From Domibacillus indicus (lineage in GTDB: Bacteria; Bacillota; Bacilli; Bacillales; Domibacillaceae), in NCBI RefSeq assembly GCF_023715895.1, contig NZ_JAMBOO010000024.1, positions 1 to 62,136 of the forward strand: a DNA stretch of 62,136 nucleotides, given 5' to 3'. The position numbers and the translations under genes were made by a program. The first letter of the stretch is position 1, and every line of letters starts with the position of its first letter. Below the pieces are notes generated by a model. That model saw nothing but the letters and a program-made list of their open reading frames with translations, was not told the origin of the DNA and did not search any database. Shown in pieces: positions 1-62,136 of this stretch.

Positions 1-126
1 TATCTGTTGTAAACTGGTTCATAGGGAAGACCTCTTTTCTGTGAATTGTGTTGTGGTGATTCAATTCTACAAGAAAAGGTCTTCCTTTTTCTATTTACTC
101 ATTTACACAAAATATTTTACGCTCTC
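1..126 (-). mobile_element. IS256-family element, left end (runs out of window)
   Basis: These bases are the reverse complement of the left end of the complete IS256-family element at 15618-16961: same terminal repeat, leader and first transposase codons. The start codon is at 22-20 and the reading frame begins MNQFTTD before leaving the window. The outer end is taken at 126, where identity with the second copy stops. Two copies in opposite orientation lie about 15 kb apart, so inversion of the interval by recombination is possible. Confidence 0.9.
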
Positions 127-143
127 AGTGTTTGTGAGAGCGT
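119..143. terminator. hairpin at the IS256 junction
   Basis: An 8-bp perfect stem (ACGCTCTC/GAGAGCGT) with a 9-nt loop is followed by a T-rich run. Half of the stem lies in the IS256 end, so the stem may be fortuitous or the element may have inserted into a terminator. Confidence 0.4.
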
Positions 144-153
144 CTGTTTTATT

Positions 154-512
154 ATAAATTTTTATATAAATATATATTAATATAAAAATTTATTTATATC
201 AGCTTTAGGCTTGAAAATCCCGACATAACAAGGTTTTCGAGCTTCTTTCTTTATATAATCCATTGCCTTGAATGGATAGCCAAGCCGGTTATAAGCCACT
301 GCCATGTTACAAAGAAACTTGAGCAACTGAACATCTTCAAATTTCGTAAACCCGTTGAGACACAAGTTATTGAACATAGAATAATGAACAGGGTTTTGTT
401 ACAAAAAAAGCAATAAAAAAGTGCCCTTTTGAGAACCGGGCGGCCGTGTTCAGAAAAGGACGAGTTTCTGCACATAATAGGTGATTAATGAAACATAGGT
501 TTCGAGCAATTT
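154..512. repeat. dispersed repeat R1, copy A
   Basis: The unit has three parts: a 40-bp near-perfect AT palindrome (154-193); a minus-strand open stretch (177-377) ending in residues GIFKPKADINKFLY that looks like a degraded gene; and a conserved block (371-512) with a long imperfect hairpin, CGCCCTTTT-type arm pairing with GAAAAGGACG. Related copies lie at 7107-7292 and 49786-50190, with partial ones at 13268-13335, 41344-41389 and 58166-58224. This repeat accounts for most of the gene-less stretch before 735. Confidence 0.7.
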
Positions 513-573
513 ATCTCAAGAAAAAAGCATGGTGAAAACTTGACGATAATTTTGAAGATCCGTTTTCCTAGCA

Positions 574-606
574 ACAAAAAGAACCCGCCTCAAGGCGGGC
601 TTTTAT
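574..606 (-). terminator. terminator downstream of DHA2 transporter
   Basis: A GC-rich stem (AACCCGCCT/AGGCGGG) has T-runs on both sides, so it can work in both directions. It lies about 130 bp beyond the stop of the minus-strand transporter gene. Confidence 0.75.
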
Positions 607-734
607 TTGTAAATAAACAACCGTGAATAGCAATAATCGCACTTAGTTAAATGAATTGCTCTCCCGCCCATTAACTCGGTTTAACAGCTATTTAAAAACG
701 CTCTTTACCTAATCTGAATCGCTGAGAATAGTGA

Positions 735-2180
735 CTACAACGTTGCGGATCTATTCGATTTTGTTTCTCCTTGCTCTGATGAGTGAACAAATATAAGCGC
801 TAATATGGCTCCTGCAAAAGCTGCTATTCCACACCAAAAAAATGCTTGTTGATAGCCTTCGTTTAAAGCAACTGCCGGGGTCCCTGTAGTATTGGCCGCA
901 ATTGCCGCTGCAATGGAAACCATGATGGCTAAGCCAACTGCTGATCCAACTTGGTATGTCGTATTATATAAACCAGATGCTAGACCAGACTCTTCTGACT
1001 TAGCCTCCGATACAGCAGCCGTAGTTGCTGGGAGATAGGCAAGTGCATTGCCAAGAGCAGCCAATAGCAGAGGGATAAACACATCACCCCAATAGTTTCC
1101 ATCAACCGTATTTCCTGAAAACAGAAGCCCTGCACAGCCGAGTATGGTAAAGCCAATGACCATCGTAACTTTCATACCGAATTTCGCCATTACTTTTTCA
1201 GCTAGAACAATCATGAAAATAGCCATTAGAACCGGCGCCGGCAACATACCCATTGCAGCCGTGAAAGGTTCAAATTTCAACACCTGCTGTAAATATAAAA
1301 TAAGAAAATAAATAAGCGGAAACCAAGATGCCGATAGCAAAATAAGTGAAACGTTCCCCGCTGCCAAGTTTGGTGTCTTAAAGATGCCAAGCGGCACCAG
1401 TGGTTCTTTTCTAAAAACTTGTATAAGGATAAAGACAATGAATAAAACGGCTCCAATCGCCAAAGGCAATACAGTAGAGAGTGCTTGCCAGCCATTTTGT
1501 TCTGCGGTTACAATGCCATAAACAATTAGAATCAATGCTGCCGTAACAGAAACAGCACCTGCATAATCAATACGGCCCATTTTTCTCATGCTTTTCTGCA
1601 AGAGTTTTGGTGCCAATACTAAAACGAGAATACTAACGGGAACGTAGAATAGCAGCGTCCACCGCCAGCTAAGCAACTGTGTAATGACCCCTCCTAGAAC
1701 GATACCAAGGGAGCCGCCAGCCGCTCCAGAAAGACCCCAGAATGCAAGCGCCTTACCCATTTCCTTCTTATTTTTAGAAAATAAAATCATAATAATGGAA
1801 AGTGCTGACGGTGCAATCAAAGCTGAACCAGCACCTTGGACTGCTCTTGCTACATTAAGTGATAATTCGTTCCAAGCTAATCCGGCAAATAAAGACGCTA
1901 TGGCTAGAATCGAAACCCCCCACATAAAAATGCGCCGATGGCCGAATAAATCGGATAATCTTCCTCCCAATAGCAATAGTCCACCAAACACAATAAGAAA
2001 GGCATTCATTACCCATTGCAGGTTTGCCTCTGTATAGCCTAATGCGTCTTTAATAGCCGGCAAGGCAACCTGGATAATAGCAGAATCCATCATTACAAGG
2101 AAATTCGCAAAGCACAATAAAGCAAGGGCTTTCCAGCGCTTTGGATCAGGCTGTGCAAGCGTTTGTGGATTTGTTGACAT
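735..2180 (-). CDS. DHA2-family MFS drug/metabolite efflux transporter
   Basis: A 481-aa integral membrane protein with about 14 hydrophobic segments, as in the 14-TM DHA2 (EmrB/QacA) drug:H+ antiporters. Motif A is seen near residue 80 (GGRLSDLFGHRR) and a glycine-rich motif C-like segment near 155-170 (GAAGGSLGIVLGG). It should act at the plasma membrane; the substrate is unknown. The start ATG at 2180 has a weak AAGAGA ribosome site. About 50 bp upstream lies an imperfect CsoR-type palindrome (2230-2246), and the gene is next to the copper cluster, so metal-linked regulation is inferred. Family call is firm, substrate is not. Confidence 0.9.
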   Translation of the reverse strand: MSTNPQTLAQPDPKRWKALALLCFANFLVMMDSAIIQVALPAIKDALGYTEANLQWVMNAFLIVFGGLLLLGGRLSDLFGHRRIFMWGVSILAIASLFAGLAWNELSLNVARAVQGAGSALIAPSALSIIMILFSKNKKEMGKALAFWGLSGAAGGSLGIVLGGVITQLLSWRWTLLFYVPVSILVLVLAPKLLQKSMRKMGRIDYAGAVSVTAALILIVYGIVTAEQNGWQALSTVLPLAIGAVLFIVFILIQVFRKEPLVPLGIFKTPNLAAGNVSLILLSASWFPLIYFLILYLQQVLKFEPFTAAMGMLPAPVLMAIFMIVLAEKVMAKFGMKVTMVIGFTILGCAGLLFSGNTVDGNYWGDVFIPLLLAALGNALAYLPATTAAVSEAKSEESGLASGLYNTTYQVGSAVGLAIMVSIAAAIAANTTGTPAVALNEGYQQAFFWCGIAAFAGAILALIFVHSSEQGETKSNRSATL

Positions 2181-2229
2181 AGTTCAATCTCTTTTAATCT
2201 TCAAATTTCATCGATTTTTTAAGTATAGG

Positions 2230-2246
2230 ATACCCCTGTATGGTAT
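2230..2246. promoter_or_regulatory. CsoR-type operator, one mismatch
   Basis: ATACCC-N5-TGGTAT differs at one base from the perfect ATACCC-N5-GGGTAT in front of copA (6303-6319). It sits 50 bp upstream of the DHA2 transporter start. Binding by CsoR is inferred. Confidence 0.5.
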
Positions 2247-2324
2247 AAAAGACACGATTTTCTGCCCTTGGCAACAGCATGCATTCAAATAGTGCACATA
2301 ATTCCCTAATGCTTTTTTGTACTC

Positions 2325-2894
2325 TTAATCAGCTGAGAGTTCACTTTCTGTGACCCATTTATGATTTGTCACTTTTTCTCCGTCAGTCGTTGATGAGTAA
2401 TCAACCATATAAACTGTAGTTTGTTGAGCTGAGTCAATTATTGCCTTTGCCCCCTCCATGCCGTTCATGTGGTCTGCTTCTAAAACCACTTCATCTCCAG
2501 GTTCATATGGTTGGTCGCTGGCATCTTTAATCTCTTCATGGATAACCCATTTGTGGTTTGTTACTTTTTCTCCGCCAGTTACCGGTGTATATGAAACTGT
2601 ATAAACTGTGGTATCGAATGCACCGACAATCGTTGCTTCAGCACCTTCCATTCCTTCCATGTGATCAGAGTGAATCATCGCTTTACTTCCTACCTCAAAC
2701 TTTGGATTTACTGCTTCTTTTAATCCCTTTGGCAGTTCACCAGAACTTGAATGATTCATATCATGCATCCCTTCATGGCTGTCATTGTGGTTCATATCAG
2801 CATGTTGATTTTCCTTATCTTCTTTGGAACAGGCTGCTAAAAATACGGTTAGGGCCAAGGTAAGAAGAAATAGGGCCATGCGTTTAGTTTTCAT
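2325..2894 (-). CDS. ydhK: YdhK-like DUF1541 lipoprotein
   Basis: About 189 aa. The N-terminus is a lipoprotein signal with lipobox LAAC near residue 20, so the protein is probably anchored on the outer face of the membrane. A His/Met/Asp-rich linker follows (HADMNH, HEGMHDMNH), which could bind metal. Then come two copies of the DUF1541 repeat, each with a D-H-M-x-G-M-x-G-A start and a VTNHKWV end. YdhK-type proteins are often found next to copper genes; their role is not established. ATG 2894 is preferred because its AAGGAA site is properly spaced, whereas GTG 2903 would abut it. No signal for another function is seen. Confidence 0.85.
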   Translation of the reverse strand: MKTKRMALFLLTLALTVFLAACSKEDKENQHADMNHNDSHEGMHDMNHSSSGELPKGLKEAVNPKFEVGSKAMIHSDHMEGMEGAEATIVGAFDTTVYTVSYTPVTGGEKVTNHKWVIHEEIKDASDQPYEPGDEVVLEADHMNGMEGAKAIIDSAQQTTVYMVDYSSTTDGEKVTNHKWVTESELSAD

Positions 2895-2953
2895 CACGAT
2901 CACTTCCTTTAACTTAATTATCTCACTGCCACGATAACATACAGAAATCCGAA

Positions 2954-3574
2954 CTAACTTATTAATTGATCTCTGCCTATCCTTTTCAAAAATTTATAGA
3001 ATGTCTCCCGTTTTTTCCCCATTTGTGAATAGACATCAATAATCTTTTCTACAGTCTCGTATAACTCTTCTGGCGTCAGATTTTCTACCAGCAGGGAACC
3101 CACCTCAGCATCTTTCCCCTTTGCTTTTCCACCAGCATATAAACTGTAATGATCTTTCATTTTCATAATCCCTAGGTCACTTAACAGAGGTTCACCGCAG
3201 CCTACAGGGCAGCCTGTATAAGCAACCTTTAAGGTAAATGGAACGGCTTTTCCTGCTATGCGGTGATTTAACTCTTTTGCTACAGGCATTCCTTCCTCTT
3301 CTTCCCCTTTGCAAAAATTGCAGGTTCTCAAGCTCTTTACGAAGTTTCCTACTGGATAGCAGGATAGTCCCGCTTCCTTAAATGTTTCTTTTACTGCTTC
3401 CGCTTTACTTTCAGGAACTTCAATATAAAGCTGCTGGAAAGTTGTTAACTCCAGTTCGTCACCCTCATTCATGTGCTCAGCAATCACAGTCAACTGTCTA
3501 GCATTTAGTTTTGCACCGAATGATATTCCACCGTTAACGGCGAGTTTCACCATTTTCTCTTTTGATTCGTTCAT
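2954..3574 (-). CDS. half-size nitrite/sulfite reductase-like (siroheme/4Fe-4S) protein
   Basis: 206 aa. It matches one ferredoxin-like half domain plus the iron-sulfur/siroheme region of the nitrite/sulfite reductase beta-component family: CNFCKG near residue 85 and TGCPVGCGEPLLSD near residue 120 give four Cys (C-x2-C and C-x3-C). It is much shorter than full sulfite or nitrite reductases, so a redox or sensor role rather than full six-electron reduction is possible. ATG 3574 follows a good AAGGAGA site; the upstream ATG at 3598 has none. It lies between the DUF1541 lipoprotein and copA with a CsoR-like palindrome upstream. Substrate is unknown. Confidence 0.75.
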   Translation of the reverse strand: MNESKEKMVKLAVNGGISFGAKLNARQLTVIAEHMNEGDELELTTFQQLYIEVPESKAEAVKETFKEAGLSCYPVGNFVKSLRTCNFCKGEEEEGMPVAKELNHRIAGKAVPFTLKVAYTGCPVGCGEPLLSDLGIMKMKDHYSLYAGGKAKGKDAEVGSLLVENLTPEELYETVEKIIDVYSQMGKKRETFYKFLKRIGRDQLIS

Positions 3575-3655
3575 TATTCTCTCCTTGTCTTTTTTCATTA
3601 GTTCGGAAAAAGTTATGGATATTTAAAGGAATTCTTTCTTAATACGGCAAAATCA

Positions 3656-3835
3656 CTATACGCCAGTAGGGTATACGTAGTAATCTACATTTTCCTTCTC
3701 TTGAACCGTCGCTGCTGCATGATCGGTGTGCTCATCCGCCTTTGGATTTATACTTGCATATACGCTGTATCCCGCGATAACTATCCCAAGATACAAGACA
3801 GCTGAAGCTGCCCAGATCATAATGCTTTTTTTCAT
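3656..3835 (-). CDS. small single-pass membrane protein in copper cluster
   Basis: A 59-aa frame with a good AAAGGGGA ribosome site begins MKKSIMIWAAS. One membrane segment covers about residues 5-27, followed by a short acidic/His-containing tail (DEHTDHAA) and a Tyr-rich end (DYYVYPTGV). No homolog was recognised. It lies 25 bp downstream of copA on the same strand, so it is likely co-transcribed with csoR-copZ-copA. Its final codons overlap the CsoR-like palindrome at 3658-3674. The function is unknown; assistance in metal handling at the membrane is only inference from position. Confidence 0.6.
   Translation of the reverse strand: MKKSIMIWAASAVLYLGIVIAGYSVYASINPKADEHTDHAAATVQEKENVDYYVYPTGV
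3658..3674. promoter_or_regulatory. CsoR-type operator, one mismatch
   Basis: ATACGC-N5-GGGTAT has one mismatch to the site before copA. It overlaps the last codons of the 59-aa gene and lies 84 bp upstream of the reductase-like gene start at 3574, so it could control the reductase-like and ydhK genes. Inferred. Confidence 0.45.
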
Positions 3836-3860
3836 AGATATTTCCCCTTTCTACCCCTGT

Positions 3861-6287
3861 TCAAGCTTTTAACTTAATCCGCTGCAGTCTTAAGGCATTG
3901 AGAACAACGGATACAGAGCTGAACGCCATCGCCGCACCGGCCAGCCATGGGGCTAAGAAGCCTGCCGCCGCAATTGGGACACCGAGGGCGTTATATGCAA
4001 GTGCCCAGAAAAGGTTTTGCTTAATATTTGAGATCGTCTTCTTACTCATGAAAATCGCATCTGCAATGCTCGTCAATTCTCCCCGTATGAGAGTAATGTC
4101 TGCAGCTTCCATGGCTACGTCGGTACCTGTACCAATCGCCATCCCGATATCAGCCACAGTCAAGGCAGGTGCGTCGTTGATCCCATCGCCAACCATGGCT
4201 ACTTTTTTGCCGGCCAGCTGGAGCTTTTTCACTTCTTCTGCTTTTCCTTCCGGCAATACTTCTGCAATGACTTGCTTAATTCCAACCTGCTTTGCAATCG
4301 CCTGGGCTGTCTGGGTGTTGTCCCCTGTAATCATCACTACCTCTAGACCCATATTCTGAAGGCGGGAAATGGCTTCTTTTGAGGTTTCCTTAATGGTATC
4401 CGCAACGGCTACAATCCCAGCATAGCGCCCATCAATAGCTACTAACATGGCTGTTTTTCCCTGCTTCTCCAGGTTCTCCATTGTTGTTAGGCCATCCTGT
4501 ACATTGATGTTATACTTCGCCATCAATCTGCGGGTACCGATAAATAATTGTTTGTCTTTTACCGTCGATTCGATACCAAAACCAGGAATAGCTTCGAATG
4601 TATCGGGTGACCCCAGCTCAATACCTTTTTCCTTGATACCTTCAACAATTGCTTCGGCAAGAGGATGTTCTGAATTTTTCTCCGCCGTGCCAACGAGGGC
4701 AAGAAATTCGTTTTCCTCAATGCCTTCTGCCAAGATAACATCCGTTAAAGATGGCTTTCCCTTTGTCACTGTACCTGTTTTATCCAGGATAATTGTATCT
4801 AAACGGTGCGTTGTCTCAAGATGTTCTCCGCCTTTAAATAAAATCCCAAATTCAGCTGCACGGCCTGAACCGGCCATAATGGAAGTTGGTGTAGCCAAAC
4901 CAAGTGCACAAGGGCAGGCAATGACTAATACGGCAATGAACTTTTCAAGAGCTTCCGCGAACTCTCCAGGGCTTACAGCGAAATACCACACGAGGAAGGT
5001 TACAATCGCTATTCCTACGACAATCGGCACGAAAATGCCGGAAATCACATCAGCCAGACGCTGGATCGGCGCTTTAGAACCTTGCGCTTCCTCAACTACC
5101 TTAATAATCTGGGCTAAAGCTGTGTCTTTCCCCACTTTAGTCGCTTTAATTTTCAAGAAACCATTTTTATTAATGGTTGATCCAATCACATGGTCTCCAA
5201 CCGTCTTATCAACTGGAATGCTTTCCCCGGTCAGCATGGATTCATCAAGCGCAGACCGGCCTTCTATGATTTCTCCATCAACCGGTACTTTTTCACCCGG
5301 TTTTACAAAAACAATATCGCCTTGCAGGACGTCTTCAATCGGAATGATCATCTCCTGGCCATCACGAACGACCGTCGCATTTTTTGCCTGCAATCCTATG
5401 AGTTTTTTGATCGCCTCGGAGGACCGGCCTTTTGCCTTTGCCTCGAACAGTTTGCCCAAAATAATTAACGTGATAAGGACAGCACTTGTTTCAAAATAAA
5501 GCTCAACCATATGAGCATTTTGTCCAATGGATTCAAAAGACAAGTATACGCTGTAAAAATAAGCAGCTGAGGTTCCAAGCGCAACAAGAACATCCATATT
5601 GGCACTTTTATTTTTTAATGCCTTGTAGGCGCCAACGTAAAACTGTTTCCCGATGATAAACTGAACGGGTGTAGCTAATGCCAATTGTACCCATGGATTC
5701 ATTAACATTACTGGTACGTAAAGCCCGGATGTAAACTCAAAGTGCCCAACCATCGCCCATAAAAGCGGCAATGAAAGAATGACTGAAAAGATAAACTTAC
5801 CTGTCTGGCGTTCAATTTCTTTCTGCCGGTGGTCGATATTCTCCTGTCCACTTTCGTCACTCTTTACAGCAGCTCCGTACCCAAGAGATTCGACTTTTTT
5901 GATGACATCTGACTGGGAAAGGACAGAAGGATTATATTCAACACTCGCCCGCTCAAGAGCTAAGTTTACATTTGCGTTTGCAACACCCTCCATCTTATTT
6001 AATCCTTTTTCAATACGGGTAGCACAAGCTGCACAAGTCATCCCTGTAATGTCAAACTCTTTCTTTTCCTTGATGACTCCGTACCCGAGATCCTCAATTT
6101 TTTTCTGGATGGCTTCTACATTGGTTTTAGCAGGGTCATATTTGATTTGAGATTTTTCTAGCGCTAGGTTAACGGATGCATTTTCTACGCCTTCAAGCTT
6201 ATTTAATCCTTTTTCAATCCTCACAGCGCAGGCTGCACAGGTCATGCCGGAAATCTGTAAGCTTGTTTCTTTCACGCTGTCACTCAT
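3861..6287 (-). CDS. copA: copper-exporting P1B-type ATPase
   Basis: An 808-aa P1B-1 ATPase that pumps Cu(I) out of the cell. It has two N-terminal heavy-metal-associated domains, each with GMTCAAC (residues near 14 and 82), then eight expected membrane helices. The metal-path motif is CPC ([14 protein letters not shown] near 460), followed by phosphorylation site DKTGT near 500, the HP motif SEHPLA and the hinge [10 protein letters not shown]. Length and motif order match Bacillus CopA. The ATG has a GAGGA site. The gene follows copZ at a distance of about 80 bp, with a perfect CsoR palindrome in the gap, so it likely has its own copper-derepressed promoter. Confidence 0.97.
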
Positions 6288-6302
6288 GTTTCCTCACTCC
6301 TC

Positions 6303-6319
6303 ATACCCATATAGGGTAT
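6303..6319. promoter_or_regulatory. CsoR operator in front of copA
   Basis: A perfect 17-bp palindrome ATACCC-ATATA-GGGTAT lies 16 bp upstream of the copA start. It fits the known CsoR operator type of Bacillus (A/T-flanked C-run and G-run halves). Confidence 0.8.
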
Positions 6320-6366
6320 ATTTTTTCCCGAAAAGAACGTGCCATTAGTTAGCACGTTTTTTATTT

Positions 6367-6573
6367 TTATACTATGTCATATCCTTGGTCATCAATTGTT
6401 TCTTTAATTTTTTCAATAGAAACCTGATTTGTATCATATTCGACATCTACCTTGTTTGCCTGTAAATCAACTTGCACAGAGCTGACGCCTCCTAATTTAC
6501 CCACACTGTCTTCAATTGCTTTGATGCAGTGTCCACATGACATTCCTTGTACATTCAAAGTTGTTTTTTCCAC
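6367..6573 (-). CDS. copZ: copper chaperone CopZ
   Basis: A 68-aa cytoplasmic HMA-fold protein with GMSCGHC near residue 11; the two Cys bind Cu(I) and hand it to the CopA N-terminal domains. GTG 6573 is chosen because a GGAGG site lies 8 nt upstream; a TTG 18 nt further upstream overlaps that site. It follows csoR by about 28 bp, the usual csoR-copZ order in Bacillus. Confidence 0.92.
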   Translation of the reverse strand: MEKTTLNVQGMSCGHCIKAIEDSVGKLGGVSSVQVDLQANKVDVEYDTNQVSIEKIKETIDDQGYDIV

Positions 6574-6601
6574 TTTTATTTCCTCCCTCAAATACGAGTG
6601 C

Positions 6602-6946
6602 TTATTTTTTCATCAATCTTTGAATCGTAACTAAGAGCTCATCGACTACTTCATGGTCACCTTCTTGGATACGTTCAATCACACAGCTTTTCATGTGCCC
6701 TTCGAGAAGAAGTTTTGCCACACTATTAAGCGCCGCCTGGGTTGCTGAGATCTGCGTAATCACATCATCACAATAAACATCTTTTTCAATCAGGCCTTTA
6801 ATCCCTCGAATCTGCCCTTCAATCCTATTCAACCGGGTAACTAAATTTTTCTTTGTTTTTTCGGAATGGTGGCTTTTTCGACAGGAGTCTGTTTCTAAAG
6901 AAGCCAATTGATCTTCATTTTCTAAAAACGGTTCAATTTTATCCAA
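6602..6946 (-). CDS. csoR: copper-sensing repressor CsoR
   Basis: A 114-aa all-helical DUF156/CsoR repressor. The Cu(I) ligands C-H-C are visible: Cys in VYCDD, then His and Cys in GHMKSC. The basic first helix (TRLNRIEGQIRGI) is typical. Apo-CsoR binds operators and copper releases it. It starts at TTG 6946 behind AGGAGGTGG. It should control copZ and copA and perhaps the DHA2 pump and reductase-like gene through the palindromes listed here. The N-terminus has about 25 residues of extra length ahead of the core, with an additional Cys-His-His. Confidence 0.93.
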   Translation of the reverse strand: MDKIEPFLENEDQLASLETDSCRKSHHSEKTKKNLVTRLNRIEGQIRGIKGLIEKDVYCDDVITQISATQAALNSVAKLLLEGHMKSCVIERIQEGDHEVVDELLVTIQRLMKK

Positions 6947-7053
6947 CTTGCCACCTCCTCTACACTCACCTTACCATACCCCCCAACCCTATGTAAAGGT
7001 TAAAGTTTGTCTTTTTATTATTATCTTTTTCCATAGATTTATCCTTTTAAGAA

Positions 7054-7095
7054 AATGAAGCAGCTACCTTAGATTGGGCTGCTTCATTCTTTAAA
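7054..7095. terminator. bidirectional terminator
   Basis: An 11-bp perfect stem AATGAAGCAGC/GCTGCTTCATT is followed by a T-rich run. It separates csoR from the operon at 7545-8461. Confidence 0.75.
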
Positions 7096-7106
7096 ACTTT
7101 ATTTAC

Positions 7107-7292
7107 TTGTCAATAAAATGTTTGACGTCCAAAGTGAATTTCGCGTAAAAGTGTACTTAGATGTACGAGAGATGTTTGTTACAGAAAAAGCAATAAAAAA
7201 GCGCCCTTTTGAGAACCGAACAGCCGCGTTCAGAAAAGGACGAGTTTCTGTACATAATAAGGTAATTAATGAGACATAGGTTATGAGCAATG
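7107..7292. repeat. dispersed repeat R1, copy B
   Basis: It carries the conserved hairpin block of R1 (AAAAAAGCGCCC... to ...GAAAAGGACGAG) preceded by a segment (7107-7165) that recurs at 58166-58224. No gene is credible here. Confidence 0.7.
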
Positions 7293-7385
7293 TTTTGAGA
7301 CACAAAAGTAATAGGATTTTGGCTATAGAGAAGCTGTTCATAAAAACATCTCAAAAACAATCATTTTTAAGACACGCAAGATATG

Positions 7386-7430
7386 AAAATGGCAGCTTTC
7401 AATTTTTTACTGAAAGCTGCCATTTTTTAT
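7386..7430. terminator. strong bidirectional terminator
   Basis: A 16-bp perfect stem (AAAATGGCAGCTTTCA and complement) with a 9-nt loop and T-run. It lies downstream of the minus-strand operon ending at 7545. Confidence 0.85.
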
Positions 7431-7544
7431 TAGCACTAAGATCTCGTTATTTGAAATATCCACATAAGGTTACTAAATAATTCTAAAATGAGCCATACTT
7501 TTAATTTAAAATAAAATGGAAATAAAACTAATGGGAGCAAAAAA

Positions 7545-8135
7545 CTATGATGACGTTCCTTTATCAAATAACGATTTTCCACGTGCGTAGCGACGCTCTA
7601 CGCTGATTCGGCTTCTATTGAGCTTTTTGGCAATCTCATCAAAACTCCATCCATCTTCTCTCCATTTTAAAAGGAGTTCAACTTCTTTTGTTGTCCAGCG
7701 TGTATAAGTCTTTATTGTTTTACCTGCAGGAGTCTTGCGGGCTTCCTCTACCCAATCCGGCTCAGGAGGCAGGGCATGTTTTTCAAGGAGACTGAAATCG
7801 ATTTTCTCCTGATTGTGTTTTGCCCAGTTCCAAAAAGAATGGACATCAATGAGGTGAAACTTTCGTTTGCAGCGTGTTATACGTGATATGGCTTCCAGTC
7901 CATAAAACTGAATCCAATTGTATATGGTTTTTCTGTCCACATTCAAGGCTTCAGCCAGCTCACTCCCGGTTAAAAGACCTGTAGCGTGTTTAGTATTCCC
8001 GAGACCCATTCTCTTTAATTTCAATGATACTGCTGTCTCACTTCGATCAAGTTGTCTGGCGATGGCAGATAGGGAGCAGTTACCCACACGCTTTTGCAGA
8101 AAATAAAGGTCTTTTTCTGTCCACTTTTTTCCCAT
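7545..8135 (-). CDS. multi-HTH DNA-binding protein under c-di-GMP riboswitch
   Basis: A 196-aa protein with three DNA-binding-like parts: an N-terminal Myb/SANT-like helix-turn-helix (KWTEKDLYFLQK...LSAIARQL, residues 4-45), a central HTH (LTGSELAEALNVDRKTIYNWI, near 55-75) and a C-terminal Myb-like repeat (RWTTKEVELLLKW...FDEIAKKLNRSRISV, near 146-183). It is probably a transcription regulator or nucleoid-type protein; targets are unknown. The ATG is 2 bp from the stop of the upstream gene, so the two are translated from one mRNA whose leader carries a c-di-GMP-I riboswitch. Similar proteins in mobile elements of Bacillus are possible relatives. Confidence 0.8.
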   Translation of the reverse strand: MGKKWTEKDLYFLQKRVGNCSLSAIARQLDRSETAVSLKLKRMGLGNTKHATGLLTGSELAEALNVDRKTIYNWIQFYGLEAISRITRCKRKFHLIDVHSFWNWAKHNQEKIDFSLLEKHALPPEPDWVEEARKTPAGKTIKTYTRWTTKEVELLLKWREDGWSFDEIAKKLNRSRISVERRYARGKSLFDKGTSS

Positions 8136-8137
8136 AT

Positions 8138-8461
8138 TTATCGCTCTCCCCTTTTACATTCGTAAATAGGCTGGAGGCAGCTTGCTGCTTGTTGAGGTTT
8201 TACAGATACAACACTCAGAAAAGAGAAAAGGGGATCATCTTCTGTACATTTCCTCAACAAACGAAATATATTGGGTTCATGTTCTTTTAGCAATGTCATA
8301 CATTCAATAAAAGGCAGCCCATCTTCTTGGTCATTTTCTCTTTTGAAAGAGTGTAAGAATTGTACAAATACTAAGGTTGAATCAAAATCATTTAGATAGT
8401 TTTGCAACAACAAAAAAGACTTCCCAGTGTTCCTTTTTAATTCAGTTATTTTTCCTCGCAT
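8138..8461 (-). CDS. unrecognised protein, first gene of riboswitch operon
   Basis: A 107-aa protein, probably cytoplasmic, largely helical, with an acidic middle and a Cys-containing C-terminus. No family was recognised. It has a good AAGGTGGGA site and lies 57 bp downstream of the c-di-GMP-I aptamer. Tight spacing to the multi-HTH gene suggests the two act together. Confidence 0.7.
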   Translation of the reverse strand: MRGKITELKRNTGKSFLLLQNYLNDFDSTLVFVQFLHSFKRENDQEDGLPFIECMTLLKEHEPNIFRLLRKCTEDDPLFSFLSVVSVKPQQAASCLQPIYECKRGER

Positions 8462-8517
8462 TTTCCAATCCCACCTTAAGTAGTTATTGGCCCAAATACG
8501 GAGTAAAAACTCTTATT

Positions 8518-8596
8518 TGGCAACCCGGCTGTCATAATCCTTAAGGATCGTAGACCCGTGGCTTTGCGTCCTTCCCTTTCGAAAAGTTTGCCTTTA
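8518..8596 (-). promoter_or_regulatory. class I c-di-GMP riboswitch (GEMM-I)
   Basis: Read on the minus strand, the aptamer shows AAAGGCAAAC, a stem capped by TCGAAAGG (GAAA tetraloop), AAGGACGCAAAGCC, ACGGGTCTA, a second stem around CCTTAAGG, and the closing GACAGCCGGGTTGCC. These are the conserved GEMM-I landmarks. It is the leader of the 8461-7545 operon. No clear terminator follows, so translational control or weak antitermination is possible. Confidence 0.88.
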
Positions 8597-8745
8597 TCAT
8601 TATCAATCAATTAAATCATGTCGGAATATTTCCAGTCATTGGTGTCTTTACTTGTCTCACTCTATAGGGTCAGTCCCTATTCATTATCACGAACCTCATT
8701 CTTATTTATTTAACATCTTATTGATAAAATATATAATCATAAAAA

Positions 8746-8762
8746 GTTCTCGTTTCGAGAAC
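8746..8762. promoter_or_regulatory. palindrome shared by two small genes
   Basis: GTTCTCG-TTT-CGAGAAC is a perfect 7-bp inverted repeat. A near copy (GTTCTC-N5-GAGAAC) lies at 60613-60629, in both cases about 20-35 bp ahead of a related small gene. Operator or RNA hairpin; inferred. Confidence 0.5.
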
Positions 8763-8794
8763 CTTTCTACGTCGAATGACAAGGAGGAGATACC

Positions 8795-8983
8795 TTGTAC
8801 TGCCTTGCAAAAGATTCTTTTGATTATTATGTGTATGGAGACACTGACGACGTGATGATTTTTATAGGAGCCAATACAGATATTAAATGGGAACTATGTT
8901 TTTATTTAGAAAAAAAAGATTTATTAGAAGCTGTGAAAAATATGAATAAAACAAGATCGACGATTGTAATGAGTTTGTTTTGA
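8795..8983 (+). CDS. 62-aa protein of a small duplicated family
   Basis: It starts at TTG 8795 behind a perfect AAGGAGGA site 6 nt upstream. The first 18 residues (CLAKDSFDYYVYGDTDD-type) recur in the truncated frame at 60648-60728, so the frame is real. No family was recognised and no signal peptide is seen. A shared palindrome precedes both genes. The region 8597-8745 upstream holds nothing else that could be identified. Confidence 0.55.
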   Translation: MYCLAKDSFDYYVYGDTDDVMIFIGANTDIKWELCFYLEKKDLLEAVKNMNKTRSTIVMSLF

Positions 8984-9039
8984 ATCATAAAGCTAAAAGA
9001 AACATAAAAATTAGGCTGCAGTATAATATTCAGGATTAT

Positions 9040-10251
9040 CTAATACTTAAAAGGTTTTTTATTCAATATAACGTCTTGTGTTTTGGAAATAAGGGACTGG
9101 TTAAGTGGTAAAATAACCTCCACAATGGTTCCCTGATTGACAATAATTTCTAAGTGGATGGTTCCACCATGTTCTTCGATAATTTTGTGGCTGATCATTA
9201 AACCTATTCCCGTGCCTTTTTCTCTTAGGCCGTAAAATGGTTCACCTATACTTTTCATTCGTTCCTCAGAAATACCATAACCTTGATCAATAAACCTAAA
9301 CTTGATACGGTCAGATCCATGCTTCATTGTTTGAATTTTGATGACTCCTCCATTTAACGTGGCTTCCACAGCGTTTTGAAGAATATGGATAAAAACCCGT
9401 TTGATTTGATGCTCATCACAATGGAGAGCTGGCAGTTCGGCATCTGTTTTCTTTACGATTTGAGTATTTTTCAGTGCAGCTTGTGTACTGACTAATGTCA
9501 TTACATCATCTAAAAGAATGTTTAGATCAGTTGAAGTCACTTTACTTATTTGCGGCTTAACAAATGCTAAAAATTCATTGACAACTTTTTCTACATTGCT
9601 GATTTCAGACAACATAATATCTGTATACCCAGGATTATTTAATTCATCCTGCATTAATTGAAGAAAACCTTTTAATGCAGTAAGAGGAGTCCTTATCTCG
9701 TGTGCAACGCCTGCCGCTAACTGACCGGCAACAGCCAGCTTTTCTGTTTTTTGTATAAATTTCTCTGTCTTTTTTCGCTCCGAAATGTCTCTTGCTACTA
9801 CAATAATACGTTCTATTTCTCCATTTTCACCAAGTACAGGCGTTTTTTTTGATTCCATATAAACCCACTCGCCATCCGCATCTGTCATTCGGAATTCGAA
9901 TTGGCTGGGTTTTTGAGTCGATATCATGTGAAGAAATTGTTTTTGACTATCAGAAATATCATCAGGATGAACCCTGTCAAAAATCGATTTCCCTTCGTAA
10001 AACTCTGGCGGATTTCCCAGTACCGTTTTATGCGAAGGGGAAGCATAGAGAATGGTTCCATCCACATTTAAAACACTTATTAAATCCTCCATATTATCTG
10101 TAATAAGACGATAATTGGCTTCACTCCGTTTTAGGGCTTCTTCAACCTGTTTTCTTTCGGTGATGTCAATACAAGAACCAATAACCAATAACCTCCACCA
10201 CTTGTCCGCCTCTTCGGATGGGGCGTAAGGAGGCAGCATAATAGATGCCAT
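9040..10251 (-). CDS. PAS-histidine kinase half of a split GGDEF-EAL-kinase protein
   Basis: This frame carries a PAS end (GSCIDITERK), a full PAS/PAC domain and a KinE-like kinase: H-box GVAHEIRTPLTALKGF, N-box ILQNAVEA, G1 DQGYGIS, G2 GTGIGL. It would autophosphorylate on His and donate phosphate to a response regulator or Spo0F-like protein. Codons before about 10191 are out of frame with the true protein: removing one copy of a 7-bp tandem duplication (10178-10191) joins this frame to the GGDEF-EAL frame upstream in one open frame from 12697 to 9040. On its own it has no convincing start or ribosome site, so as sequenced the kinase may not be made. Confidence 0.8.
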   Translation of the reverse strand: MASIMLPPYAPSEEADKWWRLLVIGSCIDITERKQVEEALKRSEANYRLITDNMEDLISVLNVDGTILYASPSHKTVLGNPPEFYEGKSIFDRVHPDDISDSQKQFLHMISTQKPSQFEFRMTDADGEWVYMESKKTPVLGENGEIERIIVVARDISERKKTEKFIQKTEKLAVAGQLAAGVAHEIRTPLTALKGFLQLMQDELNNPGYTDIMLSEISNVEKVVNEFLAFVKPQISKVTSTDLNILLDDVMTLVSTQAALKNTQIVKKTDAELPALHCDEHQIKRVFIHILQNAVEATLNGGVIKIQTMKHGSDRIKFRFIDQGYGISEERMKSIGEPFYGLREKGTGIGLMISHKIIEEHGGTIHLEIIVNQGTIVEVILPLNQSLISKTQDVILNKKPFKY

Positions 10252-12697
10252 TTACGATTCCCTCGTATGTTACATGCTCCTGCCCATTCCAGGCTTGCTG
10301 GTAATATTCATGCTTTTCTTTCGCACTTTCCAAAGGTAGAAAATCACTTAGTTTCTTACCGGTAATTTGTTCAGGAAGTAAGCCAAGTCGATACAGCAGC
10401 TCTCCATCACATAGGGTGTGAATAAAGGCCCCGTCTTTTTTAACAAACTTAAAAATCATCCCTTGTTGCTGCCGAACCGTATCCACTAACTCTTGGCGGG
10501 CGATTTCTAATGCTTCTTCTGTCCGCATTTGATTGGATACTGCTGTTGGAATACCATTTTGCGGAATAATTTGCTCGATTTCATTAATTTTTCGTTTTAA
10601 TTCTGCTGCTGGCACCGGTTTGCTGAACAAATACCCCTGGGCCTGATTACAAAGATGTCGCTGGAGGAACACCAAATGCTCTTTTGATTCAACGCCTTCA
10701 GCCACAACATTCATTTTTAACTGATGAGCCATCGCGATAATGGTTTTCGTAATAGCCGCATCATTTGGATCTGCTGTACAGTTACGAACGAATGACTGGT
10801 CAATTTTCAGTTTATCGATGGGAAGCATTTTTAAGTAATGAAGGGAGCTATAGCCTGTGCCAAAGTCATCCATACTGATTTGGACACCGATCTTTTTTAG
10901 TTCCTCTAAAATTTTAAGCCCCTGCTGCATGTCCATTAACATGCTTTCAGTAATCTCAAGCTCAAGATACTCGGGAGAAAGTTTTGTCTCTTTTAAAATC
11001 TCTTTGATCATTGCAATTAAATCAGGCTGATACAGCTGGCGGACAGAGAGATTGACCGATATTACCATAGGAGGCAGTCCCGCTTCCTGCCAGGCCTTAT
11101 TTTGTGCGCATGCCGTGTATAAAGCCCATTCACCAATCGGAATAATAAGCCCTGTTTCCTCCGCAAGAGGGATAAATGTCGCTGGAGAAACCAGCCCTTT
11201 TTCCGGGTGCTGCCAGCGTAATAGTGCTTCTGCTCCAGCCACTTTACCTGAAGATAAATCTACCTTAGGCTGATAATATAAAAGCAGTTCCTTTTGTTTC
11301 AGTGCTTTTCGAAGATCGGTTTCTATCTCCCATTTTTCATACGTGTATTCTGCTTTACCAGAATCATAGAATCGATAATGATTTTTCCCTGTCCGTTTCA
11401 CTTGATGGAGGGCTAAATCAGCTTTTTTTATTAATGTATCGACATCCTTGCCATCGTATGGATAAAAGCTGATGCCAATGCTCGCTGTTGTATATAGCTC
11501 ATACTGATCGACATGAAAAGGCTCCGTAAAGCTGTCCAAAATATGCCTCGCCACTGCGGCCACTTCTTCTCGCCTCATATTACAGAGAGAAACAAGAAAT
11601 TCATCACTGCCGTTTCGCGCCACATCTCCCTCAATATCCATACAGCTTTTTAACCTGTCTGATACCTTCTGTATTAAGCGGTCGCCTGTTTCCTGCCCCA
11701 GTGATTCATTAAAAACCTTAAAACGGTCTAAATCGATACTAAGAACAGCTACATTCTTGGTTGTTTCCTGAGACAAATGATTTTTTAAACGATTATAAAA
11801 TTGATACCGATTGGACAGTCCCGTTAAGTCGTCGTGATAAGCCAGATATTTAATTTTTTCTTCTGCTTTTTTCCTTGCAGTGATATCAAGAAGGGTTCCT
11901 GTTATGGCAGGCTTCCCTTTATAGGTTGTCTTAGATCCAAGCACTTCCATATGAAGCACCGTTTGGTCTTTTTTTATAGCCCGATATTGATAGTGAACAT
12001 TTGAAAACCCCTCTTCCATCCGCTTTCTCAGATTGTCATTTACGATCATTCGATCTTCCGGATGGATAAAATTCAGCACATTCGATCCAATTAGTCCTTC
12101 CCTTGTGTAACCGAGCATTTCAGCCATTTTTTGATTCACATACATAATGATGTCATCTTGAATAATATAAATACCAACTACAGATTCCTCTGCCAGGTTC
12201 CGATAGTGAGACTCGGCTTCTGTTAGAGCCGCCTGTGTTTGATTAAGAACAGTAATATCTTTATGAATTCCATATACGCCAACAATTTGATCATTGACTA
12301 TGATGGGTATATTCGTGACCCTTATTTCAAAAATTTCACCATTTTTGCCATATATAGCAGTCTCATAGGTTATTGATTTTCCCTCTGCAGCTGTTTGGAA
12401 ATGTTCTAAGGTCTTCTCTAGCTGGTCTGGCACAACGTAAGGAATAAAAGATTGATGCAGCATTTCTTCTGGTGTATAACCATAGTGCTCTATGGTTGTA
12501 TTCATGCTTAAAAAGTTTCCTTCTAGATCAAACGTTATAACCAAATCTGGATTCTGCTCATAAAGAGACTGGTAGTGCTGTTCATTTTTTTTAAGATCCA
12601 ACAGTTTCCCTGCCCATTTTTTCTGAATACGGGCTTGAAGAAAGATAATAATTAACAGAATCAAGATTACAACACCAAAACCAATCGTCGATTCCAT
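10166..12697 (-). CDS. membrane PAS-PAS-GGDEF-EAL-PAS protein (split from kinase)
   Basis: 843 aa. One N-terminal membrane helix (residues 5-23), two PAS/PAC domains (about 45-275), a GGDEF domain with the degenerate signature RNGSDEF near 364, an EAL domain and part of a third PAS. The EAL residues look complete: EALLR near 489, ELEITES, MDDFGTGYSSL, VAEGVES. Phosphodiesterase activity on c-di-GMP is therefore likely; cyclase activity is doubtful, although GTP binding may remain. The frame ends early (VIGYWFLY stop) because of a 7-bp tandem duplication. ATG 12697 has a GGGGGTG site; ATG 12736 has none. A c-di-GMP-I riboswitch and terminator precede it, implying feedback control. Confidence 0.88.
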   Translation of the reverse strand: MESTIGFGVVILILLIIIFLQARIQKKWAGKLLDLKKNEQHYQSLYEQNPDLVITFDLEGNFLSMNTTIEHYGYTPEEMLHQSFIPYVVPDQLEKTLEHFQTAAEGKSITYETAIYGKNGEIFEIRVTNIPIIVNDQIVGVYGIHKDITVLNQTQAALTEAESHYRNLAEESVVGIYIIQDDIIMYVNQKMAEMLGYTREGLIGSNVLNFIHPEDRMIVNDNLRKRMEEGFSNVHYQYRAIKKDQTVLHMEVLGSKTTYKGKPAITGTLLDITARKKAEEKIKYLAYHDDLTGLSNRYQFYNRLKNHLSQETTKNVAVLSIDLDRFKVFNESLGQETGDRLIQKVSDRLKSCMDIEGDVARNGSDEFLVSLCNMRREEVAAVARHILDSFTEPFHVDQYELYTTASIGISFYPYDGKDVDTLIKKADLALHQVKRTGKNHYRFYDSGKAEYTYEKWEIETDLRKALKQKELLLYYQPKVDLSSGKVAGAEALLRWQHPEKGLVSPATFIPLAEETGLIIPIGEWALYTACAQNKAWQEAGLPPMVISVNLSVRQLYQPDLIAMIKEILKETKLSPEYLELEITESMLMDMQQGLKILEELKKIGVQISMDDFGTGYSSLHYLKMLPIDKLKIDQSFVRNCTADPNDAAITKTIIAMAHQLKMNVVAEGVESKEHLVFLQRHLCNQAQGYLFSKPVPAAELKRKINEIEQIIPQNGIPTAVSNQMRTEEALEIARQELVDTVRQQQGMIFKFVKKDGAFIHTLCDGELLYRLGLLPEQITGKKLSDFLPLESAKEKHEYYQQAWNGQEHVTYEGIVNGIYYAASLRPIRRGGQVVEVIGYWFLY
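10178..10191. repeat. 7-bp tandem duplication that breaks the reading frame
   Basis: CCAATAA occurs twice in direct succession. With one copy the minus-strand frame reads VEVIGSCIDITERK, a normal PAC-domain end, and the whole gene 12697-9040 stays open (3651 nt, 1217 codons). Confidence 0.85.
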
Positions 12698-12751
12698 ACT
12701 GCACCCCCGAACATCAAAAGATAGATTGTAGCTCATTTATACTTTAAGTCA

Positions 12752-12787
12752 TTAAAAAAGACTAAACGAATACCGATTAGTCTTTTT
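12752..12787 (-). terminator. riboswitch expression-platform terminator
   Basis: On the minus strand AAAAAGACTAA pairs perfectly with TTAGTCTTTTT, giving a stem followed by a T-run. It lies between the c-di-GMP-I aptamer and the GGDEF-EAL start, as expected for transcriptional control. Confidence 0.8.
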
Positions 12788-12795
12788 AATATCGT

Positions 12796-12870
12796 CGGTA
12801 ACTGGCTGGCATAATCCGCAGATTTTAGCCCCTATAGTTTTGCGTCTTTACCTCTCGATAAATTTGCCGT
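12796..12870 (-). promoter_or_regulatory. class I c-di-GMP riboswitch (GEMM-I), divergent
   Basis: On the minus strand: ACGGCAAATT, a stem with a GAGA tetraloop (TCGAGAGG), AAAGACGCAAAACTATAGGGGCTAAAA, a second stem, then GCCAGCCAGTTACCG. The core GACGCAAA and the two-stem layout fit GEMM-I, with some changes from consensus. It controls the GGDEF-EAL gene 100 bp downstream. Confidence 0.82.
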
Positions 12871-13022
12871 TGTAACTTTTATTCAATTATTCCACAACAT
12901 ATAAACGAAACTGTTTATTTTAAAAGAGGAAAGTATTATATCTACATATGCTAAAGTCTCTTTCTCTTCGTCTCTCTTAAAATAACAGCTAAACCTATGA
13001 TATAAGGTTTTCGTTTTCATTT

Positions 13023-13280
13023 TCATTTTCTATTTTTAGTAAATGGTATTATATGCCTATAATATAATAATTTATATATAAAATCGACATATTTTTTGTT
13101 TTGATAGCTAATTACTAAGCGTGTTAGTGATGTATATAACTGAATTTCTGATCGAGCACTTAGCAAGAAATCACAAAAGACATTACCTGACGTTCTAACC
13201 CTCATAAGTATTTTTGTTTCATCAAAGATTTGGTTTCCTTCATTGAAATAACCTTTATGATTTGAAAGGTATATCCACAA
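13023..13280 (-). CDS. doubtful hypothetical protein
   Basis: An 85-aa open frame starting at TTG inside a partial copy of repeat R1, without a clear ribosome site. No family was recognised. It may be a remnant of a longer gene cut by the repeat. The rest of 12871-13510 shows only AT-rich DNA, the R1 fragment and a palindromic terminator. Confidence 0.2.
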   Translation of the reverse strand: MWIYLSNHKGYFNEGNQIFDETKILMRVRTSGNVFCDFLLSARSEIQLYTSLTRLVISYQNKKYVDFIYKLLYYRHIIPFTKNRK

Positions 13281-13335
13281 GCTCGTCCTTTTCTCAACAT
13301 GACCACCCGGTTTTAAAAAGGGCCAATATAAGCGG
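13268..13335 (-). repeat. dispersed repeat R1, partial copy D
   Basis: On the minus strand, GGCCCTTTTTAAAACCGGGTGG then GAGAAAAGGACGAGCTTGTGG matches the hairpin block of R1 copies A-C. Confidence 0.55.
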
Positions 13336-13380
13336 TATTTTGTACGCTAAATATATTCAAAAACTTTTCAGAAATTTATT

Positions 13381-13424
13381 TAACAATAAAAACCTAGACT
13401 AATTAGTCTAGGTTTTTATTGTTA
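13381..13424. terminator. 44-bp perfect palindromic terminator
   Basis: TAACAATAAAAACCTAGAC pairs with its exact complement around a 6-nt centre, with A/T runs on both sides. Confidence 0.8.
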
Positions 13425-13510
13425 AATTATGACCCTAAAGGGGTTAAAAAAGACCGTCTATTGACAGTCCTGTTGTATTAAAACACACGTTAGTCGAGTG
13501 ATAACTTTTT

Positions 13511-13696
13511 TCAGCTGTTGATTGTTGGTGTATATAATTCTTCTGTTGCAGTAGGAGATAAAGTTATTTCCACGAACGAAATTGTTCCTGTATCGTTTCC
13601 TTTTTCATCAGTAAGAAAATCTCCGTATAATCGGTAAACTTCTCTATACATGCGCTCAAGATTTTTAGCAATAATCACGATTTGCATTAAATGCAA
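13511..13696 (-). CDS. hypothetical protein next to cyclase remnant
   Basis: A 61-aa frame (core MQIVIIAKNLERMYREVYRL, acidic C-terminal half). No family was recognised and there is no clear ribosome site. It lies downstream of the Pycsar-like cyclase remnant on the same strand, beyond a terminator, and has no membrane segment, so it is not a typical PycTM effector. Confidence 0.3.
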   Translation of the reverse strand: MHLMQIVIIAKNLERMYREVYRLYGDFLTDEKGNDTGTISFVEITLSPTATEELYTPTINS

Positions 13697-13760
13697 TGGT
13701 TATTTGAAATGTTCTATTTTCTAAAACATGATATATCCTCTTGAGTAGTATCAGATTTCA

Positions 13761-13800
13761 TAATAAAACAGCGCTCTTAAAAAAGAGCGCTGTTTTATTA
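13761..13800. terminator. terminator after cyclase remnant
   Basis: TAATAAAACAGCGCTCTT and its complement form an 18-bp perfect stem that includes the cyclase stop codon. Confidence 0.85.
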
Positions 13801-14438
13801 TGAATTATCATCAACCCATTCTTGCATCGAAATTCTGTGGAAATTGCCCGTGTAAACTGTCCCGTGTTTAGGATGGAAATTTGGAGACAAATAATCCTGA
13901 AAAGTTTTTTGTGTTTCAGAGTTTGCAATATAGGTGCCGGCAGCTAAATAAGCACCTTCTGTAACGCATATAGGCCAAGAGTATTCTTTGTGTGCTAGTC
14001 CGCACATCTTAGAAGCTCTGTTTACTACATCACCCATGTAAATCAAATCCTTTATACCACTTCCATTGAATCCAGCTTTAATTACTAAAGCTCTTCCTAA
14101 GGCTACCCCTATACCCGCTTGTAATTCTTTAAAATTGCTTCCCCACTTTTTCTTATATTTAACATTCAAAATTTTCATCATACCATTTGACATAGAAGCA
14201 GCCTGCAATGCTTCTATGACCGGTGTATTTTCTCCTTCTCCTGCAAACATTGCTGAAACGCAGTCTCCAACAATGTTAATTTCCTTGCATGTATCAAAAC
14301 TATTAACGATAGCCACAATCTCACTGATATAAGCTCGATACAGCCTTGCTAGAGTTTTTGATTTTCTTCCTTGGGTTTTATCCTTAACTTCAAATTTTAT
14401 AGTTTATTTCTCAATTGTTTGGCAAGCCGCTCGTTCAT
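13798..14438 (-). pseudogene. Pycsar-like class III nucleotide cyclase, 5' frame disrupted
   Basis: The frame is open from 14403 to 13798 and carries class III cyclase landmarks: SKTLARLYRAYISEIVAI, the metal-binding segment INIVGDCVSAMF, GIGVALGRALVIKAG, and GSGIKDLIYMGDVVNRASK, then a GNFHRISMQEW tail. This combination matches the uridylate/cytidylate cyclases (PycC) of Pycsar antiphage defence as known from the family. Upstream, ATG 14438 gives MNERLAKQLRNKL then a stop in another frame, so the N-terminus, including the first metal-binding Asp region, is broken. No membrane effector (PycTM) is seen beside it. It could be shortened but active only if the missing N-terminus is dispensable, which is unlikely. 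Confidence 0.7.
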
Positions 14439-14516
14439 AATAGCAGCCGTGTAGAAATAAATTCCTTTACCATTCCTGCTTGATTAAATGATAGATTGTT
14501 TTTTGATTAAGTTCCT

Positions 14517-15335
14517 TTAACTACACCCGCATCTTCCAAAATCATCAGGTATTCTTCCGCAAGCACCGCATTTAGAACGAATCAGTTCTCTCCTTTTGTT
14601 ATGAAGTTTATTCTCATATTGCAAATGTAAGAGTGCTCGGTTAGATAGTTCTGATGAAAAATTCACATTATATTCAAAACCTCTTGCCGATTTCCACCCA
14701 TAACCTGTTCCCTTTGCTCCTAAAGGTTCTTCTTTAGAGAGAGTTTTTGCTGCATTATCAATAACTTCACTTTGAATGCTTCGAGCAACAGTTGTTTTAT
14801 GTCTGCTTAATTTTACAGCAGGAGGAGAATCATTAGAAGGTTGAAAGTGACCAGCTTCCCTTTCTAATAATTGTAGATGTATGTTTAAGAGAATGAGCAC
14901 ACCCGCCATCCTGTCATAATTTTTTTTCTCATAAATTTGGTCTGCGCGAGAAGCTGCATCTGAAAAATCATTCCGGTTAAAAGGATCTTTATTTTGTAAA
15001 TCGGAAAGTCGGGAATGTATGTTAAAAAGAATTTTAAAGAGATTATGTCTGTTCCACTTGGCATGTCGAAGATCGGACTCTCTAAAAGATTGCCGTGGCG
15101 TAGTCTTTAACGTTTCTAAATTTAAAAGCCGGGTGCTTATGCTCAGGAGATATTCTAGAAAACGGCATCTTTCTTCATTTAATGTAGGCGCATAGGGATC
15201 TTCAACAACTAATGTAAAATCACCCAGCAACAATTGAGAGTATTCTATTAGCCTTTCTGTTTTCCCGCTATCTTTTTTTAGTCTGTCTATCAGCACTCTA
15301 AGATCGTCTATTAATTCAGTCGATGATTTATCCAT
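14517..15335 (-). CDS. unrecognised 272-aa protein with Cys-rich C-terminus
   Basis: A soluble, mostly helical protein with no membrane segment. The last 17 residues hold a zinc-ribbon-like set of four Cys (KCGACGRIPDDFGRCGC). Charged linker sequences occupy about residues 165-215. No family was recognised. It ends about 80 bp upstream of the Pycsar-like cyclase remnant on the same strand and may have been its partner, but it does not resemble the known PycTM or PycTIR effectors. The leader 15336-15617 holds no other gene. Confidence 0.6.
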   Translation of the reverse strand: MDKSSTELIDDLRVLIDRLKKDSGKTERLIEYSQLLLGDFTLVVEDPYAPTLNEERCRFLEYLLSISTRLLNLETLKTTPRQSFRESDLRHAKWNRHNLFKILFNIHSRLSDLQNKDPFNRNDFSDAASRADQIYEKKNYDRMAGVLILLNIHLQLLEREAGHFQPSNDSPPAVKLSRHKTTVARSIQSEVIDNAAKTLSKEEPLGAKGTGYGWKSARGFEYNVNFSSELSNRALLHLQYENKLHNKRRELIRSKCGACGRIPDDFGRCGCS

Positions 15336-15575
15336 AGATTTATCATCCCTTCACAGCACATAAACTTGAATAGGTTTTATTTGAACTACTTAAAGAATAT
15401 ATTAGGAATTTATTGTATTCAATACATTTTCTGAACACATGAGGAAATAATAGGGGACAGGAATAATCTTTCTGCCGATTAACAGTACGTCTACATAGGG
15501 AGTCGCTGCTATTTTAATCTTCCTTAACAGTACATCCAAAAAGTTATATAACTTTATTATTCAGTTACAAATAAT

Positions 15576-15614
15576 AAGAACCGCCTTAATTTAATTAATT
15601 GACGGTTCTTTTAT
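15576..15614. terminator. terminator-like hairpin before IS256
   Basis: AAGAACCG pairs with CGGTTCTT over an AT-rich loop and is followed by a T-run. Confidence 0.6.
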
Positions 15615-15617
15615 CTG

Positions 15618-16961
15618 GAGAGCGTAAAATATTTTGTGTAAATGAGTAAATAGAAAAAGGAAGACCTTTTCTTGTAGAATTGAATCACCACAACACAATT
15701 CACAGAAAAGAGGTCTTCCCTATGAATCAGTTTACAACAGATATCGTCGACGCTCTAGTAAAAAAACAAGACATTACGGAAGTATTTCGTTTACACCTTG
15801 AAAAAGCGGTTAATTCACTGCTTGCAGCCGAATTAACGGCGTTTTTAGATTACGAGAAATACAACCGGATTGGCTTTAACTCAGGCAATTCCCGCAATGG
15901 TGCCTATTCCCGCACGCTGCACACCGAATATGGGGATCTCCAGCTAACGATCTCGCGTGACCGCAATGGAGAATTTAAACAACAGACCATCGCACCTTAC
16001 CGGCGCTCCAATGACACGCTCGAATCGTTTGTCATCCACTTGTTTCAAAAAGGCGTCACGATGACCGAAATCTCCGATTTGATTGAGAAGATGTATGGCC
16101 ATCATTACACACCGCAGACAGTTTCCAACATGGCCAAAGCGATGACGGGACAGATTGAAGCCTTTATCCGCCGTCCTCTTAGTGCCCGATATGTCTGTGT
16201 ATATTTGGATGCCACCTACATTGCCGTTAAGCGTGAAACGGTTTCGAAAGAAGCCGTCTACCTGGCGGTCGGTATCCGGGAAGACGGGTCAAAAGAAGTC
16301 CTTGCCTACACAATCGCTCCCACAGGGTCGGCATTTGTCTGGAAAGAGCTGCTTCTTGATATCAAGGAAAGAGGCGCAGGCGAAGTGCTTTTGTTTATTT
16401 CTGATGGCCTGCAAGGCATCACGGACAGTATCTTCCATGTCTATCCCCATGCTCAGTATCAGACATGTCTTGTCCATCTTGCCCGCACCATTGCCCATAA
16501 AGTCCGTGTTTCAGACCGGGCTGAAATCTGCGGGGACTTCAAAGCCGTCTATCGCGCTGAGAGTGCCGAAGAGGGACAACAGGCACTGGAAGCCTTCTGT
16601 TCCAAATGGCAGGCGGTTTATCCAAAGGTGACGAAGTCACTGGCTGAAAACCCGTATATCTTTACGTTTTACGGCTTCCCAAAATCTATTTGGCGCAGCC
16701 TTTATTTAACGAACCTGATCGAATCGTTCAATAAACAGATCAAGAAATACACGAAGCGCAAAGAGCAGTTTCCAAACGAAGAAGCGCTGGAGCGCTTTCT
16801 TGTTTCACAATTTGAGGATTACAACCAGCGCTTCGCTGTCCGCTGCCATATTGGTTTTGACCAGGCCCGTGCGGAGCTCGCAGCCGTGTTTAAAACCACT
16901 GATTAAATGACAGTCTGCAAGAAAAGGGATTCGTCATTTACACAAAATTATTGACGGTCCC
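15618..16961 (+). mobile_element. complete IS256-family insertion sequence
   Basis: About 1344 bp, bounded by imperfect terminal inverted repeats of about 28 bp: left GAGAGCGTAAAATATTTTGTG and right, inverted, GGGACCGTCAATAATTTTGTG. A convincing 8-bp target duplication is not visible, so the flanks may have recombined with the second copy at the window start. Confidence 0.9.
15722..16906 (+). CDS. IS256-family transposase
   Basis: A 394-aa mutator-type DDE transposase. The catalytic triad is visible as YLDATYIAVK, FISDGLQGI and LIESFNKQIKK. The family hallmarks YQTCLVHLAR and W-R-S-L-Y-L-T-N are present. ATG 15722 is preferred because it follows the GAGGT site and matches the family N-terminus MNQFTTDIV. 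Full length, so probably active. Confidence 0.95.
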   Translation: MNQFTTDIVDALVKKQDITEVFRLHLEKAVNSLLAAELTAFLDYEKYNRIGFNSGNSRNGAYSRTLHTEYGDLQLTISRDRNGEFKQQTIAPYRRSNDTLESFVIHLFQKGVTMTEISDLIEKMYGHHYTPQTVSNMAKAMTGQIEAFIRRPLSARYVCVYLDATYIAVKRETVSKEAVYLAVGIREDGSKEVLAYTIAPTGSAFVWKELLLDIKERGAGEVLLFISDGLQGITDSIFHVYPHAQYQTCLVHLARTIAHKVRVSDRAEICGDFKAVYRAESAEEGQQALEAFCSKWQAVYPKVTKSLAENPYIFTFYGFPKSIWRSLYLTNLIESFNKQIKKYTKRKEQFPNEEALERFLVSQFEDYNQRFAVRCHIGFDQARAELAAVFKTTD

Positions 16962-17038
16962 TAACATCGATATAACAGCTTCTTAGGAAAGGAATTATTG
17001 ATTTACCCTTGAAATAAATTTAATATGTTATTTTCTGT

Positions 17039-17980
17039 TTAAAATAATTTTATTAAAATCACACCACCGAGCATTATAATCAGGCCCAATATTTGAATTG
17101 GTACAATTCGGTTCTTAACGGATTTTAATAGCCCAAATTGTTGCACTAGAAGGCTGCCAGCAATCTGACCAAATAAGGCAATAACTACTGTCTGCCCGGT
17201 TCCAATTTGACCAACAAGGTAAACATTAATAAGCACGTATAGTCCACCTATAATACCACCAATCCATACCCACCAAGGAGCTGATTGTTTGATTGGCTCC
17301 TTAATATTGCCGTAAGAACGCTCTTTTAAGCCTACTACAATAATTAGCGTAATGGATCCGATAAAGAATGAGACAAAAGCTGCTTGGAATGGAGAATTCA
17401 GCACTATCCCTAATTGGCCATTGATAGCCGCTTGAATTGACATTAACATACCAGCTCCGATTCCAACAAAACGCCAAGGCCATTGGTTTACCTTGTTTTC
17501 TTTTGTTGTTACGAAAGAATGACGTCTAGACATGACTTCTTGTACAACTACAGCTAAAAATACGCCTAATAAGACTAAGAATACACCGAAGATTCGATTT
17601 ATCCCGAAAGAATGTTCCATTGAGTTAAACCAGCCAAAATGGTCAATTAACATTCCCATAACTACCATTCCTAAGATTGGCATAACAGATGTCTGCACAC
17701 TTCCCAGTTTAGGAAATAGGAGTATGTTTGTGGTCAGTCCAATTACACCACAAAAACCTCCGAACCAAATCCATATTGGCTGGCTCGAGAACAGGTTTAA
17801 AGATAAACCTAGTGGTGAACCACTAATTATTGTAGTGATAGCTAAAAAGACTGCTGCTACTATGAATGAGATCATAGAAGCTAAAAAGGGAGAAACAGTA
17901 AACTTCCTTAATTGTGAATTGATGGCTGTTTGCGCAGCCAAACTGACACCAATTCCAATACCCAAAACGGCTGCAAGCAT
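17039..17980 (-). CDS. DMT-superfamily transporter (DUF606/YdcZ-type)
   Basis: A 313-aa membrane protein with about 10 helices arranged as two DUF606 repeats; each begins with a G-x-x-x-x-x-Q-x-A-I-N element (SLAAQTAINSQL and SIQAAINGQLG). The duplicated form is typical of Bacillus YdcZ-like proteins. Substrate is unknown. ATG 17980 follows AAAGGAGTG. It is a single gene. Confidence 0.85.
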   Translation of the reverse strand: MLAAVLGIGIGVSLAAQTAINSQLRKFTVSPFLASMISFIVAAVFLAITTIISGSPLGLSLNLFSSQPIWIWFGGFCGVIGLTTNILLFPKLGSVQTSVMPILGMVVMGMLIDHFGWFNSMEHSFGINRIFGVFLVLLGVFLAVVVQEVMSRRHSFVTTKENKVNQWPWRFVGIGAGMLMSIQAAINGQLGIVLNSPFQAAFVSFFIGSITLIIVVGLKERSYGNIKEPIKQSAPWWVWIGGIIGGLYVLINVYLVGQIGTGQTVVIALFGQIAGSLLVQQFGLLKSVKNRIVPIQILGLIIMLGGVILIKLF

Positions 17981-18118
17981 CTACTTCACTCCTTTAAAGA
18001 TTAAATATGATTTTTCCTTGGAACTATTTTCTTCTATATCCCCTAAAGGTATAAATAAAAATAGTCCTTGAGTATAGAGCAATTTTCTTAAGTTCGAAAC
18101 GTCCAATCAAGAAGGAAA

Positions 18119-18149
18119 AGATCTCTGTTGAAACAACAGAGATCAATTG
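18119..18149 (-). terminator. terminator of the MFS-Dabb operon
   Basis: An 11-bp perfect stem GATCTCTGTTG with its complement, 3-nt loop, and TTTT on the minus strand. It lies 100 bp beyond the Dabb gene. Confidence 0.75.
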
Positions 18150-18242
18150 TTAAGGAGCAGATTGAACTTTTATTTTTTCCTTAATTAATTATTGGCGGAC
18201 ATTTCATTTCTAACTAATTACCTAAATACCTTTGATTATTTT

Positions 18243-18539
18243 TTAAACATTGATTTGAACAACATTAATGGATGAAGGATCCAAAAGCACAAATGCATTT
18301 GCACCGATGTTTAAATGATCTGGGTTTTCCATGAATATTTTCCAATTTTCTTCATCCTCAAAATCCGCCACTAAAGCCACTGTTGTTTTTGTATCATACC
18401 AACCAAGGTTTTTTCCAACTGTTAGTTGAATTATTTCAGGTACCTTTTCCGACAGTGAACGATAATCATTTAAAAGTTCATCAAGCTGCTCTTCTGTTAC
18501 TCCCTGTTTAATAGAAAACATAAAGATATGTCTAATCAT
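18243..18539 (-). CDS. Dabb-family stress-responsive alpha/beta-barrel protein
   Basis: A 98-aa dimeric alpha/beta-barrel (Dabb) protein, recognised by the N-terminal IRHIFMFSIKQGVTEEQ and the GKNLGWY...DFEDEENWKIF...P.H pattern. Members are small stress proteins or polyketide-type cyclases; the reaction here is unknown. Its ribosome site AAAGGAGA overlaps the end of the MFS gene 14 bp upstream, so the two form an operon. Confidence 0.85.
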   Translation of the reverse strand: MIRHIFMFSIKQGVTEEQLDELLNDYRSLSEKVPEIIQLTVGKNLGWYDTKTTVALVADFEDEENWKIFMENPDHLNIGANAFVLLDPSSINVVQINV

Positions 18540-18553
18540 TTTTTATCTCTCCT

Positions 18554-19729
18554 TTAAAGTGCTTTCTGATGGTTCGTAACTGTTTTCGTTTCTCCACGTC
18601 TAGTCATAGAGTAAATAGCTGGAATCAAAGATAAAAGGATGATTACGCCGCCAACTAAAGGGTTAATCATAACGGAGTATTGATTAATTACAAAACCTCC
18701 AATCATAGATCCCAATGCGAGCCCGATATGCAATGACGAGGTATTCAAACTAAGCTGGATATCCGCTGTATCCGGAGCCGCTTGGATAAGATAACTTTGA
18801 ATAGCAGGACTTGGTGCCATATTGAATGCGCACCATACGGCTACTACCACTACAAATGTAATCATCAAGGATGCGGACAATGGAAGCGTCATAACGACAA
18901 CTGCGTGTACCAGTAAAGTAATCAAGATTGTCTTTGAAGCACCCAATTTATCGGAGCTCCACCCGCCGAGCCATCCGCCGAAAATCCCACCTAAACCATA
19001 TACAAGTAAAACCAAACTAATTGTGGATGCCGATAGGTTCATTCCTTCCTGCATAAAAGGTGTGATATAGGTGTATATTGTGAACTGCCCAGTCATTTGC
19101 AAAATAGAGATAAAGTGTGCAGATAAAATCTTGGGCTGCTTCAGCGTCTTGAGCTGGTTTAAGAGCGGTACACCTGGTTGAGGAGCAGCTTTTGGTAAAT
19201 AACGCAGCATAAATAATGTAACAATAACAGTAAGAACTGAAATCAATCCAAAAGTCATTCTCCAACCCCATAAGTCACCAATCCATGTTCCAAGCGGCAC
19301 GCCAAGCATCATGGAAGCACTAATTCCCATAAAAATTGTACCAATTGCACGACCCTTTAGCTCTGATGATACGATATTGGTTGCCAGTGTTAGTGAAAGA
19401 ACAACAATCAAACCACAACTAGCAGCTTGCACAATTCTTGACACCATTAATATTGCAAAATTCGGACTCATTATAGATAATAAATTACCTGCCAAAAAAA
19501 CAATCATAGCTATAATGAGTAATTTTTTCCTTTCAACTCTTGACGTTAATGTAATAAGAATTGGTGCTCCAATGGCAAATACCAGTGAATATACAGTGAG
19601 AAGCTGTCCAACGGTTGCTACAGAAACGTTTAGATCCGTTCCAATCATATCAATTATGCCAGTAACCACCATTTCAACCGTACCAACGACAAAGACAGCA
19701 ATTGCTAAAAGCCATATTCTTTTATCCAT
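18554..19729 (-). CDS. DHA1-family MFS transporter
   Basis: 391 aa, 12 predicted helices, in the AraJ/NepI/PbuE-like DHA1 group: early acidic motif VGTVEMVVTGI, helix-4 region SRIVQAASCGLIVV and motif C-like GISASMMLGVPLGTWIG. Probably an efflux pump. Two TetR-type palindromes (19893 and near 19932) lie 160-210 bp upstream, and the divergent tetR lies beyond, so TetR repression is likely. Confidence 0.88.
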   Translation of the reverse strand: MDKRIWLLAIAVFVVGTVEMVVTGIIDMIGTDLNVSVATVGQLLTVYSLVFAIGAPILITLTSRVERKKLLIIAMIVFLAGNLLSIMSPNFAILMVSRIVQAASCGLIVVLSLTLATNIVSSELKGRAIGTIFMGISASMMLGVPLGTWIGDLWGWRMTFGLISVLTVIVTLFMLRYLPKAAPQPGVPLLNQLKTLKQPKILSAHFISILQMTGQFTIYTYITPFMQEGMNLSASTISLVLLVYGLGGIFGGWLGGWSSDKLGASKTILITLLVHAVVVMTLPLSASLMITFVVVVAVWCAFNMAPSPAIQSYLIQAAPDTADIQLSLNTSSLHIGLALGSMIGGFVINQYSVMINPLVGGVIILLSLIPAIYSMTRRGETKTVTNHQKAL

Positions 19730-19884
19730 TTCTAACCCTATTCCTCCTAATAATTTTTTTACTTTTCAAAGAGTAGTTCTTCTCTAGTTCATATAAAAAG
19801 GAGTTACTTTACTGTAAGTAAGAAAAAGCAACCATTTCTCTAACCACCTTTATAATTTAATCGAATGTCCGTTGAAATTGATTT

Positions 19885-19950
19885 TATAAACGAACGATCG
19901 TTTATTTTAAAGAAGCGCTTGATCTATAATAAACGATCATTCGATTAATA
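19885..19950. promoter_or_regulatory. TetR-type operators before the MFS operon
   Basis: AACGATCGTT at 19893-19902, in the context AAACGAACGATCGTTTATT, and a half-degenerate partner AATAAACGATCATTCGATTA around 19927-19947. The same palindrome precedes the alcohol dehydrogenase. The gap 19730-20045 otherwise contains a hairpin/terminator region after tetR. Confidence 0.65.
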
Positions 19951-20045
19951 TCAAGCATAAAAAAATCAGAGGAAGTCGTTTTTTCATCCGTCCATAACGA
20001 AATCAGATTTTTTCTCCCTCTGAATAAAAAGTTATAATGCGATAT

Positions 20046-20615
20046 CTAAGCTTTTACAGCATCCCAACTCATTTGAATAATTTTATTTAGATTTTCCTGA
20101 TTCATTTCAACCAGCCCATTAAAATGATCTTTTGCAAATTTCATAACCGGTTCAAAAGTAAAGTTTACCAACAAATGCGTATCAACTTGTTTGAAAACAT
20201 TTTGTTTCTTGCCTTTTTCAAACAAGTTGCGAATTGGATCAAACAACTCAGTCCCTTCTTTACGTGACAATTTATGAATAAGAGGGGAGTTTGAAAACTG
20301 CTCAATGAATAAAAAGTCGTTTTTATTGTTCAAGATAAAATCAGCCAATTTTCTTAAACAGTTTTCAAAAGCTGTTTGTAATGATAAATCATCAAAGTTG
20401 TCGAAAACAGCTTGGCTCATCTTCTTTTTGACGCTTAAATACAGCTTGTTAAGCATATCCTCCTTATTTTCAAAATAAACGTAAATAGTTGAAGAAGATA
20501 CATTAGCTTTCTTTGCAATTTTCGACATAGAAATTTCGGCTAGTCCATATTCATTTATTAGTTCAACGGCAGCGTAAAAAATATTTTCGCTTTTATTTTC
20601 ATCTTTTAGTCTCAT
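20046..20615 (-). CDS. TetR/AcrR-family repressor
   Basis: About 190 aa. The N-terminal HTH is clear (LAEISMSKIAKKANVSSSTIYVYFENKEDML), with a variable helical ligand-binding C-terminus. ATG 20615 (MRLKDENK) fits the family N-terminus; an upstream TTG at 20651 is possible, and neither has a strong ribosome site. A related operator (AAACGATTGTTCGATT, 20628-20644) lies right at its start, suggesting autoregulation. Confidence 0.85.
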   Translation of the reverse strand: MRLKDENKSENIFYAAVELINEYGLAEISMSKIAKKANVSSSTIYVYFENKEDMLNKLYLSVKKKMSQAVFDNFDDLSLQTAFENCLRKLADFILNNKNDFLFIEQFSNSPLIHKLSRKEGTELFDPIRNLFEKGKKQNVFKQVDTHLLVNFTFEPVMKFAKDHFNGLVEMNQENLNKIIQMSWDAVKA

Positions 20616-20850
20616 GAGATGAATGCTAAACGATTGTTCGATTAAAGTCAAGGCGACATCAACGTCATCTCAAGTTGTAACCAGTATCTTATGGAATTAG
20701 TATCGTAAATACCTTCACTGATTTTAGTTAGTAAATTATTAGCTTGCTACACAAGAAATTCTGCGCCATGTTAAGCACCCACCAAAGGAGGCCACAATTG
20801 AAAAGTTAGCCGGGAATTTGGAGAAATTGCACCAGTGTTTAAAATTGCAT

Positions 20851-20874
20851 TTAATCGAACGATCGTTTATTATA
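20851..20874. promoter_or_regulatory. TetR-type operator before alcohol dehydrogenase
   Basis: TTAATCGAACGATCGTTTAT contains the perfect core AACGATCGTT (20858-20867), matching the site at 19893. It lies about 55 bp upstream of the dehydrogenase start. Confidence 0.65.
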
Positions 20875-20922
20875 GGTCGTGCGTTAGTATATTTTTGAAA
20901 AATTGATTGAGGAGGTTTTTTA

Positions 20923-21963
20923 ATGAAAAATGTTAATGCACGCGCAGTTTCCAGTCCGGAGAGTTCATTCCATGCTATTACAATTAATCGCCGTGAACTC
21001 TACCCCCATGACGTACTGATTGAGATTAAATATTCAGGTATTTGCCATTCAGACATTCACCACGCCCGAAGCGAATGGAAAGATGAACACTATCCTCTTG
21101 TTCCGGGACATGAGATTGCAGGAATTGTTACCCAAGTAGGATCCAAAGTAACAAAGTTTAATGTCGGCGATCGGGTGGGAGTCGGTTGTATGGTAGATTC
21201 CTGTGGTGAGTGTGACAACTGTCGCAAAGGTGAGGAGCAGTATTGCCTAAAAGGAAATACCCTTACTTATGCAGATGTAGATAAATACGGAGAACATACG
21301 CAAGGAGGTTATTCTACCCATATTGTCGTAACAGAGGATTTTGTACTCGGAATTCCTGACGGTATCGAACTTGACGTTGCTGCACCATTATTGTGCGCAG
21401 GAATTACGACGTATTCTCCACTGAATCACTGGGGTGCTGGTCCAGGCAAAAATGTAGCAATCGTTGGCCTTGGCGGACTAGGTCATATGGCAGTTAAAAT
21501 CGCAAATGCCATGGGTGCTGAAGTTACAGTGCTATCTCAATCCCTGAGAAAAAAAGATGATGGATTGCGGCTTGGTGCCAGCCACTACTATGCTACAAGT
21601 GATCCTAACACATTTGAAAAGCTAGCCGGCTCTTTTGATATTATTATTAATACCGTAAGTGCAAATATTAATATAGATTCTTATCTTTCATTGCTAAAAA
21701 TGGACGGCGCATTGGTTAATGTGGGCGCACCTGTTGAACCAATATCGTTCAATGTATTTTCACTTCTCGGTCAGCGCAGATCTTTTTCCGGATCCATGAT
21801 TGGGAGTATTCGTGAAACACAGGAAATGCTGGACTTCTGCGCCGAACACAAGATTGGACCAGAGATTGAGATTGTTTCAGCTGATCAGATTGACGAGGCA
21901 TACAATCGCGTATTAGCATCCGATGTTCGGTACCGGTTCGTGATTGACATCAGTACAATGTAA
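20923..21963 (+). CDS. zinc-dependent alcohol dehydrogenase (cinnamyl-type MDR)
   Basis: A 346-aa medium-chain dehydrogenase that oxidises alcohols or reduces aldehydes with NAD(P)H. Catalytic zinc ligands: Cys in GICHSDIHH, His-Glu in PGHEIAG, and a later Cys in [11 protein letters not shown]. The structural zinc cluster is [15 protein letters not shown]. The nucleotide-binding motif is [11 protein letters not shown]. Strong GGAGG site before ATG 20923. The operator shared with the MFS pump and tetR suggests the set answers a toxic aldehyde or similar compound. Confidence 0.93.
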
Positions 21964-21993
21964 ACTGCGTAAATATCGGTTTCCATATAATTT

Positions 21994-22046
21994 CACAATC
22001 CCTGAATCTTTTTTTAATAAGGAAATCAGGGGTTGTGTCTTTAAAA
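21994..22046 (+). terminator. terminator after alcohol dehydrogenase
   Basis: CACAATCCCTGA pairs with TCAGGGGTTGTG (one mismatch) around an AT-rich loop, followed by a T-rich run. Confidence 0.65.
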
Positions 22047-22187
22047 TTTTCTTGAGACAGAGCTACAAAAAACTTGCTATAAAACTAACTACATAAAATC
22101 GACTTTATTTATATAACTTTGTAAAGGAATGTACTTAAACTAAACTCCCTCTATAAACATTGATGTATCAACGGTTTACATCACTAC

Positions 22188-22412
22188 GTGATGAAGGGAA
22201 AATTATTTTTATACTTACTTATAAACATAGTTTTGAATTTATTGTTTTTATTACCAAGTTGGGTGTACGCTTCGCTAAAGCCGATGGAAATCATTGGCTT
22301 TCGTTTCCGTTATTATGATGCACAATGGATCTCTGCAATGCTTATGATGACGTACCCTCCCATGTCTCTTGGCGTCAGTGCGCTTACATTCCTTCGTTCG
22401 GTCTATTCATAA
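22188..22412 (+). CDS. doubtful small membrane protein
   Basis: A 74-aa frame with a hydrophobic N-terminus (LFLYLLINIVLNLLFLLPSWVYA) and a second moderately hydrophobic part. No ribosome site and no recognised family. It may be a remnant beside the IS110 element. The sequence 22413-22517 shows no gene. Confidence 0.22.
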   Translation: MMKGKLFLYLLINIVLNLLFLLPSWVYASLKPMEIIGFRFRYYDAQWISAMLMMTYPPMSLGVSALTFLRSVYS

Positions 22413-22517
22413 GGCAGAGGCCTGCTAAGCTGCTTCGGGGACTCATGGTCTTAGATTAGTTATCATGCCGGCTTCTCCGTGTCATCCTTCTTGTTATAGT
22501 CGATTGATTGAAATGTA

Positions 22518-23795
22518 TTACACTGACACTCCAAGACAGTGGAGATCTTGCATCATATATCTTGCATCGAAAAGAACTCTCTTCTTGCAAATACCGTGTA
22601 ATATCTTGAGTAATTTACTACATAGCACAACCATTGACTGTTTTCCCCGCAGGGGGTTAAGTGGCCGGGTTGTGTAATATTCATGAAGCTGTTTAAACGC
22701 CTTGTTATGCCGAATCAGTGGGACTATCACTTTGAAGAGAACCATCCTCAATCTCTTCCTGCCGCGCTTGGAGATATGTTTTTGGCCCTTGTGCTGTCCG
22801 GATGAAGTTTCACGCAATGTTAATCCCGCTAGTTTGATGAGTTGGCGTGGATTTTCATAGAGTGAAAAGCTTCCTACTTCCGAAAGCAGATCGACAATTG
22901 TGGCATCCCCTAATCCGGGAACAGAGCTAAGGAGTTCGTATTCTTGAGTCGCTTTCGTCATTTCAGCTAATTGACTGTTTAGACTCTCGATCTCTCCTTC
23001 CAACAACCGGTATTGGCGCAAGAGTGTGGCGATTTCATGTCGGGCCATCTGTAACCCTTCCGTCAGTCCGATCGAACTCGTGGCTGCTTCTACCAGAAGC
23101 TCCGCTTTTGGCAATTGTGGTGCCCTCATTCCCTCTACCTGCCGGTAGAGAAAGACGATCTCTTCAGCTGTTTTTCCTTCAATATCCTGTGGAAGAGGTG
23201 TCATCTGAAGTGCTGCAAGCGCCATCTTTCCGAAAGCCGGATAGACTTGCGTAAACTCTGGAAAATAACGGTCAAGCCAACGGATAATCCGGTTTTTGAT
23301 ACTCGCTAAATCCTCTGTCAGCTTTGAACGTAGTGTAGAACCGATACGCAGTTCAGCCTCGACCTCCTTGAGGAAACGGGGATAGCTAAAGCGGCCGTCT
23401 TTCATTAATCTGGCAATGACCAGTGCATCTTTCTTATCGTTCTTGGTTGGAAGATTATCATCCAATTCCTTGGAACGTTTGACGTGCAATGGATTCACCA
23501 TGACAAGCGGTATCTCATATTGGTGCAGAAAATAGGCCAAGTTCATCCAGTAGTGTCCTGTCGGTTCAATTCCGACGATTACTTCCGTTTTCTTAGTCTC
23601 CTTCATTGCTTGGCGAATCTTTTGATAGAGCGCTTCAAAGCCTTTCTTTGACTGATGTACCGCAAAGGCTTTTTCAATTACACGTCCACGTTCGTCCACA
23701 AAGCAGGCGTAATGCACGCTTTTGGCAATATCCATGCCGATGACGAGAGTGTTTTCCGTGACTTGATTAAGTTTTTCATTCGCTATAGAATTCAT
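22518..23795 (-). CDS. IS110-family transposase (type 1)
   Basis: A 425-aa DEDD transposase: GMDIAKSVH near residue 20, VGIEPTGHYW near 76 and KNDKKDALVIARL near 118 give the RuvC-like acidic residues. The C-terminal Tnp20-like domain includes SSVPGLGDATIVDLLSEVG. ATG 23795 has a perfect GGAGG site; upstream in-frame codons add 27 residues without one. It is clearly different from the 411-aa type at 24163 and 39839. Element ends were not determined; IS110 elements lack simple terminal repeats. Confidence 0.93.
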   Translation of the reverse strand: MNSIANEKLNQVTENTLVIGMDIAKSVHYACFVDERGRVIEKAFAVHQSKKGFEALYQKIRQAMKETKKTEVIVGIEPTGHYWMNLAYFLHQYEIPLVMVNPLHVKRSKELDDNLPTKNDKKDALVIARLMKDGRFSYPRFLKEVEAELRIGSTLRSKLTEDLASIKNRIIRWLDRYFPEFTQVYPAFGKMALAALQMTPLPQDIEGKTAEEIVFLYRQVEGMRAPQLPKAELLVEAATSSIGLTEGLQMARHEIATLLRQYRLLEGEIESLNSQLAEMTKATQEYELLSSVPGLGDATIVDLLSEVGSFSLYENPRQLIKLAGLTLRETSSGQHKGQKHISKRGRKRLRMVLFKVIVPLIRHNKAFKQLHEYYTTRPLNPLRGKQSMVVLCSKLLKILHGICKKRVLFDARYMMQDLHCLGVSV

Positions 23796-23929
23796 AGAGG
23801 AGTCCTCCTTGTTTGATGATGGGTCAATTGGTCGTTGACACTCATGCATCATACTAGAGGGCTCTTTTTCTTTCAAGATGGCGCAAATCCTTCTAACAGG
23901 AATGCTGCTTCGTTCGTATTATAAGGTCA

Positions 23930-24162
23930 GCCAGAAAATTTTCTGGTTGACCATTTTTTATATGGTTTTATGATATCAGTAGCCAGGGTAGAACGTAACT
24001 GCCCGTGGGGCTTGACCCCGTCAGCTAAACCGTTCGCCCCCTACTTGTAGAAACATGATTGAGGCTGATTGGGACGTAGATCTCGTATAACAAGCGAAGC
24101 TGTGATACTGCATGGAGGATAAGGGGTTACTGGCAAATCACTAGATTAGGAGGAGATTTAGA
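23930..24162 (+). ncRNA. candidate IS110 bridge RNA region, copy 1
   Basis: The non-coding stretch between the element end and the transposase start is almost identical in both copies. IS110-group elements are known to encode a structured bridge RNA in this end that pairs with target and donor DNA. Stem candidates include GGTCAGCCAGAAAA with its complement (23925-23953). Exact RNA ends are not known. Confidence 0.5.
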
Positions 24163-25398
24163 ATGAATCCAGTCGTCGGTCTGGATATATCGAAAGGGGA
24201 AAGTCAGGTTCAAGCCTTTCTAGATAAAGGTAAGCCATACAGTAAGAGCTTTAAAGTAAATCACACTCTTGAGGGCCTTCGTTCACTTGTATCGTTTCTT
24301 GAGAATGTAAAGCAAGAAGCTGGGAAGAAACCTTCAGTAATATTAGAGGCTACTGGGCATTATCAAACTCCAGTCGTTCAATACTTGGAAGAACGAGGCT
24401 ATTTATTGGTTATCATCAATCCATTGATCTCCTATAAGGCAAGAGGATCAAGTTTGAGAAAAGTAAAGACAGATGCCATTGATTCCTATCTCCTCTGTGA
24501 GTTGTTTTATAAAGAGGAATTAGAACCGTATAAAAAGCGTGGAGTTCAGTTATTGAACCTTCGGAATCTCACAAGACAACACGAAAACATCACCGGCGTG
24601 ATGGTTCAAACAAAACTTCAATTTCAAGCAGTGCTTGAACAAGTGTTTCCTGAATATAAAGGGGTTTTTGGAGATTTATATTCTGTGGTCTCACTTTCAA
24701 CTCTTTCAGTGTTTCCTTCCTCAGAAGACATTTTGAGGACGAGCGAAGAAGACATTACAGACAGAATAGTTGAGTTATGTAAGAGTAGATCAATCAACTG
24801 GGCAAATGAAAAAGCCATTCAACTTAAAGCTGCGGCAGCACGCAATCCCTTTGAAAAGACCATCTATCAGAGCCATATTCTAAGCCTTGGTATGTATATA
24901 AATATTCTTCTTCAGTACAAAGAACATCTATCAAAGTTAGAAGCAGAGATAGATGCCCTCGCTAAAGAAATAGAAGAATATAGTATCATCAAATCTATCC
25001 CAGGCATCGGAGAAAAGATCGCAGCAACGATTATTTCTGAGATTGGTGAGATTGATCGATTTAGCCATCCTAAAAAGCTTGTAGCCTTCGCTGGAGTGGA
25101 TCCTAGTGTATTCGAGTCTGGCAAGTTTACTGCCACTAAAAACCAGATCACAAAGCGAGGATCGAGCAGACTTCGTCACGCCTTATATATGGCCGTTCGT
25201 TGTGCCATTCGTGATTGCCGGAAGAAGAAAACAACAGATGAAATCATCCCCCGCAACAAAAGAATGCGGGAATTTTACGACAAGAAACGCGAAGAAGGAA
25301 AACCTTTTAAAGTAGCTGTGATTGCTTGTGTGAATAAGCTCTTACATTGGATTTATGCCCTATTAAAAAACAATACGACTTTCCAAGATATAGCCTAA
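24163..25398 (+). CDS. IS110-family transposase (type 2), copy 1
   Basis: 411 aa. DEDD residues: VVGLDISKGESQ, VILEATGHYQ and KTDAIDSYLL; C-terminal Tnp20 domain with SIPGIGEKIAATIISEIG and KRGSSRLRHALYMA. Good GGAGGAG site. It differs from copy 2 mainly after about codon 140: the first 400 bp are nearly identical, the rest has many synonymous and some replacement changes. Confidence 0.95.
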   Translation: MNPVVGLDISKGESQVQAFLDKGKPYSKSFKVNHTLEGLRSLVSFLENVKQEAGKKPSVILEATGHYQTPVVQYLEERGYLLVIINPLISYKARGSSLRKVKTDAIDSYLLCELFYKEELEPYKKRGVQLLNLRNLTRQHENITGVMVQTKLQFQAVLEQVFPEYKGVFGDLYSVVSLSTLSVFPSSEDILRTSEEDITDRIVELCKSRSINWANEKAIQLKAAAARNPFEKTIYQSHILSLGMYINILLQYKEHLSKLEAEIDALAKEIEEYSIIKSIPGIGEKIAATIISEIGEIDRFSHPKKLVAFAGVDPSVFESGKFTATKNQITKRGSSRLRHALYMAVRCAIRDCRKKKTTDEIIPRNKRMREFYDKKREEGKPFKVAVIACVNKLLHWIYALLKNNTTFQDIA

Positions 25399-25530
25399 AG
25401 TCTATATCTAACTAAATAATACAAAACCTTCTAAAAGTATATATTAAGAAGGTTATTTGGTATGCCCTTTTTTAGTATAGCATGAATGATTTTAAGTTTT
25501 TATTGAAAAATCTTGACAAACTATTAGCTG

Positions 25531-25621
25531 GTTAGCTGAATAAGAAAAGGCTGCCAAAATGACAGCCGAGTTATTAAACAAGAGCCCCCGTTAGCTTAAG
25601 TACATTAGTTCACAAACTTGG
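25531..25621 (+). repeat. dispersed repeat R2
   Basis: The unit begins TTAGCTGAATAAGAAAAG, holds a small hairpin (GGCTGCC/GACAGCC) and ends CCCCCGTTAGCTTAAGTACA then TTCACAAACTTGG. Related units lie at 32365-32452 and 32489-32561, and parts flank the second IS110 copy. The IS110 right end abuts this unit. Confidence 0.6.
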
Positions 25622-25626
25622 ACTAA

Positions 25627-25660
25627 AACAAGCCGTTTTCCTTTAAGGAAACGGCTTGTT
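25627..25660. terminator. bidirectional terminator
   Basis: AACAAGCCGTTTTCC pairs with GGAAACGGCTTGTT, one bulge; it is just beyond the minus-strand permease stop. Confidence 0.75.
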
Positions 25661-25666
25661 TATTGT

Positions 25667-26863
25667 TTATGCCACTGATTTTTCGGTTTGTTTTTTCTCT
25701 TTATCTGAATTAAGTTTTAATGCAGAAGCCAGTATGACTAACATGCTAACTACTCCAATCCAAACAAGGTTAGATACTGGAGAATTCCAAGATAATCCTT
25801 GCCCGAAGAAGAACAACTCCCGTAGACCTTGTACCATAAATCGCATTGGCAGCCATGAGAAAATCCAATCACGATAAAATGAAGACATCATTTCAGGTGC
25901 CATTGAAAGCAATGGTGCCCCAAAGAATAACATTAAGGCAAAAACAGGTAAACTTTTAATTCCCAATAGCGAAAGTACAGCTGAAATCATTAAGAAAAAG
26001 CTAAAAGAAGTAATCGATAGAAATAAGGCTGTATCCGTAAACTGTTGAATATGAATTCCTACCATCCCATCTGCCAGCCAAGTTAACCCAAATCCAACGA
26101 CAAGGGCAACAATTGCCCCCATTAATATTTGCCCTATCTTTGCAGCAAGGTTCTCTTTCCGATTTGTAATGGATTGTTTGCTAACAGCGATAAAGATAAT
26201 AGCAGCACTCGCTAAACTTGCTATCCATAGAGGCTGGAATAAAGAAACCGGAGCATTTCCGTTTGCACTATTAGTACCAATTTCATTAACATTCGTGACG
26301 TTTTTTGTAATAGGCGCCGCTAGACTTGCAGCTTGCTTAGCTGTTAATGTTGCTCCTTGTTTTTCAAACCCTTCAAGTAGCTGGGTACGAACATTGTTGT
26401 TCATATTGTCAACTACCCCGTTCAATATTTGTCCTGCCATCGTCGAAGCAGCCATATTCATTCCCTGATTAATAAATATTTGCACTTCAGGTGAAGAAGG
26501 CGCCGGTGTCCGTAATGATACCTGTTTAGAACTAAAATCTTTTGGGATGACCAATGCTGCATAATATTTTTGATTATCTAATCCCTCTCGTACTTCCTCT
26601 GTATTTTTTACTACAACCCATTTCACCGCAGGATCTTCTTGATCTGAAGTTGTTTTTGAATTTTTTTGTATCGTTTCAACTATTGTTTGGCCCATATTCA
26701 TCTTTGGTTGATTAGGGATTTCCACTCCTGCATCCTCATTTACAATTGCAATGGGCAAATTTTTTGGCTGAGTTTGGGCCGATGGAATTAACGTTAATGA
26801 AAAGATAAAAATAACCGCCAATGCGATAAGGGGTGAAACTAATAACAGTTTATTTTTGAACAT
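25667..26863 (-). CDS. YhgE/Pip-type ABC-2-like membrane protein
   Basis: About 398 aa. One N-terminal helix, a long extracytoplasmic domain (about residues 30-200) with the family start LPIAIVNEDAGVEIPNQPK, then five or six C-terminal helices including a FQPLWIASLASAAIIFIA segment. This is the YhgE/Pip and DUF3533 pattern; such proteins act in export or secretion, with unknown substrate. ATG 26863 follows AGGGAGGATATA. The divergent TetR gene with palindromes between them suggests efflux under TetR control. Confidence 0.8.
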   Translation of the reverse strand: MFKNKLLLVSPLIALAVIFIFSLTLIPSAQTQPKNLPIAIVNEDAGVEIPNQPKMNMGQTIVETIQKNSKTTSDQEDPAVKWVVVKNTEEVREGLDNQKYYAALVIPKDFSSKQVSLRTPAPSSPEVQIFINQGMNMAASTMAGQILNGVVDNMNNNVRTQLLEGFEKQGATLTAKQAASLAAPITKNVTNVNEIGTNSANGNAPVSLFQPLWIASLASAAIIFIAVSKQSITNRKENLAAKIGQILMGAIVALVVGFGLTWLADGMVGIHIQQFTDTALFLSITSFSFFLMISAVLSLLGIKSLPVFALMLFFGAPLLSMAPEMMSSFYRDWIFSWLPMRFMVQGLRELFFFGQGLSWNSPVSNLVWIGVVSMLVILASALKLNSDKEKKQTEKSVA

Positions 26864-26897
26864 ATTATATCCTCCCTGATTTTTTGTTATAATAACG

Positions 26898-27005
26898 AAC
26901 AACGTGTTGTTTATTACATTCCAAATTTTATAATTGAATCCTTTTCTGTTCAATAATCAAAAATGGCAGATGTGTTGGTTACAGAACACATTTTATAAAT
27001 GTGTT
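26898..27005. promoter_or_regulatory. operator region between permease and TetR genes
   Basis: Two palindromes share a GTGTT core: AACAACGTGTTGTT (26898-26911) and AACACATTTTATAAATGTGTT (26985-27005). They are likely binding sites for the divergent TetR protein. Confidence 0.6.
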
Positions 27006-27029
27006 GGATAAAATGAAGGAGGAAGCAGC

Positions 27030-27647
27030 TTGCGAGATACTAATACGGACCTGCGGATCATTCGGACAAAAGAATCAATCCGGCATGCACTAGTAGAATT
27101 AATCGATGAAAAAGGTTTCGAAGCAATTACGGTAAAGGACATAACAACTAGAGCGAAAATTAATAGGGGAACATTTTATGCACACTATCAAGACAAATTT
27201 GATTTAATGACGAAATGCGAAGAAGAAATTATGCTTGAAATGTCCAGAATTGCAAAAAAGAACTTCCCTGGTGTTATTGCTGCCCTTAGAACCAGCTCAC
27301 CGGCTGAAGCACAAATGCCCTTTGTAGTTTCAATATTTGAATACCTTAATGAGAATAGTGAATTTATGCAAGCTCTGTTAGGTTCCAAAGGAGATTTATC
27401 ATTTCAAGCAAGACTGAAAGATTTTATGTGGAAAACATTGTTTGGGAATAATTCAGATGCACTTCTTAAGGAAGAAGATCTACTTGTTCCAGGACATTAT
27501 TTAGCTTCTTATATTGTATCTGCACACATAGGAGTCATTCAGCAATGGCTGAATAACGGCAGGAAGGAATCTCCCCAAGAAATGGCTCGTATCCTATGGA
27601 CCATTACAGCCGATGGCCCCTTCTTTGCAGCTGGTTTGAAAAAATAA
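27030..27647 (+). CDS. TetR/AcrR-family regulator
   Basis: 205 aa with N-terminal HTH (FEAITVKDITTRAKINRGTFYAHYQDKFDL) and a C-terminal domain of the TetR_C type found in DhaS-like regulators (LASYIVSAHIGVIQQWL). TTG start behind AAGGAGGA. Probably represses the divergent YhgE-type permease and itself through the palindromes between them. Confidence 0.88.
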   Translation: MRDTNTDLRIIRTKESIRHALVELIDEKGFEAITVKDITTRAKINRGTFYAHYQDKFDLMTKCEEEIMLEMSRIAKKNFPGVIAALRTSSPAEAQMPFVVSIFEYLNENSEFMQALLGSKGDLSFQARLKDFMWKTLFGNNSDALLKEEDLLVPGHYLASYIVSAHIGVIQQWLNNGRKESPQEMARILWTITADGPFFAAGLKK

Positions 27648-27660
27648 ATCCTTCAAGGGA

Positions 27661-27705
27661 AAAAGGACACTACCTTAGAACGAAAAAGGTAGTGTCCTTT
27701 TATTA
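27661..27705 (+). terminator. terminator after tetR
   Basis: AAAAGGACACTACCTT and its exact complement form a 16-bp stem followed by TTTTATT. Confidence 0.88.
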
Positions 27706-27748
27706 ATTAGGAAGGGGTTAATTTGCTATTATCTAATATTAATTATCA

Positions 27749-28303
27749 TTATTTTCTCAAGGTTTGTAATGCACCACTCCATGCGATAACTTGGTCAAGC
27801 ATCAAATTGACATTATTAAGGTGTAAGTCAGCTGGTTTAAATGTTGTAAAGTTTTCGAAATCTGTAAATAAAGATAATGTTGGGTGAGCCTTCACATCTG
27901 CAATTAGTAATTCTCCACAGATTCCTCTTAAATGTTCAGCTGCACGAGCTCCACCAGTTCCCCCATAGCTAACGATACCTGCCGCTTTGTTATTCCAAGC
28001 TTCACGATTAGCAATATCAAGTGCATTTTTTAATGCCCCAGTAATACTGTGATTGTATTCCTGAACAATAAATACAAATCCATCCAAGCTAACAATCTTA
28101 TCACTCCATGCCGTTATCCCAGGTTCTGTTCCATCGGTTGTTCCTAAAAACGGCAATTGGAACTCGGCAATATCTACAATTTCATAATTTGCATCTCCAC
28201 GTTTTTCCGCAATTCCTTTTACCCATTCTCCAACATCAGGACTCACTCTGCCTTGACGAGTGCTTCCTAAGATAATTCCGATATTTAATTTTTCATTTGT
28301 CAT
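27749..28303 (-). CDS. NADPH-dependent FMN reductase
   Basis: A 184-aa flavodoxin-like reductase: FMN-phosphate loop GSTRQGRVSPDVGEWV near residue 13, VQEYNHSITGALKNALD near 80, and GGTGGARAAEHLR near 113. It reduces free flavin, quinones or azo compounds with NADPH. First of a block of flavin/redox genes (27749-31512) all on the minus strand. Good AAGGAGG site. Confidence 0.9.
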   Translation of the reverse strand: MTNEKLNIGIILGSTRQGRVSPDVGEWVKGIAEKRGDANYEIVDIAEFQLPFLGTTDGTEPGITAWSDKIVSLDGFVFIVQEYNHSITGALKNALDIANREAWNNKAAGIVSYGGTGGARAAEHLRGICGELLIADVKAHPTLSLFTDFENFTTFKPADLHLNNVNLMLDQVIAWSGALQTLRK

Positions 28304-28449
28304 GATTTCTTCCTCCTTGGTCTATTAAAACGAATTTTTGAATTAGTTCTACGATAATTTAATTGTTTGTTTGAGATAGTTGGCTAACAATTTGGGCCAA
28401 AGCCTCTTTCATGGGCGTGACTGGGCGTCTGATACAGCGGCATTTGTAA

Positions 28450-29310
28450 TTATTTTAATAAAATTTGTAACGCTTCTTTCACAGAAGTTGGTTTGCGACC
28501 TAGAAGCATTTCTAAATCAGAATGTGGAGCTTCTAATCCACCTTCACGAATTCCATTTTGAATCGTCACTGTCATTGATACAAATTCTTCTGGCACGCCA
28601 GCCTCTTTTAGCATGTTTGCATGAGCTTCAGAATCTACAGCTAATAAGAGAATTTCTTTACCTGTAACCTCATTAACTGCATCAACGAATTGTTGTTGTG
28701 TTAAGTTTTCACCTGCTAATTCGTATGCTTTATTATCGTGTCCATCACCTGCTAACACATTGGCAGTAGCTTCACCTAAATCTGGACGGTAGACCCAAGC
28801 TACCTTCCCTTCTCCTGCAGATGTTACCCAAGGTGCGCCATTTAAGCATTGTTGAATGGTACCTAATTCGTTTTCAACATACCAGTTGTTGCGAACGAAT
28901 ACATATGGAATACCTGATTCTTTAATGATGTTTTCACGTTCACGGTGAGGAGCAGCTAAAACGAAATCACTCACATCTGCACGCGGAGCACTTGAGTAAA
29001 CCAATTGGGATACACCTGTCTCTTTCGCTGCTTCTACAGCATTTTTCTGGTGTTGGATTGCTGTTTCCATAACAGGTACTGTTGAAACTATGAAGACACG
29101 GTCCACACCCTTGAATGCTTCAACTAATGTTTCTTTTTTCTCAAAATCTGTTAATCGAACTTCAATACCTTGTGCTTCGTATGCCTTTGCTTTTTCTGAT
29201 TGTGGATCACGTACACCAGCGATAATATCTGAAGCGGGTACTTTCTTCACTAAATTTTCAACGATATTTGATCCTAATTTTCCTGCTGCACCTGTAACTA
29301 ATATTTTCAT
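28450..29310 (-). CDS. NmrA-like NAD(P)H quinone reductase (QorB-type)
   Basis: A 286-aa atypical short-chain dehydrogenase: nucleotide motif VTGAAGKLGSNIVENL at the N-terminus, then VDRVFIVSTVP and YSSAPRAD. Matches the QorB/NmrA-like quinone oxidoreductases or azoreductases of Bacillus. GGAGG site before the ATG. The gap from 28304 to the start of the FMN reductase region holds no gene. Confidence 0.88.
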   Translation of the reverse strand: MKILVTGAAGKLGSNIVENLVKKVPASDIIAGVRDPQSEKAKAYEAQGIEVRLTDFEKKETLVEAFKGVDRVFIVSTVPVMETAIQHQKNAVEAAKETGVSQLVYSSAPRADVSDFVLAAPHRERENIIKESGIPYVFVRNNWYVENELGTIQQCLNGAPWVTSAGEGKVAWVYRPDLGEATANVLAGDGHDNKAYELAGENLTQQQFVDAVNEVTGKEILLLAVDSEAHANMLKEAGVPEEFVSMTVTIQNGIREGGLEAPHSDLEMLLGRKPTSVKEALQILLK

Positions 29311-29380
29311 CTTCTTTCCTCCAAAAATAAAATTTTATATTAAATTTCCCTTTTAACCCATCTTGGTAAAAAAGAAATTT

Positions 29381-29728
29381 TTACGCTAAATAAAGATAAA
29401 GTACAACAAACGATAAAATAGCTAAGAATAGAATCATAGCCGTATCCTTAAAGGAATCCTTTGCCCGAATATGAGTAAGGATGCCGCCTACACTTGTAAT
29501 ACCGAGTAAAAGTGCCCCTGCCATTGCCGAAATGGGAACCCAATATCCAACGATTAAAAGTACAGCTCCTGCTAATTCAACAATCCCTGTTACACTTCTA
29601 AACCATTGTGGCAGTCCCCAATGATTAAAAGCTTCCACATGCATTTTAGAACCTGTTATTTTTCCGAATCCTGCCATCAAAAACATTAATGCAAGAATTC
29701 CTTGTAAAATATACGCTACTATTTCCAT
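29381..29728 (-). CDS. DoxX-family membrane protein
   Basis: 115 aa, four membrane helices, with typical DoxX pieces LMAGFGKITG and MHVEAFNHWGLPQWFRSVTGIVELAGA. Role unknown; often linked to redox stress. It sits between the quinone reductase and a luciferase-like oxidoreductase on the same strand. Confidence 0.87.
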   Translation of the reverse strand: MEIVAYILQGILALMFLMAGFGKITGSKMHVEAFNHWGLPQWFRSVTGIVELAGAVLLIVGYWVPISAMAGALLLGITSVGGILTHIRAKDSFKDTAMILFLAILSFVVLYLYLA

Positions 29729-29808
29729 AATTCCTCTTACTCCCTTTTTAGATTCAATTTCTCTCTTGTTTCTTTAGTCATTTTCTAAAACAAAACCACA
29801 GTTTTACG

Positions 29809-30855
29809 TTATTTAGATAAAGCTCTGTGCACCATTGGTGCTACTTTGTTTGCCAGTAAATCAATTGCTTTTTCTACTCTGGCTAATGGCTGACCACCCA
29901 TATCGAATTGTCCCATAAAGCGTGAATGTCCGAATAACTCATGCTGATACAATATCTTTTCTGCCAGTTCCTCTGCACTGCCAACGGCTGAAATTTGTCC
30001 TGCCGTTCTCTGAGGCATCAATTGCTCTGGTGTTGTATAAAAGTGTGGAAGACCACGATCTTTTGAAAAGTAGCCAGAATATTGATTATAGTATGGAACA
30101 AATTCGTCAATCGCTTGTTCTCCTGTTTGGGCTATATACGAATGCCCCGTCACAGAAACTCTTAACTTGGATACATCATGACCTGCTTCTTTTGCACTTT
30201 GCCAGTATAGATCTGTAAGTGGTTTAACAGATTCTGGACGGCCGCCTAACAAGCCAAGTGCCATATTTACACCAAGTCTTCCTGCACGAACTGCACTTGC
30301 AGGGGTACCCCCAACACCAACCCATAGCGGCAGTTTATTCTGAACAGGTCTAGGTGCTATTTGTGCATTTCGAAGGGAAGAACGGAATTTCCCCTGCCAG
30401 GTGATGACTTCCTGCTCTTGGAGTTTCATAAAAAGATGCAGCTTCTCTTCAAACAATTCATCGTAATCATTTAAACTTACTCCAAAAAGAGAAAATGATT
30501 CTAAAAATGCCCCACGGCCTAAAATAATTTCCGTTCGTCCGTTCGATAATAAATCAAGTGTGGCAAAATCTTCATAAACACGCACTGGATCGGCTGTACT
30601 AATAACGGACAACGTGCTGGTTAGTTTAATATTTTTCGTTTCACGTGCAATGGCTCCAAGTATCATTGCGTAGCTTGACGTGACAAAGTCTAAACGATGG
30701 TGCTCACCTACACCGAATACATCAAGTCCTGCTTCATCTGCCCACTTTGCCATTTGGATGATGTTCTCTACACGATCTTTAGCAGACAACACATTCCCCT
30801 TTGCATCTGGAATACGTTCGCCTAATGAATAAACCCCAAATTCAAACCCGCTCAC
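29809..30855 (-). CDS. LLM-class flavin-dependent oxidoreductase
   Basis: A 348-aa luciferase-like TIM-barrel flavoenzyme: early FGVYSLGERIPD, WADEAGLDVFGVGEHH near residue 40, TSTLSVISTADPVRVYEDFATLDLLSNGRTEIILGRG near 80-115, and PLWVGVGGTPASAVRAG. Uses reduced flavin, presumably supplied by the neighbouring FMN reductases. GTG start behind AGGAGGG. It ends 80 bp before doxX. Substrate unknown. Confidence 0.9.
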   Translation of the reverse strand: MSGFEFGVYSLGERIPDAKGNVLSAKDRVENIIQMAKWADEAGLDVFGVGEHHRLDFVTSSYAMILGAIARETKNIKLTSTLSVISTADPVRVYEDFATLDLLSNGRTEIILGRGAFLESFSLFGVSLNDYDELFEEKLHLFMKLQEQEVITWQGKFRSSLRNAQIAPRPVQNKLPLWVGVGGTPASAVRAGRLGVNMALGLLGGRPESVKPLTDLYWQSAKEAGHDVSKLRVSVTGHSYIAQTGEQAIDEFVPYYNQYSGYFSKDRGLPHFYTTPEQLMPQRTAGQISAVGSAEELAEKILYQHELFGHSRFMGQFDMGGQPLARVEKAIDLLANKVAPMVHRALSK

Positions 30856-30867
30856 TCTCTTGCCCTC

Positions 30868-31512
30868 CTAGTTGTTAAATACGATTGGCATTTTATGAAT
30901 CCACTCATCTCTCGTCACAGCATCAAGCATACATTTCGCAGCATTATAACGGGAAACACCCATCTTACCTTTTGTATCTCCAAAAGAAACTGAATAATCG
31001 TTACCATTTGTTTTAACATTCGGATTAATAATCCGTACAACAGTCCAATCCATTTTAGAATTTTTAATCAATGTCTCTATTCCTTTCATCTCAGCGTATG
31101 GAGTAGGAGAGAATAGTTTTGGCATTATATTTGGAAACACAGTAATAAATTGTTTCACGTCTTCTTCAGCAGAGATACTAGGTGTTCCAAGTGTAATCAA
31201 CCTTTTAATTCCGCACTCTTCCATAACTGAGATAATAGCTTTATGTGCTTCTGCAATAGGAAGGTCCACAACTTGTCGTTTCATTGACAGTGCTGGTCCA
31301 AGGGCACTTAATACCGCATCCCTTCCTACAATTGCTTCTTTTAATTTTTCTCGGTCTGTTAAAGCCCCAACTACAATTTGCAGGTTTTCATGTTCTATAT
31401 TTAAAGCATTAGGTCGTCTCGTATAGGCTGTTACATCGTGACCAGCCTGGAGTGCAAGACTCACAAGAAGCTGACCAATCTGACCATTTGCACCAAAAAT
31501 CGTTATGTTCAT
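30868..31512 (-). CDS. NAD(P)-binding atypical SDR oxidoreductase
   Basis: 214 aa. N-terminal Rossmann motif TIFGANGQIGQLLVSLALQAGHDVTAYTRR and a VLSALGP segment typical of NAD(P)H-binding NmrA-like proteins. ATG 31512 is 8 nt from GGAG; GTG 31521 overlaps that site. The next gene starts 12 bp downstream, so they are co-transcribed. A TetR gene is divergent. Confidence 0.87.
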   Translation of the reverse strand: MNITIFGANGQIGQLLVSLALQAGHDVTAYTRRPNALNIEHENLQIVVGALTDREKLKEAIVGRDAVLSALGPALSMKRQVVDLPIAEAHKAIISVMEECGIKRLITLGTPSISAEEDVKQFITVFPNIMPKLFSPTPYAEMKGIETLIKNSKMDWTVVRIINPNVKTNGNDYSVSFGDTKGKMGVSRYNAAKCMLDAVTRDEWIHKMPIVFNN

Positions 31513-31540
31513 TTTTTTCACTCCAACATCTTTTGTTTAG

Positions 31541-31630
31541 ACAACATTTGTTGTAAAGTTAATATAACAAGATGAAAAACGTAAAACAACCGACAAAAAA
31601 GCATAGATATCGCTTAAACAACACATTGTT
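31541..31630. promoter_or_regulatory. TetR operators between SDR and tetR
   Basis: ACAACATTTGTTGT (31541-31554, perfect palindrome) and AACAACACATTGTT (31617-31630). Spacing and repetition suggest that the divergent TetR controls both directions. Confidence 0.6.
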
Positions 31631-31660
31631 AAAAATGTCGGGAAAATAGGAGTGAATCGA

Positions 31661-32233
31661 ATGGAAAAACAACTCGACCCTCGAGTTTTGCGCACCCGCA
31701 AGCTCATTATGGATGCGTTTATCGAGTTATCAATGAAAAAACACTTTAAAGACATCACCATTAAAGACATTACGACTGCCGCAACGGTCAACCGGGCAAC
31801 CTTTTATTCTCATTTTATTGATAAATATGATTTGCTTGAAAAGGTACTCAGCGAAAGCGTGATGAGAGAGATTCTTCTTGAGGTGAGTACCCATGAGGTG
31901 ATTAATGAGGATACGATTAAAGCCATTTTTTTCTCTATCATTAAGTTCCAAACATCCATCAGCAACCAATGCAGACGAAGCTACGAGGCATTTACACCTC
32001 AAATCGAAACCATTTTCAAACAGGAACTCCAAGCCTTTTTTACAGAGTGGGCTCAAAAACAATGGCCTAATCAAAGGAAAACTGAGGTAGAGGTCTATGC
32101 AGTAATGTTAAGCTGGGCACTTTATGGAGCTGCAATGCACTGGATGCAAAATCAAACCTCACAGCCAGAAGATTATGTAGAGCAAATACTGCATATTATA
32201 AAAATGGAGAAAACATGGATAAAGAAGGATTAA
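31661..32233 (+). CDS. TetR/AcrR-family regulator
   Basis: 190 aa. HTH near residues 28-55 (FKDITIKDITTAATVNRATFYSHFIDKYDL); C-terminal helical domain. ATG 31661 is 8 nt from AGGAG. Probably represses the divergent SDR-LLM-DoxX-quinone reductase block. Confidence 0.88.
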   Translation: MEKQLDPRVLRTRKLIMDAFIELSMKKHFKDITIKDITTAATVNRATFYSHFIDKYDLLEKVLSESVMREILLEVSTHEVINEDTIKAIFFSIIKFQTSISNQCRRSYEAFTPQIETIFKQELQAFFTEWAQKQWPNQRKTEVEVYAVMLSWALYGAAMHWMQNQTSQPEDYVEQILHIIKMEKTWIKKD

Positions 32234-32289
32234 TTTGATTTAAAATTAAGCTGAACTCATCTATTTTATTTTTATTCTCCAAAGATAGT

Positions 32290-32325
32290 AGAGCCTGTTT
32301 TTATATGAAAAAACAGGCTCTTTAA
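32290..32325 (+). terminator. terminator after tetR
   Basis: AGAGCCTGTTTTT and exact complement, 6-nt loop, then TTTAAATT. Confidence 0.82.
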
Positions 32326-32364
32326 ATTGTCTTGGCTTCTATCCTTATTAAACTATCCTGCGCT

Positions 32365-32561
32365 TTAGTTGAGAAAAAAAGACCGGCTGGAACAGCAGCC
32401 GGTTCTTAAACTCTTGCCCCCGTTAGTTTAAGTACATTCCTTAACAAACTTGTCTTTTGCTATTTCTTTTATTACAGGAATGCCGCCCTTTAGCTAAACA
32501 AAAAAAGAGCATTGATCCTTCTTGGATCAATGCCCCCGTTTGTTTAAGGTAATTCTTCACA
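32365..32561 (+). repeat. two tandem units of dispersed repeat R2
   Basis: Unit 1 (32365-32452): TTAGTTGAGAAAAAAAG, hairpin GACCGGCTG/CAGCCGGTTC, CCCCCGTTAGTTTAAGTACA and TTAACAAACTTG. Unit 2 (32489-32561): TTAGCTAAACAAAAAAAGAG, hairpin GCATTGATCC/GGATCAATGC, CCCCCGTTTGTTTAAGG. Each hairpin differs in sequence but keeps its position. The second unit abuts a truncated monooxygenase gene. Confidence 0.6.
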
Positions 32562-32623
32562 ATGGGCATATCCGGATGACACCAGCTCATAAAATTCCAA
32601 CCGACACCCAATTTTCCTTCCAT
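32562..32623 (-). pseudogene. 5' fragment of an NtaA/SnaA-type monooxygenase gene
   Basis: The first codons read GVGWNFMSWCHPDMPIVKN, matching GVGWNYIGWRHPDMP at the start of the intact gene at 35396-36523. After about 20 codons the match stops at repeat R2. This is a truncated duplicate. Confidence 0.65.
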
Positions 32624-32674
32624 TTAGTGTAAACGCTCTTCATAGATACCGATAAGGGATTCGCTGACAAAACA

Positions 32675-34111
32675 TCAATGTGGCGAATGCACCGCTTCGC
32701 GGCTGACTACGACGCGGCGGATGAAAAACGCTATGACCAAGCCAATCAGTGCTATGATCATCGTGAACAGGAACACGTTTTGTGATCCAGCCGTCATCGC
32801 GTTTGCAATTTCGGCCTGTTTGGCCGGAGCGGAGGAGCCGTGCAAGTATTTCTCCATACTGCCCGTAAGGATACTGATGGCAACCGCTGTTCCAATCGCG
32901 CCCACGACCTGCTGCAGGGTGTTCATGACTGCTGTGCCGTGCGGGTATAGCTCCGGCGGCAATTGATTGAGCCCGTTCGTTTGAGCAGGCATCCATATCA
33001 TGCCTACCCCCACCATAAGCCCGATATGCAAAGCCACGATAAAGGCCACTGAAGAAGCAGGAGACAGGGTAGTAAAGAACCATAACATGACTGCAACGAT
33101 CACGAGTCCGGGAATAACGAGCCATTTCGGCCCATATTTATCGAACAAGCGCCCCATACGCGGGGAGAGGATACCGTTCAGCGCGCTGCCCGGCAAAAGC
33201 ATGAGACCCGCAGTGAACACAGACAGTCCTGCACCCGTCTGCAGAAACATCGGCAGGATAATCATGCTCGACATCATGATCAACATACACGACAGTATCA
33301 GGAGCAGCCCCACGACGTACATTGGGTACTTGAAAACGCTCAGATTCATCATTGGATCGCGCATAGCGTTCTGCCGCAGTATGAACAGCACCAGTGCGAT
33401 GAGCCCAACGACGATTGAAGTAACCACAACTGCACTGCCCCAGCCTTCAGATCCTTCGCCTGCCTTACTGAAGCCGAAGACAACTCCTCCAAAGCCGATC
33501 GTTGACAATACGACAGACAGCAGATCGATCCGGGGCTTCGTGACATCAGTAACATTTTCCAAGTACTTCAGCCCTACCAACAACCCAATAACCAGGAACG
33601 GCAGCGAGAACCAGAAGATATAATGCCATGTTAAATACTCGATTAATAGACCGCCAATGGTCGGGCCGGTTGCTGGCGCAAACATGATCACAAGTCCAAC
33701 GAAGCCCATCGCCGCTCCCCGCTTTTCCGGCGGATATATGACAAGAATCGTATTGAACATGAGCGGCAGCAATAACCCCATGCCTGCCGCCTGTAAAACG
33801 CGAGCGACCATCAACATTTCAAAATTAAACGCGAGCGCCGCAATGAGTGTACCTAGAATTAAGCTTGTGAGCGAACCTGTGAACAGCTGTCTCGTTGTAA
33901 ACCTCTGCAGCAGCAGCCCGCTCATCGGCATTAAAATGCCAAGAGTCAGCAGGAAACCGGTTGTTAACCACTGTGCGGTTGCGGCTGAAATTTGGAACAC
34001 GTCCATTAAATTAGTCATTGCTATGTTTAGAGCGGTTTCGCTAAACATGCCGACAAAACCGCAGATAAGCAGCGATGCCAGGATGGCACGCGTATTGTAT
34101 TGCTTCTTCAT
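32675..34111 (-). CDS. DHA2-family MFS multidrug transporter
   Basis: 478 aa, 14 helices expected. N-terminal ETALNIAMTNLMDVFQISAATAQWLTT, helix-4 RVLQAAGMGLLLPL and motif C-like MFAPATGPTIGGLL are typical of the LmrB/EmrB group. The gene is visibly more GC-rich than its neighbours, which suggests transfer. AAGGAGATATAG site before the ATG. A MarR-type palindrome near 34491 lies about 380 bp upstream, before a gene fragment, so MarR control is possible. Confidence 0.9.
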   Translation of the reverse strand: MKKQYNTRAILASLLICGFVGMFSETALNIAMTNLMDVFQISAATAQWLTTGFLLTLGILMPMSGLLLQRFTTRQLFTGSLTSLILGTLIAALAFNFEMLMVARVLQAAGMGLLLPLMFNTILVIYPPEKRGAAMGFVGLVIMFAPATGPTIGGLLIEYLTWHYIFWFSLPFLVIGLLVGLKYLENVTDVTKPRIDLLSVVLSTIGFGGVVFGFSKAGEGSEGWGSAVVVTSIVVGLIALVLFILRQNAMRDPMMNLSVFKYPMYVVGLLLILSCMLIMMSSMIILPMFLQTGAGLSVFTAGLMLLPGSALNGILSPRMGRLFDKYGPKWLVIPGLVIVAVMLWFFTTLSPASSVAFIVALHIGLMVGVGMIWMPAQTNGLNQLPPELYPHGTAVMNTLQQVVGAIGTAVAISILTGSMEKYLHGSSAPAKQAEIANAMTAGSQNVFLFTMIIALIGLVIAFFIRRVVVSREAVHSPH

Positions 34112-34150
34112 TTCTATATCTCCTTGTAAGTCAATTTAAGTAATAACCGT

Positions 34151-34420
34151 TTATTTTTTAGCAAATCCTTGTTTGTTTAAATACTCAAGCATGAAAGGCT
34201 GTTTGCTTCTTTCAAGATGATCCTCAATATGGTCTTTCCATCCCTTTACTTTCTTCACTGTGAAAGGCGCTTTAACAGGACGATCTTGGTAATATTCACG
34301 CATCTGTTGGCATAAGTTGCATTCAATGTACGTCTTTAGAAAAATATCCTCCTCTGAAATTAAGCAAATGCGTGTTAGCAATACTGCTATCATTGTTTCG
34401 GCTGGACATATCGTCTTCAT
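34151..34420 (-). pseudogene. C-terminal fragment of NfsA-type nitroreductase
   Basis: An 89-aa frame whose last 45 residues (EYYQDRPVKAPFTVKK, WKDHIEDHLERSK, LEYLNKQGFAKK) look like the C-terminus of NADPH nitroreductases of the NfsA/NfrA1 type. The catalytic and flavin parts are missing and the N-terminal 40 residues do not fit. A second such tail lies at 35141-35230. Confidence 0.55.
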
Positions 34421-34490
34421 TGGATTCCCATAACCCTTTTCTTAGTAAATAAACGATATAGAAGTATTTAATGTTTATGTTACTAAATAA

Positions 34491-34510
34491 TTATTTAGCG
34501 TACTAATTAT
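34491..34510. promoter_or_regulatory. MarR-type operator (site 1)
   Basis: TTATTTAG-CGTA-CTAATTAT resembles the palindromes at 34976, 39017 and 39503. It lies upstream of the nitroreductase fragment and the DHA2 gene. Confidence 0.5.
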
Positions 34511-34525
34511 AAACTTAGAGAAAAC

Positions 34526-34951
34526 CTAAAATAAGTTTTTCTCCATTCGCTTCATTAGTTGCCTTAATAGTAAGAGATCTTCCGGTGAAATTGAATGCAG
34601 TAATTTTTCCTGCTGCTGCTTCCATTTGAAATCAACCGGTTTCTCTAATTCTTTGCCTTTGTCCGTTAGAAAAATCCGCATAATCCTTGCATCTTGTTCA
34701 TCACGTTTACGGTATATGAACCCATTTTGCTCCAGCGATTTAACCATATTTGTTACAGTAGGCGGTTCGCATTTTAAATGTTCACATAGTTGCATTTGTG
34801 TTATTCCATCACCTAGCCACAAACGAGCGAGTAGTTTATCCTGGCCTACATGAAGATTAAGTTCTCTTAGACTTTCGCTATAATCTCGACGCATTTGGGA
34901 TGAAATTTTATCTAACGACTCACGAATATCGCATCCAACTTTATCGTTCAT
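34526..34951 (-). CDS. MarR-family regulator, paralog 1
   Basis: 141 aa with winged HTH (ITQMQLCEHLKCEPPTVTNMVKSLEQNGFIYRKRDEQDARIMR). About 85 percent identical by eye to the second MarR at 39053-39478. A palindrome of the shared type lies 25 bp upstream of its start, so it is probably autoregulated and may cross-regulate the paralog's targets. Likely senses a phenolic, quinone or oxidant. Confidence 0.9.
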   Translation of the reverse strand: MNDKVGCDIRESLDKISSQMRRDYSESLRELNLHVGQDKLLARLWLGDGITQMQLCEHLKCEPPTVTNMVKSLEQNGFIYRKRDEQDARIMRIFLTDKGKELEKPVDFKWKQQQEKLLHSISPEDLLLLRQLMKRMEKNLF

Positions 34952-34975
34952 AGCTTCCCCTCAACTAGTCAAAAT

Positions 34976-34995
34976 ATATTTAGCGGGCTAACTAT
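34976..34995. promoter_or_regulatory. MarR-type operator (site 2)
   Basis: ATATTTAG-CGGG-CTAACTAT, imperfect palindrome directly upstream of marR paralog 1. Confidence 0.6.
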
Positions 34996-35140
34996 ACCAC
35001 GGTGAAATTCAGGTGTCAACTTATCTTAAGAACCTACTTACATTATATCGGGCGGAATTCATCCAGAGCGAAGGTCAAAAGTATCTATCCATCAATAAGA
35101 TAGAACCCTTCTTACATAGTACTTATCCCTTTTTCTTGCT

Positions 35141-35230
35141 AATTTTTTTGCGTATCCTTGCTTGTTTAAATAGTCCAGCATTCGATGTTGAATGCTTCTT
35201 TGAAGATGATCCTGGATATAGTCACTCCAT
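35141..35230 (-). pseudogene. second C-terminal remnant of a nitroreductase gene
   Basis: On the minus strand the frame reads WSDYIQDHLQRSIQHRMLDY then LNKDTQKN and a stop, matching the tail of the fragment at 34151 (DHLERSK...LEYLNKQGFAKK). Upstream sequence is unrelated. Confidence 0.45.
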
Positions 35231-35395
35231 CAGCTAAATTGGAGCTATTTGTAAATAATAAGTATGCTTGCATAGACCATAATAAAATCATTACTCTTAT
35301 TATGGAAGAGGGCAATTTTAATTGCCCTAGTACTATTTTTCGACCTAACATTAGGAAAAAGGTTAAAAATATCTAAATTGTTTGAATATGGTTTT

Positions 35396-36523
35396 TTAAA
35401 TTGAATATCTATTTTCAGGATAAGGCAAGCCTAAATTACCTCGTAAAGTGTTTGATTCATATTCTTTACGGAAAATTCCCCTTTCTTGTAAGAGAGGGAC
35501 GACTAAATCAATAAAGTCATCGAACCCTGAAGGAAGCTCCTGTCTTATCAGCAATAGATCCATCGCCCCTGCCTCGTACCAGTGTTGAATTTGGTCTGCT
35601 ACTTTTTCTGCCGAACCAAAAAATTCTGGTTTTGGTATTCGGTACATAGGCATTAGTGACTGCAGCTCTTGAAATTTTTCCTCTGCTTCTTTTTCTGTCC
35701 GTCCTACAATAGGATTCTGGGTAGGCATGATTAAAAAATCATTAGGTGACCGACCTTCTAATTTCACCCTTCTCTTTAGTTCTTGACTGAATGCTTTCGC
35801 ATGCTCTAAATCTTCCCCGCTAACCAATACACCCTCGGCATGCTTGGAAGCGATATTCATAAAATCCGGAGAAGTACCGGCCTGGAAAATAACCGGTCTT
35901 CCTTGTATAGAACGGCTAATATTTAACGGGCCATTCACGGAAAAATAATTCCCTCTATAGTTTAGAGCGTGCATTTTTTGTGGATCAAAGAATACGCCTC
36001 TTTTTTTATCCCGTATAAAGGCGTCATCCTCATAGGAGTCCCAAAGACCTTCGACAATCTCTAAAAATTCCTTTTTCATTGGATACAAGTCTGCTTTAGA
36101 AAGATGAGTGCGACTATAATTCGCTAGTCCTCCTGGATTGGAAGTGATGGCATTCCATCCTGCTCGGCCATTGCTGATTTTATCAAGAGAAGCTATTTGG
36201 CGGGCAACAGTGAATGGATCCGCATAAGAAGTTGCGATTGTTGCAGTAAGCCCAATAGAATGAGTCACCATGCTTAAGGCAGACAGAATACTTACACCTT
36301 CAAACATACTGAGATAATGAGGAATCATCCCCGGTCCAATATGGCTGACGTCAGCTAAAATGATCATGTCAAACTTTCCTTCTTCTAACCTTTTAGCTTT
36401 TTGTACATAGTAATCAATGCTCTCACTGGCATTAGCCGGCATATCTGGGTGACGCCAACCTATGTAATTCCAGCCTACTCCATCTATAATTCCACCAATT
36501 TTAAGTTGTTTTTTCTCTTTCAT
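35396..36523 (-). CDS. NtaA/SnaA/DszA-type flavin-dependent monooxygenase, internally shortened
   Basis: A 375-aa LLM monooxygenase of the nitrilotriacetate/pristinamycin synthase group, using FMNH2 and O2. Seen: GVGWNYIGWRHPDMP, TATIATSYADPFTVARQIASLDKIS, SNGRAGWNAITS and FQAGTSPDFMNIASKHAEGV. The C-terminus TLRGNLGLPYPENRY is normal. Compared with the usual 430-450 aa, a segment of roughly 60 residues seems missing after QELQSLM (about residue 290), before the GSAEKVADQIQHWYEAGAMD region. Whether it is active is uncertain. Partner FMN reductase genes are nearby. Confidence 0.85.
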   Translation of the reverse strand: MKEKKQLKIGGIIDGVGWNYIGWRHPDMPANASESIDYYVQKAKRLEEGKFDMIILADVSHIGPGMIPHYLSMFEGVSILSALSMVTHSIGLTATIATSYADPFTVARQIASLDKISNGRAGWNAITSNPGGLANYSRTHLSKADLYPMKKEFLEIVEGLWDSYEDDAFIRDKKRGVFFDPQKMHALNYRGNYFSVNGPLNISRSIQGRPVIFQAGTSPDFMNIASKHAEGVLVSGEDLEHAKAFSQELKRRVKLEGRSPNDFLIMPTQNPIVGRTEKEAEEKFQELQSLMPMYRIPKPEFFGSAEKVADQIQHWYEAGAMDLLLIRQELPSGFDDFIDLVVPLLQERGIFRKEYESNTLRGNLGLPYPENRYSI

Positions 36524-36557
36524 TAGTTTCGCCTTCTTTTCATTCTAGTCTTGTTAG

Positions 36558-37019
36558 CTATTTAGCTCTAAGATCAAATTTTTCTGCCAGTAAATGATGT
36601 CCCTTTAGTCGGCTTGCTTGGTCAGGGTAAAAATCTGCTATCAAAATCTCATCTAATAAAGCTTCTTTTGCCATTCACTTTAAGTTTTCAGCAACATTGG
36701 CTGCACTTCCAATAACAAAACGGCCTTTATTATATTGCCGTGCTGCCTCTTCCTGTGGTGTATAAACATACTTACTGGCTTCTTCCCGTGTTGGAAATGA
36801 AAGATCACTCGAACCTGTTGCCATTCTTGCCCACATTAATTCCAATGGCCCTGCCAAATATTTTGCCTCTTCCTCTGTTTCTGCTGCAATAACACCAATA
36901 GCCAGAATGCTTTTTGGTTCCTTCATATGATGCTCCATAACTTTCTTATGTGAAGGAGGGAAGAAAGTAGTGATGATGTTAGATTTTGAGTAATAATTTT
37001 CTCTTTTCACCTTATTCAC
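36558..37019 (-). pseudogene. LLM-class oxidoreductase remnant with internal stop
   Basis: C-terminal third of a luciferase-like oxidoreductase (MsnO8-like): LKEP-type start of match MKEPKSILAIGVIAAETEEE, then SAANVAENLK followed by an in-frame TGA at 36675-36677, then MAKEALLDEILIADFYPDQA continuing in the same frame to a stop at 36558. The N-terminal two thirds are absent. The gap 37020-37255 holds nothing recognisable. Confidence 0.75.
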
Positions 37020-37255
37020 TACTACTCTTGAATAAGCTGTCTTGCTAAATCTTTAAAGTGCAGATAATCACCAATTTTAAAATTAGACGTATCAAGAAGA
37101 TAGAGAGAATTTTTTTATTCCAAGTTAGTTGTTTATATTTGGGTATTCGGACTTTATGGTGGAAAAGGGTCTATAAGTCATCCCTCTACAAATTCTTAAT
37201 AAGTGTGGAAATTTTTCCTTTCGTTGTCCTTTTTATTTATCTAAAACACCGATTC

Positions 37256-37804
37256 TCAAAAAGAACCTTTCTTATTGACTTCTTCAAGCAATTTAGATAT
37301 TAATAACTTTAGTGAGGAATTAACCTCATTTTTTACAAATTCCCCGTCTTCGTTCAATTTATTGTTTGCTCCTGAAATTAATAATGCTCCACCATCGAAT
37401 ACATTCGCATTTAACATACTTAAATTGAGTTGTAATGCTTGATGAGCATTTTCCCCATCACATGAAGCTGTAATAACCGCTACTGGTTTCGTATAAAGCT
37501 CAGCAGACGACACCAACCATTCTAAAGCATTTTTCAAAACACCAGGTACACCCTTTATATATTCGGGTGTACAGATAATGACTCCATCTGCTCTTGAAAG
37601 CAATTCTCTATATACTTGCACCTCTACTGGTGGTTCATCATTATCTAAATCACGATTAAAATGCGGAAGTTTTTCAATACCATTGTATATTTCATATTCA
37701 ACACTGTCTGGCATGAATTTTTTTAAGCTATTAAGTGCTTTTTGAGTTGATGATTTTTTCCGGCTACTTCCTGATAGGGCTACAATATTAATCTTTGTTT
37801 CCAT
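37256..37804 (-). CDS. NADPH-dependent FMN reductase
   Basis: 182 aa, flavodoxin-like. FMN loop SGSSRKKSSTQKALNSL near residue 12, then TPEYIKGVPGVLKNALEWL near 80. Supplies reduced flavin or reduces quinones. Good AAGGAGAG site. It lies between an LLM remnant and nitronate monooxygenase, consistent with a flavin-coupled oxidation cluster. Confidence 0.9.
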   Translation of the reverse strand: METKINIVALSGSSRKKSSTQKALNSLKKFMPDSVEYEIYNGIEKLPHFNRDLDNDEPPVEVQVYRELLSRADGVIICTPEYIKGVPGVLKNALEWLVSSAELYTKPVAVITASCDGENAHQALQLNLSMLNANVFDGGALLISGANNKLNEDGEFVKNEVNSSLKLLISKLLEEVNKKGSF

Positions 37805-37916
37805 ACGAATCTCTCCTTCAATAAATATTGATTAAAAATTACTTCACTTCAGAAACTCTGATTCCATTAAACTTCTTTTTAGTTTAGGGTGAATATATTC
37901 CGAAGATCCTAATATT

Positions 37917-38876
37917 TTAATTAAAGTCTTGCATCAAAGTATCTACCACTTCTTTTACAGTTCTGATTTCTTTAATTGGCGTAATTCCAGTACCTATAGA
38001 AATATAGCCATCGTCTGTATTTCCTTCTAGCATGCCGATACGCATTCCAATTGATCCACGCATCATTTTTGCTATTTCTTCACGACTAACACCTTGTTTA
38101 TCCATTTCGACTAGTTTATTCGCAAATTTAGTAGGTAAAGAACGATAGTATGCTGGTAAAGTACGGAACATTAGTAAATCTTCTGCTGTAGCATCTACAA
38201 TCATTTGTTTCACGTTTTCTGCTGCTGGATTTTCTTTTGTTGGAATAAAGACACTACCAGCAAACACACCTTCAGCGCCTAAAGCAAATGCGGCACGCAC
38301 TCCTCTAACGTCTCCAATACCACCAGCTGCCATTACAGGGGTATTTATAGCATCTACAATCATTGGAACAATCGAAAATGTTCCAATAACTCGTTCTGGA
38401 ACCGTACCACCTTCATCAAATCCAGTTGCTACATAAACATCTATTCCAAATTCTTCTGCAGCTTTTGCATCTTCAATAGTAGGGGTAAGGGGTCTATAAA
38501 CAATTTTAATATTGTTTTCTTTTAATGGTTTAAAGATTCTTTCATCCAGTACACCGTTCACAAGAACAACAGGAACTTTCTCGTCAATAACTGTTTCTAA
38601 AATCGGCCATGTGTAAGCTAAATCACGATTTACGATCACAGGTATTCCAAATGGCTTATTAGTTAATGATTTTGTTTTTTGTATTTCAGTTCTCATTCTT
38701 TCCGCACTTGTTTCGGGTGAACGAGTTATATCAACCTGACCGGCATTTGGACCTAGAAATCCTAATCCACCAGCATTGCTTACCGCTGCAACAAATTCGG
38801 CATTAGTAACCCAAGACATCGGGCCCTGTATAATCGGTTTTTCTATATTTAATATTTCGCATATTCTATTATTCAT
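37917..38876 (-). CDS. nitronate monooxygenase (2-nitropropane dioxygenase family)
   Basis: A 319-aa FMN TIM-barrel enzyme that oxidises alkyl nitronates such as propionate-3-nitronate. Seen: IIQGPMSWVTNAEFVAAVSN, GGLGFLG, ATGFDEGG and MAAGGIGDVRGVRAAFALGAEGV, the phosphate-binding region. ATG 38876 follows GCAGGAGGA; the frame stays open further upstream but without a start signal. A MarR-type palindrome lies 140 bp upstream, next to the marR paralog 2 stop. Confidence 0.92.
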   Translation of the reverse strand: MNNRICEILNIEKPIIQGPMSWVTNAEFVAAVSNAGGLGFLGPNAGQVDITRSPETSAERMRTEIQKTKSLTNKPFGIPVIVNRDLAYTWPILETVIDEKVPVVLVNGVLDERIFKPLKENNIKIVYRPLTPTIEDAKAAEEFGIDVYVATGFDEGGTVPERVIGTFSIVPMIVDAINTPVMAAGGIGDVRGVRAAFALGAEGVFAGSVFIPTKENPAAENVKQMIVDATAEDLLMFRTLPAYYRSLPTKFANKLVEMDKQGVSREEIAKMMRGSIGMRIGMLEGNTDDGYISIGTGITPIKEIRTVKEVVDTLMQDFN

Positions 38877-39016
38877 TATTGAATCCTCCTGCTTACGATT
38901 ATTTTCAACAACCTTCAGTTGGTTAAAAAAACACTTAGTTTGGTAAATATTTTTCACCTTGGCTAATTTACTAGTGCAATGTTTTGGCCAGAGTATCTTC
39001 AAGGCTTCTAAATATG

Positions 39017-39034
39017 TATTTAGGGTGCTAAATA
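39017..39034. promoter_or_regulatory. MarR-type operator (site 3)
   Basis: TATTTAG-GGTG-CTAAATA, a perfect 7-bp inverted repeat, lies between marR paralog 2 and nitronate monooxygenase. Confidence 0.65.
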
Positions 39035-39052
39035 TATATTTCGAGAAAAAAC

Positions 39053-39478
39053 CTAGTATAAGTTTTTCTCCATACACTTTAATAAATCCCTTAATATTAA
39101 GCGTTTTTCGGCTGAAATTGACTGTAGTAATTTTTCTTGCTGCTGTTTCCATTTAAATCTAACGGGTTCTTCTAATTCTTTGCCTTTGTCCGTTAGATAA
39201 ATTCGCATAACCCTTGCATCCTCTTCATCACGTTTACGGTATATGAAACCATTCTGCTCTAGCGATTTAACCATATTTGTTACCGTAGGCGGTTCGCATT
39301 TTAAATGTTCACATAGCTGCATTTGTGTTATTCCATCACCCAACCACAAACGCGAGAGTAAATTATCTTGGCCTACATAAAGATTAAGTTCTCTAAGATT
39401 CTCACTATAATCTCGACGCATTTGGGAAGAAACTTTATCCAGGGACATACGAATATCACAGTCAACACTAACCTTCAT
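39053..39478 (-). CDS. MarR-family regulator, paralog 2
   Basis: 141 aa, nearly the same as the protein at 34526-34951, including the identical HTH core ITQMQLCEHLKCEPPTVTNM. ATG 39478 has an AGGAGGTG site. Palindromes lie on both sides of the gene (39017 and 39503). It probably represses itself and the nitronate monooxygenase. Confidence 0.9.
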   Translation of the reverse strand: MKVSVDCDIRMSLDKVSSQMRRDYSENLRELNLYVGQDNLLSRLWLGDGITQMQLCEHLKCEPPTVTNMVKSLEQNGFIYRKRDEEDARVMRIYLTDKGKELEEPVRFKWKQQQEKLLQSISAEKRLILRDLLKCMEKNLY

Positions 39479-39502
39479 AGATGCACCTCCTATAGCCAAA
39501 AA

Positions 39503-39522
39503 ATATTTAGTGGGCTAAATAT
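39503..39522. promoter_or_regulatory. MarR-type operator (site 4)
   Basis: ATATTTAG-TGGG-CTAAATAT, a perfect 8-bp inverted repeat 25 bp upstream of marR paralog 2. Confidence 0.7.
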
Positions 39523-39604
39523 ATCATGGTTGTTTTTTAGTTGTCAACGTTTCTGCATTGATTGCTCTTCTTCAGCTAACCTGCCCATTCGTATTATAAG
39601 GTCA

Positions 39605-39838
39605 GCCAGAAAATATTTCTGGTTGACCATTTTTTATATGGTTTTATGATATCAGTAGCCAGGGTAGAACGTAACTGCCCGTGGGGCTTGACCCCGTCAG
39701 CTAAACCGTTCGCCCCCTACTTGTAGAAACATGATTGAGGCTGGTTGGGACATAGATCTCGTATAACAAGCGAAGCTGTGATACTGCATGGAGGATTAGG
39801 GGTTACTGGCAAATCACCATATTAGGAGGAGATTCAGA
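39605..39838 (+). ncRNA. candidate IS110 bridge RNA region, copy 2
   Basis: Non-coding 5' end with only a handful of differences from copy 1, although the transposase genes have diverged much more downstream. This supports a conserved RNA role. Ends are not determined. Confidence 0.5.
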
Positions 39839-41074
39839 ATGAATCCAGTCGTCGGTCTGGATATATCGAAAGGGGAAAGTCAGGTTCAAGCCTTTCTAGA
39901 TAAAGGTAAGCCATACAGTAAGAGCTTTAAAGTAAATCACACTCTTGAGGGCCTTCGTTCACTTGTATCGTTTCTTGAGAATGTAAAGCAAGAAGCTGGG
40001 AAGAAACCTTCAGTAATATTAGAGGCTACTGGGCATTATCAAACTCCAGTCGTTCAATACTTGGAAGAACGAGGCTATTTATTGGTTATCATCAATCCAT
40101 TGATCTCCTATAAGGCAAGAGGATCAAGTTTGAGAAAAGTAAAGACAGATGCCATTGATGCCTACCTCCTCTGTGAGTTGTTTTATAAAGAGGAATTAGA
40201 ACCTTATAAAAAGCGTGGAGTTCAGTTATTGAACCTTCGGAATCTTACAAGACAACACGAAAATATAACTGGAGTCATGATTCAGACAAAGCTTCAATTT
40301 CAAGCAGTGCTTGAACAGGTGTTTCCTGAATATAAAGGGGTCTTTGGCGATTTATATTCGGTTGTTTCACTCTTAACTCTTTCAGAGTTCCCTTCTTCCG
40401 AGGATATTTTGAGAGCCAGTGAAGAAACAATTACAGACAAGATATTTGGATTATGTAAAAGTCGATCAATCAGATGGGCAAAAGAAAAAGCTGTTCAGCT
40501 TAAAGCTGCGGCAGCCCGTAATCCTTTTGAAAAAACAGTGTACCAAAGTTATATATTAAGTCTTCGTATGTATATTAATATTCTTCTTCAATACAAAGAA
40601 CATCTATCAAAGTTAGAGTCAGAAATAGATGCCCTCGCTAAGGAAATTGAAGAATATAATATCATCAAATCTATCCCTGGTATTGGAGAAAAGATCGCTG
40701 CAACGATCATTTCTGAAATTGGAGAGATAGATCGATTTACTGATCCTAAAAAGCTGGTAGCTTTCGCTGGAGTTGATCCTAGTGTATTTGAATCCGGTAA
40801 GTTTACAGCCACTAAAAACCGAATCACTAAAAGAGGGTCAAGCAGGCTTCGGCACGCCTTATACATGGCAGTTCGTTGTGCAATTCGTGACTGCCGTAAG
40901 ATCAAAACAAGCGATGAAATCATTCCTCGTAATAAGAAATTACGGGAGTTCTATGATAAAAAACGTGAAGAAGGAAAACCCTTTAAAGTAGCCGTTATTG
41001 CGTGTGTAAATAAACTCTTACATTGGATATTTGCCCTTTTAAAGAACAGAACAACTTTCCAGGATATAGCTTAA
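39839..41074 (+). CDS. IS110-family transposase (type 2), copy 2
   Basis: 411 aa, intact. DEDD landmarks VVGLDISKGESQ, VILEATGHYQ and KTDAIDAYLL, and the C-terminal SIPGIGEKIAATIISEIG. This copy has the usual Ala after the last Asp (DAIDAYLL), where copy 1 has Ser. Confidence 0.95.
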   Translation: MNPVVGLDISKGESQVQAFLDKGKPYSKSFKVNHTLEGLRSLVSFLENVKQEAGKKPSVILEATGHYQTPVVQYLEERGYLLVIINPLISYKARGSSLRKVKTDAIDAYLLCELFYKEELEPYKKRGVQLLNLRNLTRQHENITGVMIQTKLQFQAVLEQVFPEYKGVFGDLYSVVSLLTLSEFPSSEDILRASEETITDKIFGLCKSRSIRWAKEKAVQLKAAAARNPFEKTVYQSYILSLRMYINILLQYKEHLSKLESEIDALAKEIEEYNIIKSIPGIGEKIAATIISEIGEIDRFTDPKKLVAFAGVDPSVFESGKFTATKNRITKRGSSRLRHALYMAVRCAIRDCRKIKTSDEIIPRNKKLREFYDKKREEGKPFKVAVIACVNKLLHWIFALLKNRTTFQDIA

Positions 41075-41343
41075 AATCTACATCCAACCAAATAACACAA
41101 AACCTTCCAACACATGATTAAAAGAAGGTTATTTGTCATGCTTATTTTTAGTATATCATGCGATTTTCAAGATTTTTATTGAAAAATATTGACAAACTAT
41201 TAGCTGGTTTAGTTTAAGTATATTCCTTCACAAACTTTTCACTCTTTAGTACAAAATCTCTCAGTTTCTTTAAAGACTAGTAATAAAGTGTGCCGGTTAC
41301 TTAATAACGATACATCATTTTTTCTAGTAAGCTTTTTTCTACA

Positions 41344-41389
41344 TCAATAAATTTTCATATAAATATATATTAATATAAAAATTTATTGA
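41344..41389. repeat. AT palindrome of repeat R1 (isolated copy E)
   Basis: TCAATAAATTTTCATATAAA through AATTTATTGA is the same 40-bp palindrome as at 154-193, without the rest of R1. It lies in the gene-less stretch 41210-41493. Confidence 0.6.
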
Positions 41390-41493
41390 TATAAAAATAT
41401 ATTTTTAGCAAGGCGTTTAAATAGCAAATGTCATTGTACATATGTAACGAACAAAAGAAGGTGCCAGCTAAATGCTAGTACCCTTATGTGGAA

Positions 41494-42786
41494 TTAGGTA
41501 GAAGCCCCTTTGTGCCCCCCAATATGACCCGCTCGCTGAAGATAAGTGCCGCCATTCATTAAGCTATACGCGTGAAAAATCGCTTTTTTACCAAAACGGT
41601 CACGTATTTGATCGATGGTTTCATCTAAAACATGGCGTCTTTCATCCAGTTCAGGGGGCGTAAATAAATCAATCTGTTCATGTGCTGCAGGCTGTAATTT
41701 ACTGCACACTACATGGATCTGGCGTACTGGCTGTCCGTCCCAATACTTTTTAAACAGCCGGACAAAGTGCTCACACAGTTCGGCTGTCTTATTTGTGCTT
41801 CTTGGAAGCAGTATTTGATGCCTAAAGCCGTGGTCCTCAATATCCCGGCTGTAAGATATGCCAAGTGCAATCCCCGCTGCGGCAGCCCCATGCTGGCGCA
41901 AACGCATCGCCACATCCTCTGTCATTTCTTTGATGACAATCATGATCTCCTCTTCCCTGTCATAATCCCGCAGCAAAATCTGCCCTTTGGAAAAGGATTT
42001 TTCACGGGCCCCTGCCTTCTCCGATATCACGCTGTAATCAATCCCCCAGGCATGGTAAAAAATTTGCTCCCCGAGCACGCCAAATTTTCGCTTTAGTTTC
42101 CACTTATCTGCGTGAGCAAGATCTTTTACCGATTCAATCCCTATATTGTAAAGGGCCTTGGCGTATCCATGAGAAATTCCCCACATATCTGTTATAGGGT
42201 CAATTGCCCAAACCTTCGCTGGGACATCTTCATATGACCAGTAAGAAATCCCATTCGGAGCGTTTTTCCCTTCATTATCAAGTGCCAGCTTCGCAAGCAA
42301 AGGATTGTCGCCAATCCCTATGGTGACAACCAGGCGCAGCTCCTGCCAAACCGTACGCTGAATGGTACGGGCTATTGTGAATTTATCCCCACCAAAGAGC
42401 CTTTTTGAGGCCGTTATATCCAGAAACGCTTCATCTATGGAATAGCAATGCAGGTCTTCTTCTGCTACAAAGCGGCGAAAAATATCTAGGATCATTTTAT
42501 TTACTTTTAGATAAAGAGCCATAGAGGGTTCAACAATGATTAAGCGTGGATCTTTCGGTATTTCATAATTCCGTGACCCTGTCTTAATACCGAATTCTTT
42601 TTTTACCCGCGGTGAGGCAGCCAGTACAACAGAAACGGACCGTTCTTTATGGGCGATCACAATCACATAGGCATGCAGCGGATGAATCCGGCGGCGCACA
42701 GCCTCTACACTGGCAAAGAAGGATTTCACGTCAATGCAAAATACATCCCTGCGTGGCAAGTGTTCATCATCAATAGGCCTCACCAT
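41494..42786 (-). CDS. uvrX: Y-family DNA polymerase (UvrX/YqjW type)
   Basis: 430 aa translesion polymerase of the ImpB/UmuC family: FCIDVKSFFASVEA (metal-binding Asp), CYSIDEAFLDIT (catalytic Asp-Glu), and the IGIGDNPLLAKLALDNEGKN and WGISHGYAKAL HhH region. ATG 42786 is 9 nt from GGGAG; an ATG 6 nt upstream is too close. It overlaps the upstream YolD gene by 17 bp, the common yolD-uvrX pair. LexA-type boxes lie upstream of the pair, so it is probably SOS-induced. Confidence 0.9.
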   Translation of the reverse strand: MVRPIDDEHLPRRDVFCIDVKSFFASVEAVRRRIHPLHAYVIVIAHKERSVSVVLAASPRVKKEFGIKTGSRNYEIPKDPRLIIVEPSMALYLKVNKMILDIFRRFVAEEDLHCYSIDEAFLDITASKRLFGGDKFTIARTIQRTVWQELRLVVTIGIGDNPLLAKLALDNEGKNAPNGISYWSYEDVPAKVWAIDPITDMWGISHGYAKALYNIGIESVKDLAHADKWKLKRKFGVLGEQIFYHAWGIDYSVISEKAGAREKSFSKGQILLRDYDREEEIMIVIKEMTEDVAMRLRQHGAAAAGIALGISYSRDIEDHGFRHQILLPRSTNKTAELCEHFVRLFKKYWDGQPVRQIHVVCSKLQPAAHEQIDLFTPPELDERRHVLDETIDQIRDRFGKKAIFHAYSLMNGGTYLQRAGHIGGHKGAST

Positions 42787-43141
42787 ATTCATCGTCTCCC
42801 GCGGCAAATGAAATAGACACCATTTCATCCAATCGAAACTTGGAACTGTACCCTTTCAGCTTTATATATGGATGCTGGCCGGGCAGCCGGCAAAATTCTG
42901 AGACAATCCCCTTTACCTGCAACAGGTCATGATCACCGAAGGTATTCATCTTAAACACTACTTCTCTTTCAAGATGAAGTGAGCTTTGGATAAGTCGGTC
43001 GAATTCCTCTAATTGCTGTTCGTCAAATAGAATTTCTGTTTTCACAGGTTTGCTTTTGTCTCTTTCCATCATTTCAGCATGCTCGGCTAGTATGAGTCCC
43101 TGCCATTTCATCATTCCCCGGTCATTATACAATTTCTTCAT
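42770..43141 (-). CDS. yolD: YolD-like protein
   Basis: A 123-aa YolD-family protein (RGMMKWQGLILAEH start, then FRLDEMVSI end). Members accompany Y-family polymerases and are thought to assist them, like UmuD. AAAGGAG site before ATG 43141. It overlaps uvrX, so the two are translationally coupled. Confidence 0.87.
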   Translation of the reverse strand: MKKLYNDRGMMKWQGLILAEHAEMMERDKSKPVKTEILFDEQQLEEFDRLIQSSLHLEREVVFKMNTFGDHDLLQVKGIVSEFCRLPGQHPYIKLKGYSSKFRLDEMVSISFAAGDDEYGEAY

Positions 43142-43163
43142 CCAAGATAACTCCTTTCAATGA

Positions 43164-43176
43164 GAATATATGTTCG
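43164..43176. promoter_or_regulatory. LexA-like box before yolD-uvrX
   Basis: On the minus strand CGAAC-ATAT-ATTC has one mismatch from the Bacillus LexA box CGAAC-N4-GTTCG. It lies 22 bp upstream of the yolD start. Confidence 0.55.
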
Positions 43177-43274
43177 TATATAGTATATAATTCAGTATAA
43201 GAACAAATATTCCTGCTGACAATGAAAACTTTTTAAAGATTCCTCTTTTTCATCGAAAATACGTTTGGTTTTTA

Positions 43275-43303
43275 TTGAAGTATGAACATTTGTTCTATAT
43301 AAT
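43275..43303 (+). promoter_or_regulatory. SOS promoter with LexA box
   Basis: TTGAAG (43275-43280), 17-bp spacer, TATAAT (43298-43303). The box GAAC-ATTT-GTTC (43284-43295) lies in the spacer, an ideal position for repression. It drives the small cassette that starts at 43330. Confidence 0.8.
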
Positions 43304-43329
43304 GAAGTCGTGAAGAGGAGGTTGTTAAA

Positions 43330-43551
43330 ATGAATGGATTGTTTAACACATCGCTGGAACAAAAAAAGCTGATATCCATTATGTATATGGCAGATGATCA
43401 TACGGTTACTTTTCGCAGTATTATCGTTAGGAAAATATATGGCATTCACATCCACGCGTACTGCTTGAAGAGGCAGCAAATCCGGAAGTTTAAGCGGTTC
43501 AACATTTTAGCAGCAGGAAAAGCACCGCAAAGGAGAAAGGCTTATGCTTAA
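43330..43551 (+). CDS. short WYL-like/DNA-damage-associated protein
   Basis: 73 aa, AGAGGAGG site, ATG start. The pattern LISIMYMADDHTVTFR...IHIHAYCLKRQQIRKFKRFNIL resembles the short WYL-type strand-rich proteins seen beside yolD-uvrX in Bacillus; this is a tentative match. It overlaps the next gene by 8 bp, so it is translationally coupled to the LexA-like gene. Confidence 0.7.
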   Translation: MNGLFNTSLEQKKLISIMYMADDHTVTFRSIIVRKIYGIHIHAYCLKRQQIRKFKRFNILAAGKAPQRRKAYA

Positions 43552-43792
43552 ACAACTGTCTGCACGTCAGGAAAAAATGCTGCAGTTTATAGATGATTAT
43601 GTCAGTGCCAAAAACTATCCCCCGTCTATTCGTGAAATAGACGACGCGGTTGAGTTAAAGTCTTCTTCAACCGTAAAGGGCCACCTTGATCGTTTAAAAG
43701 CGTCGGGATACGTAACCTGGGAACAGGGAAAGCCGCGGACATTGCATGTGGTGAAAAGAAGCGCAATTACCCCAATGAGATTAAATGCTTAA
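43544..43792 (+). CDS. LexA DNA-binding domain without protease domain
   Basis: 82 aa. It matches only the LexA N-terminal winged HTH: LSARQEKMLQFIDDYV, NYPPSIREIDDAVELKSSSTVKGHLDRLKASGYV. The linker, cleavage site and Ser-Lys protease domain (about 120 residues in LexA) are absent, and the gene ends before a strong terminator rather than in a broken frame. As the gene is behind an SOS promoter, the product could bind LexA boxes without being removed by RecA-driven cleavage and so dampen the response. Dimerisation, which needs the missing domain in LexA, is a question. Confidence 0.8.
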   Translation: MLKQLSARQEKMLQFIDDYVSAKNYPPSIREIDDAVELKSSSTVKGHLDRLKASGYVTWEQGKPRTLHVVKRSAITPMRLNA

Positions 43793-43799
43793 TATACAA

Positions 43800-43842
43800 A
43801 AGGAGCAATAACAGCATTGAAGACTGTTATTGCTCCTTCTCC
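43800..43842 (+). terminator. terminator of the SOS cassette
   Basis: AAGGAGCAATAACAG and exact complement, 9-nt loop, then TCTCCTT. Confidence 0.85.
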
Positions 43843-43900
43843 TTCCTCTTTTTTCTTATAAGTCACCTTTAGTTCCTTCTGCAGTTTATTTAAATTTTGT

Positions 43901-43939
43901 CAGAAAGGCCCGCTTTCTTTAAGGAAACGGGCCTTTCTG
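43901..43939. terminator. bidirectional terminator
   Basis: CAGAAAGGCCCG pairs with CGGGCCTTTCTG. It lies 47 bp beyond the PTS gene stop on the minus strand. Confidence 0.78.
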
Positions 43940-43985
43940 GCGATATAAGATATCTTTTTATCCCTTTCTTCTTTAAAGAGAAGTC

Positions 43986-45485
43986 TCAATTTTGCTGGAC
44001 CTTCTTCTGCAGAGGATTAGGTACCTGGACTTTCTTTTTTGGTTGTTTAACATTACTTTCTTTTTCACCCTGATCCTCTATCATAACTTCCTTCGGCACT
44101 GCAAATAAGTAAGTGATCACAAAGGCAGCCGCAAAAATCAGGACAGATACCACAATATATACAAGCAGCTGATTCCATTCGTAAATGTACATTAGAGGAG
44201 AAAGTATCACAGCCAACCCATATGAATTTGCTTTAATATTTAATAAGGATAAAATTGCACCACCAGCAGCCGAACAGGCAATCATCACATAAAGCGGTTT
44301 CAAACTATAGCGCATTACAACACCAAACAAAGCTGGTTCGCTGACACCCAGCAGCTGCGTCAGGGCTGCACTCATACCTGTTACTTTTACTGTCTGTTTT
44401 TTCGCTTTAATCGTAATCCCCAAGCATGTGCCGGCGTTTGCAAATCCGTACATGGCACAAAGCGTAATAAGGGGGTTAAAGCCTGTATTGGCCAGTAGTG
44501 TTGTTTCAATCATAATAAACAAATGATGCATTCCCGTCATAACGGCTAAAGGATATAAGAAACCGATCAACAGTCCGCCTATTCCAAAAGGAGCCTGTAT
44601 AAGCTGAGTCACTACTGTGACTAAGCCTGATTCTAGAATATGCAATAATGGACCTAGGATCAGCAGACCCGTAATCATCATCGCTAACAAAACAAAGAAT
44701 GGAGTAAAAATTAAATCTAACGCATTTGGCATGACAGCCCGCAATTTCTTCTCTAATTTTGCTCCAAGGATTCCTACAACAAGCGCTGTCAGCACGCTGC
44801 CCTGGTACCCAACAACCGGAATGAAACCAAAAGCCATGATAGGTTCCACCCCACTATTGATATCTGCCACTGCATAAGCATTTGGAAGAGCTGGAGAAAC
44901 AAGCATCAACCCAATAACAAAACCAATAATCGGCATACCGCCAAAGTTTCTAAAAGCAGACCAGCAGATTAAAGCGGGCAAGAACGCAAAAGCGGTATCT
45001 GTAAGAACAGAGACAAGGGTCTGCAAATAAGCGGGAATATCCTCGATAGTCATCCCCATTACACCCAGAACGGTATCATTAAACAGCACGCCTTTTAAAC
45101 CGAGGAATAAACCGGTTGCTGCGATGATTGGAATGATCGGAATAAAGATATCGGCTAATGTCCGGACCGCTCTTTTAATTCCTTTCTCCCTTGGACCGGA
45201 AGATGTTTTTTGATCCAATTTATCATCTTGTTCAGGCTGGTTTCCTTTTAAGGCAGCGTATACTTTGTTGACAGTACCAGTGCCTAAAATGACCTGGTAC
45301 TGTCCTGCGTTGAAAAAGACACCTTTTACTTCATCGATTTTTTCAATTGCCTCATCGTCAATCTTTGCGCGGTCTTTAACCGAAAAACGCAGCCTGGTTG
45401 CACAGTGAACAACCGATTCAATATTATCTTCACCAATGACATGGACAATTTCTTTCCCTATGCGTTCATATTTATTTTCACTCAT
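43986..45485 (-). CDS. PTS EIIBC component, glucoside/sucrose/trehalose family
   Basis: 499 aa. EIIB domain with phospho-Cys in VVHCATRLRF (near residue 27) and QYQVILGTGTVNKVY; then an EIIC domain with about 10 helices. No EIIA domain is attached, so another EIIA (for example the glucose type) must serve it. It takes up and phosphorylates an alpha- or beta-disaccharide. It overlaps the stop of the GH13 hydrolase upstream by 8 bp, so uptake and hydrolysis are coupled. LacI-type operators lie ahead of the pair. Confidence 0.9.
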   Translation of the reverse strand: MSENKYERIGKEIVHVIGEDNIESVVHCATRLRFSVKDRAKIDDEAIEKIDEVKGVFFNAGQYQVILGTGTVNKVYAALKGNQPEQDDKLDQKTSSGPREKGIKRAVRTLADIFIPIIPIIAATGLFLGLKGVLFNDTVLGVMGMTIEDIPAYLQTLVSVLTDTAFAFLPALICWSAFRNFGGMPIIGFVIGLMLVSPALPNAYAVADINSGVEPIMAFGFIPVVGYQGSVLTALVVGILGAKLEKKLRAVMPNALDLIFTPFFVLLAMMITGLLILGPLLHILESGLVTVVTQLIQAPFGIGGLLIGFLYPLAVMTGMHHLFIMIETTLLANTGFNPLITLCAMYGFANAGTCLGITIKAKKQTVKVTGMSAALTQLLGVSEPALFGVVMRYSLKPLYVMIACSAAGGAILSLLNIKANSYGLAVILSPLMYIYEWNQLLVYIVVSVLIFAAAFVITYLFAVPKEVMIEDQGEKESNVKQPKKKVQVPNPLQKKVQQN

Positions 45486-47199
45486 GAAAGCACTCTTCTT
45501 TCTTTAAAAGGATTAATGCCTGATATGGCTGTAAAGAATTCGCTGTTTCTTCTTTATAATTATTTAATAGAACTGTGTAATTTTCAGGGTTCCAATTCAG
45601 CTCTTGCTGTTCAGAAGAAAAGTTGAAGTAACACACTACTTCTTCTGTATTCCATTTTCGCTTATAAGCCACAATAACAGGGTGATCTTCTAAAATAGGT
45701 TCAATCTCCCCGTATATTAAGCAATTACTTGCCTCACTAGACTGTCTGACTCCAATCATCTTTCTGTAAAAATTCAAGATAGAATCCGGGTTCTTCTCTT
45801 GCTGCTCCACATTAATGCTTGTGAAATTTTCATTCATGCCAAGCCACGGTTTTGTCTTTGAGAATCCCCCGTACTCATCAGCATTCCAATGAAAAGGCGT
45901 TCTTGAGTTATCACGGCTTCTTAAGTTGATAAAGTGCAGGGCTTCTTCTTCGCTGAACCCTTCATTCATGGAACGATAGTATTGGTCGATACTTGAAATA
46001 TCATCAAACTCTTCAATACTTTTACGCTTAAAGTTAGTCATTCCTATTTCCTGGCCCTGGTAAATAAACGGTGTACCTCTAAGATAGAAAAACATAGCCC
46101 CAAGCATAGTCGCTGAATAGAAGTTTTGATCCTCTTCTTTTATGTACTTGCTTAATGATCGATTTTGATCGTGGTTCTCTAAAAAGTTAGCTCCCCATCC
46201 TACTTTTTGGATCTCCTTTTGACTGGTGAAAATTAATTTTTTGAGATCCAGCACTGTCCAATCAAGTCTTCTGAACCATTCGCTTCCAGATGCCACATCA
46301 AGATCTGCATATCTAAAATCAAAAATCATCGAAAAGTAACCGTTTTCTCCGATATAATCACCAAATTGCTCGTAGACAACGCCCGGTGCTTCACCGATGG
46401 TCACACAATCATATTTGGAAAAGGTTTTTTCGTTTAATTCATGGAGAAATACTTCAATGCCTGGCTGATTCCGGGTCTTTTTTGTGCACTTTACAAGCCC
46501 GTCTGCTCCGTCAGCTGGAAGATCGCTAAACGTTTGGTCTTTTTTTATAAAAGTAATCGCATCAACCCGAAATCCGGCAATTCCTTTTTCCAGCCAATAA
46601 TTGACCATCTTATACAACTCTTCACGTACTTCTTCATTTTCCCAATTTAAATCTGGCTGCTTAACGTCAAAAGAATGGAAATAATACTGATCTGAGTTCG
46701 GCAGAGGTTCCCACACACTGCCGCCAAATACCGAGCGCCAGTTTGTCGGAGGCTGGCCATCTTTACCGGATTTCAATACATAGTAATCTCTATATTTGCT
46801 GTTTGGATTCTTTAAAACGTCCTGGAACCATGGATGTTCATCTGATGTATGATTAATAACTAAATCCAGAACAATCTTAATTTCTTTTTCCTTTGCTTTT
46901 ACAATTAACTCGTCTAAATCTTTCATTTCACCAAATTCCGGATTTAACTGATAGTAATCTGAGATATCGTATCCGTTATCAGCCATTGGCGACTTGTAAA
47001 TAGGACAAATCCATATCATCGTAATGCCTAAAGACTGGAGGTAATCGAGTTTCTCGGTAATCCCTTTTATATCACCTATTCCGTCATTGTTTGAATCGCA
47101 AAAACTTTTAGGGTAAATCTGATAAATCACTTCTTTCTGCCACCATTTTTGCTTCATACCTGATTCTCCAAGAGGGTATTCATGTAAAGTTTGCTGCAT
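45478..47199 (-). CDS. GH13 alpha-glucosidase (phospho-sugar or oligosaccharide hydrolase)
   Basis: 573 aa, GH13 subfamily 31 type. Catalytic residues: nucleophile in GIAGFRVDAITF, acid/base Glu in VTIGEAPGV, third Asp in FLENHDQNR; DLVINHTSDEHPWF is conserved region I. Ala after the nucleophile (VDAI) leans to alpha-1,4 rather than alpha-1,6 preference, as known for this subfamily. TreA-like phospho-trehalase is the other possibility. ATG 47199 has a GGAGGAACAGCC leader; an inner ATG (MKQKWW) also has a site. Operon with the PTS gene. Confidence 0.9.
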   Translation of the reverse strand: MQQTLHEYPLGESGMKQKWWQKEVIYQIYPKSFCDSNNDGIGDIKGITEKLDYLQSLGITMIWICPIYKSPMADNGYDISDYYQLNPEFGEMKDLDELIVKAKEKEIKIVLDLVINHTSDEHPWFQDVLKNPNSKYRDYYVLKSGKDGQPPTNWRSVFGGSVWEPLPNSDQYYFHSFDVKQPDLNWENEEVREELYKMVNYWLEKGIAGFRVDAITFIKKDQTFSDLPADGADGLVKCTKKTRNQPGIEVFLHELNEKTFSKYDCVTIGEAPGVVYEQFGDYIGENGYFSMIFDFRYADLDVASGSEWFRRLDWTVLDLKKLIFTSQKEIQKVGWGANFLENHDQNRSLSKYIKEEDQNFYSATMLGAMFFYLRGTPFIYQGQEIGMTNFKRKSIEEFDDISSIDQYYRSMNEGFSEEEALHFINLRSRDNSRTPFHWNADEYGGFSKTKPWLGMNENFTSINVEQQEKNPDSILNFYRKMIGVRQSSEASNCLIYGEIEPILEDHPVIVAYKRKWNTEEVVCYFNFSSEQQELNWNPENYTVLLNNYKEETANSLQPYQALILLKKEECFHE

Positions 47200-47250
47200 G
47201 GCTGTTCCTCCAAACTCATATTCATTTAAAGAAAAATTTTGTTCAATTTA

Positions 47251-47424
47251 TGGGAACGGTTCCACAATTTATTAAAAAATGGATGATGAATGCTCTGTGA
47301 CTCTATTTCTAACGAATTGTATGTACGAACTATACACATTCACTAAATGTGGGAACGGTTCCACAGTTATTTAAAAAAATAGAAATGGTTTTATACGTGG
47401 TTACGGATTTAGAACCGGTTCCAT
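47251..47424. promoter_or_regulatory. three LacI-type operators
   Basis: GGGAACGGTTCCACA at 47252-47266 and 47351-47365 and GAACCGGTTC at 47412-47421. They cover the interval between the alpha-glucosidase start and the lacI gene, so one or both LacI proteins should act here. The gap 47200-47444 has no gene. Confidence 0.75.
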
Positions 47425-47444
47425 GTTTTAGATTATACGCCTCC

Positions 47445-48428
47445 TCATTTTATTTTGTCAACGCTTTCTCTTTTAAAAATTTCAAATTTTAAAGTTGTGC
47501 ACTTTTTAATCTCCTTATGATTAATTAAATGATGGATATTTTGAGCGGCCATTTGCCCTGCTAATTGATAGTGAAACTTAACAGTCGTTAAGCCCGGTGA
47601 CATATATTCTGATATGCTATACCCTCCAAATCCGGTGATAGATAAATCTGTAGGCACCTTTATGCCATTATCGTACGCTGCTTTCATTGCACCAAGAGCT
47701 ATATTATCCGTAGCACAGACAATGATCGAAGGAGCAAAATCACTGATTATATTCTTGGCTGCATTCCTGGCATCTTCTGTATCAAATGTTGTTTCATAAA
47801 ATCGAATATGTATATCATTCTCTTTCCCAACTGCTTTTTTAAATCCCTCTTTTCTTTTGAAACCGGCAGCAACATCTCGTTCTGCCACTCCTAAAAAAGC
47901 AATTTTTTTATGTCCTTTTGATATCACATACTTTCCTAGTTCAAATGCTGCCTGTTCATCAGGATGGACCAAACAATATAAATTTTCATGTTTTTGACCT
48001 ACAATTAATACAGGAATATCGATTTTGTAAAAAGCTTCTAAATGAGCTTTTGTGATCACAGTTGGCAGTACAATTAACCCTGCAACTTTCTGTTTAGCCA
48101 GGCTGTAGATATTTTCAATTTCTCTTTCAACACTTAATCCCGAATTTGCCACAACCATTTTCAAATTTAACTCCCTCAGCTGCTGGTCAATGCCGATCAT
48201 TGTCTTTGAAGCCGCGTAAGAATCAAGCCGGGGTACCACGACCCCGACTAAGTTTGTCACTTTCGCTTTTAAACTTTGTGCAAAAGAATTAGGCACGTAT
48301 TCAGTTTTCTGGATGACTCGTTCTATTTTAAGCTTTGTGACTGGGCTCACTGATCCATCATTTAAATATCTTGAAACTGTACTTTTTGCAACACCAGCCA
48401 TTTTTGCAATCTCAGCTATCGTAATCAT
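47445..48428 (-). CDS. LacI-family regulator 1
   Basis: 327 aa. HTH ITIAEIAKMAGVAKSTVSRYLNDG, then the periplasmic-binding-like sugar domain (TNLVGVVVPRLDSYAASKTM; FGGYSISEYMSPGLTTV). ATG 48428 follows AGGAGGG. It lies just upstream of the PTS-glucosidase operon and probably represses it through the GGAACNGTTCC palindromes. Confidence 0.9.
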   Translation of the reverse strand: MITIAEIAKMAGVAKSTVSRYLNDGSVSPVTKLKIERVIQKTEYVPNSFAQSLKAKVTNLVGVVVPRLDSYAASKTMIGIDQQLRELNLKMVVANSGLSVEREIENIYSLAKQKVAGLIVLPTVITKAHLEAFYKIDIPVLIVGQKHENLYCLVHPDEQAAFELGKYVISKGHKKIAFLGVAERDVAAGFKRKEGFKKAVGKENDIHIRFYETTFDTEDARNAAKNIISDFAPSIIVCATDNIALGAMKAAYDNGIKVPTDLSITGFGGYSISEYMSPGLTTVKFHYQLAGQMAAQNIHHLINHKEIKKCTTLKFEIFKRESVDKIK

Positions 48429-48607
48429 GCAATCCCTCCTAACCAACAAACATAAGAAGCTGACAAAAGTGCTTTATATAAAGCCTAATTTTAGCTTTTC
48501 TAAAAATCACAATGTTGTTCTCATGAAGTATATTTTTTATGAAAACTAAAGCGTTGCAAAATACTTCTTCTTTTCCAGAAACTGTTTCAGCACTAATGTA
48601 GTCGATT

Positions 48608-49600
48608 TCAAGTAGATTCACGGATAATCAACTCAATGGGAAGCTCATAATATGGATCAAGTGATTCGGCATTATTTAACTTCTCAATAATAATTTCTAC
48701 TGCTTTTTCTCCCAGTTGATCGACTGGCTGCTTAATGGTTGTCAGTGTTGGACTCACAACCCGTGCGATTGGCTGGTCATCAAATCCCATAATGGCAAGA
48801 TCATCTGGAATTCGGATCCCCTGGACATTCGCTTCAGCAATCATTCCGCTGGCAACCTCATCGCTTCCGGTAAACACAGCCGTTGGCCTTTCTTCCATCT
48901 CCAAAATTTTTCTGAGTACCTGCTGTCCATCTTCGATGCTGTGCTGGTTGACAAAAACCCAATTCGGGTTAACCGAAATCCCCGCTTCTTCTAAGGCTTT
49001 TTGATAGCCTTGATTACGCTCTTTGCCTTTCCCTTCTTTTTTAAAAAATCCCCCTGTACAATAGGCAATTTTCCTGTGTCCTTTTTCAATCAAGTGCTTT
49101 ATGCCATCGTAAGTCCCTTTGTATTGGTTAAGGCGGACTATTGGAACTTTTGATTTGTCGATGTATACGTTACAAAGCACAATGGGTCCGTGCTCTATAA
49201 ATGATTTGACTTTAGACCAGTGGTTTTCAACAGCCGTCATAATTACTCCATCCACTTGTTTTGTTTTAAGTAAATTTAGAAACGCCAGCTCTTTTTTTCG
49301 ATCCTCATTACTTTGGAAAATCAACACTTGATAGCCTTTTTCATAAGCTGCTTCTTCAATGGCATCTACCAGGTAGGAAAAGAAAGGATTGGTGATTTTG
49401 GGCACTATGACTCCAATTGTCGTGGTTAGCTGTCCTCTCAGCCTGCGAGCAGAAAGGTTGGGGTGATATTCTAACTCTTCCATTGCTTTTAAAACGAGTG
49501 CTTTTTTTTCTGCGGATACATACCCTTTATTATTAATAACACGAGATACTGTAGTTTTTGATATTCCTGATAACTGAGCCACGTCTTTTATTGTCGGCAT
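48608..49600 (-). CDS. LacI-family regulator 2
   Basis: 330 aa. HTH PTIKDVAQLSGISKTTVSRVINNKGYVS; sugar domain with TTIGVIVPKITNPFFSYLVD and GFDDQPIARVVSPTLTTIKQP. ATG 49600 is 9 nt from AAAGGG; upstream ATGs overlap that site. Its own leader has TGTGGAACCGATTTCACA (49627-49644), so it is likely autoregulated. It may belong to the alpha-glucoside operon together with regulator 1. Confidence 0.9.
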   Translation of the reverse strand: MPTIKDVAQLSGISKTTVSRVINNKGYVSAEKKALVLKAMEELEYHPNLSARRLRGQLTTTIGVIVPKITNPFFSYLVDAIEEAAYEKGYQVLIFQSNEDRKKELAFLNLLKTKQVDGVIMTAVENHWSKVKSFIEHGPIVLCNVYIDKSKVPIVRLNQYKGTYDGIKHLIEKGHRKIAYCTGGFFKKEGKGKERNQGYQKALEEAGISVNPNWVFVNQHSIEDGQQVLRKILEMEERPTAVFTGSDEVASGMIAEANVQGIRIPDDLAIMGFDDQPIARVVSPTLTTIKQPVDQLGEKAVEIIIEKLNNAESLDPYYELPIELIIREST

Positions 49601-49626
49601 TTTTTTCATCCCTTTGTATTGCAATT

Positions 49627-49644
49627 TGTGGAACCGATTTCACA
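49627..49644. promoter_or_regulatory. LacI-type operator before regulator 2
   Basis: TGTGGAACC-GATTTCACA, imperfect palindrome 27 bp upstream of the start; similar to the sites at 47251-47424. Confidence 0.6.
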
Positions 49645-49785
49645 TATTGTACCCTACAAAGAAGGGCTGTTTCAATATTTATTCTTTGCCTAACCATTTC
49701 TGAATGCCCCCTCATATTGATCAGTATAATCATGAATTATTTTGATTAATTATAAAAATATAATCAAATAAGTGAGGAAGATTTT

Positions 49786-50190
49786 TTAATATATATTTTC
49801 TTATAAATATATATTAATATAAAAATATATTCATATCAGATTTAGGTTTGAGAATCCCGACATAACCAGGTTTTCGAGCTTCTTTCTTTATATAATTCAT
49901 TGCTTCAATGGATAGATAAGCCGGTTATAAGACACTGCCATATTATAAAGAAGCTTGAGCACTTAAACATCTCCAAATTGCGTATCCCCGTTGAGCCACG
50001 TGAATGCCTTATTAACGTCAATTCACCTCTTGCAGCTTTTTTCTTTTAAAATTGTTGCACCTTAACATAAAAATTATTAAGCTATTGAGCATAGAATAAT
50101 GAACAGGGTTTTGTTACAGAAAAACCAATAAAAAAGCGCCCTTTTGAGAACCGAACGGACGTGTTCAGAAAAGGACGAGTTTCAGAACAA
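49786..50190. repeat. dispersed repeat R1, copy C
   Basis: AT palindrome (49788-49831), a degraded minus-strand reading frame similar to copy A (remnant of the GIFKPKADINKFLY-type end), a 100-bp insertion absent from copy A, and the hairpin block (50108-50185). This and the hairpin after it fill most of the gene-less 49645-50602. Confidence 0.7.
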
Positions 50191-50233
50191 ATATCGACTA
50201 ATAAATTAGTAAATAAGAAAAAGACTCATAACG

Positions 50234-50276
50234 AAAAAGCAGCTGTCTCTTTCCCAAGGAGACAGCTGCTTTTTCC
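50234..50276. terminator. strong bidirectional terminator
   Basis: AAAAAGCAGCTGTCTC and exact complement form a 16-bp stem with T-runs both ways. From here to 50602 only an AT-rich leader for the oxidase genes is seen; no promoter could be called with confidence. Confidence 0.85.
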
Positions 50277-50602
50277 AAATGTATGTGTCAAAAGAAAACG
50301 AGCAAAAGTGCGTCGTCACTCTTGCTTTACAATCTTATGGCTGTATAGCTGAAATATTCCTGTAAATAAACAGCTCACCCCATTCATCGTTAAATAACAT
50401 CGATTAAAAGAGCCAGGATAACCATCATTGGTATATAGCGTTGGTTCTTACAATTTCACTACGCATATATTTTATTGAGCCACGAAGAATATGTCATCCA
50501 TTTATCACATACATTCCTTTATTGTTTGAAACCTAACCTTTGTTTCGATTGCAACCCAAATTTCCGCCCACTTTAGAACAAGAAGAAAGGAAGTGTAACA
50601 GA

Positions 50603-50900
50603 ATGGCCCATAACCGTTTACGTTCCAATGATATGAATGTTGCCCATGACATGGCACTTGTAGAGCATTTTAGGGCAGCCATTGGCATGAAGACCTTTAT
50701 ACTGACTCCTTCCTATCCATTTATGTTTGTTGGCGAAATTGTTTCCATGGTAGGGGATCAAGTCGAGATATTCGCTGAAACCACACATTTTTGCTCAACT
50801 GGAAAAACGAAACTGGCTGATCCATGTCCATAATATCGAAGTGTTTTATATCGAGTTTCCCGGTGATCCGCGCATCCCAGAGTTAAATGACATGCTGTAA
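50603..50900 (+). pseudogene. MnxE/MnxF-like small subunit gene, one-base frameshift
   Basis: ATG 50603 has an AAAGGAAGTG site. The frame runs MAHNRLRSNDMNVAHDMAL ... GDQVEIFAETTHF, then goes out of frame at a T5 run (50788-50792) and stops at 50833. With four T the frame continues AQLEKRNWLIHVHNIEVFYI ... IPELNDML to the stop at 50898-50900, giving a 98-aa protein. Its size and place right before a MnxG-like oxidase fit the small subunits MnxE/MnxF, which form the Mn-oxidase complex with MnxG. It could be a true mutation, phase variation or a sequencing error in the homopolymer. Confidence 0.72.
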
Positions 50901-50915
50901 CAAGGAGGGAAAACG

Positions 50916-53900
50916 ATGATAAGGCGCTATCATGTGGTGGCCATTCCGATCCGCATTGTCGTCAACAATTTTGGCGACCATAACCCGGATGGACGAATGT
51001 ACGTGTTAAAAGAAAACGAGGCAAAGGTAAAAGAATTGGTCCGTAAAAATCCCTTTACCCCGGTAGAACTCATAGAGCCGCTGACCATTAGAGCCAATGA
51101 AGGAGACACAGTTGAGATTCTGTTTGAAAATCAGCTTCCTTTTGCAGCAGGCATGCATTTTCAGGATCTTGATTATAACGTGCTAACCTCAGACGGAGCC
51201 AACGTTGGCTTTAACCCAAGCTCACTGGCTGAATGCGGTGAAAAGCTTCTTTACAAGCTGGATGCTACGTATGAAGGAATTTGTTTTTTCACTGATGTCG
51301 GCAATGTATCAAGCACCGAAGAGGGATCCAGCATCCAAGGCCTTTTCGGTACATTGCTCGTTGAAAGAAGAGGTTCCTGGTGGACCGATCCTGTCACAGG
51401 CGGACCGATCAACAGTGGTGTTTTCGCAGATGTCCATCACCCTTTTCTTCCCTCCTTCCGTGAGTATGCATGGTTTTTCCATGATGAAATGGAAGTGGAT
51501 GATTTAACGGGCAACCGGCCGCTTAACCCGATGACCAATCAGGAAAGTGAATCCTTTCACGGTTTGAACTATCGATATGAACCACTTCATAACCGCCTGA
51601 AATTGATTGAAGAAGGCGTCGTATCTCCCGAGCTTGAAGGCGAGGAAGTTCATCATGACTCCTGGGTATTTGGCGACCCTGCCACACCGATTTTGCGTGG
51701 CTATCGGGACGATCCTGCCGTTGTCCGCCTGATTCATGCAGGCTCAAAAGAAACACATGTGTTCCACTATCATGTGCATCAATGGCTTAGAGATCCTGGA
51801 AACATTAATTCAGAGATTGTGGATGCGCAGGCAATCAGCCCGCAGTCTCACTATAGTGTTCAGCCTTTATACGGGCTTGGCAGCATGCAGGGGGCAATTG
51901 GGGATGTGATTATTCATTGCCACCTCTACCCGCATTTTGAAGCCGGCATGTGGGGGATAAACCGTATCTTTGACACCCTCCAGGACGGCAGTCAATGCTA
52001 TCCAAACGGCACCCCGATTGCCCCGCTTCAGCCGCTGCCGGACCGTCCCTGCCCGCCGTGTCCAACAAAAGAAAAACCAGGGTTTCCTAACTTTATCCCC
52101 GGTAAGGTTGGCTGCAAAGCGCCGAGACCGCCGCTTGGCATTGTTGGCGGACGGGGCATGACGGAACTCGAAAAAAATGCCGCCGTACCGAATGCAAGAC
52201 CAGGGGCCGTTTTTGCTGATTCCTGTCTGGGAAATCCGGTTGTCCTGGAATTTAACGTGTCCGTGATTGATCTTCCGCTTGTTTATAACAAACAGGGCTG
52301 GAACGATCCAAAAGGAAGAATTTATGTAAAAGATGAAGATATTGAGGATGTGCTGTCCGGAAAAAAAGAGCCGGAACCGTTAGTCCTGCATGTGCCAGCC
52401 GGTTCTTGTGTCAGGATAAACTTCACAAACCGGCTGTCTCATATTCTGGATGGAGATGCCTTTCAGCTGGTCACACGAACCTATGAGGTGGGCTTTCATG
52501 TCCATTTTGTAAAGTTTGATGTTCTTGTGTCTGATGGTGCAAATGTAGGCTGGAACTATGACAGTGCCATTTTGCCGGGTGAGACTGGCCGGTATGAATG
52601 GTATGCGGACACCGAATTAAAAGCTTTTTTCTTTCACGATCACCTGTTTCCCGTTTCTCATCAGCAGCATGGGATTTTTGGTTCGTGTGTCATCCAGCCT
52701 CGATTTTCTACATTTTTGGATTCAAGAACGGGTGAGGAAACAGATCATGGTACACAGGTTACTGTTGCCCATCCTCTTATTCCGGATTACCGCGACTTTG
52801 CGTTATTTGTCCAGGATTTCGCCTTGCTGTTTGACAAAGACGGCTGTCCCATTCAGCCACCGCAATTTCCAGGTTCTTTGGAGGACCCCGGTATTTTTGC
52901 GGTCAATTATAAAAATGAACCGCTGCAATTCCGGCTTGGGAAAGACTGTGATCCAGCCTATTCCTTCAGCTCCTATGTGAATGGAGACCCCGTTACCCCT
53001 ATTCTGCGGGCGTATGAAGGAGATTCCATCCGTATCCGGCTGCTGCAGGGAGCTCATGAAGAATCCCACAGTTTTAATGTGCATGGACTAAAATGGAAAT
53101 CAGAACGGCCCAGCAACGATGCACAGATCCGTTCGCAGCAGCATATCGGCATTTCAGAGTCATTTACATTTGAAATGGATATTCCAAGAGCAGGGGATTA
53201 TTTGTGGGCTTTTGAAACAGAAGAAGATATCTGGAACGGCACATGGGGACTTATTCGCGCTTATGACCAGGAAGTGGAGCATCTCATTCCTTTGCCTGAC
53301 CGGCTTTTGCCGGAGCCAAGAACAAAACCGCTGCCCGAAGTAACCGGAAAGCCGCCGGCTCTAGCCGATCCACAGTCTACCCTGCCGCCTGAAGCACCAC
53401 ATAATCCGCCGGTTCGAAAGTATAGTATTGTTGCGTTTCAAACACCTATCGTATACAACTCGTTTGGAGACCATGATCCGTATGGAATCGTGTTTGCTTT
53501 AGAAGAAGATGTTGAGGACATTCTTCGCGGCAAGAAAAAGCCAGATCCGCTTGTGCTTAGAGGAAACGCTGGTGATCTTCTAGAAGTCACGCTGACGAGC
53601 CGTCTGAAACCTGATTTATTCCCATTCCCTGATGGCATTCATCCTTATCCGCCAGTAAAAGAACAGGCCTTTTATCCGCCGTCTCTGCGTATTTCCCTGC
53701 ACGTCAATATGCTTGATTATGATGTGACCACTTCAAGCGGTGATACGGTCGGATTCAATCCTGATCAAACAGTGGGACCTGGTGAAACCATTACGTACCG
53801 CTGGCATGTACAGGATGCCATGGGTACCTGTGCCATGTGGGATATGGCCGACTTACGGAATCACCGCTCCTTTGGAACGTTCGGTGCTTTTATTGCGGAG

Positions 53901-54566
53901 CCGCGGTTTACAACATACCACAACCCTTATACGCTGGAACCTGTCCGAACAGGCACAAATGTGGTGCTCAGGAACCCGTTTGGCAGTGAATACAGAGAAT
54001 TTGTTTTGGTTATGCATGACGGTGTTCGTTTAGAAGATAAGCACGGCAAAGTGATTATCGATCCACTGGACGGCGTCATTCCAGAACCTGATCCTGAAGA
54101 CGATGAAGTAGACACCTATGATTTCGGGTCACGCGGCTTCAACTATCGGACAGAGCGGTTAATTAACCGTTTTAGAAAATATCCAGTTTTAGGTGACTTA
54201 TTTAGCTCAAAGGTTCACGGTGATCCGGCCACACCTGTTTTCGAAGCATATCCAGGTGATCCTGTCGTTATTCGGCTCACTACTCCATCAGAACGCAGAA
54301 GAGCCCATACATTTCATCTGCACGGCCATAATTGGAAATTTGACCCGAGAGATATTGAATCCCGTATTGATTCATACACCGGTCATATGGTTGCCGGTGT
54401 CACAGAAGACCTGCTTTTAATTGGCGGTGCTGGAGGAACGTATAACTATCCAGGGGATTATATGTACCGGGCCGGCAACATTCGCTGGGATATCGAGCAG
54501 GGCATGTGGGGGATTATTCGGGTCCATGATAAAATCCAGCCTCATTTACCTTCACTAGATAAATGA
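50916..54566 (+). CDS. mnxG: MnxG-like giant multicopper oxidase
   Basis: 1216 aa, the size of Mn(II)-oxidising MnxG of marine Bacillus spores, with repeated cupredoxin domains (each restarts with a V-V-x-N-x-x-G-D-H-D/N-P-x-G type element, at about residues 20, 450 and 850). Copper-binding motifs: FHYHVHQW near 283, HCHLYPHFEAGMW near 332, FFHDHLFPV near 572, HSFNVHGLKW near 718 and HTFHLHGHNW near 1131. MnxG oxidises Mn(II) to Mn(IV) oxide on spores; here that is inferred from similarity. AAGGAGGG site. It directly follows the frameshifted small gene. No mnxA-D genes are seen. Confidence 0.88.
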   Translation: MIRRYHVVAIPIRIVVNNFGDHNPDGRMYVLKENEAKVKELVRKNPFTPVELIEPLTIRANEGDTVEILFENQLPFAAGMHFQDLDYNVLTSDGANVGFNPSSLAECGEKLLYKLDATYEGICFFTDVGNVSSTEEGSSIQGLFGTLLVERRGSWWTDPVTGGPINSGVFADVHHPFLPSFREYAWFFHDEMEVDDLTGNRPLNPMTNQESESFHGLNYRYEPLHNRLKLIEEGVVSPELEGEEVHHDSWVFGDPATPILRGYRDDPAVVRLIHAGSKETHVFHYHVHQWLRDPGNINSEIVDAQAISPQSHYSVQPLYGLGSMQGAIGDVIIHCHLYPHFEAGMWGINRIFDTLQDGSQCYPNGTPIAPLQPLPDRPCPPCPTKEKPGFPNFIPGKVGCKAPRPPLGIVGGRGMTELEKNAAVPNARPGAVFADSCLGNPVVLEFNVSVIDLPLVYNKQGWNDPKGRIYVKDEDIEDVLSGKKEPEPLVLHVPAGSCVRINFTNRLSHILDGDAFQLVTRTYEVGFHVHFVKFDVLVSDGANVGWNYDSAILPGETGRYEWYADTELKAFFFHDHLFPVSHQQHGIFGSCVIQPRFSTFLDSRTGEETDHGTQVTVAHPLIPDYRDFALFVQDFALLFDKDGCPIQPPQFPGSLEDPGIFAVNYKNEPLQFRLGKDCDPAYSFSSYVNGDPVTPILRAYEGDSIRIRLLQGAHEESHSFNVHGLKWKSERPSNDAQIRSQQHIGISESFTFEMDIPRAGDYLWAFETEEDIWNGTWGLIRAYDQEVEHLIPLPDRLLPEPRTKPLPEVTGKPPALADPQSTLPPEAPHNPPVRKYSIVAFQTPIVYNSFGDHDPYGIVFALEEDVEDILRGKKKPDPLVLRGNAGDLLEVTLTSRLKPDLFPFPDGIHPYPPVKEQAFYPPSLRISLHVNMLDYDVTTSSGDTVGFNPDQTVGPGETITYRWHVQDAMGTCAMWDMADLRNHRSFGTFGAFIAEPRFTTYHNPYTLEPVRTGTNVVLRNPFGSEYREFVLVMHDGVRLEDKHGKVIIDPLDGVIPEPDPEDDEVDTYDFGSRGFNYRTERLINRFRKYPVLGDLFSSKVHGDPATPVFEAYPGDPVVIRLTTPSERRRAHTFHLHGHNWKFDPRDIESRIDSYTGHMVAGVTEDLLLIGGAGGTYNYPGDYMYRAGNIRWDIEQGMWGIIRVHDKIQPHLPSLDK

Positions 54567-54578
54567 CATATGAATAAA

Positions 54579-54597
54579 GGACTGTCAAAGACAGTCC
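54579..54597 (+). terminator. hairpin after mnxG
   Basis: GGACTGTC-AAA-GACAGTCC, 8-bp stem without a strong T-run. A second, GC-rich hairpin (CCCCCGAG/CTCCGGGGG) with a T-run lies at 54698-54737. Confidence 0.6.
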
Positions 54598-54697
54598 AAA
54601 ATAAATTGATACGAAAATTGTTTAGTTTTACACCCGTTTGGACAAAAATAAATAAGGGAACAGAAGCACGTTTTTTCTGTTTTTTCTTTTTTTGCCG

Positions 54698-54737
54698 GCC
54701 CCCGAGACAGCTCCGGGGGCTTCTCTGTTTTTACTCC
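54698..54737 (+). terminator. GC-rich terminator
   Basis: GCCCCCGAG pairs with CTCCGGGGGC, followed by TTCTCTGTTTTT. Confidence 0.75.
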
Positions 54738-54753
54738 TGCTTCACTAAATATA

Positions 54754-54942
54754 TTAATGAGGTTCTACATTAAATTTTTCAGCTACTCGCCGGTATCCGC
54801 CCATTTCACTTGATAAGTAAAGTTCAACCGCCTTCAGCTTAACTTCTGCAGAATAAGTTTGTTTTCTCCCCATATAAAAATCCCCTCCAAGTAGATAGTA
54901 GCGTTGCTTTCTTATAACTGTCTACTTAAAGGGGAGCATATC
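54754..54942 (-). mobile_element. truncated IS3-family element
   Basis: On the minus strand the end GATATGCTCCCCTTTAAGT and the first 39 codons of OrfA (54873-54754; MGRKQTYSAEVKLKAVELYL) match the element that starts at 62011. It stops after VAEKFNVEPH; the rest of the element is lost. Confidence 0.75.
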
Positions 54943-55049
54943 GGATAATTTCAGTATGATGCTTCACAATTCCCCTTAATACACACAAGACAAAACAAGT
55001 GTATAATGAAATCCAGAACCTTCTACGTCATAAAACAGGAGTAACTTTT

Positions 55050-55838
55050 ATGAGTGACAATATTTCAGACATTGATTACAAACAAGTAATTGAGTATGCT
55101 TTAGAACCTTTAATTATTCATTCACAGCTAAAAATTATCTATGTTAATCGTGCAGCCGAAATATTCTTTAGGGCTTCAAAAGAAGAAATTATCGGAGCAA
55201 GCCCTTTAGATATTTTTAAGGAGTCATCCAAATCAGCAATAGACAAAAGAATACAAAATGCTTATGAACGGCCAGCTAATGTAATTGAAGAAACAATATA
55301 TCGAATGGATGGTACAACAGTTGATGTAGAATTATACTGCCATCCTGTGTTACTGGGTAATACAAAATCTATCCAGACATATGTAAGAGATATAACAGAA
55401 AGAAAAGCAGCTGAGAAAAAACAAAAAGAAATGATAAGTCAAATAAACGAGTTATCATCAACTATAGTTCCAATATTGGAGGGGGTTGCGGTACTTCCTT
55501 TATTGGGTGCTTTTGATGAAGAACGAGCAAGACAACTTTTAGAAAGAGTCCCAGAAAACGTACAAAAACAAAGTATAAAGTGCCTAATTATAGATTTCTC
55601 TGCTATTTATAACTTAGATTCTCTTGTAGCGGAATATATTTTTAAAATTAGTACCGTATTATCGCTGCTTGGTGTACGTTCTATCATCACAGGTTTAAGA
55701 CCCGAATTAACCTTAGTTGCCGTACAACTAGGTATAAATTTCAATTCCACACCCACTGTTTCAACTGTAAAAGCTGCACTTCACTTACTAGGTGTAGAGC
55801 ACAATGAAGATTCATTAATCCAAACGGAAAACAAGTAA
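55050..55838 (+). CDS. PAS-STAS stress-signalling protein (YtvA/RsbR-like)
   Basis: 262 aa. PAS domain about residues 10-120 (PLIIHSQLKIIYVNRAAEIF ... YVRDITERKAAEKK), linker helix, STAS domain (VAVLPLLGAFDEERARQLLE ... CLIIDFSAIYNLDSLVAEYI ... ITGLRPELTLVAVQ). The layout is that of stressosome sensor YtvA, but the flavin-binding Cys motif of LOV domains is absent, so it is not a blue-light receptor by that chemistry. At the two RsbT phosphorylation positions of RsbR it has Glu (GAFDE) and Ser (NLDS). ATG 55050 is 8 nt from AGGAG; a TATAAT lies at 55002. A single gene with its own terminator. Confidence 0.85.
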   Translation: MSDNISDIDYKQVIEYALEPLIIHSQLKIIYVNRAAEIFFRASKEEIIGASPLDIFKESSKSAIDKRIQNAYERPANVIEETIYRMDGTTVDVELYCHPVLLGNTKSIQTYVRDITERKAAEKKQKEMISQINELSSTIVPILEGVAVLPLLGAFDEERARQLLERVPENVQKQSIKCLIIDFSAIYNLDSLVAEYIFKISTVLSLLGVRSIITGLRPELTLVAVQLGINFNSTPTVSTVKAALHLLGVEHNEDSLIQTENK

Positions 55839-55853
55839 AGCAAAGAATGTAGG

Positions 55854-55884
55854 AAGCAATGTGACGAAACATTGCTTTTTTTAT
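55854..55884 (+). terminator. terminator after PAS-STAS gene
   Basis: AAGCAATGT and exact complement, then T7. Confidence 0.88.
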
Positions 55885-56159
55885 TTTTGGATTTATCTCT
55901 TCAAATAACCTGCACCATTAGTTGAAGAAGAAAAGATGGAGTAAATATAATCTTGTTTATATTTACTCGTTTGTTTTGTACGTGATCTTTAAAGGCTTAT
56001 CAAAATGAATAAGATATATATTTTCATTCTGTCGCTTGACAAGATTAACTATGAATAATTCCATCTTATGTCAACTCTAAATCCTAGAGAATCCGCGTCG
56101 CATCAGCGTTTTTCCGTTATAGGATTGTTCCTTTTGATAATTGGAAAGCCGTTTCGTTT

Positions 56160-56990
56160 ATGCAGGACACGCCTTTAGCCGTTGGTACGGCTGCATTTGG
56201 CTATGTATATTCGTGTTTGATGGCGCGGACAGCTGCGTGTAGCCGGATGTGCAATCGGACGGGCAAACGCTATATAATCATACTGCCGGAAAACTGCAGC
56301 ACACCCTCGACTTTTTTAAGCGTAGACGGCCCAGGCCCTCACTACACTTGTAATCGGCCCGCTACCGTCCTGCAGCACGGATTTAATACCGTGTGGTTTA
56401 AGTTCCTATAACAACAGGAAAATAACGCAGAACACGGTTTCACGTTAAACCACCTACCCTATATCTTGTCTATTGTCGTGGTGCTATTCCCACGGCCTTT
56501 TTTATACGGATTATTGAACATTGAGGCAGCCGGCCTACATCGTTTTTAATACGAGGCATACGATAATTTAACGGGCGGTAGTGATGTCCATGTGAACCTC
56601 CAGCAACTAGCGAGTGGTCAACGCATACGGCGGTTTATACGTATATTCTTCTCTGAGTACCGATTAAACATGGCGACATTTCACCACTCGCATATCTACC
56701 ATCGTTTATTGCCGCGGGGCCTCCCGCGGCCTTTTTTGTGTATTCGGTTTATCTTCGCATCAAAGCAGGTAAACGTTATCATGTGGCACACACTTGCCAC
56801 ATCTCCTAAACTCTATATAGTTCGTCTTGTTCGCTGCGGAGTCGCGTCCGCAGCCTTATTTGTGCGCTATTACAGGCGACTTTCGATCGAGCCTACTTAT
56901 AAAAACTTAATTGCCTCAATGACGCAAATCATTTTGTGTTGCATCAATTGCAGTTCCAACTACATTCATCACAATCGTTGATGCAACACT
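56160..56990 (+). other. gene-less array of terminator-like hairpins, array 1
   Basis: No credible gene is found in 55885-57375. Stem-loops occur every 50-150 bp: AGCCGT/ACGGCT (56177), CACGG/CCGTG (56375), CGTGG/CCACG + CTTTTTT (56477-56503), GCCGCGGG/CCCGCGGC + CTTTTTT (56711-56737), TGTGGC/GCCACA (56783), GCTGCGGA/TCCGCAGC + CTTATTT (56833-56863), GTTGCATCAA/TTGATGCAAC (56938-56987). There is also a 9-bp pair 56610-56618 with 56683-56691. Between the stems a C/T-rich element like CCACnTC recurs. A matching array is at 59700-60115. Confidence 0.55.
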
Positions 56991-57105
56991 TAAAAATACT
57001 TTCTCTTTTTATGGAAACTTTAGATTCAGACATAATTAACCTCCATAAATTTAATAACCTAACTATACCGTCTAGACGTTTTTTGCAAATTAAATAATTT
57101 TCCTT

Positions 57106-57170
57106 GTTTTTGGGCGGTAGCTGGCTGGGGGTGCAAGGGCGAGCCAGTGCATTGGATAGATCAATAAAGC
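57106..57170 (+). repeat. direct repeat flanking the L,D-transpeptidase gene, left
   Basis: About 65 bp (core TAGCTGGCTG, GAGCC, GCATTG, TAGAT, AATAAAGC) match 57992-58059 in the same orientation, roughly three quarters identical by eye. Confidence 0.6.
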
Positions 57171-57288
57171 GAGTTACTACATTTACTTTTTTTACCTAAA
57201 ATGTAATCATTTTTTATATTTAAATTTCGTCACATTTGAAAATTTCGTAATATAATTGTAATAATATATTTTTTAAAATTTTAAAAAG

Positions 57289-57364
57289 ATAAAGGCAAAC
57301 CATTCAAAAGATTGGGACGCAAAGCTACAGGTCTAAGGTTTTAAACTATGATGGCTGGGTTGCA
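57289..57364 (+). promoter_or_regulatory. class I c-di-GMP riboswitch (GEMM-I)
   Basis: Aptamer landmarks in order: AAAGGCAAACC, stem ATTC-AAAAG-ATTGGG, GGGACGCAAAGCTACAGGTC and TAAGG, a second stem, then GATGGCTGGGTTGC. It ends only 7 nt before the AGGAG site of the L,D-transpeptidase gene, so control of translation is likely. A TATAAT lies at 57251-57256. Confidence 0.92.
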
Positions 57365-57390
57365 AAATCATAGGAGTGGTATATTTGTTG

Positions 57391-57945
57391 ATGAAAAAGT
57401 TATTCAAAAACCTATTTGTAGTATTAACGTCATTAGCACTGGGCATAAGTATTCTAGCCACGAAAGCGGAAGCTAGTAATGAAAAAAACAATGACCTTAT
57501 CATAGTCAACAAAGCTTATAATAAGATGGTGTTTATTAACGATGGGTTTATTGAAATGGTTGCACCAGTAGGGACAGGCCGCACATGGGATCTCACCCCT
57601 GTCGGGCAGTTTAAAGTGGTGAATATGGTCAAAAATAGACCTTATTACAAAAAAAATATCGCTGGTGGTTCACCAAATAATCCTCTTGGCGCACGATGGA
57701 TTGGCTTCAGTGTACCGGGAAATTGGGGAACAGAAACAGGAAATGTATTTGCACTCCACGGAACCAATCAACCGGCCTCTATTGGTGGTTACGTTAGTTC
57801 TGGATGTATCAGAATGTATAACAGCGATATTATTAAGCTATATGATAAAGTCGCTAATGGAACACCCGTGACAATTACTTATTCATACAAATCATTTCAA
57901 GCATTGGCAAAAATGTATGGCTATTCGATAAAAGGTTTTAGGTAA
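57391..57945 (+). CDS. secreted L,D-transpeptidase (YkuD domain)
   Basis: 184 aa. Signal peptide about residues 1-28 (MKKLFKNLFVVLTSLALGIS, cleavage after AEA). The YkuD catalytic signature is HGTNQPASIGGYVSSGCIRM with His and Cys as catalytic residues. It makes 3-3 cross-links or attaches proteins in peptidoglycan outside the membrane. Starts at TTG 57385 (8 nt from AGGAG) or ATG 57391 are both possible. Expression is under the c-di-GMP-I riboswitch directly upstream, linking wall modification to c-di-GMP. It has its own terminator at 57950. Confidence 0.92.
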   Translation: MKKLFKNLFVVLTSLALGISILATKAEASNEKNNDLIIVNKAYNKMVFINDGFIEMVAPVGTGRTWDLTPVGQFKVVNMVKNRPYYKKNIAGGSPNNPLGARWIGFSVPGNWGTETGNVFALHGTNQPASIGGYVSSGCIRMYNSDIIKLYDKVANGTPVTITYSYKSFQALAKMYGYSIKGFR

Positions 57946-57949
57946 TTCT

Positions 57950-57979
57950 AGAGCGGCTTATATTTAGGTCGCTCTTTTT
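57950..57979 (+). terminator. terminator after L,D-transpeptidase
   Basis: AGAGCG/CGCTCT stem followed by TTTTTG. Confidence 0.75.
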
Positions 57980-57991
57980 GTGCGTTCTTCT

Positions 57992-58059
57992 CTTGTTTTT
58001 GGCCGATAGCTGGCTGAGGTTGTGGGGACGAGCCCCAGCATTGCGTAGATTAATAAAGC
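57992..58059 (+). repeat. direct repeat flanking the L,D-transpeptidase gene, right
   Basis: Second copy of the 57106-57170 element. Confidence 0.6.
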
Positions 58060-58165
58060 TTACGATCGGCAGCACAGGCGATTTTTGGCGGCACACTGGC
58101 CGCAGCAAGCTCATTCCATGTTCCTTTATACAAATTACCGCTTTAAAATTGTCTACTTTCTTTAT

Positions 58166-58224
58166 TAACCTGTCAGTAAAGTGTTTGGCACTCAAAATGA
58201 ATTTCGCGCAATAATGTACTTATG
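58166..58224 (+). repeat. dispersed repeat R1, partial copy F
   Basis: CCTGTCAGTAAAGTGTTTGG, AATGAATTTCGCG and AATGTACTTA match 7107-7165. It lies just before the start of the unrecognised gene at 58239. Confidence 0.5.
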
Positions 58225-58238
58225 CAGAAGATCGGCTT

Positions 58239-58583
58239 GTGCGCAAAGTTTTAGGGTATTGGTATTTCATCGTACCGGGAACGAATGATACATTCAGCTA
58301 CATGGAAGGGATCTATACACATAGGTTAACACCTAACTACTCCATTGAAGTGGGCAAGCGCAGCACGAAGCCGGGATATGCGGTGCTCAATCTGTCTACA
58401 TTCTACTCCGTTACTTATCAAGTGATGGATCTGCTTTATCAGCAGGTTCCACTGGCCAATCTATATATGGAACGATTAAAGGACCGTTGGATCATTTATA
58501 TAAAAGACGTACGGTTAACTGGTGTTTCGGTTGAATTAGCTGACTTCATTAAATGTTCGGCTCAACAGGGGCGTGTATATTAA
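58239..58583 (+). CDS. unrecognised protein, probably 5'-truncated
   Basis: 114 aa from GTG 58239 without a ribosome site. The sequence looks genuinely coding (FIVPGTNDTFSYMEGIYTHR, YAVLNLSTFYSVTYQVMDLL), but no family was recognised. A piece of repeat R1 abuts its beginning, so the original 5' end may have been lost. Confidence 0.45.
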   Translation: MRKVLGYWYFIVPGTNDTFSYMEGIYTHRLTPNYSIEVGKRSTKPGYAVLNLSTFYSVTYQVMDLLYQQVPLANLYMERLKDRWIIYIKDVRLTGVSVELADFIKCSAQQGRVY

Positions 58584-58740
58584 GGAAGGGCTGCGAAAAA
58601 GAGAAGAACAGAGAGAATTAAGACCTTAGCGCCTAACCCCCACAAACTCGAAGATTTTGAAGAAGAATACGGTGCTCATTTTTTGTTCAAAACCAGTATC
58701 TGAACCTGTGTTTGAAAAAGATTAACAGTAAGACCAGTGA

Positions 58741-58775
58741 AAAAGCCCGTCGAAAGTTCTCGAACGGGCTACTTC
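58741..58775 (-). terminator. terminator of the DUF2512 gene
   Basis: AGCCCGTTCG/CGACGGGCT stem followed by T5 on the minus strand, 100 bp beyond the gene. The remaining 58584-58873 shows nothing else. Confidence 0.7.
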
Positions 58776-58873
58776 GTTGTTCTATTTAGGTTTTTATTCA
58801 TTAGCTTGTAAAATAAAAGAATAGAATCTCTTATGATAATGCGTGCTGCCATAAGAATCTCCTACTTTACATA

Positions 58874-59284
58874 TTACTCGATACGAGAGTGAGCACGTTT
58901 TTCATCAAATACATGTCTATCAAGATATTTATGGAAGAACCACTCACCAACTGCTATAGCAATCGCTGAGATAAAAGAAGCTGCTAGAACATCTCCATCA
59001 TTGATAAATAGTGATTTACCCATAAGCCAAACGACAAAGAACGTCAATACTGCATCTAATACAGTCGCCATACTATTTCTCTTGGAGTGATCTGCATTAC
59101 GCTCACGATCGTCACCTGCTTTACGGAATACAAGCAAGTCCCCAACGACATAAGCGAGAATTGTAAGAACAGCACTGATAAGGAGCGTATCACTGAACTC
59201 TCCGTCGTAAATTCCAGTGAGTACAATCCCAAGTACGACTGCGACCATCACAAATTTAATAATAAGTGCTTTTACATGATCCAT
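58874..59284 (-). CDS. DUF2512 membrane protein (YndM-like)
   Basis: 136 aa, four membrane helices (about residues 5-25, 30-50, 73-93 and 98-118), with the typical AYVVGDLLVF and FFHKYLDRHV parts. The role of DUF2512 is unknown; family members are common in spore-forming Bacillaceae. The second Met (59284) has the better distance to AAGGAGG. Confidence 0.87.
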   Translation of the reverse strand: MDHVKALIIKFVMVAVVLGIVLTGIYDGEFSDTLLISAVLTILAYVVGDLLVFRKAGDDRERNADHSKRNSMATVLDAVLTFFVVWLMGKSLFINDGDVLAASFISAIAIAVGEWFFHKYLDRHVFDEKRAHSRIE

Positions 59285-59699
59285 GTTCATTTCCTCCTTT
59301 TTCTTTAATGCTCAATTAATACCCCAAATAGAAATAATAAACACCTACTTTGTTTTTTAATATCCTTGGTATGAAAAAATTTTTTAAGATTAACTAGTCA
59401 TTTTCCTGTACCTATCCTTTACAGACAATAAGCTGCATGTGACCGACCTTTCCGAACGGTCTCATGCAAGTATGAGGAGTCTTTTATCTTTTTCGTGTTG
59501 GGAGTGCTTACGTTCTTCCCAATGGTAAAGTTGCATACGGGATACAACGACTTGTTCCGTAATTTCTGAATAGTTTACGCAAGATAATATCGTTCATCTA
59601 GCGGTGGCCTGTTTGCTGCGTTCTTTCTTACATTTTGTCCTCTGTTTGATACCACTGTTAATTTCAATGCGTGTAGTTTCGATGTTTATATGTCGGTAA

Positions 59700-60115
59700 A
59701 TTTTTTTCTTTTGTGGTTTACCTTCTTATAACAGTGGGTAAGTAAATAATGTGGTAACCACACCACCTCCTGATGATTTTTTGTTTGCTACATATTGATT
59801 ACTAGTTGCTCTTTGCTGCGGATCTTACCGCGGCCTTTTTTATGCATAGCGCCCATCGCGACATTATTTTTGCTCTGTTGTTTATAGTTTGGTTAAACAG
59901 GTAATGCTAAGCATGGTTTTCGAGTACCACCCAGCCTCTCATTACTCTTTTCTTGCTGCGGATGACATACTGCAGCTTTTTTTTATTTATGGTTTGATTT
60001 ACTGACAGAATGGGGAACAAATAAACCATGTAGCTAAGGGACACCTCATCAGCCCTAAAAAGTTACATAACTCCATGCCATTTGCCACGGATTTGCTTCC
60101 GTGGCTTCTTTATGC
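59700..60115 (+). other. gene-less array of terminator-like hairpins, array 2
   Basis: In 59285-60647 no credible gene is found. Hairpins: GCTGCGG/CCGCGGC + CTTTTTT (59815-59842), GCTGC/GCAGC + T8 (59955-59986), GCCACGGA/TCCGTGGC + TTCTTT (60084-60112). Each is preceded by an element like TAAAnnATG...CCACCTC. The stems share sequence with those of array 1 (GCTGCGG...CCGC). The stretch 60116-60600 contains only AT-rich DNA and short repeats such as AACGCCGTAC. Confidence 0.55.
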
Positions 60116-60612
60116 TGTCAACTCTAACTCCTGGATTACATGATGACTATCTTCATAAACAAATCGATCTAGGCTCTTATTCAGCATACTATTGTAGAAG
60201 CGGTCAAGTTACGGATATGCTCCGTTTTTGTACGTATAAAAGCCACTAATAGAGCGCTCACACAGACATTCTCAACGTCTTGTTTATTAAACGCCGTACT
60301 TATAGTTCATGTTTTTTGCCTTATAAACGCCGTACATCTTGCTCACAAGCAGCTCCTCTCAGCCAATAGTTGACGATATTAGTAATTTGAAGAGTCGGAA
60401 AAACGTAAGTGCCGCTGCAGGCTTGTGTAAAAATACATTTTGTATGCTTTTAACCACGCCTCGCTTTGGACTAAAAGTTATCACTATTTATAAGCAGTTT
60501 TTAAGCATTAATTTGCGCAATAGGAATAAAAGAGGCTTATGATTATCTCGTTCACAATCATGAGTCACTTTTTTATTCAATATTTTATTAATAAATTGTA
60601 TAATTATAAAAA

Positions 60613-60629
60613 GTTCTCATTTCGAGAAC
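60613..60629. promoter_or_regulatory. palindrome before truncated small gene
   Basis: GTTCTC-ATTTC-GAGAAC, near copy of 8746-8762. Confidence 0.5.
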
Positions 60630-60647
60630 TCTCTTGGGAGGGCTAAT

Positions 60648-60728
60648 ATGGATGACGCCATGTACTGCCTTGCAAAGGATTCTGTTGATTATTATGTGTA
60701 TGGAAACACCGATGAAGAAGGAGAGTGA
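60648..60728 (+). CDS. 26-aa truncated paralog of the 8795 protein
   Basis: GGGAGGG site and ATG 60648; MDDAMYCLAKDSVDYYVYGN then TDEEGE and a stop. It matches the first 18 residues of the 62-aa protein at 8795 and then ends. The region 60729-61025 has no further gene. Confidence 0.45.
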   Translation: MDDAMYCLAKDSVDYYVYGNTDEEGE

Positions 60729-61025
60729 GCTAACCTCCTTCTTCCCTTAAACAGCAACAACCTCATTGCGGCTCTTTTAATAAAATTTATGTATTTCTTC
60801 CTAACAAAACACAAGCTACTATTTATATTGGATTACGAATTAAATTTTATATTTCACTTTTTAATTAATGCATCCCATTAGCTGAAGGACAAAAGGCAGT
60901 TAAACACTAATAACACACGCCATAAGGTAAAACCTATCGAGACATGAAATATTAATTTTCTTAGTAATGTGTTTAATAAAAATCAGCAAAATTCTTTGAA
61001 AGCACCTACAAAGGGGGAAGACGAA

Positions 61026-61838
61026 ATGGGCGAAGCATTTAAATTACAAGAATTTCTCGAAAAAAACAGCCAGAAGTTTGAAGAAAAGTTATTAGACGAG
61101 GCTGTCAATGTAAGAGACAAAATTGATGAAATTTTATCTATTGGCAATATTGATCTTGTGAATAATGCCCATAGGGTGGTTGCTTATATTATTAACGGGC
61201 AAGAAAAAGAACTTGAATTGTTTGCAAAGCAGGAAGGTATAGCATGGGCCACCCACTCCATTGACCTATCCTTTAAATTAGAGTGGGTGCAAGCCATCCG
61301 CAGGACTCTGTGGAATTTTATAAAACAGTATAACGACTTAACAGGTGAACAGGTAATATTAAACTTTTTTCGTTTAGAGAAAGAAATTAATAATCAAGTG
61401 GATTCGTTTCTAAATGCCTTTTTTATTAGTTACTCTACATATAAAGATTCCCTGATTAAAGCCCAAAGAAAGCTGGTTGAAAATCTGTCTGTTCCTATTA
61501 TTCCAATCAACGCCTCTGTTTGTATCCTCCCTGTGATTGGTTCGGTTGATACGTTCCGAACGTCTATCCTTGAGGAAAAGGTTTTAACCGAAATTGGGGC
61601 ATCACATATCCAAACTCTGATCATGGATCTGTCAGGAATCGCAGATATGGAACCTCAGGTCATTCATCATTTAACGAAAATTATTGATGGTGCTTCCTTG
61701 ATGGGATGTCACACAGTCATTACAGGATTGAGAGCAGAAGTAGTACGAAAAATGATCCATACAGGACTCTCATTTGATCCTGATACAAAAACATTAGGTA
61801 CACTGCAGCAAGCATTAAAAGAATATTTAATAAGCTAG
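61026..61838 (+). CDS. RsbR-family stressosome protein
   Basis: 270 aa. N-terminal non-heme globin-like helical domain (about residues 10-140) and C-terminal STAS domain (VCILPVIGSVDTFRTSILEE ... LIMDLSGIADMEPQVIHHL ... VITGLRAEVVRKM). RsbR paralogs form the stressosome that controls sigma-B through RsbT. The first RsbT target position is Thr (GSVDT); the second, usually Thr or Ser, is Glu (ADMEP). ATG 61026 follows AAAGGGGGA. It is a single gene, so rsbS and rsbT are elsewhere. Confidence 0.9.
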   Translation: MGEAFKLQEFLEKNSQKFEEKLLDEAVNVRDKIDEILSIGNIDLVNNAHRVVAYIINGQEKELELFAKQEGIAWATHSIDLSFKLEWVQAIRRTLWNFIKQYNDLTGEQVILNFFRLEKEINNQVDSFLNAFFISYSTYKDSLIKAQRKLVENLSVPIIPINASVCILPVIGSVDTFRTSILEEKVLTEIGASHIQTLIMDLSGIADMEPQVIHHLTKIIDGASLMGCHTVITGLRAEVVRKMIHTGLSFDPDTKTLGTLQQALKEYLIS

Positions 61839-61956
61839 CCGGGATTTTAGATATCTTAATACGACAATCTATAGGAAATGAAGTGCTGCTAAATCCCTGT
61901 TTAAGGGGTATGTCTTTACTTTACCTAACCTACCCGCTAGCTCAATAAGGCGCATT

Positions 61957-61995
61957 AAAAAAAGCCCAGATTCTAAATATCTGGGCTTTTCAAAT
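61957..61995 (+). terminator. terminator after RsbR gene
   Basis: AAAAGCCCAGAT and exact complement, 7-nt loop. Confidence 0.85.
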
Positions 61996-62010
61996 ACAAC
62001 AAAATATCAT

Positions 62011-62136
62011 GATATGCTCCCCCTTAAGTGGACAGTGTAGAAAAGCAACACTACTGTTTACTCAAGGGGGATTTTAAATGGCGAAAAAACAAACATACTC
62101 TGTAGAGCTTAAACTGCAGGCAGTCGAACTGTATAT
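62011..62136 (+). mobile_element. IS3-family element, left end (runs out of window)
   Basis: GATATGCTCCCCCTTAAGTG and the leader match the truncated copy at 54754-54942. The rest lies outside the window. Confidence 0.8.
62078..62136 (+). CDS. IS3-family transposase OrfA, partial
   Basis: ATG 62078 behind a GGGGG site; MAKKQTYSVELKLQAVELY is the usual start of the helix-turn-helix OrfA. The 3' end is outside the window. Confidence 0.85.
   Translation, partial: MAKKQTYSVELKLQAVELY

What the first reader, a model, noticed from the sequence alone, without database searches (positions are those of the whole stretch)
9040..12697. A 7-bp tandem duplication splits a GGDEF-EAL/histidine-kinase fusion
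Seen: CCAATAA occurs twice in a row at 10178-10191. With one copy, one frame stays open from 12697 to 9040 (3651 nt, 1217 codons) and joins VEVIG to SCIDITERK, restoring a normal PAC end. The protein would then be TM-PAS-PAS-GGDEF-EAL-PAS-PAS-HisKA-HATPase, a single chain coupling c-di-GMP turnover to a KinE-like kinase. Short tandem duplications revert by slippage, so this may be an on/off switch.
Basis: partly seen in the sequence, partly recalled or inferred. Interest (0 to 1): 0.75.

Follow-up and report, generated by a model that had tools for sequence, protein, structure and literature searches.

The report
Frameshifted c-di-GMP phosphodiesterase–kinase gene
A bacterium of the genus Domibacillus carries a short accidental DNA duplication that cuts one long signalling gene into two, while its relatives keep the gene whole; this looks like a recent ordinary gene break rather than a built-in on/off switch.

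Summary
CCAATAA stands twice at 10178-10191 and separates the 5' frame (12697-10166) from the kinase frame (10251-9040). The genome is a Domibacillus. Seven of 7 close relatives keep one chain. Of 24 end-to-end matches to an EAL-PAS-PAS-HisKA profile, 23 are unbroken; only the window's is in two. So the fusion is real and widespread, and the break is private.

The switch idea is not supported, nor excluded. Perfect 7-bp pairs are as common as chance gives (6 against 4.3). Only the window's own 5 of 133 fetched loci hold the array. The slippage substrate is not conserved. Other GGDEF-EAL genes of the genus are broken without such repeats. Both halves still look constrained (dN/dS 0.16 and 0.21), so the break is recent or the pieces still work: a chance start may yield a free kinase.

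The parts
10176..10193 (.). period-7 tandem array (CCAATAA twice at 10178-10191) at the frame break
   Evidence: absent from 7 of 7 close relatives (proteins; DNA) and from every fetched locus that is not the window's own
10166..12697 (-). 5' piece: 843 aa, (TM)-PAS-PAS-GGDEF-EAL-truncated PAS
   Evidence: start at 12697 rather than 12736 by ribosome site
9040..10251 (-). 3' piece: 403 aa, PAS-HisKA-HATPase; its first 22 or so residues are out-of-frame sequence
12251..12559 (-). PAS 1 (residues 47-149 of the 5' piece)
   Evidence: Pfam PAS_4
11882..12208 (-). PAS 2 (residues 164-272)
   Evidence: Pfam PAS
11378..11842 (-). GGDEF domain (residues 286-440), motif GSDEF, probably not an active cyclase
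   Evidence: letters; motif reading recalled
10616..11317 (-). EAL domain (residues 461-694) with the usual catalytic signatures
   Evidence: E 5.4e-75; letters; signature list recalled
9784..10116 (-). PAS 4, next to the kinase
9553..9726 (-). HisKA phospho-acceptor domain (H in AHEIRTP)
9100..9417 (-). HATPase_c domain
10249..10265 (-). possible chance start of the kinase piece: ATG 10251 with CGAGGGAAU upstream (-7.0 kcal/mol; median of 96 ATGs in the region -2.4)
   Evidence: an ATG in the same frame, from Asn-Gly codons, is present in 20 of 21 correctly anchored relatives
12794..12878 (-). c-di-GMP-I riboswitch aptamer upstream of the gene
   Evidence: RF01051, 72.7 bits against a gathering score of 35
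12754..12787 (-). terminator hairpin with T run between aptamer and start codon
   Evidence: -12.0 kcal/mol

Best explanation
The locus is a riboswitch-led gene for a single-chain c-di-GMP phosphodiesterase and histidine kinase that was broken recently, in this strain, by a 7-bp tandem duplication, probably made by strand slippage at a short direct repeat (GGTT seven bases apart) such as the relative G010b still shows. In intact relatives PAS domains probably sense a signal, the EAL domain probably degrades c-di-GMP (the GGDEF domain is degenerate here), and two further PAS domains pass the state on to an orphan kinase. In this strain that physical link is cut in the last strand of the third PAS domain. 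The cell makes the 5' enzyme piece and perhaps, from a chance start, a free kinase. Shown: the duplication, the break, the intact relatives, the domains, the riboswitch match. Inferred: slippage as cause, sensing, enzyme activities, loss of coupling, and that this is an ordinary mutation rather than a maintained switch.
For: One unbroken chain in 7 of 7 close relatives and in 23 of 24 end-to-end profile matches, 7 of the 23 being the profile's own rows. The array lies in 5 of 133 fetched loci, all five the window's own locus; many of the 133 do not cover this site. GGTTATTGGTT in G010b. dN/dS against G010a 0.16 and 0.21 (NG86), and no excess of window-specific residues (40 against 41; 20 against 14; p 1.0 and 0.39), so no old decay. 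Of 7 suspicious GGDEF-EAL loci fetched from the genus, 6 are broken (L127-L131, L133; L132 proved intact), and the breaks tested in five of these (L127-L131) have no tandem unit of 7 or more bases within 60 bases. EAL and kinase cores match known enzyme families.
Against: Both halves still look constrained, which also fits a reversible or still-working locus, and I saw no further lesion in either frame. No strain of the same species with an intact allele was found, so the timing is not bracketed closely (dS to G010a 0.3-0.5). Activities are inferred from motifs.
Confidence: 0.72

Rival explanations
1. Phase variation: the 7-bp copy number flips between one and two, so that cells alternate between a coupled phosphodiesterase-kinase and two uncoupled parts.
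For: Short direct repeats can be excised precisely: the 9-bp repeat of cryptic gudB in B. subtilis is lost at a frequency of about 1e-4 in a rocG mutant (PMC3681913, passages and section 10). Another member of the Firmicutes phase-varies a c-di-GMP phosphodiesterase, though by promoter inversion (PMC9286219, outline and abstract). Both halves remain constrained.
Against: The array is absent from the relatives and the slippage substrate is not conserved: longest period-7 match 2-3 bases in 20 of 21 correctly anchored relatives, 4 in G010b (read). Chance gives about 4 such pairs per window. In the gudB study 15 other 9-bp repeats were not seen to change and the cryptic allele was stably inherited while RocG was active.
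Confidence: 0.1
2. Working gene fission: the split yields two useful proteins, a membrane phosphodiesterase and a soluble PAS kinase freed from it.
For: ATG 10251 has a ribosome site of -7.0 kcal/mol, beyond the best-tenth mark (-5.8) of 96 ATGs in the region; TTG 10188 has -6.2. Constraint on the kinase piece is unchanged. Truncated c-di-GMP proteins can stay active, as reviewed for ycgG of E. coli (PMC10333796, passages).
Against: An ATG in that frame is a by-product of Asn-Gly codons, present in 20 of 21 correctly anchored intact relatives, so it was not selected as a start. The 5' product loses the end of the PAS strand and the signalling helix.
Confidence: 0.15
3. The second copy is an assembly or sequencing error, or a change fixed in laboratory culture.
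For: The genome is a draft of 180 contigs; no reads were available and the sequencing platform is unknown.
Against: A clean 7-bp duplication is not a typical short-read error (recalled); the flanking frames are otherwise open.
Confidence: 0.1
4. Programmed +1 frameshifting makes the full chain from this allele.
For: The two frames overlap by 86 bases (10166-10251), leaving room for a shift.
Against: Relatives need no shift, and the duplication accounts for the frame. I did not search for shift sites systematically.
Confidence: 0.02

Closest known systems
Cryptic gudB of Bacillus subtilis 168 (9-bp direct repeat; PMC3681913, passages and section 10 read)
   Same: A gene inactivated by a short perfect tandem duplication that relatives lack, excisable in principle.
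   Different: gudB has an in-frame 9-bp repeat; here 7 bp shift the frame. Reversion is measured for gudB and unknown here.
GGDEF-EAL phosphodiesterases (NCBIfam DibA, PRK10060, DosP; PDB 5m3c, 4rnh)
   Same: PAS-GGDEF-EAL with EAL signatures.
   Different: DibA, PRK10060 and DosP models stay under their cut-offs; in the intact family a PAS-PAS-kinase follows in the same chain.
Orphan sporulation-type kinases (KinB, KinD) and ZraS/AtoS
   Same: PAS-HisKA-HATPase core; no response regulator among 30 other window proteins scanned, of 63 ORFs of at least 100 aa.
   Different: Fused behind a c-di-GMP enzyme; phosphate target unknown.
HK-GGDEF combination GSU3350 of Geobacter sulfurreducens (PMC1183210, passages)
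   Same: Kinase and c-di-GMP domain in one chain, noted in 2005.
   Different: Other phylum; the passage mentions no EAL.
Class I c-di-GMP riboswitches of Clostridioides difficile (PMC6200980, passages)
   Same: Same aptamer class; there class I elements mostly act as off switches, one of them by transcript termination.
   Different: Here in front of a phosphodiesterase-kinase; sign untested.

Membership tests
Phase-variable (slipped-strand) contingency locus | repeat unit not a multiple of 3 inside the coding frame | tested here: met
   7-bp unit at 10178-10191 at the frame break
Phase-variable (slipped-strand) contingency locus | tract kept in orthologs | tested here: not met
   of 21 correctly anchored relatives 20 have a longest period-7 match of 2-3 bases; L120 has an unrelated 7-bp pair in an intact frame; G010b has 4 bases; L118 was misanchored and not read by hand; the exact array is in no locus but the window's own
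Phase-variable (slipped-strand) contingency locus | copy number varies among clones or strains | not testable with these tools
   no reads; the one same-species genome lacks the gene
Single-chain GGDEF-EAL-PAS-PAS-histidine kinase | all domains in one open frame | tested here: not met
   window in two frames; 23 of 24 comparable places in one. By motif, 22 of those 23 have an EAL-type signature (not L119), 23 an H-box, and 20 a GGDEF-type motif (not L108, L116, L119)
EAL phosphodiesterase | EAL domain with catalytic signatures | tested here: met
   Pfam EAL 5.4e-75; signature letters (motif list recalled)
EAL phosphodiesterase | hydrolyses c-di-GMP | not testable with these tools
   needs an assay
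Diguanylate cyclase | intact GG(D/E)EF motif | tested here: inconclusive
   GSDEF in the window and G010a; SGDEF or GGDEF in most others; none by motif in 3
Sporulation kinase KinA-E | curated family model reached | tested here: not met
   KinD model 156.2 bits against a cut-off of 775 for the 3' piece; the intact relatives tested, L054 and L107, also stay below it
Sporulation kinase KinA-E | phosphorylates Spo0F | not testable with these tools
   needs an assay
c-di-GMP-I riboswitch | covariance model above gathering score, with an expression platform | tested here: met
   72.7 bits against 35; terminator hairpin

The most novel reading that the evidence does not exclude
A riboswitch-controlled phosphodiesterase-kinase whose two halves are coupled or uncoupled at random by gain and loss of a 7-bp unit, so that a population mixes cells in which c-di-GMP turnover does or does not steer an orphan, sporulation-type kinase.
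Probability: 0.06. Interest if true: 0.7.

Novelty: new member of a known kind. Interest (0 to 1): 0.3.

Why it matters
The break itself is an ordinary recent gene lesion. What deserves attention is the intact family behind it: c-di-GMP phosphodiesterase domains and an orphan histidine kinase in one chain, with end-to-end matches under 13 genus labels of the order and in 8 of 24 cases placed behind a c-di-GMP riboswitch. The messenger could then control the synthesis of a protein that both degrades it and feeds a kinase. That circuit is directly testable. The window's strain is a natural uncoupled variant of it.

Tried and rejected
Rejected: that the tandem pair is statistically remarkable by itself. 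Rejected: that orthologs are normally two genes; the one other split that I opened, on a Cohnella herbarum plasmid (L126), lies at another point, shows no GGDEF match and has a further stop inside the kinase match. Rejected: old pseudogene. Not settled: the direction of the riboswitch; leader folds show a terminator in 7 of 8 leaders (weak in G007), but I did not resolve an antiterminator. In one search two of 23 rows (G010b, L118) were anchored on a wrong DVT motif and are left out of the site comparison; G010b was read by hand, L118 was not. The printed DNA alignment was cut before G009. In one search only 5 candidates per genome were scored, and the limit was E 1e-60, so weaker or split relatives can have been missed. 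My notebook lists L132 as broken; one search shows it intact, and the report follows. The AlphaFold model has low overall confidence (mean pLDDT 67, pTM 0.34) and is used only for the PAS domain at residues 61-156 (about 80). Foldseek gave only general PAS-kinase matches with low TM-scores to the query. The paper searches listed no description of this fusion in Bacillales that I recognised; only some listed papers were opened, so this is weak evidence of absence. Searches on short-duplication phase variation gave nothing closer than gudB.
Full report
What is there. The window is contig C98 (62,136 bases) of a 5.08-Mb draft genome in 180 contigs. That is the basis for calling the window Domibacillus, a genus of Bacillaceae. 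On the minus strand an 843-residue frame runs from ATG 12697 to a stop at 10166-10168, and a 403-residue frame from ATG 10251 to 9040. The first holds two PAS domains, GGDEF and EAL; the second PAS, HisKA and HATPase. CCAATAA stands twice at 10178-10191, within an 18-nt period-7 array, just where the frames change.

Is the break real? Seven close relatives (three genes in G010, one each in G006, G007, G004 and G009) are single chains of 1220-1306 residues that align across the junction without extra residues; their DNA there lacks the second copy. A profile of the stretch from the end of EAL to the kinase's histidine, built from those seven, was run on 24 genomes of the family and 397 of the order (5 candidates scored per genome). 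End-to-end matches: 23 places under 13 genus labels, all without internal stop, 7 of them the model's own rows. The window is the only place whose match is divided (positions 1-153 and 150-321). The limit was E 1e-60, so weaker split relatives could be missed. On plasmids, 10 records matched the kinase piece at that limit. Of the four I opened, three hold single chains and one, Cohnella herbarum, is broken elsewhere.

Chance and cause. Six perfect 7-bp tandem pairs lie in the window, against a mean of 4.3 (sd 2.1) in 30 second-order Markov sequences, so a 7-bp pair alone means little. The relative G010b reads GGTTATTGGTT at this spot: a 4-base direct repeat 7 bases apart, a plausible slippage substrate. 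In the 21 other correctly anchored relatives the longest period-7 match is 2-3 bases in 20, and 7 in L120, where the pair sits in an intact frame.

Age and constraint. Against G010a, dN/dS is 0.16 for the 5' piece and 0.21 for the 3' piece (NG86; 0.22 and 0.22 by YN00). With G010b as outgroup the window has 40 unique residues to G010a's 41 in the 5' piece, and 20 to 14 in the 3' piece (p 1.0 and 0.39). There is no sign of decay: the break is young, or the parts still work. The window's genome has no other match to the profile at E 1e-60. The same-species genome G006 lacks this locus, with only paralogous or flanking matches, but has a more distant intact chain (47-51% identity).

Why I do not call it a switch. 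The array is not kept in relatives, two copies is a minimal tract, and no strain comparison or read data exist. Broken GGDEF-EAL genes are not rare in the genus: of 7 loci fetched because they looked suspicious, 6 show frame changes or internal stops (L127-L131 and L133) and one, L132, proved intact. L127 and L128 seem to be the same locus in two genomes. In the five tested there (L127-L131) no tandem unit of 7 or more bases lies within 60 bases of the break. The best precedent, gudB, loses a 9-bp repeat at about 1e-4 in a rocG mutant, but the study ascribes this to growth under selection; the cryptic allele is otherwise stably inherited and 15 other repeats stayed unchanged (PMC3681913, passages and section 10). 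Variation by truncation of c-di-GMP proteins within species is described in a review (PMC10333796, passages).

What the break does. In a model of the intact region from relatives, residues 61-156 form a PAS-like fold and the break point lies in its last strand, before a long helix to the next PAS. The kinase piece could be translated on its own: ATG 10251 has a ribosome site of -7.0 kcal/mol (median of 96 ATGs in the region -2.4, best tenth -5.8). An ATG in that frame comes from Asn-Gly codons and occurs in 20 of 21 correctly anchored intact relatives, though not in G010b, so it is an accident, perhaps a useful one.

A c-di-GMP-I riboswitch (RF01051, 72.7 bits) lies at 12794-12878 on the same strand, with a terminator hairpin at 12754-12787 before the start codon. 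Intact relatives G010a, G010b, G004 and G007 have it too (G007 weakly, 40.2 bits), while G006, G009 and the third gene of G010 do not. Among the 16 more distant loci, L111, L121 and, as the GGC variant RF03167, L117 have one directly upstream; the one in L116 faces the other way. That makes 8 of 24 genes, the window's included. In C. difficile class I elements mostly act as off switches (PMC6200980, passages). If that held here, high c-di-GMP would shut off a phosphodiesterase, a positive feedback loop; the sign is untested.

Function. The EAL part carries the usual catalytic signatures (letters; motif list recalled), while the GGDEF motif is GSDEF in the window and G010a. The best-scoring NCBIfam models for the 5' piece are phosphodiesterases, none at its cut-off, and the nearest solved structures are GGDEF-EAL proteins. 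The kinase core is nearest ZraS, ThkA and KinB. No response regulator was found among 30 other window proteins scanned, of 63 ORFs of at least 100 residues. The likeliest intact function is a c-di-GMP phosphodiesterase linked to an orphan kinase; the target is unknown.

Verdict. Observation confirmed; fusion supported; switch not supported but not excluded. The break is an ordinary recent lesion; the riboswitch-led phosphodiesterase-kinase family is the more interesting object.

Noticed in passing
window 8516-8602 (-): A second c-di-GMP-I riboswitch (94.7 bits) upstream of two small ORFs (8138-8461, not scanned, and 7545-8135, HTH-like); the stretch is 92% identical in G010, which has a riboswitch there too (L054 3275-3361).
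   Followed up: partly
window 57284-57367 (+): A third c-di-GMP-I riboswitch directly before an L,D-transpeptidase (YkuD) gene at 57376-57945.
   Followed up: no
L127 (G006) and L128 (window's genome, contig C126): What seems to be one further GGDEF-EAL locus is broken in both genomes of this species, differently in each.
   Followed up: partly
L126 2879-5412, Cohnella herbarum plasmid NZ_CP051681.1: EAL and PAS-kinase annotated as two overlapping genes, an independent break of the same architecture.
   Followed up: partly
L054 3689-12171 (G010): Two intact phosphodiesterase-kinase genes stand in tandem, each behind its own c-di-GMP riboswitch.
   Followed up: partly
window 15680-16906, 22518-23876, 24163-25398, 39839-41074: Mutator-type and IS110-type transposases; together with patchy matches to G006 and G010 the contig looks like a mosaic accessory region.
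   Followed up: partly
window 50916-54566 (+): A 1216-residue protein with HxH-type motifs resembling multicopper oxidases (by eye only); three similar stretches in G010 and two in G006 at 82-89% DNA identity.
   Followed up: no
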